This document shows, in pieces, positions 1 through 42,963 of a stretch of DNA of 42,963 nucleotides. The notes under the pieces were generated by a model. That model did no database searches, had not been told where the DNA came from, and saw only the letters and a program-made list of their open reading frames with translations. Numbering within the stretch: position 1 is the stretch's first letter; each line of letters opens with the position of its first letter. Origin of the DNA: Paramagnetospirillum marisnigri (lineage in GTDB: Bacteria; Pseudomonadota; Alphaproteobacteria; Rhodospirillales; Magnetospirillaceae); assembly GCF_001650715.1 (NCBI RefSeq), contig NZ_LWQT01000053.1:1-42963 (forward strand), given 5' to 3'. Both the position numbers and the translations under genes were made by a program.

Positions 1-79
1 TCATATCCGCCCCCTGTTCCGTCATACGGATAGGGAATCACGAAACCCGAGCCGACGCCAGTTTCCGGAGGTGCCCAGG

Positions 80-108
80 ATTATAGCGCAGGCGGGCGAC
101 GGTGGGAA
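80..108 (-). promoter_or_regulatory. Putative sigma70-type promoter facing the left edge
   Basis: On the minus strand a perfect -10 TATAAT (80-85) lies 17 bases from TTCCCA (103-108). The same TTCCCA-17-hexamer layout, with similar flanking bases, occurs at 1559-1587 in front of a tRNA-Arg 5' half. It would fire leftward. An ATG at 24-26 (minus) begins a frame that leaves the window after eight codons, but it has no clear ribosome binding site, so I do not call a gene there. Confidence 0.45.
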
Positions 109-205
109 GGGGGGAAACGCTGGTCCGATCAACGCCCTCCTTCGGCATCGGCCGCAGGTTCGAATCCAGCCGGTTGGGCAGATGTGCCGGGGATGTGGGC
201 GAGGT
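98..205. repeat. Dispersed intergenic repeat, copy A
   Basis: This stretch aligns with 3577-3692 for about 105 bases with scattered mismatches. Shared blocks include the aaacgctggtccga segment, a ttcggc-tcggccg segment and a (g)ttcgaa segment followed by accggttg. The ttcgaatcc core resembles a tRNA T-arm, but no tRNA can be folded around it: the acceptor partner is absent. Reading it as protein on the minus strand gives low-complexity peptides in both copies that I consider spurious. Its nature is unknown. Confidence 0.6.
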
Positions 206-246
206 CGCGGCCTGTTACGGCGCGCCGTTCCAAAACTGACGCTTCA

Positions 247-1065
247 CTACGGCTCAAATGCCGCAACGATGAATGCATCGAGTTGCATCCGTGCCAAATA
301 TCCGGGTAACCACTTGCCAATGCCCTGCGCAATCCAGTTGTCGTGCAGCAGCAGATCGACGGCATTGCGGTTGAACGCGGGGGTGTCAACGCCATCGACG
401 GGCTGGCTCCAGGCCGCGATGGGCACAAAAGGAACGTTGGGTTGCCGGAACGTCGCGGCCACGCCGTGCTGGTCGTGGGTCTCTACGGTGATGGCAGCAG
501 AGTGGCCGTCCGAAGTCGGCTCGACGGTATAAGTCAGGAAATACGGATGGTTGGCATTGCCCATCATCTGGGCTGGGGCGATGGACTGAAAGCCCGCCAG
601 CAGCGCATGGCGATAGGAAGAACTTTGGTTGGCTTGAAAGCGAATGCACATGCATCGCTCACTGGCGCCCCAGTCCACCGCCGCCAGGGTTGGGCGGTCG
701 AGGGGCATCCCATCCACGAATTTGGTGGTGTAATAGATCGCATCCTTGCTGCGGGGGATTTTCCGATCCACCCACCAAGTGGCCTCTGGTCGGGCGGTCA
801 TCTGACCAATGGCTGCCGGCAGGTGGGTATTGAGGCCCAGCACCACTAACCCGGCCAGGAAAGCGCCCATCCGGGCCAAACGGCCAGTGACAAACCCTGC
901 CAACCAGACGGCCAGCATGACAACCATAGCTGTCGGAATTAGCCAGCCGGACAGCAGGAAAATTACTCCGCCGCCCATACCGGTAGCAGGATGAAGTGTC
1001 CCCCAGAAGGCCACCGCGGAGAGGAGTGCTGTGACAGGCAAAGAAAAACTGCGTCTAGCAATCAT
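247..1065 (-). CDS. Membrane protein of unknown function
   Basis: I do not recognise the family. From the ATG at 1063-1065 the product is 272 residues. It has three likely membrane segments in the first 85 residues (about 10-22, 33-58 and 66-84), then a soluble region of about 185 residues with no motif I can name. The frame stays open upstream to 1146. I prefer the inner ATG because the first membrane segment then sits close to the N-terminus, although neither start has a strong ribosome binding site. It lies between repeat copy A and the broken tRNA-Arg and has no obvious operon partner. The soluble C-terminal part is probably periplasmic if the third segment exits outward, which is an inference. 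Confidence 0.55.
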   Translation of the reverse strand: MIARRSFSLPVTALLSAVAFWGTLHPATGMGGGVIFLLSGWLIPTAMVVMLAVWLAGFVTGRLARMGAFLAGLVVLGLNTHLPAAIGQMTARPEATWWVDRKIPRSKDAIYYTTKFVDGMPLDRPTLAAVDWGASERCMCIRFQANQSSSYRHALLAGFQSIAPAQMMGNANHPYFLTYTVEPTSDGHSAAITVETHDQHGVAATFRQPNVPFVPIAAWSQPVDGVDTPAFNRNAVDLLLHDNWIAQGIGKWLPGYLARMQLDAFIVAAFEP

Positions 1066-1491
1066 GGTCGGAAAGGTCCCGTCTGGCCCGGAGAATACGG
1101 GCAGGGTTGCACAGTAGTGGCAAGTTCTCCGTTCCCAGACTGTCATCCCGATAGCACAGCATAACTAGCTTTGCCAGCAGGCGCCAGACAGTCGGACCGG
1201 CATACTGTACGCCAAGTTAAGCGGTCCAATTCCAACATGACTGTCAACGCCGGAGGAAACGAGAGCCGCTCGATGTTTGGGGATAGGGGAAACGCGAAGG
1301 GAGTCCCATCGCCTCCTTTACTGACTGATTCTCGGACACCGCGATCAGGAAGTGAAAGAAAATTCCATGCGGGTGTACCTGGGTCGTACCGCCGGCACAC
1401 ATTGACACTAAAATGCGAATACCTCGAAATACACAGGGAACAAGCCAAGCTTATGCTTAGCTTATTACTGACGATATCTGTAGGCCTTACT
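1066..1491. other. Non-coding stretch between the membrane protein and the broken tRNA
   Basis: About 425 bases with no gene I can support. A 101-codon minus-strand frame (1143-1448) and a 124-codon plus-strand frame (1171-1545) are open, but neither has a ribosome binding site, recognisable domain or protein-like composition. The stretch begins exactly where the tRNA-Arg sequence stops being tRNA-like. It may therefore be the inner edge of an inserted or rearranged segment. No matching 3' tRNA half was found in it. Confidence 0.5.
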
Positions 1492-1530
1492 TCCGGATGG
1501 CAGCGCTCTATCCAGCTGAGCTACGGCCGC
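1492..1530 (-). pseudogene. 5' half of tRNA-Arg(CCG), truncated at the anticodon loop
   Basis: On the minus strand, 39 bases match tRNA positions 1-38: acceptor 5' strand GCGGCCG, TA, D-stem GCTC/GAGC with an AGCTGGATA loop, G26, anticodon 5' stem CTGCC and loop ATCCGGA with anticodon CCG. The next bases should be GGCAG but are AGTAAGG. No 3' half (variable loop, T-arm, acceptor strand) follows in the next 350 bases or elsewhere in the window on this strand. A promoter-like element remains upstream (1559-1587). The break right after the anticodon loop fits a recombination or integration event there. A group I intron is the alternative, but no 3' exon is seen. Confidence 0.75.
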
Positions 1531-1558
1531 GCGGGTCTCGGGTGAACGAGAGGCCGGG

Positions 1559-1587
1559 GTTCTAGCGCAAGGCCGCAACGGTGGGAA
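1559..1587 (-). promoter_or_regulatory. Promoter of the truncated tRNA-Arg
   Basis: Minus-strand -10 TAGAAC (1559-1564) and TTCCCA (1582-1587) are separated by 17 bases, with start expected near 1552, about 20 bases before the tRNA 5' end. The layout and flanks match the element at 80-108. That conservation of spacing supports it as a real promoter despite the weak -35. Confidence 0.5.
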
Positions 1588-1605
1588 GGGGGGAGATGCG
1601 GGGCG

Positions 1606-3393
1606 TTATTTGGCTGCGGGGCGGCTGGGCAGGGTGAAGCAGAACGTGCTTCCGCCCCCTTCGGTATCTTCAACCCAAATTTGTCCCCCATGCATCTCGA
1701 TGATCTTCTTGGCGCTGGTCAGGCCGATGCCGGTGCCTTCGTATTCATTCCGGGTATGAAGGCGCTGGAACAGGACGAAGATGCGGTCTCGGTATTCTGG
1801 CGCGATGCCTATTCCGTTGTCGCTTATCCTGATCAGCCAGTCGCCGTCTTTCTTGTGAGCGGTGACCGTGATCCTGGGCGGTTGGCCTGGGCGACGGTAT
1901 TTCAAGGCATTGCCAATGATGTTCTGGAACACGCGCACCAGTTCCACCGGATTGCCAGAGATGACGGGAAGGTCATCGGCAACCTGGACGCTACCTCCAG
2001 CATCGGCCAAGGCCATGGTAAGGTTGTCCAGGGCCTGGAGCGCCACGTCGCGTAAATTCACGATCTTGTCCGGTTCGCCATGGCGGCCGATACGGGAATA
2101 GTCCAGAAGATCATTGATCAACTGGCTCATACGCAGCGCTCCCTCGCGGGCATAGCCGATGAATTCATGGGCATCCTGGTCCAGTGAATCGCCATAGCGC
2201 TTGGCAAGCAGATCCACATAGGACACCACCATCCGGAGAGGCTCCTGTAGATCGTGGGATGCCACGTAGGCAAATTGCTCCAACTCGCTATTGGATGCCT
2301 GGAGCGCCGCAGTCCTCTGGGCCACAAGGGATTCCAGTTTGTCTCGATAGGAGTGAAGCTCACCTTCAACCGTCTTGAGAATTCGGCTGACCTCGATGGC
2401 TTCCCTGGGTCCGTGGGTGAGGACAACGACCGGCTCGCCCTTTCCCAAAGCGACGACCGGATCGGCCAGGGCCCGGACGGATCGGCTGATCTTGCCGCCG
2501 ATGACCCAGGCGATCATGATTCCGGCAACCAACAGAACCGCCACCATGACGTAGATGATGGTGATCCGGTTCAGAGTCTCTGCCAGGACGAGGGTCCACG
2601 GGCGAGAGATGCCGACCGACCAGCCTGTTTTGGCCGATCGGCTAAAAGCGATGATGACATCCAGCCCTTCCAGCGTACGCGTCTCGACGATCCCTTCATG
2701 ATCCTGCGTCATCCGTTCCAGCAGGGCGGGAACGCCTTTCTTGCCCACCAGCTTGTCTGCCAGATGGGTGCGCGCCGCGATCACGCCCTGTGGGTCGAAC
2801 ACTGCCGCCATGTGACCTTCGGGAAGGCGCTGGTCGGCCAGCAGTCTTTGGAGGGTATCAGGGAGGAGGCCGATGCTCAGCACGTGAGTGATCTCGCCGT
2901 CCCTTCGAACCGGGACGTCTACACTGAGAACATGACGCTGAAGCAGGCCGCCGATGTAGAGATCGGAGATCAGGGGAATGCCGTGTGTGAAAACCTTCTC
3001 GACCTGGTTGAGGTTGCCATGCCGGGCCAAAGGATCGCCGTAAGGGCGCAAGGTATTCAGGATCTGCTGGCCGCTGCGGTCGGTCACCACGATGGTGAAG
3101 CCGGGAAAACTGTCCGTCAGGACGGCCTTTGCCTCGGCGTGAAAGGACGCCAAGTCCCCGGTCCGAAGCCTGGGGGAGAGTGCCAATGCCTGGGCAACGT
3201 TCAGGCTGATGCTGAATTCCCGATCCATGGCGGCGGTCAGCGCGCGGGCGGTCTGGAGAGTATCAGTCTGGACCTGAGCTTTTTGGTTTTCGTAGAGAAC
3301 CAGGGCGAGGAGGGCCAGTGCCACAACCAGTGGTGCGGTCGCGGTGAGGGCGCTGGCAAACAGTCTGGTCCGGATGCTGGCGCCAGATTGCAT
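1606..3393 (-). CDS. Membrane sensor histidine kinase
   Basis: A 595-residue two-component sensor. There is a membrane segment at about 18-34, a periplasmic sensing region at about 35-275 (cache-like by position and length), a second membrane segment at about 278-298, then a linker or HAMP-like stretch and a short coiled coil. The kinase core is complete: H-box around His380 in SHDLQEPL, N-box NIIGNALKY (491-499), G1 DNGIGI (525-530) and G2 GTGIGL (553-558). The H-box resembles that of phytochrome-type and light-sensor kinases. No response regulator lies next to it in the window, so it may signal to a distant partner. Its gene follows the peptide-export and binding-protein genes on the same strand after about 390 bases. 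The ATG at 3391-3393 has no strong Shine-Dalgarno. Confidence 0.9.
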   Translation of the reverse strand: MQSGASIRTRLFASALTATAPLVVALALLALVLYENQKAQVQTDTLQTARALTAAMDREFSISLNVAQALALSPRLRTGDLASFHAEAKAVLTDSFPGFTIVVTDRSGQQILNTLRPYGDPLARHGNLNQVEKVFTHGIPLISDLYIGGLLQRHVLSVDVPVRRDGEITHVLSIGLLPDTLQRLLADQRLPEGHMAAVFDPQGVIAARTHLADKLVGKKGVPALLERMTQDHEGIVETRTLEGLDVIIAFSRSAKTGWSVGISRPWTLVLAETLNRITIIYVMVAVLLVAGIMIAWVIGGKISRSVRALADPVVALGKGEPVVVLTHGPREAIEVSRILKTVEGELHSYRDKLESLVAQRTAALQASNSELEQFAYVASHDLQEPLRMVVSYVDLLAKRYGDSLDQDAHEFIGYAREGALRMSQLINDLLDYSRIGRHGEPDKIVNLRDVALQALDNLTMALADAGGSVQVADDLPVISGNPVELVRVFQNIIGNALKYRRPGQPPRITVTAHKKDGDWLIRISDNGIGIAPEYRDRIFVLFQRLHTRNEYEGTGIGLTSAKKIIEMHGGQIWVEDTEGGGSTFCFTLPSRPAAK

Positions 3394-3576
3394 AATTTGT
3401 GGGGCCTTCGTGAAGAGCTGACCGTGCAGGCACTATGATATATATAAAAATATGGTGCCATGGGGGCGATCTTTTTTTGCATCGCAGATTTGAACAAGAA
3501 ATGCCGCATTGTTTTCCGACAATTGCGTATCGGGCTGACCGGGGCGGATGTTCCTCTTCGTCGTCGCGGTCCTGAA

Positions 3577-3692
3577 CCTCGATGCTGGGAAGGGGAGAAA
3601 CGCTGGTCCGAGCAAGGCTCCCCTTCGGCCTCGGCCGTCGGCTCGAAGCCTACCGGTTGCGCCGTGTGCCGGGAGTGTGGCCGGGTGCCACA
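3577..3692. repeat. Dispersed intergenic repeat, copy B
   Basis: Second copy of the repeat at 98-205. It sits in the 388-base gap between the histidine kinase and the binding-protein gene. Unlike copy A it lacks the TATAAT hexamer next to the TTCCCA box. The rest of the gap (3394-3576 and 3693-3781) holds an AT-rich patch at 3434-3454 just upstream of the kinase, which may be its promoter region. I see nothing else there. Confidence 0.6.
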
Positions 3693-3781
3693 GAGGCAGC
3701 CTTCCACGCAGCAGAAACGGCGCTATCACGCGGACGTCTCAACCAATCAAAGTTGCGCGTTCTCAAGTGTCATATATCCGC

Positions 3782-4894
3782 TCATGGCCCGATGGTGGCA
3801 CGCGGCAATGGGACACCGTTGCTCCAGCGTGATATTTGATACCGGATACCAAGGGCATCGCCGCTATGGCTGAAGCGCACATTACCCAATGGTGTGGCGA
3901 ATTCATTGGCATGCAGGGCTGCCGCCACGGCCTTGGGTTCGGCTGATTTGGCGTGGCGTACCGCCTGGGCAAAGACCGTGACGGCGGCATAGGCGCTCAG
4001 TCCGTAGATGGTCACCGGCCGCCCGGCTTCGATCAAAGCCTTGCCGATCGCATCCAAACCCTCAAAGGTCGGATCGGCCGCAATGCTTGCAAACACCACG
4101 CCCTCCGCCGCAGGACCGGCTGCCTGCCAGAAAGCGGCCGGCGATGCGGCCTCGCCCGTAAAGAATGTGGGGTGGTAGTCCTGTTCGGCGCTGACCCGGA
4201 CAAGCTGGACCATGTCATCGAAATATCCGCCGAAAAATACCACGTCGACACCTCGATCCTTCAGGCGGCGAACCAGGGGTAAGACGGCGGTGCTATCGCC
4301 GCTCAACGCGTCATAGACGGCCTCTCTCAGCTTGCGCTTGTTCAGACCGTCCTTGAATCCGTCGGCCAGCCCCTTGCCATAGCTTCGCTTGTCGTGGATG
4401 ACGGCGATTTGCTTGTCGGCGTATTTGCGAGCGACGTGATTGGCCATGGCATCGGCCAAGCGGTCGTCCCGCCCGAACAGACGAAAGACCAGATCAAGCC
4501 CTCTTTCCGTCAATTTTGGGACGCTGCTGGATGGCGACAGCATGAGGACACCGTCCTCCTGATACACCAGTGAAGCAGGGACCGAGGCGCCCGAACAGGC
4601 ATGACCGATCACCGCGCTGATGCCGTTCTTCACCATCTGCGTGGCCACCAAAGCACCTTGGCGGGCGTCGCAATGATCGTCGACCAATTCCAGACGCAAT
4701 GGCTCGCCCAGCAGGCCGCCCCCCAGGTTGATCGCCTTTACGGCGGCTTCCGCTCCTGCCTTAAGGTCCTGACCCAGGATGGACTCGCCGGCCAGGGGGG
4801 CCGCCAGGGCAATGACCACCTCGGCCAGTGCCGGAGTGGTCGGCGCGACAAGGATCATCGCCACCAGTGATGCCGCCAACCTCCGGAATTTCAT
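3782..4894 (-). CDS. Periplasmic binding protein, branched-chain amino acid (LivK) type
   Basis: A 370-residue type I periplasmic binding protein. A signal peptide (1-24) ends in PALA before EVVIAL. The mature protein carries features of the Leu/Ile/Val-binding family: an opening AAPLAGE segment, GADLKAG-like (here LKAGAEAAVKAIN), a VIGHACSGAS hinge loop and a C-terminal LGNVRFSHSGD segment. It starts 18 bases after the preceding ABC subunit gene, with AGGGTGAT in front of the ATG, so it is probably co-transcribed with the export genes. No LivHMGF permease or ATPase genes are nearby. It could act as a sensor for the downstream kinase or serve a distant uptake system; both roles are inference. 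Confidence 0.85.
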   Translation of the reverse strand: MKFRRLAASLVAMILVAPTTPALAEVVIALAAPLAGESILGQDLKAGAEAAVKAINLGGGLLGEPLRLELVDDHCDARQGALVATQMVKNGISAVIGHACSGASVPASLVYQEDGVLMLSPSSSVPKLTERGLDLVFRLFGRDDRLADAMANHVARKYADKQIAVIHDKRSYGKGLADGFKDGLNKRKLREAVYDALSGDSTAVLPLVRRLKDRGVDVVFFGGYFDDMVQLVRVSAEQDYHPTFFTGEAASPAAFWQAAGPAAEGVVFASIAADPTFEGLDAIGKALIEAGRPVTIYGLSAYAAVTVFAQAVRHAKSAEPKAVAAALHANEFATPLGNVRFSHSGDALGIRYQISRWSNGVPLPRATIGP

Positions 4895-4912
4895 ATCATC
4901 ACCCTGTCACAG

Positions 4913-7804
4913 CTAACTGATCTGTCGCCGGGCCAGTTCGGCGAAGACGCCGTTACGGGCCATCAGCACGTCGAAATTACCCTCTTCCTCAACCCGCCCG
5001 TTGACCACGACATAGATTCGATCCGCGGCCTGGATCGTGCTGAGGCGATGGGCGATGACCACCCGCGTTGCCTTCAGCTTCTGCAGGCTTTGGCTGACGA
5101 TGGTCTGTGTACGATTGTCCAGGGCGCTGGTGGCCTCGTCGAACAGGATGATTCGCGGCTTATGCACCAGCGCGCGCGCGATCAACAGCCGCTGACGCTG
5201 CCCGCCCGACAGGGTCGTACCGCCGCCGATCAAGACCGTGTGCATGCCCATGGGCATGGCCTCGATCTCATCGGCCAACCCGACGGCATGGGCCGCCTCC
5301 CAAGCATCGTCGACCGTCAGCCGTGATGAGCCGACGATATTCTTGAAGATGCTGCCGCTCGACAGCTTTCCGTTTTGCAGAACGACGCCGATCTGACGCC
5401 GGACGGCCTCGGGTTTCAGACCGGCGAGGTCCTTTCCCTCATAAAAGATGCTGCCGCTATCCGGCGTCTCAAACCCCATCAGCAGGCGGAATACGGTCGA
5501 CTTGCCCGAGCCGGACGGACCGACGAAGGCGATGAACTCGCCCGGCCCCGCGCGCATGGACACTTCGCGCAGCACCGGCGGCCCGTCTTCGCCGTAGCGG
5601 AAGGAGACGTTGTTGATCTCGATATTGCCGTGAAGAATCCCCGGCTCGGCCTTGTCCCCATGGCTTTCCGGCACGGTGTGCAGGATCGGTCGGGCCAGAT
5701 CATAAAGCGGCACTACCGTCAGCGCCGTCTGCATCACGGTCGACAGGCAGAGGGTTGCGGCCAGGAACTGCCCAAACGAGGCGGAAAAGGCGATGAACTG
5801 CCCCATTCCCAGAGGCTGACCGCCATAACCCATGACCATATACAACAGCATCGCCCCGAAGATGGGATAGGCGGCGTCGAAGCAATCGAGGCCAAGCTTG
5901 ATCCGCATCCAACGCTTGTTGTGGGCGACGTCCTCGGTGAAGGCCGAGGCCCAGGCGGCGAAGGCGCGTTTCTCGGCCCCGGCCACCCGGATGGTGGCAA
6001 TTCCCCGGATAATCTCGATGATCAGGCCACTCAAGCGGCCGCGCTTGCCCAGCATGGCGCGCTTTATCCGTCCCTGGCGGATATTGGCGATCAGGGTCAC
6101 CGTCATGGCGACAAAGACCGTTCCCACGGCGATTGTCGCCAGCCGCGCGTCATACCAGAACAGCAGGATCAAATTGACCAGGGAGCCCACACCGCCCAAC
6201 AGGGCCACGACCGTAGTGCCTCCCAGCAATTCACGGATTTGGCCAATGCTGTTGGCCCGCTGGGCCAGTTCGCCGGTGGAGAACTGGCGAAAGAAGTTGG
6301 CCGGCAGTTTGAGCAGCCGGTCCCACACCGCGGCGCCGACCTCACCATTCATCACGGTTTCCGCCCGCAGCAAGGTGAAGGCACGAACGATTTCGAACAC
6401 CCCGGCCCCCACTGCCGCAGCGACGAGACCGAAGATGACGTCGAACAACTGGTCGCGGGCGGATAAGGGCACGATGCTGTCGAACAGCAAGCCGGTGACC
6501 ACCGGGACCGCCAGCGCCAGCACGCTTGCCGCCAGACTGATGCCAAGCAAGGTCGCCATTTCGCGTTTGGTGTTGCGCAGTGCGAAAGTCAGGACGTCGA
6601 CCGCCGTTAAAGGCTGATCGGGAAACGGCCGGTACAAGGTGTAGGCTTCGCCCTGCAAACCTTGGGCGATAGCGGCCGTAATGCGGCGTCGGCTGCCGGT
6701 CTCGGGATCGACGAGACGATAGCCCCCACCCGAACAGGGCAACAGCGCCACCGGCGCGTCGCCCTCCATCAGGAACCCCACGAGCGGCCCATTGTCGTGG
6801 CGCCACCATTGGCGATCCAGCGTCACCAGCCGGGACCGCAGGCGAGAAGCCTCAATGACGGCGACCAGAATGTCCCGCGTCGCTGAGGTCCCCACCAGAT
6901 CGTCGGGCTCGATAACCGAAGCGCCGATCGCCTCGGCAACAAGACGGCAGGCGGCCGTCACCCGTGACGCGCTGGATGGCCCGGCAACCGGCGGAATCTC
7001 GATGCCGTAGAGCGCGAGCATGTTGCCGAATGAGCGCTCGACCACCCCGCGTTCATGCCGGTCCTGCGCGTCGATGCGGCTGCGGTCGGCCAACCGGCAC
7101 TCATGCCCCCAGGCCAGCAAGCGTATCGCCTCCGCCGCTTCATGGCGGTCCAGCGCCGACCGCAGGCCGGGCAGCAGGCTCTCGGTCCGGGCGATGGTGA
7201 GGTTCGTGAAGGGCTCCACGTCCAAACCCGTCGCTGTGGTCAGCGGCGTGGGAAGATCACCCTCGGCCGTCACCCACCAGACCCCTCGTACCGAGGCGAG
7301 ACTCGATGGCTCCTCGACGGTGATGGGGCTATCGTCGGTGATGGTCAGTGATCGGCGGCCGCATGTGCGGTTCGCAGTGCAGCCGGAGAGTGCGGTCAGC
7401 CAGGCGTCGAGAATTCCGGCCACCGCGGATCGGAGCGCGCTGCTTTCCTCGGCCAGGGCGAATAATTGATCGCGGCTGATCTCCAGCACGCGCGTACCGG
7501 TGGCGACGCCCACCGCCATCAAAGTTCCGACCTGATCGCATTGATCGTCGCGACCGGGGGGCATGGCCAAGGCCGCCTCTCCGGCGGCCACGGCGAACAA
7601 TGGGCGACGTTCGATGCCGGTGCCGTCGCTGGCCCGCTCGGTAACCAGGAGAAGCTCTATTTTTCCGTCCAGCACCAAGAGCACCAGATCGGGATGGTCC
7701 AGGCGTCGCGACCAACGCCCGTCCACCTGGACCAAATGCCCCAGACCGGTCAAGGCATCAACCAGACTTTGCCGCAATTCGGGGGCGAGGCTATCACTCT
7801 GCAC
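4913..7804 (-). CDS. Large ABC exporter subunit, NHLP/NHLM peptide-export type (no peptidase)
   Basis: A 963-residue fused permease-ATPase. The first 400 residues are soluble, with no C39 peptidase motif; residues 40-130 read like a degenerate cyclic-nucleotide-binding fold. The exporter membrane domain runs from about 417 to 700. The ATPase has Walker A GPSGSGKST (762-770), signature LSGGQRQRLLIARAL and Walker B IILFDEATSALD. Length and layout fit the second ABC subunit of NHLP-type bacteriocin export systems. The start is GTG (7802-7804), overlapping the stop of the previous ABC gene by 11 bases, so the two are translationally coupled. It probably forms a heterodimer with the peptidase-bearing subunit in the inner membrane. 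Confidence 0.85.
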   Translation of the reverse strand: MQSDSLAPELRQSLVDALTGLGHLVQVDGRWSRRLDHPDLVLLVLDGKIELLLVTERASDGTGIERRPLFAVAAGEAALAMPPGRDDQCDQVGTLMAVGVATGTRVLEISRDQLFALAEESSALRSAVAGILDAWLTALSGCTANRTCGRRSLTITDDSPITVEEPSSLASVRGVWWVTAEGDLPTPLTTATGLDVEPFTNLTIARTESLLPGLRSALDRHEAAEAIRLLAWGHECRLADRSRIDAQDRHERGVVERSFGNMLALYGIEIPPVAGPSSASRVTAACRLVAEAIGASVIEPDDLVGTSATRDILVAVIEASRLRSRLVTLDRQWWRHDNGPLVGFLMEGDAPVALLPCSGGGYRLVDPETGSRRRITAAIAQGLQGEAYTLYRPFPDQPLTAVDVLTFALRNTKREMATLLGISLAASVLALAVPVVTGLLFDSIVPLSARDQLFDVIFGLVAAAVGAGVFEIVRAFTLLRAETVMNGEVGAAVWDRLLKLPANFFRQFSTGELAQRANSIGQIRELLGGTTVVALLGGVGSLVNLILLFWYDARLATIAVGTVFVAMTVTLIANIRQGRIKRAMLGKRGRLSGLIIEIIRGIATIRVAGAEKRAFAAWASAFTEDVAHNKRWMRIKLGLDCFDAAYPIFGAMLLYMVMGYGGQPLGMGQFIAFSASFGQFLAATLCLSTVMQTALTVVPLYDLARPILHTVPESHGDKAEPGILHGNIEINNVSFRYGEDGPPVLREVSMRAGPGEFIAFVGPSGSGKSTVFRLLMGFETPDSGSIFYEGKDLAGLKPEAVRRQIGVVLQNGKLSSGSIFKNIVGSSRLTVDDAWEAAHAVGLADEIEAMPMGMHTVLIGGGTTLSGGQRQRLLIARALVHKPRIILFDEATSALDNRTQTIVSQSLQKLKATRVVIAHRLSTIQAADRIYVVVNGRVEEEGNFDVLMARNGVFAELARRQIS

Positions 7805-9983
7805 GGATCAACTCCGCATAGGGGCCGGGAATGGCACGCAGGCTGTCGTGATCGCCGCGTTGGAGAACTTTTCCATCGCTCAGAACGATAATCTCATCGC
7901 AGTCCCGGATTGTGCTTAGGCGATGAGCGACGACGATCACCGTACAGCCCCGACGCCGCAGGTTTTCCATCACCCGAATTTCAGTCAGAGGGTCCAGGGC
8001 GGATGTGGCCTCGTCCAGGACAAGGATGGACGGACAGCGCGCCAACGCCCGGGCGATTTCGATGCGCTGCGCCTGACCGCCGCTGAGGTTACGTCCACCC
8101 TCGGCAATATGGCCGTCATAGGCCTTGGCACGGGTGGCGATGAATTCGTGGATACAGGCATCCTTGGCCGCCTGAACCACGACGGCCTCGGGCACGGTTG
8201 GGTCCCAGAGGGTGATGTTGTTGCGGATGGTGTCGTCGAACAGGAAGATATCCTGGCTGACCTGGGCCAACGAGCTGACCACCTGCCGCCGCGGGCGCTC
8301 TGCCAATGGCTCGCCGTCGAGCAAGATCGCACCGGCGGAAGGGCTTAGCAGGCCGACGGCAAGCTTGCCCAGGGTGGACTTGCCACTTCCGGATCCGCCC
8401 ACCAACGCCACCCACGATCCGGGGGTAAGGGCCAGGCTAAACCCTTCGAGTAGCGGAGGCGAGAGCGGGCTATAGCCGAAACTGACGTCACGAAACTCCA
8501 GATAGCCTGCCAGCTTGGCCGGGAATTCGGTTTCAGAGTCATGACGTTCAAAGCGCGAATCTACCGGCGTGTTGGTCACGTCGCTCAACTGGACGAGGGT
8601 ATTCTTGAGGGATTGGTACTGTTCCGCCACCGCCGTCAGCCGGTTGATCGGCTCGGCAAAGCTGGCGAGCAGCGATTGAAAGGCGACCAAGGCGCCCAAG
8701 GTGATGGCGCCATCCATGGCCAGCAGGCCGCCATAGCCGAGGACGACCGCCGATGTCAGGCCGTTCAGCAGGGGCGACAGCGCATTGAGGAGCCCGGACA
8801 GAATCTCGAGATGCCGCCGGCCGTTCAGGACCAGTGCCTGCAATCCGGTCCATTCGCTGAAGAAGTCGGGCTCGGTTCCGGTGGCTTTCAGCGTCTCGAT
8901 CAGTTGGACGCCTTCAATCGAGCAACTGGCCAGCTTGTCTTCGTCGCGCTCAAGTCGCTTGGCGCCGTTCTCCCGCAGCTTGGCGACGGCATGTATGGCC
9001 GCCAAATTCACCAGGCTCAATCCGATGCCGATAGCCGCCAGCCGGACATCGTACAGCACCATCACGATGGCGTAGAAAACGGCACAGATCAGGTTGAACG
9101 CAACGTCGGACAGCGGTCCGGCGACCAGATCGGCGAAACGCCTGCTGGCTTCGATCCGGGCCGCCACATCGCCGACATAGCGTTGGGTGAAGAACACCAT
9201 GGGCAGCCGGAGCAATTGCCAGAACAGTTGCGTTGACGCCGAAATCCCCAGCTTCACCTGAAGCCTCAGTTGATGCACGCCGCGCAGCCATGTCAGCGCC
9301 GAGCGCATCACCGCCGTCAGCGCCATGCCAAGCAGCAGAGGCATCAGCCAGTCGTTGAGGCCGTTTCCCAGCACATCGTCGATGAAGATCCGGCTGATGG
9401 CCGGGATGACGATGCCGGGCACGACAAGAAAGAGGCTGACGAGAATGATCAGGGCGACGGCGTCCCATGACCGGTCCAGCCGCCGTCCCACCGCCGCCGT
9501 GAAGCTCGGGGGGCGTCCGCCGGGAACGAATCCCGGACCGGCGGCGAAAGTCAGCACAACGCCGGTGAAATACTCGTCGAATTCGTCGAAGCCGATGGCG
9601 CGACGGCCCAGGGCGGGGTCGTTGACATGGACGCAATCGCGGCCGATCCCCTCCAGCACCAGGAAATGGTTCATCCCCCAGAACAAAATCGCCGGCATCT
9701 TCAAATCGGCAAAGGCGGACAGGTCCGAGAGCTTCAGCCCCTTGGCCTCAAGGCCATAGCCGCGGGCGGCGGCCAGGATATTCTTGGCCTTGCTGCCGTC
9801 GCGCGACACACCGCACGCCACCCGCAACTCATCAAGCGGCACCCAGCGGCCGTAATGGGCGAGAATCATGCCCAGCGCGGCGGCACCGCATTCCAGGGCC
9901 TGAATCTGCAAGATCGTCGGACAGCGTCGGCGCGTCATCCGGGGCAGATATGGCGCGGACGGATCATCCACAGTCGGGGTCAC
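7794..9983 (-). CDS. Peptidase-containing ABC exporter (C39 family), NHLP/NHLM type
   Basis: A 729-residue exporter that cleaves double-glycine leaders and pumps out the peptide. The N-terminal C39 peptidase has an intact triad: Cys32 in ALECGAA, His106 in GMNHFLVLE and Asp122 in VNDPALG. The membrane domain spans about 170-445. The ATPase has Walker A GGSGSGKST (529-537), signature LSGGQ (633-637) and Walker B ILVLDEATSALD (from 653). The start is GTG at 9981-9983, overlapping the HlyD stop by four bases (GTGA). The natural substrate is presumably the GG peptide encoded at 11316-11465, upstream in the same direction. Confidence 0.9.
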   Translation of the reverse strand: MTPTVDDPSAPYLPRMTRRRCPTILQIQALECGAAALGMILAHYGRWVPLDELRVACGVSRDGSKAKNILAAARGYGLEAKGLKLSDLSAFADLKMPAILFWGMNHFLVLEGIGRDCVHVNDPALGRRAIGFDEFDEYFTGVVLTFAAGPGFVPGGRPPSFTAAVGRRLDRSWDAVALIILVSLFLVVPGIVIPAISRIFIDDVLGNGLNDWLMPLLLGMALTAVMRSALTWLRGVHQLRLQVKLGISASTQLFWQLLRLPMVFFTQRYVGDVAARIEASRRFADLVAGPLSDVAFNLICAVFYAIVMVLYDVRLAAIGIGLSLVNLAAIHAVAKLRENGAKRLERDEDKLASCSIEGVQLIETLKATGTEPDFFSEWTGLQALVLNGRRHLEILSGLLNALSPLLNGLTSAVVLGYGGLLAMDGAITLGALVAFQSLLASFAEPINRLTAVAEQYQSLKNTLVQLSDVTNTPVDSRFERHDSETEFPAKLAGYLEFRDVSFGYSPLSPPLLEGFSLALTPGSWVALVGGSGSGKSTLGKLAVGLLSPSAGAILLDGEPLAERPRRQVVSSLAQVSQDIFLFDDTIRNNITLWDPTVPEAVVVQAAKDACIHEFIATRAKAYDGHIAEGGRNLSGGQAQRIEIARALARCPSILVLDEATSALDPLTEIRVMENLRRRGCTVIVVAHRLSTIRDCDEIIVLSDGKVLQRGDHDSLRAIPGPYAELIRAE

Positions 9984-11227
9984 AGTGCCAGCATCTGCCG
10001 GAGCGCCGGAATCAGCAATGCGATCGGCCGGTCCTCACGCACCGTCACCCAGACCTTGGCCAGAGAGCCGCTGCTCAACGGGATCGAGGCCGCCTTTGCC
10101 GAGGTCCAGCGATAACCACTCGCGGTCGATGGATCGGGAACGAGGGCGATCTTGATGGCGATCGCCGGCCCATCCTTCATGAAATGGCGAGAGAGGTCGT
10201 CATTGGCCAGGGCGCTGTTCACCTCGACCTGGGATTGAGGCAGCGGCGAGACCCAGACGACACGGCCCAGGATCGAGCCGAATTCCTCGCGCCGGATATT
10301 GGTGGGCGAGACCCGAACCGACATGCCGGGATGGATGTTCTTGCCCTGCTCGGCGGCCACATAGGCCATGACCTCCAGCCCATTGCCTCCCGATTCGATG
10401 GTCAGCAGGCGCTTGCCGGCCGAAACCAGGGAATGCAGCGATACCGGGGCCATGACCACCCGGCCAGGATCTTGCGAATATACCTGTGTCGCCAGATCCA
10501 AGGCCAGCCGGGCGCTGTTGATTTGCGCAGTGGCGTCGTGGATTTTCTGATCGAACGATTCCAGCGCCTGATCGCGTTGGTCCAGCAGCGCTCTCGGTAA
10601 ATTCAGGGACGAGATCTCCATCCGAATCCGGTTGGCGGTCACGCGCGCGGCGAAAAGATGCTCTTGCGCCTCATGCACCCGGTCGGCCGAGCCCGGGTTC
10701 TTGGCCAATCCGGCCTTTCGTTCTCCGACCTGTCGTTCAATATCGGTGATATTGCGCTCGGACAGATCGAGGGCCTCAAGCAAGCCGGCGCGGCGCTGCG
10801 CGATAGCGTGCCGCTCAGCCTCGATCTGGGCGGCAAATCTGCTTTGGCTGGCGGCGCGCTGAGCGTTCAGCAGGGCCAATCTGGCGGCCAACTCGTCGAC
10901 GCTGCGGCTGCTCTCCGGCGCATTGAGCCGCGCAATCAGTTGGCCGCCTTTCACCTCCTGACCGATGGGGGCCAGATATTCCAGCCAGCCTTCCTTGGGT
11001 GAAAAGATGTCGACGAAGACACCATCCTCCACATGGACCAGCCCCTGCCCCTGGACGGTGACACGATAGGTGCCGAACCATGCCCAGGCCGCCGCCGCGA
11101 CCAGGATCAGGCCGCAGGCGACAACCCCAAGCCAGCCGACCGGCCGGACGACCTGCATGGCCATGTCCAGCCGATCAGGCGACGAGATCTGCTTGAGAGC
11201 CTCTGGTCTGAACTTCAGGCCTGCCAA
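9980..11227 (-). CDS. HlyD-family secretion adaptor (NHLP system type)
   Basis: A 415-residue membrane fusion protein that links the ABC exporters to the outer parts of the secretion path. There is a short cytoplasmic N-terminus, one membrane segment at about 33-51, a lipoyl-like half-motif (IFSPKEGWLEYLAPIGQEVKGG), a long coiled coil (about 105-275) rich in Ala/Glu/Arg, then the second lipoyl half and beta-barrel. The apparent start is TTG (11225-11227) with GGAG about ten bases upstream. An outer-membrane TolC partner is not in the window. It begins 88 bases after the precursor peptide gene and is the first of four closely packed minus-strand genes. Confidence 0.85.
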   Translation of the reverse strand: MAGLKFRPEALKQISSPDRLDMAMQVVRPVGWLGVVACGLILVAAAAWAWFGTYRVTVQGQGLVHVEDGVFVDIFSPKEGWLEYLAPIGQEVKGGQLIARLNAPESSRSVDELAARLALLNAQRAASQSRFAAQIEAERHAIAQRRAGLLEALDLSERNITDIERQVGERKAGLAKNPGSADRVHEAQEHLFAARVTANRIRMEISSLNLPRALLDQRDQALESFDQKIHDATAQINSARLALDLATQVYSQDPGRVVMAPVSLHSLVSAGKRLLTIESGGNGLEVMAYVAAEQGKNIHPGMSVRVSPTNIRREEFGSILGRVVWVSPLPQSQVEVNSALANDDLSRHFMKDGPAIAIKIALVPDPSTASGYRWTSAKAASIPLSSGSLAKVWVTVREDRPIALLIPALRQMLAL

Positions 11228-11315
11228 TTGTGGGAACTCCGAGGTGAGGCCTGCCCTGCCATGTCATCGACCCGCAGGGAATGCCCCCTTCCCACTGGCC
11301 ACCCGTGGGTCGGGC

Positions 11316-11465
11316 TCAGCCGGCCTTGCCGCCAGCCTTGCCACCGGCCACCTTATCGAGGTCGGCCTCATCAAGCTCAACCACCTTGGGCGGCGTGGTC
11401 GGAGTGGCCGTCTTCACCTCATCCACTTTTGCCGCGGATGCGGACGTCTTGACGTCTGTGCTCAT
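11316..11465 (-). CDS. Double-glycine leader peptide, probable export substrate with a seven-residue core
   Basis: The product is 49 residues from the ATG at 11463-11465, which has GGGAGA nine bases upstream. A longer frame to 11531 lacks a good start. Residues 1-29 are polar and Thr/Ala/Lys-rich. Residues 30-42, ELDEADLDKVAGG, match the classical double-glycine leader pattern recognised by C39 peptidases. Only KAGGKAG follows, and it contains a second GG (45-46) built from a 12-base near-tandem repeat. It lies directly upstream of the HlyD adaptor and the C39 exporter, which fits the cognate substrate. No modifying enzyme or immunity protein is evident. The core is so short that a signal-peptide role, or a decoy or degenerate precursor, must be considered. 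Confidence 0.7.
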   Translation of the reverse strand: MSTDVKTSASAAKVDEVKTATPTTPPKVVELDEADLDKVAGGKAGGKAG

Positions 11466-11511
11466 GACTATTCGTCTCCCAATGATTCGTTCACCGTCTT
11501 TGCGGAACAAC

Positions 11512-11539
11512 CGTATAATCTTTACAGACAATCATCCAA
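11512..11539 (-). promoter_or_regulatory. Putative promoter of the GG peptide and export operon
   Basis: On the minus strand TTGGAT (11534-11539) and TATACG (11512-11517) are 16 bases apart, in an AT-richer patch 47 bases upstream of the peptide ATG. A perfect TATAAT also occurs on the plus strand at 11514-11519, but nothing downstream on that strand needs it. Confidence 0.4.
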
Positions 11540-11764
11540 TGCTATTCGAATAAGGTCGGCGAGATTAACCCCACCGAATTGCGCGGCATCGCCACCAAGC
11601 TTAACGAACACAAGCACCGGACAGCGCGGGGGTGACGCGAAAACGGGAGATGGGTCGAGCTTTTCCGCAGCCTGCTTGATCGCGTTGATCCCGCAGGCAA
11701 GGATCTCACGCTCCCGTCCGCATCGCCCGCCATACCGCCAGGGCCTGAAGGGTCTCGGGGACAT
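11522..11764 (-). CDS. Doubtful 80-codon ORF overlapping the folP 3' end
   Basis: This frame overlaps the last 59 bases of folP and ends just upstream of the GG-peptide promoter. The part beyond folP (INAIKQAAEKLD..., VLVFVKLGGDAAQFGG, LADLIRIALDDCL) has protein-like composition, with alternating hydrophobic residues and an amphipathic C-terminus. There is no start codon close to that part; the only ATG lies inside folP, and no ribosome binding site is visible. It may be a decayed gene or a remnant that has lost its start. No family recognised. Confidence 0.25.
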   Translation of the reverse strand: MSPRPFRPWRYGGRCGREREILACGINAIKQAAEKLDPSPVFASPPRCPVLVFVKLGGDAAQFGGVNLADLIRIALDDCL

Positions 11765-12849
11765 CGTGGACGCGGAGTATCTGCATTCCGGCGTCCAGCC
11801 CGGCCAGATTCGCCGCCATTGTGCCGGGCAGACGGTGGGCGGCGTCCTCGCCCCTGGACAGCCGGGCGACGAAGCTCTTGCGGCTTACCCCCAGCAGCAC
11901 CGGGCAGCCGAGGGCGTGCAGCAGCGTCAGCGAGCCCAGGATCTGGGCGTTATGGGCGGGAGTCTTGCCGAAGCCGATACCGGGATCGACGCAAATCCGA
12001 GACAGCGGGAGTCCGGCCGCCTCGCAGGCCCTCACCCGCCCGGCCAGATGGTCGAGAACATCCAAGGGCGCGCAGTCATAGCAAGGATCGGCCTGCATGG
12101 TGCGGGGGTCATCGCCCCGCATGTGCATCAGGCAGAGATCGGCCCCCGAAGCGGCCACCACTTTGAGGGAGTCGGGATCGCCCAACAGGGCGGTAACGTC
12201 GTTGATGATGCGCGCCCCCGCCCTCATCGCCGAATCCATGACGCGGGCGTGGCGGGTGTCGATGGAAACGCAAATCCCCTTCTCCGCCAGGGCGCGGACC
12301 ACCGGAATGACGCGGCGCTCCTCTTCCTCCACCGGCACCGGCTCGGCGCCGGGCCGGGTTGATTCGCCGCCCACATCGATGAGGGAAGCCCCCGCCTCCA
12401 CCATCGCTAAGGCGCGGGCGATGGCATCGTCGAAAGCGAAGGCCTCGCCGCCGTCGGAAAAGCTGTCGGGGGTGACGTTGACGATGCCCATGACATGGGG
12501 CCGATCCATGGGCAGCCCGGCCCAATCCGGGCGCTTGGCCCCCATGCGATGGATGGACTGGGCCACATGGCGGGCGATGGCGGGCTCCTCGCCCTCGGCC
12601 CATTCCACCACCTCGTTGAACGGGGCGACGGCGATGCTGGCCCCGCCGCCGTCCTGGCGCAGCAGCACCCCCAGGGCGGTAAAGGCCGCAGGGCCCTCGG
12701 CCAGCGGCCAGCCATTGCCCGAGATGATGGCGGCGGCGGCCTGCTCGCCCCAGACCAGCCCGGTGGGCAGGAGATGGAGACAGCCATCCTGAAACTCGAA
12801 GCCCCGCGGCAAGGCGGGGCTTCGGCGGAAGGCGGATTGGGTGGAACCC

Positions 12850-12857
<8 letters not shown>
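11706..12857 (-). CDS. folP: Dihydropteroate synthase
   Basis: Condenses p-aminobenzoate with the pterin diphosphate in folate synthesis. Product is 383 residues. The TIM-barrel core begins near residue 120 with [15 protein letters not shown], followed by [23 protein letters not shown] and GVSRKSF, all expected DHPS motifs. The usual enzyme has about 280 residues, so roughly 115 N-terminal residues are extra. That extension is seen in some alphaproteobacterial homologues; its role is unknown to me. The start is GTG (12855-12857), overlapping the ftsH stop by eight bases, so the two are coupled. Confidence 0.93.
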
Positions 12858-14769
<1,912 letters not shown>

Positions 14770-14849
14770 GGTCAGGTCCTTCCCGGTTGCGTCAGGCGGG
14801 TCGTGGCACGGCCCGCAAGCATCGCCCTACACATAATGCCAATTCCCGC

Positions 14850-16163
14850 CTAGACAAGGCGAGGCCCACCAGCGCAGATGCGATGGACGGGGGAGAAATC
14901 CAGCCGCCGCAGCGATTGCAGGGCCGCATCAAGGTTATAGCCGAGGTGAGGCACCGCGAAAACATCATCCTCGCGCCAGAGCGCGGGAATCGTCGCCCGG
15001 GCAAGGGACGGCACCCAGGCCAGCCTCCGGCTTCCCAGGGACACCGCCACCTGGCGCCAGCCTCCCCGGCCCAGCCCCCCCAGGCGTAATCCGGCCGGAG
15101 CATCGTCGGCCAGAACAGCCCGGAAGCGGCCATCCCAGGTCTGGACCATACCCACGAGCAAGGCCTGTGGCGGCGCCTGCCGCGCCAGTTCGCGGCACAA
15201 CACCACCTCCCCCCCCCGGCAAGCCACCCGGCACCCCGCCAGGGTGGCGTCGGCGGTGCCGTCCCGAACCATCCCAAACAGCCGTTCCAGCCGTTCCAGC
15301 CGGGGCGGATGGACGCCGCCCCCCACCGCCATCACCAGACGCGCCAACAGCCGCAAGCCGATTTCCTCGGGCAGTTGGGTGAAGGCGACGGCGGCGCAGC
15401 GGGCGAAACCGGCGGGATGCAGCTCGACCCAGCGGGCGGCGGCGGCGGCCACCGCCTGATCCAGGGCGGCGCGGACGCGGGCCATGCGCGACGCCGTCGC
15501 CGCCAGCCGTTCGGCCGAGAGCCCTTCCGCCGCCAGATCGGGGGCGAGGCGCCGCAACCGGATGCGGGCATAGGCGGAATTCTGGTTGGAGGGATCCTCG
15601 ATCCAGTCCTGGCCAAGCTGGCGCAGGGTCGCGCTCAGCCGTGCCTTGTGAATCTCCAGCAAGGGCCGGAGCAGCCTCCCCCAGGCGGTGGCCTGGATCG
15701 GTGCCATGGCGGCAAGGCCGTCGACCCCCGAGCCGCGCCCCAGCCGCAGCAGCAGGGTCTCGGCCTGATCCTCGCGATGATGGGCCAGCAGCAGATGCAG
15801 GATGCCCGCCTCGCGGCAGGCCCCGGCCAGCAAGGCATGACGGGCGGCCCGGGCGGAGGCCTGAATGTCGGTGTCCGGCTTCGGCCCGGTCCAGGCCAGG
15901 ATGCGATGGGGAACAGCGTGGGCCGACATCCATGTGGCGACCAGCTCGGCCTCGGCGCCGGATTCGGGCCGCAGGCCATGATCGACGGTCAACGCCAGGA
16001 CGGAACCACCCCGCCAGGCGGCCCATTCCTTGGCCAACAGGGCCAAAGCCAGGCTGTCGCCCCCGCCCGAGACCGCCACCGCGAGCCGGGGCCGGGCCTC
16101 GAACGGCCCCAATGGGGCCATGAGGGCGGCAAAGTCGTCGGAGGAGATGGGAGCCTGGGTCAT
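14850..16163 (-). CDS. tilS: tRNA(Ile)-lysidine synthetase
   Basis: Converts C34 of tRNA-Ile(CAU) to lysidine using ATP and lysine. From the ATG at 16161-16163 the product is 437 residues. The PP-loop SGGGDS lies at 32-37, followed by the family's DHGLRPES, GHQRDDQAET-like (here AHHREDQAETLLLR) and RGSGVDGLAAM segments. The C-terminal domain is present but divergent. A longer frame reaches 16226, but the inner ATG places the PP-loop at the usual distance. It is divergent from the GNAT gene, with 77 bases between the starts that must hold both promoters. Confidence 0.93.
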   Translation of the reverse strand: MTQAPISSDDFAALMAPLGPFEARPRLAVAVSGGGDSLALALLAKEWAAWRGGSVLALTVDHGLRPESGAEAELVATWMSAHAVPHRILAWTGPKPDTDIQASARAARHALLAGACREAGILHLLLAHHREDQAETLLLRLGRGSGVDGLAAMAPIQATAWGRLLRPLLEIHKARLSATLRQLGQDWIEDPSNQNSAYARIRLRRLAPDLAAEGLSAERLAATASRMARVRAALDQAVAAAAARWVELHPAGFARCAAVAFTQLPEEIGLRLLARLVMAVGGGVHPPRLERLERLFGMVRDGTADATLAGCRVACRGGEVVLCRELARQAPPQALLVGMVQTWDGRFRAVLADDAPAGLRLGGLGRGGWRQVAVSLGSRRLAWVPSLARATIPALWREDDVFAVPHLGYNLDAALQSLRRLDFSPVHRICAGGPRLV

Positions 16164-16240
16164 GGCATGGATTGAAGCATCAAGGCAGGGGACAGGCCAA
16201 GCCTCTTGGAGGCGGTCCCATCCCATGCTGGAATGGCACC

Positions 16241-16717
16241 ATGTTCAAAGCCGCCCCGCTCCTCCGCGCCATGACGCCCGACGACATGCCCGCCCTTATC
16301 GCCCTGTTCCGCGCCTCGGTGCGCCAGGTGGCAAGGCGTGATTACCACGAGGAGCAACTGCGCGCTTGGGCGCCCGACAGCATCGACCTGACGGAGTGGA
16401 CGCAGCGGCATGGCGATCGGCCGGGCTGGGTCGCGGTGACGGACGGTTCGCTTTCGGGCTTCTGTGAGTTGGAAACAGATGGCCATCTGGACATGATGTT
16501 CGTCCATCCCGACCGCCAGGGCCAGGGCATCGCCTCGGCTCTGCTGGTCCAAACGGAAAGCGTGGCCCGACAATGGGGCCTAACCCGCCTGTTCACCGAG
16601 GCCAGCCTTACCGCCCGCCCCTTCTTCGAGGCGCGCGGCTTCCAGATCATCGAATCGCAGGTCGTGACGGTTCGCGGCCAGGATTTCATCAACATCCGGA
16701 TGGAGAAGGGGCTGTAG
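16241..16717 (+). CDS. GNAT-family N-acetyltransferase
   Basis: A 158-residue acetyltransferase. The acetyl-CoA site is clear: MMFVHPDRQGQGIASALL (V-x-P-x-x-Q/R-x-x-G-x-G/A), followed by the family's LFTEASLTARPFFEARGF segment. The sequence resembles YafP-like proteins. The substrate cannot be read from the sequence. The ATG at 16241 with GGA nearby was chosen over an upstream frame start at 16172. It is the only plus-strand gene inside the minus-strand run from lexA to folP and converges on cpoB (105-base gap). Confidence 0.85.
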   Translation: MFKAAPLLRAMTPDDMPALIALFRASVRQVARRDYHEEQLRAWAPDSIDLTEWTQRHGDRPGWVAVTDGSLSGFCELETDGHLDMMFVHPDRQGQGIASALLVQTESVARQWGLTRLFTEASLTARPFFEARGFQIIESQVVTVRGQDFINIRMEKGL

Positions 16718-16822
16718 GGTCAATGGACATTCAAACGGATGGGGCTGAAATTTCTCTTCGGAAGACATTCTGGTCCGAAGCCCGCCAAATTCCCTGAATA
16801 TCGATACAGCCTAGGCTTTCCC

Positions 16823-17845
16823 CTACTTGCACCCCAGCCGCTGCTTGTCGCCGGTGGCGGCACGCTTCAGGCGGTCGGCCATTCCAGGATGTTCGGCGAA
16901 CAGCAGGGCGAAGGTGCGGCAGGCCTGATCCTTCATGTCCAACTGGCCGAACGAGGCCCCCAGCTTGTAGAGCATGTCGGGAGCCTTGGAATGCTTGGGA
17001 TACTTCTTGTAGGCCTCGCCGAACAGCTTGGCCGAGGCCGCGAAGTCCTTCTTCTGGGAGAAGGCGATGTCACCCAGCCAATACTGGGCGTTACCCGCCA
17101 GTTGATGGTTGGGGAAGCTCTTCAAGAAGCCCTGGAAGCCGCGCTCGGCAGAATCGAAATCGCCCTTCTGCAACTGGCTATAGGCGTCATCATAGGCGGC
17201 CTGAGGGTCCTTGGGCACGGCCGGAGCGGCGGCGGAGGCCGCCTGCTGCGCCTGGGCCTCGGCGCGCTTCGCGTCCTTCTGGCTGAGTTGGCCCAGCACC
17301 TGCGGCCCCGGGGCGGGACCGGCATTGTCGGCGGCATTGGCGCCGGGATTGACGCCCTTGGGCGGAATCAGCACCGGCGCGCCATTGGGCTGGGTGGCGG
17401 CGGGAGCGGGCATGGACAGGCTTTGAGACTGCTGGGGGGCGGCCGGCGCCGGGCCGCTGCCGCGCGGGTCGTTGATTTCCTTGAAGCGCAGATCGATATC
17501 GGTCTGCATGCGCTCGATCTGTTTGTTGAGTTGATTGACCCGGAAATTCGCTTCCTCGATCTTGCCGGTCAGGAAACGGTTGGCGTCTTCCAGCTCATTG
17601 ATGCGGTCCTCCAGGCGCGACGCCATGGACCCGGCCACCGAACCGTCATTGGCCATGGGCGAACGGACCACGGTCGGCGCGGTGCCACCCCGGGCCGCCT
17701 GCGCCTGCACCATCTGCAGATCGCGCTCCAACCGCTCGATGCGGTCATACAGGGCGCGGGTATCGCTTTGGGCCAGGGCTTGGGGCGACAGCATGGCGGC
17801 GCCAAGCAAGGCGATGAAGGCGGTGGTGGTCAGAAGTCGTCGCAC
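16823..17845 (-). CDS. cpoB: Cell division coordinator CpoB (YbgF)
   Basis: Periplasmic partner of TolA that links outer-membrane constriction with peptidoglycan synthesis in E. coli. From the GTG at 17843-17845 (GAGG eight bases upstream) the product is 340 residues. A signal peptide ends near PQALA. Next is an N-terminal coiled coil (about 30-110) that trimerises in the family, a Pro/Ala/Gln-rich linker, then a C-terminal TPR domain (about 220-340) with the AQYWLGDIAFSQKKDFAASAKLF-type repeats split over several units. The linker is longer than in E. coli (263 residues overall). It is separated from pal by a terminator, so it is probably only partly co-transcribed with the tol genes. Confidence 0.92.
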   Translation of the reverse strand: MRRLLTTTAFIALLGAAMLSPQALAQSDTRALYDRIERLERDLQMVQAQAARGGTAPTVVRSPMANDGSVAGSMASRLEDRINELEDANRFLTGKIEEANFRVNQLNKQIERMQTDIDLRFKEINDPRGSGPAPAAPQQSQSLSMPAPAATQPNGAPVLIPPKGVNPGANAADNAGPAPGPQVLGQLSQKDAKRAEAQAQQAASAAAPAVPKDPQAAYDDAYSQLQKGDFDSAERGFQGFLKSFPNHQLAGNAQYWLGDIAFSQKKDFAASAKLFGEAYKKYPKHSKAPDMLYKLGASFGQLDMKDQACRTFALLFAEHPGMADRLKRAATGDKQRLGCK

Positions 17846-17902
17846 AGTTCGAGCCTCGTCTTCTCTGAATTCCCGGGACGCAAGCAATCCACATAAAGTG
17901 GG

Positions 17903-17960
17903 CAAAAATAAGGCGCCCGCCCAATCCGCCGGTCATGGACCTGACGAACGGGCGGACGCC
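17903..17960 (-). terminator. Intrinsic terminator after pal
   Basis: On the minus strand an 11-bp stem with one mismatch (17950-17960 pairing with 17912-17922) encloses a loop with its own small GGTC/GACC hairpin, and is followed by TTATTTTTG. It sits between pal and cpoB. A short T run on the plus-strand side (CATTTTTC) could make it weakly bidirectional, but no plus-strand gene reads into it. Confidence 0.7.
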
Positions 17961-17987
17961 CCATTTTTCACGCCGTAATCGACCTGA

Positions 17988-18476
17988 TTAGTTCAGGACG
18001 GTCACGCCACGACGGTTCTGCGACCAGGCGGCCTCGTTCGAGCCGAGAGCAACCGGACGCTCCTTGCCGTAGGAAACAACCTTGACGCGGCTGGCGGCGA
18101 CGCCATTGGCAGCCAGGAATTCCTTCACGGCATTGGCACGCTTCTCACCCAGGGCGAGGTTGTACTCACGGGTGCCGCGCTCGTCGGCATGACCTTCGAT
18201 GGTCATGGTGTACGAGCCGTACTGCTTCAGCCAGGCGGCCTGCTTGGACAGGGTGGCCTTGGCGTCGGCACGCAGGCTGGACTTATCGAAGTCGAAGAAG
18301 ACGCGATCGCCGACATTGGCGACAAAGTCATCCTTCGAGCCGGGAGCGATGCTCTTCGCGGCGGCCGGCGGAGTGGTGGCAGCGGTGCTGCCCTTGTTGC
18401 CGGTGTCGGAAGGCGCGGATTCGCAAGCGGCCAGCAGAGCGGCGGCGGCAAAAATGCTCAGGAAACGCAGTTTCAT
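17988..18476 (-). CDS. pal: Peptidoglycan-associated lipoprotein Pal
   Basis: Outer-membrane lipoprotein that holds peptidoglycan and completes the Tol-Pal system. It is 162 residues from the ATG at 18474-18476, which has AGGGGGAG upstream. The lipobox LLAAC gives Cys18 as the acylated residue. A short Ser/Thr/Ala linker follows, then the OmpA-like domain with FDFDKSSL, EGHADERGTREYNLALGEKRA and a closing SYGKERP segment, all matching the Pal peptidoglycan-binding site. The longer frame upstream to 18665 would bury the signal peptide and overlap tolB, so it is rejected. The gap from tolB (167 bases) could hold a second promoter. Confidence 0.97.
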   Translation of the reverse strand: MKLRFLSIFAAAALLAACESAPSDTGNKGSTAATTPPAAAKSIAPGSKDDFVANVGDRVFFDFDKSSLRADAKATLSKQAAWLKQYGSYTMTIEGHADERGTREYNLALGEKRANAVKEFLAANGVAASRVKVVSYGKERPVALGSNEAAWSQNRRGVTVLN

Positions 18477-18643
18477 ATTTGAGGACTCCCCCTCAGTGCG
18501 ACGCGGAAAAAAGCAACGATCGGACCCAAGAGACTCCGTGCCGACCAATGAAGATACGACACGCCCCGCCGGCGACATCACAAGTTCGGGACCCGATGCC
18601 ACCGGAAAAAATCCTAATCGGCGCGGACTATACAAACATAATT

Positions 18644-19978
18644 CTAGGGAATCAAGGGGGACCACGCAGGATCGGAGCCATCGACCGGGGTCAGCAGAAC
18701 CCTCTCGTTGGAACCGGTCAGATCGATGGTGTACAGGCGCACCGACTGGCCACGACCGCGCTCATCCGACGGAGATTCGCGGAAAAAGGCCAGAACGCGG
18801 CCGTTGGGCGCCCAGGTGGGGCCTTCCACCAGGAAGCCCTCGGCCAACAAGCGCTCGCCCGACCCATCCGGACGCATGACACCAATGAAGAATTGCCCAC
18901 CCTTCTGCTTGGTGAAGGCGATCAGATCGCCACGCGGGCTCCAGACCGGGGTGCCGTAGCGGCCGTCACCGAAGCTGATGCGGTTCTGCCCGCCTCCGCC
19001 CGCCGACATGACGTAGAGCTGCTGCCCGCCGCCACGATCGGATTCGAACACGATCTGCTGGCCATCGGGCGAATAGCTGGGTGCAGTATCGATGGCCGAG
19101 TTGGTGGTCAGACGGACCTTCTGACGGGTCAGCAGGTTCATCTCGTAGATTTCGGTATTGCCGTCCTCGGCCATGTTGAAGGCCACCTTGTTGCCATCGG
19201 GCGAGAAGCGCGGCGCGAAGGTCATACCCGGAAAATTGCCCAGCGCCTCGCGGCGGCCGGTATCCAGGTTGAAGATATAGACCCGGGGAACGCCCCGGTA
19301 ATAGGACAGATAAGTGATCTCGCGCGAGCTGGGCGAGAACCGGGGGGTGAGCACCAGTTCGCTGCCATCGGTGAGGAAGCGATGGTTCTCGCCGTCCTGG
19401 TCCATGATGGCCAGACGCTTCTTGCGGTCGTTCTTCGGACCCGATTCGGCGATATAGACGATCTGGGTATCGAAATAGCCGTCCTCGCCGGTCACCCGCT
19501 TATAGATGGCGTCGGCGACCTTGTGGGCGAGGCGGCGCCAGTCATTGGGCGAGGCCGACAGGGTCCAGCCGGTCATATAGGCTTCGGCGAACACGTCCCA
19601 CAGCCTGAATTCCACCCGCACCCGTCCATCGGGGGTATTGTCCAACTTGCCCACCACCAGGCCCTCGGCGTTGATGGCCTTCCAGTCGGGGAAGCGCGGC
19701 TGCACCTGCAGGGATGCCACTGTCTGGATGAACGCCTTGGGATCGATGGGCTTGAACAGGCCCGAACGCTCCAGGTCGGCAGAAACCACCCGGGCGATAT
19801 CCTTCCCGATCTGGCTTTCCTGGCCCGACGACCCGGCGAATTCCGGAATGGCGATGGGCAGCGGCTTCATCTGGCCGCGGGTGATGTCGATACGGACCTC
19901 GGCACCGACAGGGAGCGCTGCCACCATGCCAAGGACGAAAACGGCGACCAGCGCCACGAAAGAGCGGATGCGAGTCAT
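18644..19978 (-). CDS. tolB: Tol-Pal system protein TolB
   Basis: Periplasmic beta-propeller protein that cycles between Pal and the TolQRA motor. It is 444 residues from the ATG at 19976-19978, which has AGGAAGG eight bases upstream. A GTG nine bases earlier overlaps the tolA stop as GTGA and is an alternative. There is a signal peptide with an ALPVGAE end, an N-terminal alpha/beta domain, then repeated propeller blades ([33 protein letters not shown]). It follows tolA with almost no gap. Confidence 0.96.
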
Positions 19979-19983
19979 ATTGA

Positions 19984-20928
19984 TCACCTTCCTGCCGCGA
20001 ATTTTGGATTGAAGGCCAGGGTGAAGTCTTTGAACTGATCGTATTTATTGGCCGGAATCGGCAACGGACTGGCGGCGCGCACCGCGCGTCGGGCGCTGTC
20101 GGCGGCGGCCTGATAGAACGGGTTCAGCATCATGGTGGGGTCGCCCATCTGAATCTGGGCGTCGGTCACCGTACCATCGGGCAGCACCGAGACCCGGATA
20201 TAGACCACCAGCTTGTCGGCATCCTTGGCCCCGGCCGGCACGTTCCAGAACCGCTCCACATGGGCGCGGATACGGTCCTTCTCGGTCATGGAGACCGGTT
20301 CCAGCGGATTGTTGGACGCCGAGCCCCGCACCGATTGCGGCGCGGTCTGGGTGGCGGTCTTGTTCTCCGGCACCGACGGCTTCAGCTTCTCGGCCGATTT
20401 CAGCAGCTTGTCCAGCTCGTCCTCGGGCTTGGGCTTCTTCTTGTCCACCGATTTCAGCAGGGAATCCAACTCGTCGGTGACGTTCTTCTGCTTCTTGGGC
20501 GGCTCCGGTTTCGGCTCGGGCTTGGGCGGTTCCGGCTTGGGCGGCTCCGGCTTGGGCTCCGGCTTGGGCGCGGGAACGGGAGCAGGCTCCGGCTTCGGCG
20601 GAGGCGGAGGCGGAGGCGGCGGAGGCGGCGGCGGAGGAGCAGGCGTGGGCGGCGGCGGCGGCTTGGGCGGTTCCGGCTTCGGCGGCTCTGGTTTCGGTGG
20701 TTCCGGCTTGGGCGGCTCGGGCTCGGCCTTCTGGGGCTCGGGCTGCGGCTTGTTGTCCTGGAGCGGCGGCGGGTTGGTCTTCTCGCCAATGGGAACGATG
20801 TCCACCACCATCGGCGTTTCCTCGATGGGCGGCGGGTCCCAGAACTGCGGCAGCCCGAACACGGCGATCAGGAAGATCGCCAGATGCAGGACGCCCGAGA
20901 AGACGTAGCTGTCGCGCCGCATTTCCAT
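19984..20928 (-). CDS. tolA: Tol-Pal system protein TolA, proline-rich linker type
   Basis: Inner-membrane protein that spans the periplasm and transmits TolQR energy to TolB/Pal. It is 314 residues, with one membrane segment at about 11-27 near the start and the C-terminal TonB/TolA-like domain at about 215-314 ([22 protein letters not shown]). The middle (about 50-165) is a long run of PEPPKP repeats and a poly-Pro tract rather than the Ala/Lys-rich helix of E. coli TolA. It resembles TonB in that respect; its place between tolR and tolB supports TolA. The repeats are low in complexity at DNA level and probably vary in length between strains. Confidence 0.9.
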
Positions 20929-20937
20929 GATGGGGGA

Positions 20938-21404
<467 letters not shown>

Positions 21405-21405
<1 letters not shown>

Positions 21406-22130
21406 CAGGCCTTCTCCTCGAGTTGGCGCGACAAGATGGCGCCGAATTCGCCCGCGAAGTTCTCGAGGCGCTTGGAATAGCGATCGAGATCGCCCGAGAT
21501 CTTGTTATAGGCGATCACCGCCGGGATGGCGGCCACCAGGCCCAGCGCGGTGGCGAACAGCGCCTCGGCGATACCGGGAGCCACCACCGCCAGCGAGGTA
21601 TTCTTGGTGGCGGCGATGGACTGGAAGCTGTTCATGATGCCCCAGACGGTGCCGAACAGGCCGATGAACGGCGCCGTCGAGCCCACCGAGGCCAGGAAGC
21701 CCAGGCGACGTTCCAGCAGTTCCATCTCGCGGCCCAGGGTGACGGTCATCACCCGGTCGATGCGCTGGGGCAGGCTGGCCCGGGTGCTGTCGCGGTCGGC
21801 CAGGCCCTTGGCCGCCGAGCGGCGCCACTCGCGCATGGCGGCGACGAAGATGGAGGACATGGGATCGAGCGGACGCGCGCCGATGCGGTCGTAGAGTTCC
21901 TCCAGCGAGCCGCCGGACCAGAAGGCTTCCTCGAACTGTTCCGCCTTGGTATGGAGCTGGCGCACCTTCAGCAGCTTGTCGAAGATGATCGCCCAGCACC
22001 AGAACGACGCCGCGATCAAGGCCAGCATGACGAACTTCACGATGATGTCGGCGCGCAGGAACAGCGCCCACATGGAAAGATCGTGCTGCATCGCCGCCCC
22101 GGCGACCGCCGCTGTCTGAGAAGGATCCAT
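21405..22130 (-). CDS. tolQ: Tol-Pal system motor protein TolQ (ExbB/MotA family)
   Basis: A 241-residue inner-membrane proton channel subunit of the Tol motor. Three membrane helices are visible, at about 26-46 and two in the C-terminal half. The ExbB/TolQ segment GTVWGIMNSFQSI and the following GIAEALFATALGLVAAIPAVIAYN stretch contain the conserved Gly/Ala/Thr pattern of the pore. It starts five bases after the ybgC stop. Confidence 0.96.
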
Positions 22131-22135
22131 GATAC

Positions 22136-22582
22136 CTACCGCCTTTCGTCTCTGATCCAGGTCCCGAACAAGTCCCTGACGCCCGCCGGAATGCGCGCGG
22201 GCTTGCCGGACAGGGTGATATATCCTAGCCGAACGTCGATGCGAACCACTTCCGCGCCATCGGCATCGCGGAAAATGATCTGAGACAGCTCGACGCTGGC
22301 CCCGCCCACCGCCGTCACGCGGGTTTCCACCCTCAACAGGTCGTCCAGCTTGGCCGGCCGGAGAAACTCTATTTGAGCGCCGCGCACGGCGAAGGCGGTG
22401 CCCTCGCCGTCTTCCAGCAGCGCCCGCTGGCTGATGCCCATTTCGCGCACCAGTTCGGTCCGCGCCCGCTCGGCGAAATTGAGGTATTGCGAGTGATAGA
22501 CGATGCCGCCCGCGTCGGTGTCCTCGTAATAGACCCGGATGGGGAAGGCATGGACGGGGTTCGGCTTCGCCTCGCTCGTCAT
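22136..22582 (-). CDS. ybgC: Acyl-CoA thioesterase YbgC, Tol-Pal associated
   Basis: A 148-residue hotdog-fold thioesterase. The catalytic motif [19 protein letters not shown] matches the 4HBT/YbgC family, with the Asp in TDAGG as the active residue. It is cytoplasmic, probably acting on acyl-CoA or acyl-ACP linked to phospholipid synthesis. It is the usual first gene of the tol cluster and here overlaps the ruvB stop by four bases (ATGA), joining the repair and envelope genes. Confidence 0.95.
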
Positions 22583-23616
22583 TCCCCGTCCTCCGGCAGC
22601 GACGCCAGCAGATCCAACTGGGCCAGCACCTCGCGCGGCGGATTGAGGCCGATATGGCGGAAACCCGAGGCCGACAGCATGCGCCCCCTGGGGGTGCGCT
22701 GGATCAGGCCCTGTTGCAGCAGATAGGGCTCCACCACCTCTTCCAGGGTGTCGCGGCTTTCCGACAGGGCGGCGGCCAGGGTTTCCACCCCCACCGGCCC
22801 ACCGCCGTAATTCTCGGCCATCATGCGCAGATAGCGGCGATCCATGGCGTCCAGACCGATGGAATCCACCTCCAGCCGGTTGAGCGCCGCGTCCGCCACC
22901 GGCGCGTCCACCGGCGAGCGCCCGGCCACGGCGGCGAAATCACGCACCCGGCGCAACAGCCGCCCGGCCACGCGGGGCGTACCGCGCGAGCGCCGCGCCA
23001 CTTCCGCCGCGCCGTCGGGGGTCAGGGCGAAGCCCAGCACCCGGGCGCCTCGGCTGACGATGCTTTCCAACTCGTCGGGGGTATAGAAATTCATCCGGCA
23101 GGGAATGCCGAAGCGTTCGCGCAAGGGGGTGGTCAGCAAGCCGGAACGGGTGGTCGCTCCCACCAGGGTGAACCGGGGAAGGTCGATGCGGACCGAGCGG
23201 GCGGCGGGTCCCTCGCCGATGATCAGGTCGAGTTGGAAGTCCTCCATGGCAGGATAGAGCACTTCCTCTATGGCAGGATTAAGGCGGTGGATCTCGTCGA
23301 TGAATAAAACGTCGCGCGGCTCCAGATTGGTCAGCAGCGCCGCCAGATCGCCCGCCCGCTGGATCACCGGCCCCGATGTGGCGCGAAACCCCACCCCCAA
23401 TTCGCGGGCCATGATCTGGGCCAGGGTGGTTTTCCCTAAGCCGGGCGGGCCGTGGAACAGCACATGGTCCAGGGCGTCGCCGCGATCGCGCGCCGCCGTG
23501 ATGAACACCTTCAAATTCTCGCAGACCTGCCGCTGGCCGACGAAGTCGTCGAGGCTTTGCGGCCGGATCGAGGCATCCGGATCGCCGGGCTTTTGCTCGG
23601 GCGAAACCTCCCTCAT
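22579..23616 (-). CDS. ruvB: Holliday junction helicase motor RuvB
   Basis: A 345-residue AAA+ motor that drives branch migration with RuvA. Walker [10 protein letters not shown], Walker B LFIDEIH, sensor GATTRSGLL and the C-terminal winged-helix domain with TPRGR are all present, at the usual length. It overlaps ruvA by four bases and ybgC by four bases, so it is translationally coupled on both sides. SOS regulation is likely through the lexA-yebC intergenic boxes if the cluster is read from there. Confidence 0.97.
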
Positions 23617-24245
23617 CGCGTCAGGTCCTTGCCCAACCGCTTCAGCGCGGCGCGGATCAGGGCCGACGCGTCGGTATCCTCGGGCAGGTCACGGGCCGCC
23701 TCCCCCGCCGCCTGGAAGGCCTCCAGCCGCCTGTAGCCCAGATTGACCAGGGCCGAGACCGCATCCTCCAGCGGTCCGCTGGCGGCGGGCAACGGTGCCG
23801 AGGCGGCGATGGCCGCGCTCGCCGGGCCGAAACCGCCGAGCGCGATCTTGCCCGCCTTGTCCTTCAACTCGGTCAGGATACGCAGCGCCAGCTTGGGGCC
23901 GACGCCGTTGGCACGGGTCAGGCCGGTCTTGTCCTGTGCCGCGATGATCTGCAGCAACTGCTCGGGCGCCGCCACCGACAGGATGGACAGCGCCACCTTG
24001 GCCCCCACGCCTTGCACCGTGGTCAGCAGGCGGAACCAGTCGCGCTCGCCGGTCTCCAGGAAGCCGTAAAGCTGGATGGCGTCCTCGCGCACATGGGTCT
24101 CGATGAACAGAGCGCTGGCGGTTCCGGCCTGCAGGCGGCCCAGGGTGCGCGACGAGCACGACACCAGATAGCCGACGCCGCCGCAGTCCACCACCGCCCA
24201 GTCGTCGCCCTGGGAATCGATCAGCCCCTTCAGCCGCGCGATCAT
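23613..24245 (-). CDS. ruvA: Holliday junction DNA-binding protein RuvA
   Basis: A 210-residue protein with an OB-fold N-terminus ([20 protein letters not shown]), the tandem helix-hairpin-helix region ([13 protein letters not shown] and [13 protein letters not shown]) and a C-terminal domain III that binds RuvB ([15 protein letters not shown]). The frame is open to 24698, but the true start is the ATG at 24243-24245, which overlaps the ruvC stop as ATGA. Confidence 0.97.
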
Positions 24246-24739
24246 CGCAAGGCCGCCCTGAGCTTGCGCTGGGTGGCGCGGTGATGGGCGTGGCAGATGG
24301 CCACCGCCAGGGCATCGGCGGCATCGGGCGTGGCGGCGAGGCAGCCGGGCAGCAAGGTGCGCACCATCATGCCCACCTGATCCTTGGCGGCGCGGCCGGT
24401 GCCCACCACCGCCTGCTTGACCAGGGCGGCGGCGTATTCCCCCACCGGCAGCCCGGCCTTGGCCGGGGCCAGCAGCACGACGCCACGGGCCTGACCCAGC
24501 TTCAAGGTGCTTTCCGGGTTCTTGTTGACGAAGGTCTCCTCGACCGCCGCCTCTTCCGGCGACCACTGGCCGATGACGCCGGTGACGCCGTCGAACAGTT
24601 GGACCAGACGCTCCGCCAGGGAGAGCGAGGCATCGGACTTGACCACGCCGTCGGCCACATGGCGCAGGCGGTTGTCGATCACGTCGATCACCCCCCAACC
24701 CGTGTTGCGCAGCCCCGGATCAAGCCCCAGAACCCTCAT
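24242..24739 (-). CDS. ruvC: Holliday junction resolvase RuvC
   Basis: A 165-residue RNase H-fold nuclease that cuts the junction after RuvAB migration. The opening [16 protein letters not shown] carries the first catalytic Asp (7). The Glu in [11 protein letters not shown] and the Asp pair in [15 protein letters not shown] complete the metal site. It starts 25 bases after the yebC stop and overlaps ruvA by four bases. Confidence 0.97.
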
Positions 24740-24764
24740 CGATCATGCCTCATGCGCGGGCTGC

Positions 24765-25517
24765 TCAGCCGCCGAGCTTTTCCATCAACTCGTCGGAAAT
24801 CTCGAAATTGGCCTGGACCCGCTGGACGTCGTCATTGTCTTCCAGGATGTCCAAAAGCTTCAGCAGCGTCTTGGCCACCTCCTCGTCGGTGACCGGAACC
24901 GTGGTCTGCGGCTTCCAATCCAGACGGGCGTATTCCGGCGTGCCGAAACGGGCTTCCAGCGCATCGCGCACCGCGCCCAGATCGTCGGGGGCGCAGGTGA
25001 TCTCGTGGCCTTCGTCGTCGGATTCCACATTGTCGGCCCCGGCGTCCAGGGCGCCCTCGAACATGGCCTCGGCCCCAGCGGCGGCCAGGGGGAAGCGGAT
25101 GGCGCCCACCCGGTCGAACATGAAGGAGACCGAATTGGTCTCGCCCAGGGCGCCGCCATTCTTGTTGAAGGCGGTGCGGACCTCGGTGGCGGTGCGGTTG
25201 CGGTTGTCTGTCAGCCCTTCGACGATGATGGCCACCGAACCGGGACCATAGCCCTCGTAGCGCACTTCCTCGTAATTGGCGCCGTCCTCGCCCCCGGCGC
25301 CGCGCTTGATGGCGCGGTCCATGGTATCCTTGGGCATGTTGGCGGCCCGCGCCGCCACGATCGCCGCCCGAAGGCGCGGATTCATGGTGGGATCGGGAAG
25401 GCCCGACTTGGCCGAGACCGTCAGTTCCCGGATCAGCTTGGTGAAGACCTTGGCCCGCTTGGCGTCCTGCGCGCCCTTGCGGTGCATGATGTTCTTGAAC
25501 TGTGAATGACCCGCCAT
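24765..25517 (-). CDS. yebC: YebC/PmpR-family transcription and translation regulator
   Basis: A 250-residue protein beginning [18 protein letters not shown], the family signature, from the ATG at 25515-25517. The family includes DNA-binding regulators, and recent work ties some members to relief of ribosome stalling. It often precedes ruvC, as here. The frame is open 131 codons further upstream, but that part overlaps the divergent lexA promoter and is not protein-like. The last residues ([18 protein letters not shown]) are the usual end. Confidence 0.95.
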
Positions 25518-25536
25518 GGACCCTATTCCAACCCTA

Positions 25537-25558
25537 ATGCCATGAAATTGGATGGCAT
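25537..25558. repeat. Inverted repeat in the yebC leader
   Basis: Perfect 7-base arms ATGCCAT and ATGGCAT are separated by eight bases. The repeat lies 20 bases upstream of the yebC ATG and downstream of its putative promoter. It could be an operator or an RNA hairpin in the leader; the sequence does not decide. Confidence 0.5.
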
Positions 25559-25559
25559 G

Positions 25560-25589
25560 CCTATACCACATGTTGTAGCAAAGCAACAA
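25560..25589 (-). promoter_or_regulatory. Putative promoter of yebC-ruvCAB
   Basis: Minus-strand TTGTTG (25584-25589) and TATAGG (25560-25565) are 18 bases apart, about 43 bases upstream of yebC. The SOS box at 25664-25678 is 75 bases further upstream, so LexA control of this promoter is less direct than for lexA. Confidence 0.4.
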
Positions 25590-25649
25590 CGCTGACGCCC
25601 ACCCTCCCGGTTTCGCTGAATTCTCCCGCCGGAACAAAAAAGAATCATA

Positions 25650-25678
25650 TTGACGCGGAACGGGAACGAGCCTAGAAC
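25650..25678 (+). promoter_or_regulatory. lexA promoter overlapping a perfect SOS box
   Basis: The -35 TTGACG (25650-25655) and -10 TAGAAC (25673-25678) are 17 bases apart. GAAC-N7-GAAC at 25664-25678 is the reverse complement of GTTC-N7-GTTC, the established alphaproteobacterial LexA operator. It covers the spacer and the whole -10, so bound LexA would block polymerase. This supports autoregulation of lexA. Confidence 0.85.
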
Positions 25679-25689
25679 AAAACGGCATT

Positions 25690-25704
25690 GTTTGGCCTTT
25701 GTTC
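25690..25704 (+). promoter_or_regulatory. Second SOS-box-like site upstream of lexA
   Basis: GTTT-N7-GTTC, one base off consensus, lies 11 bases after the first box and downstream of the predicted start of transcription. The two box starts are 26 bases apart, about 2.5 helix turns. Confidence 0.55.
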
Positions 25705-25733
25705 ACATTGGCCCACCCAGGAGAGATGTCGGG

Positions 25734-26438
25734 ATGCTGACTCGCAAACAATATGAACTGCTGGTATTCATCGACCAGCGTCTTCGCGCCACCGGCATTT
25801 CCCCCTCTTTCGACGAGATGAAGGATGCCTTGGACCTCAAGTCCAAGTCGGGCATCCACCGCCTGATCACCGGGTTGGAGGAACGCGGTTTCATCCGTCG
25901 CCTCGCCCACCGCGCCCGTGCCCTGGAAGTGGTTCGTCTGCCCGAGAACGCCGCCGACCAGCCCTTGCCGCTGCCCAGCAAGGCCTTCTCCCCCACCGTG
26001 ATCAAGGGCGGCTTCGCTCCGTCGCTGGCCGGGGCGCCGGTGGCCGGGCCTTCCGACGCCGTCACCCTGCCGCTCTATGGCAAGATCGCGGCGGGCACTC
26101 CCATCGAGGCACTACGCGACCATTCCAACAGCATCGACGTCCCCGCCGCCATGCTGGGCGGGGGCAATCACTACGCCCTCACCGTCGAGGGCGATTCCAT
26201 GATCGACGCCGGTATCCATGACGGCGACACCGTGGTGATCAGGTCCTGCGACTCCGCCGAGGCCGGGACCATCGTGGTCGCCCTGGTGGATGACGAGGAA
26301 GTGACCCTGAAGCGCCTGCGCCGCAAGGGTGCCTCCATCGCCCTGGAACCCGCCAACAAGAAATACGAGACCCGCATCTTCCCGCCCGACCGGGTCAAGG
26401 TGCAGGGCCGTCTCGTCGGCCTGCTGCGGAGCTACTGA
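25734..26438 (+). CDS. lexA: SOS repressor LexA
   Basis: A 234-residue self-cleaving repressor. The N-terminal winged helix ([10 protein letters not shown] ... [22 protein letters not shown]) binds the operator. Cleavage is expected at Ala120-Gly121 in KIAAGTP. The Ser/Lys dyad is Ser155 (EGDSM) and Lys193 (VTLKRL). A long linker (about 70-110) is typical of alphaproteobacteria. The ATG at 25734 has GGAG upstream. It is divergent from yebC-ruvCAB. Confidence 0.97.
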
Positions 26439-26439
26439 G

Positions 26440-26646
26440 ATGGGAAGCTTTCGCCCCCTGCGTTTCGGCTTCGCCCTGGACGGCAGCCCGGTCGACAGCG
26501 ACTCGGCCGAAATGCGCGTCACCTATCTGGGCCGCTTCAGCCGCAAATCCGCCGAGGCCGACGCCCGGCGCCGGTTCGAGGAATGGCGCTCGTTGTGCAA
26601 CCCGGTCACCCGGCGCTGGTCCGCCGATCAGGTGGTGTTGGCCTAG
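26440..26646 (+). CDS. Small protein of unknown function after lexA
   Basis: A 68-residue protein starting one base after the lexA stop (TGAGATG), so likely co-transcribed and coupled. It is basic, with a two-part sequence (GSFRPLRFGFALDGSPVDSDSA, cut here in the middle by no visible motif, then YLGRFSRKSAEADARRRFEEW). No membrane segment and no family recognised. Its position implies SOS control. Confidence 0.6.
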   Translation: MGSFRPLRFGFALDGSPVDSDSAEMRVTYLGRFSRKSAEADARRRFEEWRSLCNPVTRRWSADQVVLA

Positions 26647-26703
26647 GAATAGCGGGAGCGCGGGCGCCTCGCCCCACTAAATCGGCCGACGTCTGAAATG
26701 ACC

Positions 26704-26808
26704 TGTCATCCCGACGCCCTGGGGCGGAGGGATCTCCACCTGGAATGGCGGGTTCAGGTTGGAAAGGTCGCTCCAGGATGAGGTCCCTCGCTATCGCTCG
26801 GGATGACA
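26704..26808. repeat. REP/MITE-like palindromic element
   Basis: Ends are perfect 11-base inverted repeats, TGTCATCCCGA at 26704-26714 and TCGGGATGACA at 26798-26808, enclosing about 83 bases with further partial pairing (gatctc...gaggtcc). It sits in the convergent gap between the lexA operon and moeA. Such tgtcatcccga elements are common intergenic repeats in proteobacteria. It may also act as a bidirectional transcription barrier. Confidence 0.65.
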
Positions 26809-26836
26809 TGACGGGTCGGATCACGCGCCATGCCCC

Positions 26837-28027
26837 CTACAGCCGCACGATCTCCACCACCTCGCCCGCCGTCGCGGCAGGAGCGAAGGGCGGCCGCACC
26901 ACCAGGCAATCGGCCCGCACCATGCCCGACAGCACGGCGCTGTCCTGGACGGTGAACGGCGTCGCCACCAGACTGCCGTCGTCCTGACGGTTCAGCGCCG
27001 CCCGCATATAGTCCTGACGAACGTCATTGGCGGGCAGGTCGCGGCCCAGGCGGGCGGCCAAAGTCTCGGTCTTGCTCTCCAGACCCAGCATGGCCCTGAT
27101 CATCGGCCGCACCAGCAGCACGGCGCAGACCATGACCGAGACCGGATTGCCGGGCAGGCCCAGCACCGGCACCCCCTTCAGATCGCCGAACATCAGCGGC
27201 TTTCCCGGCCGCATGGCGACGGTATAGAAGCCTAGCGACAGCCCGGCCTGGGACAGGGCGTCCTTGACCAGATCATAATCGCCCACCGAGGCGCCGCCGG
27301 TGGTGACCAGCAGGTCGCACCCCGCCGCCGCCCCGATCATGGCATCCAGGGATTCCCGCGAATCGCGGGCGACGCCCAGATGGATGGCCTCGGCGCCCTC
27401 GCCCTGGATGAAGGCCGCCAGACCGGGGCCGTTGGAACCCAGGATCTGGGCCGGGCCGAGGGGGTCGCCGGGCATGGCGATCTCGTCACCGGTGGACAGC
27501 ACCGCGATGCGCGGCCGACGCTTGACCGACAGCCAGGGAATGTTCATGGCCGCCGCCAGACCGATGGCGCGGCCGTCCAGCACGGTTCCGGCGGGCAGCA
27601 GCACGTCGCCGGTCTTGAAGTCCAGGCCGGTGGGCCGCACGAACTTGCCCGGCGGCACCGCTACCTTGATGAGGACGCTGTCGCCCTGGCGCTCGGTGTC
27701 TTCCTGCATCACCACCGCGTCGGCGCCTGCGGGCAGCGCCGCGCCGGTAAAGATACGTGCGGCCTGGCCCGGCCCCACCACTCCCGCGAAGGGCGCACCC
27801 GCCGCCGACTGGCCGATCACCGCCAAAGCGGCGGGCAAACCGGCGAGATCGGCGGCGCGCAGGGCATAGCCGTCCATAGCCGAGACCGGTACCGGCGGAT
27901 GCGACACCCGCGCCGCAAGGTCCTCGGCCAGCACCCGACCTCCGCCTTGGGCGAGGCCGATCATTTCCGCCGCCACCGGCCGTGCTCCGGCAAGGATGGT
28001 GGCCAGGGCTTCCGCAACTGAAATCAT
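26837..28027 (-). CDS. moeA: Molybdopterin molybdenumtransferase
   Basis: A 396-residue enzyme that inserts molybdenum into adenylylated molybdopterin. Family segments are GYALRAAD near the N-terminus, VLSTGDEI, TTGGASVGDYD and GLPGNPVSVMV. Full length. It overlaps the moaC stop by one base (TAATG), and it is the last gene of the trpGDC-moaC-moeA run. Confidence 0.95.
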   Translation of the reverse strand: MISVAEALATILAGARPVAAEMIGLAQGGGRVLAEDLAARVSHPPVPVSAMDGYALRAADLAGLPAALAVIGQSAAGAPFAGVVGPGQAARIFTGAALPAGADAVVMQEDTERQGDSVLIKVAVPPGKFVRPTGLDFKTGDVLLPAGTVLDGRAIGLAAAMNIPWLSVKRRPRIAVLSTGDEIAMPGDPLGPAQILGSNGPGLAAFIQGEGAEAIHLGVARDSRESLDAMIGAAAGCDLLVTTGGASVGDYDLVKDALSQAGLSLGFYTVAMRPGKPLMFGDLKGVPVLGLPGNPVSVMVCAVLLVRPMIRAMLGLESKTETLAARLGRDLPANDVRQDYMRAALNRQDDGSLVATPFTVQDSAVLSGMVRADCLVVRPPFAPAATAGEVVEIVRL

Positions 28028-28524
28028 TATTCCGCCTCGAAGAGTCCCGACTTGCCGCCGGACTTGCGCACCAGCCGGATGTCGGTGATGCGCATGCCCT
28101 TATCCACCGCCTTGCACATATCATATACGGTGAGCCCGGCCACCGTGACGGCGGTCAAGGCCTCCATCTCGACGCCGGTTCGGCCATTCAGCTTGCACAC
28201 CGCCTCGATATGGACGGCGGAGGCGGCTTCATCAAGGGACAGTTCCACTCCGACCGAGGTCAGGGCCAGGGGGTGGCAGAGTGGAATCAGGTCGGGGGTA
28301 CGCTTGGCGGCCATGATCCCCGCCAGTTGCGCCACCGCCAGCACGTCGCCCTTCTTCAGGGCCCGATCGCGGATCAGGGCGAGGGTTTCGGGCTTCATGA
28401 CCACGGACCCCCGGGCCACCGCCACCCGCTCGGTCTCGACCTTGGCCGAGACATCCACCATCACCGCGTTGCCGTCACCATCGAAATGGGTGAGCCCGCC
28501 CGCCGGGGCGCCGGGATCAGACAT
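28027..28524 (-). CDS. moaC: Cyclic pyranopterin monophosphate synthase
   Basis: A 165-residue enzyme for the second step of molybdopterin synthesis. Motifs: [53 protein letters not shown] (catalytic Asp/Lys) and the C-terminal KSGGKSG. It overlaps the trpC 3' end by eight bases. Confidence 0.96.
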
Positions 28525-29326
28525 TGGCCCCGGCCAGCAGCACTTTCAGGGCCTGCTCCACATCGGCGCGGCGCATCAGGGCCTCGCCGATCAGGAAGCG
28601 CCACACTCCGGCGGAAGCCATGCGCTTGAGGTCGCCCGGCCCTTCCAACCCGCTTTCCGAGATCACCACCTTGCCCTTGGGGATCAGCGGCACCAGCCGC
28701 TCGGTGGTGGCAAGATCGGTCTTCATGATCTTGAGGTCGCGATTATTGATGCCGATCAGCGGCGATTTCAGCTTCAGCGCCCGCTCCAGTTCGGCCTCGT
28801 CATGGACTTCCAGGATGACGTCCATGTTATAGCCCAGCGCGATGTCCTCCATCTGGGACAGCTCGGCGTCGGTCAGGGCGGCGACGATCAGCAGGACGCA
28901 GTCGGCGCCCAGGGCACGCGCCTCGACGATCTGATAGGGGTCGACCATGAAGTCCTTGCGCAGGACCGGGATTTCGCAGGCCGAGCGCGCCGCGCCCAGG
29001 TCCGCGTCGGAGCCCTGGAAGAATTTTGGATCGGTCAGCACCGACAGGCAGGCGGCGCCACCGCGCTGATAGGCCCGCGCCAGCATATCCGGCTTGAAGT
29101 CGGCGCGGATCACCCCCGCCGAGGGCGAGGCCTTCTTGATCTCGGCGATGATGCCATAGCCCGATTTCGCCACATGGGTTTCCAGCGACTTGGCGAAGCC
29201 GCGCGGCGGCGCCTGGTCCTGGGCCCGCTTCAGCAGCTCCTGGATGTGGCGGCGGCCCTTCTGCTCCGCCACCTGCTTGCGCTTCTCGGCACAGATCTTG
29301 TCGAGAATGGTCGGAGTTGCGCTCAT
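28517..29326 (-). CDS. trpC: Indole-3-glycerol phosphate synthase
   Basis: A 269-residue TIM-barrel enzyme of tryptophan synthesis. Motifs: [55 protein letters not shown] and FLIGEALMR. The ATG at 29324-29326 has GGAGG nine bases upstream. The frame stays open into trpD but the overlap is implausible. It starts four bases after trpD. Confidence 0.96.
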
Positions 29327-29330
29327 CTGC

Positions 29331-30386
29331 TCAAACCTCCCGATTGGTGATGGCGACCATGCGGTCGAGAACGGCGGCGGCGGCCCCGCTATCCAATGCC
29401 TGTTCGGCCAGCCGGGCGCCCTGCGCCAGATCATCGGCCTTGCCCGCCACGATCAGGGCGGCGGCGGTGTTCAGCACCACGATGTCGCGATAGGCGCCCC
29501 TTTCCCCCGCCAGCACCGCCTTCAGCGCGGCGGCGTTGAGGGCGGCATCGCCGCCCTTCAACTGGTCGGGCGTGGCGCGGGCCAGCCCGGCCTGCTCCGG
29601 GGTGACGGTGAAGAGGCGAACCTCGCCGTTCTTGAGCTCGGCCACCTTGGAGGGGCCGGTGGTGGTCAACTCGTCCAACCCGTCGGTGCCATGCACCACC
29701 CAGGCATGCTCGGAGCCCAGCCGCCCCAGCACCCGGGCGATAGGCTCGACCCACTGCTCGGCGAAGACGCCCAGCACCTGACGGGTGGCACCCGCCGGAT
29801 TGGACAGCGGCCCCAGCAGATTGAAGATGGTCCGGGTTCCCAGCTCGACGCGGGGACCGCCCACATGGCGCATGGCGTTGTGGTGGCGCGGCGCCATCAG
29901 GAAGCCGATATTGTTCTCGAACAGGCATTCGCGCACCAGCGCCATGTCGGCATCGACCTTGATGCCGAGCGCGCCCAGCACGTCGGCGGAGCCCGACTTG
30001 GACGACAGCGCCCGATTGCCGTGCTTGGCCACCGGCACGCCACAGGCCGCCACCACGAAGGCGGCGGCGGTGGAGATGTTGAAGGTGCCCGAACCGTCGC
30101 CGCCGGTACCGCAGGTATCCACCGCGCCCGCCGGGGCGTCCACCTTGAGCGCCTTGGAGCGCATGATGCGCGCCGCGCCGCTGATTTCCTCCACCGTCTC
30201 GCCACGGACGCGCAGCGCCATCAGCAAGCCGCCGATCTGGGCAGGGGTGGCGTCGCCGGACATGATGACCTCGAACACCTCTTCGGCCTGGTCTTCCGAC
30301 AGGGTGGCGCCGACGGCGAGACGGCCCAGCACCTCCTTCATCAGGGCAAGGGTGGCGGGCGGATTGGGGGCGGGTGCGGTGCTCAT
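29331..30386 (-). CDS. trpD: Anthranilate phosphoribosyltransferase
   Basis: A 351-residue enzyme transferring phosphoribose to anthranilate. The PRPP site [14 protein letters not shown], the [16 protein letters not shown] segment and [11 protein letters not shown] are the family motifs. It overlaps trpG by one base (TGATG). Confidence 0.96.
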
Positions 30387-30976
30387 CAGGCGGCGTTTCC
30401 GGTGCGGGTCGCGGTATGGTTCAGGAAATTGCGCAGCATGTCGTGGCCATGCTCGGTCTCGATGCTTTCGGGATGGAACTGCACCCCCCAGATGGGCAGG
30501 TCCTTGTGGACCAGTCCCATGACCAGCCCGTCCTCGGTCCAGGCGGAGGCATGCAGGCAGTCGGGGAAGCCGTCCTTCTCCACCACCAGGGAATGGTAGC
30601 GGGTGGCGCGGAACGGGCTGGGCAGTCCGGCGAAGACGCCGGTTCCGTCATGGATGATGGAATCGACCTTGCCATGCATGGGCTTGGGGGCGCGCACCAC
30701 CTTGCCGCCGAAGGCCTGGCCGATGGCCTGATGCCCCAGGCAGACGCCGAACAGCGGAATACGCCCGGCGGCGCGGCGGATCAGCTCCAGGCAGATGCCT
30801 GCGCGATCGGGATCGCAAGGACCGGGCGAGATGACGATGCCCTGGGGCGCCATGGCCAGGACCTGATCGACGGTCAGCGCGTCGTTACGCCGCACCTCCA
30901 CCTCGGCGCCCAATTCGCCCAGATAATGCCAGAGGTTATAGGTGAAGCTGTCGTAGTTATCGATCAGCAGGTACAT
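30386..30976 (-). CDS. trpG: Anthranilate synthase glutaminase component
   Basis: A 196-residue class I glutamine amidotransferase supplying ammonia to TrpE. The triad is Cys79 (GVCLGHQ), His168 and Glu170 (FHPESIET). The ATG at 30974-30976 was chosen because the family starts [15 protein letters not shown]; the upstream frame to 31081 is not conserved-looking. It could also serve p-aminobenzoate synthase (PabA), as many TrpG do. trpE is not adjacent; upstream is the divergent nhaA. Confidence 0.94.
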
Positions 30977-31107
30977 GGCGGCGGCAACTCTTCTCGGCTC
31001 GGGGCGGCCGCCTCGGCCGCCCGGGATTGGGCCGCACTTTATCAATGCCGTCGGCCTGCGTACAGACACAGCTTCACCCATTCGTGCACGGCTGCTACCC
31101 TGCCTGC

Positions 31108-32274
31108 ATGATGTCTCTTTCCAGACTTCGAGCCCTGCTGAGACATGACGCCGCCGGAGGCGTGGTGCTGATGGCCGCCGCCCTCGCCGCCATGGCCTTC
31201 GCCAATTCTCCGCTTCATTCCGTGTACGAGCATTTCCTGGAAACCCGCCTGTCGCTACAGGCGGGCGAGTTGGTCCTGGCCAAACCGCTGCACCATTGGG
31301 TCAATGACGGACTGATGGCGGTATTCTTCCTGATGGTCGGCCTCGAGATCAAGCGCGAGGTGCTGGAAGGCGAGCTGTCCAGCCTCAGGCAGGCCAGCCT
31401 GCCGCTGATCGCCGCCCTGGGCGGCATGGCGGCGCCCGCCCTGGTCTATCTGGCCGTGACCTGGGGCGATGCCGAGGCCATGCGCGGCTGGGCCATTCCC
31501 GCCGCCACCGACATCGCCTTCGCCGTGGGCGTGCTGGCCCTGGCGGGCAAGCGGGTGCCGCCCAGCCTGCGCATCTTCCTGCTGGCGCTGGCCATCATGG
31601 ACGACCTGGGCGCCATCGTGATCATCGCTTTGTTCTATACCGCCCAGTTGTCGGTCCCGGCCCTGGTGCTGGCCGCCCTGGCCCTGATGGCGCTGGCGGC
31701 CCTGAACCGCTCGGGCGTCACCGCCTTCGCCCCCTATGTGGTGGTGGGAGCGATCCTGTGGGCCTGCGTGCTGGAATCCGGCGTCCATGCCACCCTGGCG
31801 GGGGTGGCATTGGGGTTCGCCATCCCCTTGCGTGGAGGCGGCGGCCCCCATGCCTCGCCGTTGCGGGTGATGGAGCACGGCCTGCATCCCTGGGTGACCT
31901 TCGCCATCCTGCCGCTGTTCGCCTTTGCCAATGCCGGTGTCTTCCTGGGGCAGGTGAGCGCCGCCACCCTGGCCGATCCCATCACCGTTGGGGTTGCCGC
32001 CGGACTGTTCCTGGGCAAGCCGATCGGGGTGATGGCCGCGACCCTGGCGGCCATCGGTCTCGGCCTGGGCCGGATGCCCGCGGGCGCCAGCCTCGGGCAG
32101 TTTTTCGGAGTGGCGGTGCTGACCGGCATCGGCTTCACCATGAGCCTGTTCATCGGCACCCTGGCCTTCGATGGCATCCAGCACGACAATGCCATCCGGC
32201 TGGGGGTCCTGGGCGGCTCGCTGGCCTCGGCGGTTCTGGGCAGCCTGCTGCTGGCCCGCCGCCCCGCTACGTGA
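31108..32274 (+). CDS. nhaA: Na+/H+ antiporter NhaA
   Basis: A 388-residue antiporter, the same length as E. coli NhaA, with about 12 membrane helices. Signature residues: Asp135 in [13 protein letters not shown] and Asp165/Asp166 in [16 protein letters not shown], with the Lys in LFLGKPIGV matching the TM10 lysine. The start is one of two adjacent ATGs (31108 or 31111); neither has a clear ribosome binding site. It is divergent from trpG (131 bases between starts). Confidence 0.95.
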
Positions 32275-32329
32275 TGCCCCCGCTGCCTGATGCGTTGCCA
32301 ATCCCCCATCGAGATGCCATGATTCGGCC

Positions 32330-32830
32330 ATGGCGAAGAAAAACGTCTCAGCGGTAGCGCAAGCCAGAGCGGCGGCGGCGGCCAAGAAAGGCGGCGGTGG
32401 CGGTGGCATCAACAAGGGCGTGGTGCTGGCCATCCTGGCCGCCCTGGTGCCGTTTTCGCTGCCCACGGCGGTGCTGATCTTCTTCACCATGCTGCCCACC
32501 CTGGGCTCGTGGGCCACCGAGAAAGGCCCCAACAAATACGCCTTCCTGTGCGTCGGCGGCCTGAACTTCGCCGGGGTGTTCCCCTATCTGTTCGGCTTAT
32601 GGTTCGGCGTCCATACCCTGGACGAGGCCCTGCGGCTGGTGACCGACCCGGTGATGCTGATGGTGGCCTATGGCTGCGCCGCCATCGGCTGGGGCATCTA
32701 TGCCGCCATGCCGCCCATGGTGGCCAGCTATCTGGCCGCCAGCGGCCAGCGCCGGGTCAATGCCCTGAAAGCCGCCCAGAAGAAGCTGGTGGAGGAATGG
32801 GGCGACGAAGTGGCCAAGAAGGGCGGTTAA
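32330..32830 (+). CDS. Inner-membrane protein of unknown function
   Basis: A 166-residue protein. It has a Lys/Ala/Gly-rich N-terminus (1-27, including a run of six glycines), then four likely membrane segments: about 29-52, 71-95, 105-125 and one around 125-135 that may be reentrant. The C-terminal tail is amphipathic and charged (NALKAAQKKLVEEWGDEVAKK). I do not recognise a named family. It follows nhaA by 55 bases and may share its transcript. Confidence 0.75.
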   Translation: MAKKNVSAVAQARAAAAAKKGGGGGGINKGVVLAILAALVPFSLPTAVLIFFTMLPTLGSWATEKGPNKYAFLCVGGLNFAGVFPYLFGLWFGVHTLDEALRLVTDPVMLMVAYGCAAIGWGIYAAMPPMVASYLAASGQRRVNALKAAQKKLVEEWGDEVAKKGG

Positions 32831-32844
32831 GACAAAGAAATGGA

Positions 32845-32865
32845 CCGGTCCCTCTCGGGAACCGG
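32845..32865. terminator. Hairpin between convergent genes
   Basis: CCGGTCCC pairs with GGGAACCGG (one mismatch) around a TCTC loop, followed by CCCTTTGC on the plus strand. The T run is weak. Its position between the converging 32330-32830 gene and rpoH fits a terminator for either or both. Confidence 0.45.
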
Positions 32866-32890
32866 CCCTTTGCACTGGTTCACGGCCTTA

Positions 32891-33784
32891 TCAACAGCGC
32901 AACGTCCCGACCTCCTGGGCGGCGGCGGCGCTTTTCACCGACTTCTGCAGCTTCTCGAAGGCGCGGACCTCGATCTGGCGCACCCGCTCGCGCGAGATGC
33001 CGTAATGCTGCGACAGATCCTCCAGCGTGGCGGGATCATCGGTCAGGCGGCGCTTGGTCAGGATGGCGCGTTCGCGATCGTTGAGCCCGGCCAGGGCGGC
33101 CGTCAGCATCTGACGGCGCTGCCCCAGTTCCTCGCGCTCGCCCAGCTCGGTTTCCTGGTCCTCGTGATCGTCCACCAGCCAGTCCTGCCACTCGCCTTCG
33201 CCCTCGGCCCGCACCGGGGCATTGAGGGAATGGTCGGGGCTGGCGAGGCGCCGGTTCATGTTGATCACCTCTTCCGGGGTGACGTCGAGATTGTGGGCGA
33301 TCTTGGCCACATTCTCGGCCGACATGTCGCCTTCCTCGATGGCCTGCATCTGGCCCTTGAGCTTGCGCAGGTTGAAGAACAGCTTCTTCTGGGCGGCGGT
33401 GGTGCCCATCTTCACCAGCGACCAGGAATGCAGGATATATTCCTGGATGGCGGCGCGAATCCACCACATGGCATAGGTGGCGAGGCGGAAGCCACGTTCC
33501 GGGTCAAAGCGGCGCACCGCCTGCATCATGCCCACATTGCCTTCCGAGATCAGCTCGCCCAAGGGCAGGCCATAGCCGCGATAGCCCATGGCGATCTTGG
33601 CCACCAGCCGCAGATGGCTGGTCACCAGCTTGTCGGCCGAGGCGATATCGCCGTGCTCGCGGAAGCGCTTGGCCAGCTGGTATTCCTCTTCCGGCGGCAG
33701 CATGGGGAATTTGCGGATGTCCTGGAGATAACGGGTCAGGTTGCCCTCGGGGGCAAGCGACAGACTGGAAGCAATCGCCGTCAT
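32891..33784 (-). CDS. rpoH: Heat-shock sigma factor RpoH (sigma32)
   Basis: A 297-residue sigma70-family factor from the ATG at 33782-33784. GAGGAG lies seven bases upstream; a second ATG six bases earlier sits too close to it. Region 2 has GNVGMMQAVRRFDPERGFRLATYAMWWIR. The RpoH box QKKLFFNLR is at 132-140, and region 4 ends ISRERVRQIEVRAFEKL. It directs transcription of heat-shock genes and in E. coli is degraded by FtsH, which is also encoded here. Confidence 0.96.
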   Translation of the reverse strand: MTAIASSLSLAPEGNLTRYLQDIRKFPMLPPEEEYQLAKRFREHGDIASADKLVTSHLRLVAKIAMGYRGYGLPLGELISEGNVGMMQAVRRFDPERGFRLATYAMWWIRAAIQEYILHSWSLVKMGTTAAQKKLFFNLRKLKGQMQAIEEGDMSAENVAKIAHNLDVTPEEVINMNRRLASPDHSLNAPVRAEGEGEWQDWLVDDHEDQETELGEREELGQRRQMLTAALAGLNDRERAILTKRRLTDDPATLEDLSQHYGISRERVRQIEVRAFEKLQKSVKSAAAAQEVGTLRC

Positions 33785-33833
33785 GGTCATTCTCCTCTTC
33801 CGACATGGAGGGTCTTCCCTCGTTTCCCGTCCC

Positions 33834-33850
33834 GGCGCCGGAGAGGCGCC
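33834..33850. promoter_or_regulatory. GC-rich hairpin in the rpoH leader
   Basis: Two copies of GGCGCC (33834-33839 and 33845-33850) flank five bases, giving a strong hairpin about 50 bases upstream of the rpoH start. A possible sigma70-type promoter (TTAGAG at 33926-33931, TATACT at 33904-33909, minus strand) overlaps the rluD stop, which would place this hairpin in the 5' UTR. Whether it affects translation is unknown. Confidence 0.35.
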
Positions 33851-33916
33851 CTTGGTCGGCAATGTCGTTCCATAAGAAAAAGAATGTCACAGCACCGCGC
33901 TCAAGTATAGGGATTT

Positions 33917-34891
33917 TTATATAGCCTCTAAGGTTGAGATAAGGCCCGCCAAATCCGCAGGCATACTGCTTTCGAACCGAATCCTACTTCCTTTGGTCGG
34001 GTGATCGAAGCCAAGAAGATAGGCGTGGAGAGCCTGACGAGAGAAATCGGCTAATGCCATTCGCACCGGCTCGGGCAGCGCCTTCAACCGTCCGGCACGG
34101 CTGCGGCCATAGGCGGGGTCCCCCACCAGCGGATAGCCCAGACTGGTCATGTGGACCCGGATCTGGTGGGTGCGCCCGGTGGCGAGGCGGCATTCCACCA
34201 GGCTGACGGCACCGCCGCCGAAGGTCTTCAGCACCTGATAGCGGGTCAGCGCCGGCTTGCCGCCACCCTTGACCACCGCCATCTTCTTGCGGTCATGGGG
34301 GTTGCGGCCGATATTGCCCTCGATCTCGCCCTTGGGCGGGTTGGGCAGGCCCCAGACCAGGGCGCGATAGGCACGCTCCAGGCTGTGGGCGGCGAACTGT
34401 TCCGACAGCGAGCGATGGGCGATATCGGTCTTGGCCGCCACCATCAGGCCGCTGGTGTCCTTGTCCAGGCGATGGACGATGCCCGGCCGCCGCACCCCAC
34501 CGATTCCGGCCAGGGAATCGCCGCAATGGGCCAGCAGGGCATTGACCAGGGTGGCGTCGGGATTGCCCGGCGCCGGATGAACCACCATTCCGGCGGGCTT
34601 GTTGATGACGATCAGATCGGCATCCTCGTAGACCACGTCGAGGGCGATATCCTGGGGTTCGGGCTCGGCCGGGGCGTCGGGCGGCACCCCCACCGAGAAG
34701 ATTTGGCCGGGTTTGACCCTGTGCGAGGGGTCGGCTATGGTGGCGCCCGCCGAAACCACCTGCCCGTCCTCGATCAGCGCCTTGATGCGGGTGCGCGACA
34801 GATCGGGAAGCTGCCCGGCCAGCCATTTGTCGAGACGGGCACCGGCTTCCTCGGGGGCAACCGGCCTGGGATCGAGTTGGGTCTGGGTCAC
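33917..34891 (-). CDS. rluD: 23S rRNA pseudouridine synthase, RluD family
   Basis: A 324-residue protein from the GTG at 34889-34891. The N-terminal S4 domain (about 18-70) binds RNA. The catalytic domain carries INKPAGMVVHPAPG and the HRLDKDTSG motif, with the catalytic Asp at 143, and ends with RTHQIRVH and YLLGFDHP segments. RluD or the close paralogue RluC cannot be fully separated by eye, but the S4 domain and motifs favour RluD. Upstream frame extension to 35002 lacks a better start. Confidence 0.88.
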   Translation of the reverse strand: MTQTQLDPRPVAPEEAGARLDKWLAGQLPDLSRTRIKALIEDGQVVSAGATIADPSHRVKPGQIFSVGVPPDAPAEPEPQDIALDVVYEDADLIVINKPAGMVVHPAPGNPDATLVNALLAHCGDSLAGIGGVRRPGIVHRLDKDTSGLMVAAKTDIAHRSLSEQFAAHSLERAYRALVWGLPNPPKGEIEGNIGRNPHDRKKMAVVKGGGKPALTRYQVLKTFGGGAVSLVECRLATGRTHQIRVHMTSLGYPLVGDPAYGRSRAGRLKALPEPVRMALADFSRQALHAYLLGFDHPTKGSRIRFESSMPADLAGLISTLEAI

Positions 34892-34955
34892 GGTGCTCGG
34901 TTTTCCTTCATGGCCGATCCGCCCGGATCGGCGAACACGGATTGAAGCGCAGCCC

Positions 34956-35285
34956 ATGAAAGCGATCAAGGCATTGGTGGTGTTCCTCGGCATCCTGCTC
35001 ATGGCGGGGCTGGGCCTGATGGGCTATGGCCTGTTCGCCAAGAAGGCCCAGTACAAGGGCATGGCCGCCCCCGCCCCGGCCGCCAGCGCCCCCGCCAGCG
35101 CCGATTTCGGCACCGTCGCCATTCCGGTGCCCGCGGGCAGCCGCATCGAACAGGTGACGGCGGCGGGCGAACGGGTGGTGTTGCGCCTTTCCGGCGCCGG
35201 CCCCGACCGGCTGCTGGTGCTGGACCCCGCCCAAGGCCGGGTGGTGGGCGGCTTCGTGCTCGCCCCGGAACCCCAGGTGCGCTGA
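34956..35285 (+). CDS. Small single-pass membrane protein, unknown
   Basis: A 109-residue protein. A membrane helix at about 5-28 (KALVVFLGILLMAGLGLMGYG) is followed by an Ala/Pro linker and a small periplasmic domain. That domain carries VAIPVPAGSRIEQV, VLRLSG and LLVLDPAQGRVVGGF, suggesting a beta-rich fold. Similar proteins occur in alphaproteobacteria (DUF6476-like, tentative). It is divergent from rluD and overlaps the JAMM gene by one base (TGATG). Confidence 0.65.
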   Translation: MKAIKALVVFLGILLMAGLGLMGYGLFAKKAQYKGMAAPAPAASAPASADFGTVAIPVPAGSRIEQVTAAGERVVLRLSGAGPDRLLVLDPAQGRVVGGFVLAPEPQVR

Positions 35286-35755
35286 TGCTGGTGATGACGG
35301 CGGCACAGTTGGCCGTCATCGCCCAGGCGGCCGAAGCCGCCTATCCCCGCGAATGCTGCGGCCTGTTGATCGGCAGCGGCCAACGCGTCGTCCGGGTCTC
35401 GCGACTGATGGAGGCTGCCAATCTGCTGGCCGACCAGCGGCCCGACCGCTTCGAGTTGGACCCCCGCATCCGCTTTCAGGCCGAACGCGAATTGCGCGGC
35501 GGCCGCGAACGCATCGTCGGCCATTGGCACTCCCACCCCGACGCCCCGCCCCTGCCCTCGACCACCGACCTGGAGCAGGCCTGGGAACCCGAGATGATCT
35601 GGCTGATCGCCGCCGTGGCCCGATCCCCCGACGGCCGCCCGCGCATGGTCGAGGCCCTGGCCCACCGCCTCGACCGCGACACCGGGCGCAGCCGCCCGGT
35701 CCCCCTGCGGATCGCGGAAAAAAGTGCTTGCCAGGGCAAGGGCTTTCCGACATAA
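35285..35755 (+). CDS. JAMM/MPN-domain metallopeptidase
   Basis: A 156-residue JAB1/MPN protein. The JAMM zinc site is complete: Glu23 (PRECCG), then His82 and His84 in HSHP, Ser92 and Asp95 in the HxH-x7-S-x2-D pattern. The family deubiquitinates in eukaryotes; bacterial members process ubiquitin-like or sulfur-carrier proteins, often with MoaD/ThiS-like partners. Here no E1-like or ThiS-like gene is adjacent. ATG at 35285 or 35294 could start it. Its last codons contain the tRNA-Glu promoter. Confidence 0.85.
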   Translation: MLVMTAAQLAVIAQAAEAAYPRECCGLLIGSGQRVVRVSRLMEAANLLADQRPDRFELDPRIRFQAERELRGGRERIVGHWHSHPDAPPLPSTTDLEQAWEPEMIWLIAAVARSPDGRPRMVEALAHRLDRDTGRSRPVPLRIAEKSACQGKGFPT

Positions 35756-35756
35756 A
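35728..35756 (+). promoter_or_regulatory. Putative tRNA-Glu promoter inside the JAMM gene 3' end
   Basis: TTGCCA (35728-35733), a 17-base spacer, then CATAAA (35751-35756), with start expected near 35763, fourteen bases before the tRNA. The -10 overlaps the stop codon of the JAMM gene. Confidence 0.5.
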
Positions 35757-35776
35757 GCGGGCCTCGCGCCTCTTGC

Positions 35777-35852
35777 GTCCCCATCGTCTAGAGGCCTAGG
35801 ACACCGCCCTCTCACGGCGGTAACCGGGGTTCGAATCCCCGTGGGGACGCCA
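35777..35852 (+). tRNA. tRNA-Glu(CTC)
   Basis: 76 bases with CCA encoded. Acceptor GTCCCCA pairs with TGGGGAC. The anticodon stem CCGCC/GGCGG holds loop CTCTCAC with anticodon CTC, and the T-arm is CGGGGTTCGAATCCCCG. All stems are complete. It marks the left boundary of the accessory region on its 3' side. I found no duplicate of its 3' end (attR) to the right within the window. Confidence 0.97.
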
Positions 35853-35962
35853 TGCGATTTACCCGCCGAATCCGTTGGTTGTGATATCACGACCAAATGG
35901 TGTCCCGCAAGGTGAGCTTGCATTGGAGAGGCGCGGAAATACCAATGACATAAGCAAAAAGA

Positions 35963-36033
35963 CCGCTAACCCTGAGGATTAGCGGCCTGCCGTTACCGGC
36001 TAAGAAGATCGTTTGGCGACCTTTTTCTTAGCC
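35963..36033. repeat. Two hairpins downstream of tRNA-Glu
   Basis: CCGCTAA/TTAGCGG (35963-35985, loop 9) and GGCTAAGAA/TTCTTAGCC (35998-36033, loop 18) stand in tandem in the 279-base gap between the tRNA and the helix-turn-helix gene. The second is followed by no T run. They might end tRNA transcription or mark an integration or operator region. The rest of the gap has no gene. Confidence 0.5.
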
Positions 36034-36131
36034 CAGGCAGGTCGAAGTGTCAACGGAAAACCATGAGTTTTCCGAACGGGCTAGCTCGTCCTTTTCTCCT
36101 GTCGTCATCCGCGCCCCTCGCAGGAGGGACG

Positions 36132-37277
36132 ATGACCTATGGCCATGTGCGAGGACATTTTGAGCCGCGATCAGACGCTATAAGCACCGAGGCACCACCA
36201 TCGCCTCGGCAACGGATGCAGACCGCGCTGGCGGCAGCAGCCGGAAAGTGGCGGGCGAAGCAGGAGGCCCAGCGTCGACCGATGCGGCCCGGAGAATTGG
36301 AGGCCCTGGAAGCCGAGTGGCATGACCAGGCCGAGCGGTCATTGCGGGCCAGGGAGGCTCAGCGCCAGGGCAAACGCACAAAACGGGCACGCGACACCAA
36401 CCCCGCACCGCCGGAGACCAAGCTCTGGTCGAAGCCCATGAGCCTACAGGCGGCGACCGATACCCGCCTGACAATGGGGGCCAGACTGGCGCTTCAGGCG
36501 ATTAGATCGCTTACCGCTCGCTCGAAACGGGTAAGCCGCAACGGCTTGGCCGTGCTGCTGGGGGTCAGCCCCCGAACGATCCAGAGATATATCCATCTGC
36601 TGAAATATCGTGGCTACATCCAAACTCGCCTGATCACCAACCGCGATGGATGGGTAATCGGTCAGATTATTGAGATTACCGAGAAAGTGCTGCCCCCTCA
36701 CCATCGCCCACGCCGATCCGAGACCATGGCTGACGGCTTGGCTCGTTGCGTGAGCCACCACGAAAAAACCGTGAGCATAGGGGAGACAGGATCGTCCCAC
36801 AGTGAGTCTAAATACCAAAACTATATAGAGATATCGCCTCGGAAAAACATATCAACGGGCCATTCCTGCGTCACCCAGAAGCAAGGAAACATCCCCTCGG
36901 AGGATACAATGAATTCCAGGCAGTACGAGTATGGCAGTCCTGAACTCCGTAGCCGGGTAAAGGCGCTATTATCCAAGCCATCCCCCTACACAACCAGAGT
37001 CAGAGCAAAAGCTGTCGCTTTGCTTTACGCAACAAATTCCAATCGCTTTATATGCCCTCGAACAGACTTCGTCCCTGGTCTACTAGGGCCAAGGCCCAAA
37101 GGCACTCGCGCAGATTCACTGATTCTTGATGACCTAAAAACGGCAATAACTACTGGTCGCATTAGTATCGAGGAGATTCGCAGCATCCTGTCTGAATTGT
37201 TTGGCCTTGATTGCGCATATTCGTGGGATGCGGACTTTTTTGAATTGATGGATTTGTTTAATCAGGCCAATTCGTGA
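36132..37277 (+). CDS. Helix-turn-helix protein, replication-initiator-like
   Basis: A 381-residue protein from the ATG at 36132 (AGGAGG four bases upstream; the frame is open from 36063). The N-terminus is basic and Gln/Arg-rich, with a probable coiled coil. A winged-helix region at about 112-185 carries SRNGLAVLLGVSPRTIQRYI and a following LLKYRGYIQTRLI wing. The C-terminal half (from about 225) is encoded by clearly more AT-rich DNA and has no motif I recognise. Such layouts occur in plasmid and phage replication or regulatory proteins; I cannot name the family. It opens the accessory module after tRNA-Glu. Confidence 0.7.
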   Translation: MTYGHVRGHFEPRSDAISTEAPPSPRQRMQTALAAAAGKWRAKQEAQRRPMRPGELEALEAEWHDQAERSLRAREAQRQGKRTKRARDTNPAPPETKLWSKPMSLQAATDTRLTMGARLALQAIRSLTARSKRVSRNGLAVLLGVSPRTIQRYIHLLKYRGYIQTRLITNRDGWVIGQIIEITEKVLPPHHRPRRSETMADGLARCVSHHEKTVSIGETGSSHSESKYQNYIEISPRKNISTGHSCVTQKQGNIPSEDTMNSRQYEYGSPELRSRVKALLSKPSPYTTRVRAKAVALLYATNSNRFICPRTDFVPGLLGPRPKGTRADSLILDDLKTAITTGRISIEEIRSILSELFGLDCAYSWDADFFELMDLFNQANS

Positions 37278-37301
37278 ATTCCCCTCCCACACACAAACGG
37301 A

Positions 37302-37527
37302 ACGCCCCTCGTCGGGGCGTACCCCTCCCCGGCCCTCCCCGCCATATGCGGGGAGGGAGCAAAATCGGTGTGGCGCTGTTCGCGCCACAACCTGATGAGC
37401 TAAGGGGCTTTCAGCCCGCTCGCGCGGTCAATGGGCAAGCGCCGGGCGATGCCCGTCGCCAGGGGCCGGGATGCCCCAAAAATCTGCAAGCAGATCGGCG
37501 CAAGCGCCGCCCTCCGGGTTTTGGGAG
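37302..37527. repeat. Cluster of consecutive hairpins
   Basis: At least eight stem-loops follow one another. ACGCCCC/GGGGCGT (37302-37320). A perfect 10-bp stem with a five-base loop (37333-37357). TGTGGCGC/GCGCCACA (37369-37389). GGGCT/AGCCC inside GAGC/GCTC (37397-37421). CGGGC/GCCCG (37443-37455). GGGGC/GCCCC (37462-37477). ATCTGC/GCAGAT (37482-37495). CGGCGC/GCGCCG (37496-37509), directly abutting the previous one. CCCAAAA (37475-37481) can also pair with TTTTGGG (37519-37525), closing the last two into a branched structure; this competes with part of the 37462-37477 stem. The cluster lies between two genes of the accessory module. A structured RNA, a replication or transfer origin, or a protein-binding array are possible. 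Confidence 0.8.
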
Positions 37528-37615
37528 CTACCCCGCCCGCCCCCTGTCCCTTGACCTTGCTACCCCCGATTTCACGACGAGGAAAAGGTGCGAAACCCAC
37601 TCGGAGGACAGGATC

Positions 37616-38218
37616 ATGAGCTTCACCATTGGTAACGGCTGGGATGCCGATTTTGGTTATTTCAGCATGCGCGGCCGCAGGGCTGTTGGAAGGCGGCTTC
37701 ACCCAGCCTGCGAGCGGGCGCGCGCCTATGACCTCCCGGAAGGCTTCCTGCCCGGCCAATGGCACAAATGGCACGTCCTGAAGTCAGTACGCCGGAGCAG
37801 GACTTTCCGGCCAAAGATCGAAGATGCCCGGCAGCGACTATTCTATCGCGCCATGAACCGGAACCCGATGTATTACAGCAATATCGCCAAGCGTCCAGCA
37901 GGCGCCTTGCGCCTCGGTTATACCTGGGACTGGCGTAAACCCGCGAAGCCCGACCCCGACCAGATCAAGGAAGACCACTCCCCCCGCCAGATCATCGTCG
38001 AGGTGTCGGCCGAGACCGCTCGTCTGCTCGCCGAACTGGCCACCTGGTGCACTGAAGCCGACCAGGCCAACAAAAGTTGCACCTCCCATGGCCCCCTGAC
38101 CGTTGACGGCCTGGTCGCCATGCTGGTGGAGGACGCCGCCATGGTGGTGTCCCGGCCAGGCTCTTGGGAAGGCGCAAACATGGCTCAGGTCTTCGCGTCT
38201 CACGGCTATCAGGTTTAG
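37616..38218 (+). CDS. Unknown protein of the accessory module
   Basis: A 200-residue protein with GGAGG eight bases before the ATG. The N-terminal half is basic and Trp/Tyr-rich (WDADFGYFSMRGRRAVGRRL, YYSNIAKRPAGALRLGYTWDW). The C-terminal half starts PRQIIVEVSAETARLLAELATW and continues VDGLVAMLVEDAAMVV, which look like helical segments. No membrane helix, no signal peptide, no named family. It is ten bases upstream of the next gene and preceded by the hairpin cluster. Confidence 0.65.
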   Translation: MSFTIGNGWDADFGYFSMRGRRAVGRRLHPACERARAYDLPEGFLPGQWHKWHVLKSVRRSRTFRPKIEDARQRLFYRAMNRNPMYYSNIAKRPAGALRLGYTWDWRKPAKPDPDQIKEDHSPRQIIVEVSAETARLLAELATWCTEADQANKSCTSHGPLTVDGLVAMLVEDAAMVVSRPGSWEGANMAQVFASHGYQV

Positions 38219-38228
38219 GGAGGCGGCC

Positions 38229-38618
38229 ATGACAAATTATGATCTGGATCATGGAAAATTTGCTGGCGTGATCAACAAAGCCCAGGATTGTCGCCATTCT
38301 TCTCAAAATCAGCTTCGGTCAGAAACTGTAATTCGAGCGGCCTGCATCAATCATGGCGTCACCCGTGCCGAATTGCTCTCCCCCTCTCGTGCCATGCCGT
38401 ACGTTCGGGCCAGGTGGTCGGCCATGCTGGTATTGCGCCAGGTCGGAGGACTGGCCTTGGTCCGGATCGCGATGTTGCTCCGCCGCCGCGACCACACGAC
38501 GATTCTGAACGGCATTCGACGCGCGGAGGTCCACATGCGCGCTGATCCAGACTACAGGGATGCCGTTGAACGTGTCCGGCAGGTCGCCCTTGCCGCCAAG
38601 TTCGGGAGGCAGCCATGA
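38229..38618 (+). CDS. Stand-alone protein resembling DnaA domain IV
   Basis: A 129-residue protein with GGGAGG six bases before its ATG. The region at about 55-105 reads ARWSAMLVLRQV...IAMLLRRRDHTTILNGIRRAE. It fits the DnaA domain IV signature (R-x-x-A-M-x-L...RDHTTVLxAxxK), which recognises DnaA boxes. The AAA+ domain of DnaA is entirely absent; the first 50 residues are unrelated. Such isolated domains are found in phage and plasmid genes and could compete with or borrow the DnaA box, which is inference. It overlaps the next gene by four bases (ATGA). Confidence 0.75.
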   Translation: MTNYDLDHGKFAGVINKAQDCRHSSQNQLRSETVIRAACINHGVTRAELLSPSRAMPYVRARWSAMLVLRQVGGLALVRIAMLLRRRDHTTILNGIRRAEVHMRADPDYRDAVERVRQVALAAKFGRQP

Positions 38619-39121
38619 AGCCTGTTTCGCGATCCATGTACATGGTTCCCCAAACAAGCCCGATGGGGCTTGTTCAAGGTGCGGCGGCTCCAATCCCCCT
38701 CGCTCTGGCGCAGGACCCCTCCAAAGCCTGCCGCTGGTGCGGCAAGACCATGATGAAGCCCAGGCGCAACCAGGAATGCTGCTGCGCCGAATGCCGGATG
38801 GAATGGGAGCGGTCCAAAAGGGTCCGTCGCAAGCAGGCGGCGGCCGAGAAGCCTAAAGGGACGTGCCTGTGGTGTGATGGGAGCTTCGACAAGGCCCGTC
38901 AACAGCAGGACTTTTGCTGCCCCGATCACCAGCAGGCCTTTAACAATTTCTGGAAGGGCCGTGGACCCAGCCTGGCCAAGGCTCTCCACGAATGGCGGAT
39001 CGGTAAGGTAGATGGCGGCCTCACGAAGGTTTGCCGGGAATTCACATCGGCCCGCGAGGAATTGAAGGAACGCCGGGCGAAGGCTGGGAAAAGGTCACCG
39101 AAAACTGAAGGAGACACCTAG
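38615..39121 (+). CDS. Protein with two zinc-ribbon-like cysteine clusters
   Basis: A 168-residue protein. Two similar motifs stand in tandem: CRWCGK...CCCAECR (about 38-60) and CLWCDG...FCCPDHQQAF (about 84-110), each with CxxC plus a second Cys pair or Cys/His set, fitting two treble-clef or ribbon zinc sites. The rest is basic and charged, with a Lys/Arg-rich tail. It probably binds nucleic acid. It overlaps the DnaA-IV-like gene by four bases. The first ATG was kept; ATGs at codons 9, 10 and 17 are possible. Confidence 0.7.
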   Translation: MKPVSRSMYMVPQTSPMGLVQGAAAPIPLALAQDPSKACRWCGKTMMKPRRNQECCCAECRMEWERSKRVRRKQAAAEKPKGTCLWCDGSFDKARQQQDFCCPDHQQAFNNFWKGRGPSLAKALHEWRIGKVDGGLTKVCREFTSAREELKERRAKAGKRSPKTEGDT

Positions 39122-39122
39122 C

Positions 39123-39230
39123 ATGAAGCCCTTCAACACCACAGCCATGACGGCGACGGGGATTGCACCAGAGGGAATCGACGGCAGCGTGTTTGCCGCC
39201 ACTATGCTTCCGGCCGCTTGCGGAGACTAA
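39123..39230 (+). CDS. Possible 35-residue ORF
   Basis: ATG at 39123 comes one base after the stop of the zinc-ribbon gene, with GGAG about nine bases upstream (within the previous gene's last codons). The product (MKPFNTTAMTATGIAPEG..., ending ACGD) is small, Thr/Ala-rich and of unknown role. It is supported only by spacing and ribosome binding site. Confidence 0.35.
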   Translation: MKPFNTTAMTATGIAPEGIDGSVFAATMLPAACGD

Positions 39231-39270
39231 TTACTTCTATCAATGAGTGCCTAGACCTCATGATATTGGG

Positions 39271-39300
39271 TTGCCAATAGCACAAATAACAGCATATACA
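39271..39300 (+). promoter_or_regulatory. Putative promoter of the GAF-diguanylate cyclase pair
   Basis: TTGCCA (39271-39276), 18-base spacer, TATACA (39295-39300), about 40 bases before the GAF gene. The local DNA is AT-rich compared with its surroundings. Confidence 0.5.
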
Positions 39301-39341
39301 GATGGTATGTGTTCGTTGACGTTCAATGGGAGAGGTACCCG

Positions 39342-39860
39342 ATGGAATTGCCGTCAAATGAGGCTGAACGCCTGGGGACGCTGGTCAATTACGGCATCCT
39401 CGACACCGAGTTCGAGGAGAGCTTCGATCGTATCGTCAGGACCGCCGCCACGGTGTTCGATGTGCCGGTCGCCCTGGTGTCGCTGATTGACACGAACCGC
39501 CAATGGTCTAAGGCGATGATAGGCACCGACGCCCGCGAGACAGCGCGGGAAATCTCGTTCTGCACCCATGCGATCCTCGACACCGACGTCCTGATGGTTC
39601 CAGATGCGTCGCGAGATGAGAGATTCGCCGCCAATCCCCTGGTCACTGGCAAGCCTGGAATCCGCTTCTATGCGGGCGCGCCGCTGCTGACGCCCGACAA
39701 TTATGCCCTCGGCACCGTCTGCATTTTCGACCGTCGCGTCCGTCGTGGCCTCGATCCGCATCAGCGTCAAGTGCTCCAGGATCTGGCGGCCATGGTCATG
39801 GAGATGTTGGAATTTCGCCGCTGTCGCCGCCAGTGGGAGCGACAGCAGACACAACGCTGA
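39342..39860 (+). CDS. GAF-domain protein
   Basis: A 172-residue single GAF domain from the ATG at 39342, with GGGAGAGG six bases upstream (the frame opens with GTG at 39309). Segments typical of stand-alone GAF sensors precede diguanylate cyclases: LVNYGILDTEFEESFDRIV, VALVSLIDTNRQW, SFCTHAILD, VPDASRDERFAANPLV and GAPLLTPDNYALGTVCIFD. It is cytoplasmic, with an unknown ligand. The diguanylate cyclase gene begins 48 bases downstream, so the two probably act together. Confidence 0.88.
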   Translation: MELPSNEAERLGTLVNYGILDTEFEESFDRIVRTAATVFDVPVALVSLIDTNRQWSKAMIGTDARETAREISFCTHAILDTDVLMVPDASRDERFAANPLVTGKPGIRFYAGAPLLTPDNYALGTVCIFDRRVRRGLDPHQRQVLQDLAAMVMEMLEFRRCRRQWERQQTQR

Positions 39861-39908
39861 CCTGAGTGAGCGCCGAAGCTGGCCATCGGCGAGGCAAGAG
39901 GGAAAGCC

Positions 39909-40982
39909 ATGCGCTTCGACCACCTTCTGTTCGGACGAACCGAGTTCCCCGACGGAGCGGAATACCGCCAGTTCCAGCACCGATTCGCCTGTGTCCTGGT
40001 GGTCTTCAGCACCAGTGTCACCGCGCTGTTCATTATCGCGGCATTGACCGGCAGCGCGCACTTGCATCCCCACTATCTCTGGAGCGGGGCGGCGTATTGC
40101 GTCCTCAATGCGGTGGCATTGGCTCTTCTTCGCGCGAAGCCGGAGCGCCTTCCGGTGATCGCGACGATCTGCATGACGGCTTCGTTTCTGCTGGAAGCGG
40201 TTGCATTTTTCTCCAACGCCGAAGATGAGATGCGCATCGTCTGGTTCGCTCTCTCCATCCCTGCCGTCTATCTGCTGGTCGGCACTTGGTACGGCCTCTT
40301 TCTAACCGGCGTATCGATTATCTTCATATTTGCCGCGAACCCCCTCCTGCCGACGCCGTATTCGGCCAACGCTATCATCACCATGGCGGTGGCCATCGGC
40401 TATATCAGCGCCTTCTTCTTTGCGTTTTCGTCCAAGTCCATATCCTTTCACCACGCCATGGTGCTGGCGAACCAGAAGCTCGCCGATCAGGCAGCCAAGG
40501 ACCCGCTTACCGGGCTGTACAATGCCCGGGCCTATTACGCCCTGTGTGAGAGTGCCTTGAAGCAGGCGCAGCGCTCGCAGGCGCCATTCGCCATGATGTT
40601 CGTCGACCTGGACCACTTCAAGCGCATCAACGACACCTATGGACACGAGGCCGGAGACACCGTGCTTCGGACGGTCGCCAATGCCCTGCGCATGGGGGTT
40701 CGGCAGAGCGACTTCATCGGACGGATCGGGGGTGAGGAGTTCTCGGCGCTGCTGCCCGACACGGATATCGAAGGTGCAGTGGCACTGGCTGAGAAACTGC
40801 GGCAGGATATCGAGAACCTGATGCCCGATATTGGTGAGAAACGCTTGGCGATCACGGCGAGCATCGGGGTCGCTGCGGCCAAGGCCCACTCCGAAAGCAT
40901 TGCCAAGATCCAGAGTCAGGCAGATCAGGCTATGTATGTTGCCAAGCGGGAAGGCCGGAACCGGGTAACGTGCATCGCGTGA
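39909..40982 (+). CDS. Membrane diguanylate cyclase (GGDEF domain)
   Basis: A 357-residue enzyme making cyclic di-GMP. Five or six membrane helices lie between about 25 and 175, then a short coiled linker and the GGDEF domain (about 197-355). The active site is GGEEF (274-278), with the inhibitory I-site RQSD (265-268) exactly five residues before it. Thus product inhibition is expected. The partner GAF protein is encoded immediately upstream. No EAL domain is present. Confidence 0.93.
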   Translation: MRFDHLLFGRTEFPDGAEYRQFQHRFACVLVVFSTSVTALFIIAALTGSAHLHPHYLWSGAAYCVLNAVALALLRAKPERLPVIATICMTASFLLEAVAFFSNAEDEMRIVWFALSIPAVYLLVGTWYGLFLTGVSIIFIFAANPLLPTPYSANAIITMAVAIGYISAFFFAFSSKSISFHHAMVLANQKLADQAAKDPLTGLYNARAYYALCESALKQAQRSQAPFAMMFVDLDHFKRINDTYGHEAGDTVLRTVANALRMGVRQSDFIGRIGGEEFSALLPDTDIEGAVALAEKLRQDIENLMPDIGEKRLAITASIGVAAAKAHSESIAKIQSQADQAMYVAKREGRNRVTCIA

Positions 40983-41139
40983 ATGTTCGATCTCGGGGCT
41001 CAGGGATGCCGACGCGGCCTGGAGGCATACGATCTGGTTCAGGGCCGGACAGGCACTGGTTGCCTTGCGCAAGGGCCGCCAAAAATTATCTGGACGGACC
41101 TGACTGCGAGCGATTGAATCCGCAGCAGAGGAGATGGTG

Positions 41140-41388
41140 ATGACGCAACAGGATATTTCAAAGCTGGAGACCATGACCGAGGCTGAGGAACGCCGGTTCG
41201 TCACGGCCTTCACCAGCGCCCTGGCCAGCGACAAGGGCGATGAGGCGAAACGCCATCTGGCCGCCGGTCGCCCCATCTACTACAGCGACGACCAATATCG
41301 TGAGGGCATCGTGAAGGAGCACCCTGACGGTCGCCGCCAGCTGGTGACCTTCGCCAATGACCGGGAAGTCCTGATCCGAGACCTGTAA
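41140..41388 (+). CDS. Small protein, putative antitoxin of a zeta-like toxin
   Basis: An 82-residue acidic protein. The ATG at 41140 (third in ATG-GTG-ATG) has GAGGAG seven bases upstream; the first ATG at 41134 is directly against it. Residues 1-40 are helical and charged. The C-terminal half ends KEHPDGRRQLVTFANDREVLIRDL, like a beta hairpin. It overlaps the downstream ATPase by one base (TAATG). Antitoxin role is inferred from position and size only; homology to epsilon is not visible. Confidence 0.6.
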   Translation: MTQQDISKLETMTEAEERRFVTAFTSALASDKGDEAKRHLAAGRPIYYSDDQYREGIVKEHPDGRRQLVTFANDREVLIRDL

Positions 41389-41978
41389 TGCACCAGATTT
41401 GGATCGTCGCCGGGCCGAATGGAAGCGGCAAGACCACACTGGCCCGTCGCCATCTGGTGGACCGCCTTCCCGTTGTCAATCCCGACGAAATCGCGCGTAC
41501 CCTCAACCCGTCCAATCCGAATGATCCTGCCGCCGCGATCCGCGCGGGGCGCCAGGCCCTGGCTCTCAGGGGCCATTTGCTCGCGGATCGTCGAAGCTTC
41601 GCCATCGAGACCACGCTGTCCGGCAACCAGGAACTTGCCCTGATGCGGGACGCCAAGGCGGCAGGTTACAAGGTGAACCTCATCTTCATCGCGACGGAAT
41701 CGCCCATCGTCTCCATGGGCCGAATCGCCTCCCGCGTTTCGGATGGTGGCCACCGTGTTTCCGGCGCCGACGTGGAACGACGTTACCGCCGCAGCATGGA
41801 CAATCTTCCGCAGGCCCTGGCCCTGGCAGATCGTGCATGGCTGCTGGACAATTCGCGGGCTCGGATGCGGCTGATCGCCGCCATCGAGCATAACCAGGTC
41901 AAAAGCCAGGCCAGCACCCTGCCGCGTTGGGTGCGAGGCGCCAAGCTTCAGGTCCTCGAAACCGGACTGTCCCTGTAG
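41388..41978 (+). CDS. Zeta-toxin-like P-loop ATPase/kinase
   Basis: A 196-residue protein with Walker A GPNGSGKT (9-16), NPDEIART and IETTLSGNQ segments, and LIFIATESP, matching the zeta-toxin/COG4185 family. Family toxins phosphorylate UDP-N-acetylglucosamine and stop wall synthesis; other COG4185 members have no known toxicity. The upstream small gene overlaps it by one base, as in many toxin-antitoxin pairs. The active-site Asp and Arg positions seem present but were not verified. Confidence 0.78.
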   Translation: MHQIWIVAGPNGSGKTTLARRHLVDRLPVVNPDEIARTLNPSNPNDPAAAIRAGRQALALRGHLLADRRSFAIETTLSGNQELALMRDAKAAGYKVNLIFIATESPIVSMGRIASRVSDGGHRVSGADVERRYRRSMDNLPQALALADRAWLLDNSRARMRLIAAIEHNQVKSQASTLPRWVRGAKLQVLETGLSL

Positions 41979-42271
41979 CCTTCCACGACCAACGCCAGCC
42001 GCTGGCTCATGCAGGAGACCGCGACCGGGCCTGACCGGCACGGCTCCGGCAGACGGCCCTGGGGAAGCCACCTCCGATCAATGCTCAGTTTCGCCGCTGG
42101 CGATCCTACACCAGGTCGCCTGGGCACCGGCCCGGCTGCCGCCGGTCCTGGCAATGACGGATTTCGGCTCCCCCACGTCGGCAAGCCGACGCGGTTCCCC
42201 CAAAATCCTATGCCTGCCCCACGCCCCGGTGTCTCGGATCGCCGTCGAAACCGAGATTTAGGAGGCTTCCC

Positions 42272-42535
42272 ATGGACCGCACCGCCACCCAGCCCCAGCA
42301 GTTCCTGACCTGGATCGGAGACACCCCCTACATGGTCAGCTGGACCCCGAAAGGTGAATTTGGAAGCCTGTCCGGGACGCTCGCCGGTGACTTCTTCGGC
42401 GCCGCCGATTGGAGCCAGACCATCCCGGTCGAGGCAGCCGACGACATCGGCTTGGACCTTTGGGCCATGCAGACCGCCGCGTTCTTCCATGCCGCCGCCG
42501 CCGGTCGGAATTTCCCCCAGCGCCAGGCCGCGTAA
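42272..42535 (+). CDS. Unknown 87-residue protein
   Basis: The ATG at 42272 has AGGAGG seven bases upstream. The sequence has MVSWTPKGEFGSLSGTLAGDFFGAADWSQ and a helical C-terminus, is acidic, and has no membrane helix or recognised motif. The preceding 293 bases (41979-42271) have no gene I can support. It may be part of the same accessory block as the toxin-like pair. Confidence 0.5.
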   Translation: MDRTATQPQQFLTWIGDTPYMVSWTPKGEFGSLSGTLAGDFFGAADWSQTIPVEAADDIGLDLWAMQTAAFFHAAAAGRNFPQRQAA

Positions 42536-42586
42536 GCGGCCTCGGCCTGATGTTGTGCCCTCTCAGCACCCGGCAACCCGCAACGC

Positions 42587-42623
42587 CGCCATTGGAAGGG
42601 AGACAAGCCCCCTCCCAATGGCG
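42587..42623. repeat. Inverted repeat after the 87-residue gene
   Basis: CGCCATTGG (42587-42595) and CCAATGGCG (42615-42623) are perfect 9-base arms, with a further AGGG/CCCT pair inside. It sits 50 bases after the stop codon. It may be a terminator, although no T run follows. Confidence 0.5.
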
Positions 42624-42725
42624 CCGCCCCTCCGGGCTACTGCGCTCCCGCTAACTCATCCGTGGTGATCAGGTGCCAAAGTTCCGGCCAGCCTTCCTTG
42701 ACCCTCCCCCCGTGAATGGCTCCAG

Positions 42726-42745
42726 GTTGAATGTAATAATTCAAC
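42726..42745. repeat. Palindrome at the probable left end of the insertion sequence
   Basis: GTTGAAT (42726-42732) and ATTCAAC (42739-42745) flank six bases, 22 bases upstream of the transposase ATG. The IS left terminus is probably in or next to this stretch, but the right end and target duplication lie outside the window. Confidence 0.4.
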
Positions 42746-42766
42746 TGACCATGAAGGGGACATTCC

Positions 42767-42963
42767 ATGCCGAAGAAGAGACATACCGCCGAAGAGATCA
42801 TCGGCAAGCTGCGTGAAGCGGACGTGCTTCTGGCGCAAGGCCGGAAGGTGGCCGACGTCGCCAAGGCTTTGGCGGTAACGGAGGTTACGTACTACCGCTG
42901 GCGCCAGGAATACGGTGGGATGAAGGTCTCACAGGCCAAGCGGCTCAAGGAGCTTGAGCGCGA
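42767..42963 (+). mobile_element. IS3-family insertion sequence, OrfA (partial, cut by window edge)
   Basis: The frame from the ATG at 42767 is open to the edge and encodes 65 residues plus two bases of the next codon: MPKKRHTAEEIIGKLREAD, then VADVAKALAVTEVTYYRWRQEYGG and AKRLKELE. This is the OrfA helix-turn-helix and leucine-zipper start of IS3-family elements, IS407 group by eye. OrfB with the DDE catalytic core would follow to the right. The element probably closes or continues the accessory block. Confidence 0.88.

Follow-up and report, generated by a model that had tools for sequence, protein, structure and literature searches.

Introduction

How small can the product of a double-glycine (GG) export system be? 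This question is raised by a small gene in the genome of Paramagnetospirillum marisnigri (assembly GCF_001650715.1), which appears to encode a GG leader followed by only seven residues and a stop. The gene lies on contig NZ_LWQT01000053.1, of which positions 1 to 42,963 of the forward strand were analysed; this whole stretch of 42,963 nucleotides is referred to as the window. Behind the gene is an operon for an exporter of the NHLP type, and the usual annotation of such systems is as exporters of bacteriocins or RiPPs. The original prediction, made from the letters of the DNA, was of either a signalling peptide or a decayed precursor. These are still the two leading readings, and a signalling function is put forward here only as what the peptide may have.

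The precursor gene and its export operon

The precursor gene (Table 1) has an ATG start and a TGA stop, with GGGAG (seen by eye) about 10 nt upstream of the ATG. Its leader box, ELDEADLDKVAGG, has all the residues of a C39 (double-glycine) substrate: L-12, L-7, V-4, G-2 and G-1. When the 1066 stop-to-stop frames of the window were searched with a GG-box profile, built from 50 distinct boxes of other precursors and leaving out the window peptide, the precursor frame scored 21.2 bits (E 1.3e-5), the second-best frame had E 3, and 20 Markov-1 shuffles of the window had top scores of 3.9–8.3 bits. The leader box is far above chance, and the GG-leader peptide with seven residues after its leader is as had been predicted.

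Table 1. Precursor, exporter and neighbouring features in the window
Feature	Position	Strand	Evidence
GG-leader precursor gene, 49 aa	11316..11465	(-)	translation; box profile E 1.3e-5
Leader, 42 residues, box ELDEADLDKVAGG with L-12, L-7, V-4, GG	11340..11465	(-)	translation, box profile
Core KAGGKAG, 7 residues	11319..11339	(-)	translation, codons
Two 12-base near-repeats (GGKA GGKA)	11322..11345	(-)	codons compared by eye
HlyD-type adaptor, NHLP export system, TTG start	9980..11227	(-)	TIGR03794 254.6 bits, cut-off 156.2
C39 peptidase/permease/ATPase (ABC1), 4-base overlap with hlyD	7794..9983	(-)	TIGR03796 961.6 bits, cut-off 853.3; Peptidase_C39 E 7.7e-32
Second permease/ATPase (ABC2), 11-base overlap with ABC1	4913..7804	(-)	TIGR03797 896.8 bits, cut-off 709.4
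Periplasmic binding protein (Peripla_BP_6), 18 bases past ABC2; possible operon member	3782..4894	(-)	
dCache sensor histidine kinase, 388 bases beyond binding protein	1606..3393	(-)	dCache_1, HisKA, HATPase_c

The peptide gene heads the operon, and the exporter genes behind it are co-directional, overlapping and intact in frame. HlyD, ABC1 and ABC2 are all three over the NCBIfam cut-offs for the NHLP/NHLM export system, so the predicted pairing of a GG peptide with a C39 exporter stands. Residues 13–725 of ABC1 match a solved ABC-type bacteriocin transporter (4ry2), and we take its C39 catalytic residues, picked out by eye, to be the Cys in ECGAA, the His in NHF and the Asp in NDPALG. A scan between the peptide gene and hlyD revealed neither a terminator nor a special RNA fold (z -1.23), and a simple scan of the same strand upstream of the peptide gene revealed no sigma-70 promoter.

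A tblastn search of 43 further loci, nearly all of the NHLP type, gave nothing above 50 bits for the binding protein; the kinase had matches in four (L104, L082, L097 and L159), one of them at 55 percent over 226 residues. The opposite flank is housekeeping: FolP, TilS, Pal, TolB, MoeA and IGPS by Pfam, and FtsH by eye. Of 17 window proteins that were scanned, the peptide included, none was recognised as a RiPP-maturation enzyme, and no immunity gene was recognised among the window proteins scanned.

Relation to known export systems and their precursors

The exporter is of a known kind; the precursor fits neither the NHLP precursor model (TIGR03793, nitrile-hydratase-like leader) nor the Nif11 model (searched at E up to 1). 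The match to TIGR03793 is 13.1 bits against a cut-off of 50.9 and covers only the last 20 positions of the profile; TIGR03798 (Nif11-type precursor) is absent from the four families listed at E up to 1; and a search of PHROGs gave no match. Thus, the window shares all three export proteins (TIGR03794, TIGR03796 and TIGR03797) with the NHLP/NHLM system as described in passages of Haft, Basu and Mitchell 2010 (PMC2887384), but its precursor has no NHLP or Nif11 leader domain and a core of only seven residues, whereas, in the same passages, NHLPs beside LanM-like proteins have on average 26 residues after the GG and many NHLP cores are rich in Cys, Ser or Thr.

The PCAT/AMS transporters (PCAT1, ComA and LahT) have the C39 domain in common with ABC1, and the leader positions tested with LahT150 (-12, -7, -4 and GG) are also found in the window leader; however, their known products are longer than a heptapeptide. 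The ComC-type pheromone, for example, has 17 residues.

Predicted cleavage and the proposed product

As described in passages of PMC6363468, LahT150 requires just 13 leader residues, among which positions -12, -7, -4 and the GG are of importance, and it cleaved a substrate of 17 residues, of which four follow the GG; neither there nor in related passages is a lower limit of core length for C39 export stated. The box of the window precursor has all of these positions and LahT150 cut before a four-residue tail, so that cleavage after the first GG is plausible by analogy. The original prediction had placed seven residues close to the lower limit for C39 export, which, for cleavage at least, the four-residue tail does not support. 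It had also envisaged a second cut at the internal GG, shortening the product to KAG. Relative to that site, the precursor has K-4, A-7 and D-12. According to the same passages of PMC6363468, K-4 abolished and D-12 impaired cleavage of LahT150 substrates (A-7 is not among the changes described there), and a second cut is therefore unlikely.

We propose that the peptide is the substrate to which the NHLP-type exporter behind its gene is dedicated. The box would be bound by the C39 domain of ABC1, which would cut once, after the first GG, and a complex of HlyD, ABC1 and ABC2 would release the unmodified cationic heptapeptide KAGGKAG (calculated [M+H]+ 588.35). Because of its small size and the absence of recognised maturation genes, a role as a signal or matrix-type oligopeptide would fit better than that of a pore-forming bacteriocin. 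The downstream binding protein would be a candidate receptor.

Very short cores in other genomes

From 101 loci and the window, 53 different GG-box precursors were collected with a pattern that has length limits. Their cores comprise one of 7 residues (the window peptide), one of 8, five of 11, one of 12, and the rest of 15–59. The range of 15–60 residues that had been assumed for known cores is thus too narrow: 8 of the 53 precursors have cores of 7–12 residues, a fraction that is no population estimate, as the set is biased toward short cores, being partly found with a short-core profile, and holds near-copies.

Some of these cores are conserved. Loci L090 and L094, from different genera (L094 from that of the window), have an identical core of 11 residues, KLGAPIYKKKP, in which 6 of 11 codons differ, all silently, while the leaders agree at 26 of 42 positions. 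The core of L092, from a third genus, is two residues off each of these, with five silent changes. In L265 and L266, from one genus, an 8-residue core is identical at 6 of 8 residues, two codons having changed silently and two non-silently, and the leaders agree at 24 of 45 positions; in all such comparisons, an inner ATG was taken as the start of some precursors. Judged from these substitutions, the 11-residue core appears to be under selection, and that of 8 residues has at least kept its length. That related bacteria conserve such very short peptides suggests that the small size can be real, rather than a sign of a broken gene.

The 8-residue-core peptides (IAPRPRFS in L265, genome G349, and IVPRTRFS in L266, genome G477) come from two species. 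Like the window precursor, they have a proline/threonine-rich leader of 40–45 residues and the same box; they differ in the core itself and in that no exporter was recognised, by eye, in the 15 kb around either gene. In another locus (L270), a GG peptide of the 8-residue-core type adjoins an MFS-like gene (a weak match) and a MocR-type regulator.

An exporter clade with short-leader peptides

The exporters of L089, L090, L092, L094, L098 and L271 form one clade with support of 100/100, and in the first five of these loci a short-leader peptide is encoded upstream of hlyD. The gene order of the clade is a PepA-like protein, a short GG peptide (mostly with LGAPI cores), hlyD, two ABC proteins, an EpsB-type transferase, PrsK and PrsR, as read from scans where these were run and otherwise from similar protein starts (L090 being unscanned). 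In 4/4 loci scanned (L092, L094, L098 and L271), there is a PEP-CTERM-type protein that resembles PepA but falls below the cut-off; the glycosyltransferase TIGR03013 is over its cut-off in 3/3 (L089, L092 and L094), and the kinase PrsK (TIGR02916) over its cut-off in 2/2 (L089 and L094); the PrsR-like regulator of L092, the one locus scanned for it, is under the cut-off and cut by the end of the locus. In L271, about 8 kb separates the exporter from the peptide and the PEP-CTERM-type gene, both of which have the opposite orientation; the PEP-CTERM-type protein alone was recognised there, PrsK and EpsB being absent from the matches. This clade of NHLP exporters appears to be tied to XrtA/PEP-CTERM loci.

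The window peptide has the short leader and the box of the clade's peptides, and its place upstream of hlyD is theirs in 5 of 6 loci. It differs from them in the core (11–22 residues in the clade), in the neighbourhood (a PEP-CTERM-type protein, and XrtA-type genes where scanned) and in its exporter, which falls outside the clade on a long branch (1.12), its place in the tree being unsure. Since the window exporter is not grouped there, the parallel with these conserved short cores is one of analogy only, and short-leader peptides beside exporters (a label that includes cores of 17 and 22 residues) would have had at least two origins or losses on this tree.

The locus among relatives

A search of 316 further genomes of the order, at E up to 0.01, brought up no orthologue for the window peptide; the one weak match (G235, E 0.003) has no exporter within the 12 kb examined of its 12.6 kb contig. 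Matches at E 0.1–1 in 15 other genomes, from 60 relatives searched, were taken as chance. Of 55 genomes of the family, 18 have an NHLP C39 transporter over the cut-off, and the identity of the window's transporter to those compared does not exceed 52 percent; in a scan of genome contigs with ABC1, the full-length matches all had at most 48 percent identity. Plasmid records gave no match to the peptide, and ABC1 matched only at below 60 percent identity, in 20 records.

Downstream of folP, 15 same-genus regions, two of which (L196 and L200) extend just about 2 kb there, gave no match to hlyD or to an NHLP-type ABC gene; the ABC matches in one of them (L190) were of 28 percent and below 65 bits, and the 17th genome of the genus (G012) had no folP match. 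Frames were listed for three flanks, and in two regions (L188 and L191) different long frames are seen between folP and a gene read by eye as glmM. As the locus thus varies and these relatives lack the operon there, it was probably gained as a unit. Two findings would have told against the original prediction: a homologue with a longer, frame-shifted core, and relatives that keep the exporter while lacking the gene. No such homologue was found, and in the relatives it is the exporter operon that is missing from the locus as well. In genome G008 (L202), folP is spread over two overlapping frames, apparently because of a frameshift.

Is the heptapeptide a product or a remnant?

The core contains, as had been noted, a near-tandem repeat of 12 bases, GGTGGCAAGGCT / GGCGGCAAGGCC, in which 10 of 12 bases are identical by eye: the codons are GGT GGC AAG GCT, then GGC GGC AAG GCC, then GGC. 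The first copy begins with the cleavage GG itself, giving the reading VA-GGKA-GGKA-G, and for this reason the KAGGKAG tail looks like a duplication of cleavage-site codons. The main rival to a dedicated substrate is decay: a longer core may have been lost, leaving a slippage-prone GGKA duplication and a stop, with the exporter intact and either idle or early in decay. This is kept alive by the repeat, which includes the cleavage site, and by the lack of orthologues; the missing operon in the 15 same-genus regions, pointing to a recent or sporadic gain, and the long branch of the exporter are also in its favour. However, the leader, the start, the ribosome site and the three exporter frames are all intact, and other species have conserved cores as short as 8 and 11 residues. 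Furthermore, the 88 nt past the stop (a small sample) have coding-like codon-position GC in no frame, second-position GC being 0.63–0.72 there versus 0.43–0.52 in seven measured genes, so that a hidden, frame-shifted longer core is unsupported. On balance, we consider decay unlikely, if well worth keeping in mind.

Interruption of the core by an inserted intergenic repeat was also considered, and rejected: the spacer past the peptide gene has just a short stretch in common with an 83-nt repeat at 97–179 (I15), 81 percent complementary over 21 nt, and is not among the four genome matches of a 121-base query. That 83-nt sequence occurs in the window as a direct repeat (97–179 and 3580–3662, 82 percent identical), with another copy on contig C57 of the same genome.

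The real substrate may instead be encoded elsewhere, or have been missed, with the small gene serving as a leader-only accessory, e.g., a regulator or decoy of the peptidase. GG precursors do lie apart from the exporter in other genomes. A search of the host's own genome for further GG-leader peptides, as had been suggested, was made with two profiles, both of which include the window peptide and, being short or short-core, can miss substrates. Profile A1 found the window peptide (E 2.5e-13) and then a long frame on contig C61 that contains a box (E 0.010), a possible second substrate; profile A2 found the window peptide (E 6.1e-4), one box beside the second NHLM operon (E 0.63) and two inside long frames (E 1.8). 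Against a substrate elsewhere, the only other boxes under E 1 sit at that second NHLM locus, on C61, and the window gene heads its operon as the short-leader peptides of five other loci precede hlyD. We judge this alternative improbable. Finally, an assembly or sequencing error hiding a longer core, conceivable in a GC-rich repeat at the very end of a gene known from a single assembly of 131 contigs, is most improbable given the GC pattern of the small sample past the stop.

The reading that we would adopt, with confidence slightly better than even, is that the peptide serves as a dedicated substrate of the NHLM exporter and is released unmodified, as a heptapeptide. It is supported by the strength of the leader box, by three overlapping, co-directional exporter genes over curated cut-offs, by the first rank of the window peptide under own-genome profiles that include it, by the conservation of short cores elsewhere (L090/L094 and L265/L266) and by the modest needs of LahT150 (13 leader residues and a four-residue tail, in the passages of PMC6363468); the lack of a recognised RiPP maturase among the 17 scanned proteins supports the unmodified state. 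Counting against it are the single weak match in place of an orthologue, the likeness of the core to duplicated cleavage-site codons, the position of the exporter on a long branch outside the short-core clade, the lack of a sigma-70 promoter upstream in the simple scan, and the absence of the binding protein beside the other exporters compared.

More broadly, Alphaproteobacteria may use NHLP-type exporters for unmodified oligopeptides of 7–12 residues, of which KAGGKAG would be the smallest seen, with one exporter clade wired into XrtA/PEP-CTERM exopolysaccharide loci; this we offer tentatively, as somewhat short of an even prospect. In the titles and abstract openings seen, no description of GG products of 7–12 residues was recognised, and on short C39-exported signals nothing on point except PMC10986499; within the literature examined (passages, titles and abstract openings) this size class is undescribed. 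Should export of tiny unmodified peptides prove true of some NHLP systems, gene finders may have discarded, because of the short tail, the substrates of exporters that appear to have none, and a class of GG-exported oligopeptide signals or matrix components would exist in Gram-negative bacteria.

Additional observations

At the second NHLM locus (L083:3737-6358, plus strand), a protein of 873 aa without an NCBIfam match starts with a GG box, ELSDDELSSVNGG; given this box, the second exporter may have a large protein as its cargo. Next to ABC2 there lies a bacteriocin-transport-associated protein (TIGR03896, over its cut-off). In the window itself, positions 35777–38218 hold a tRNA-Glu, then a protein of 404 aa that matches HTH and DnaD-like domains only weakly, and an ORF that matches nothing in Pfam or PHROGs; this region could be a small integrated element.
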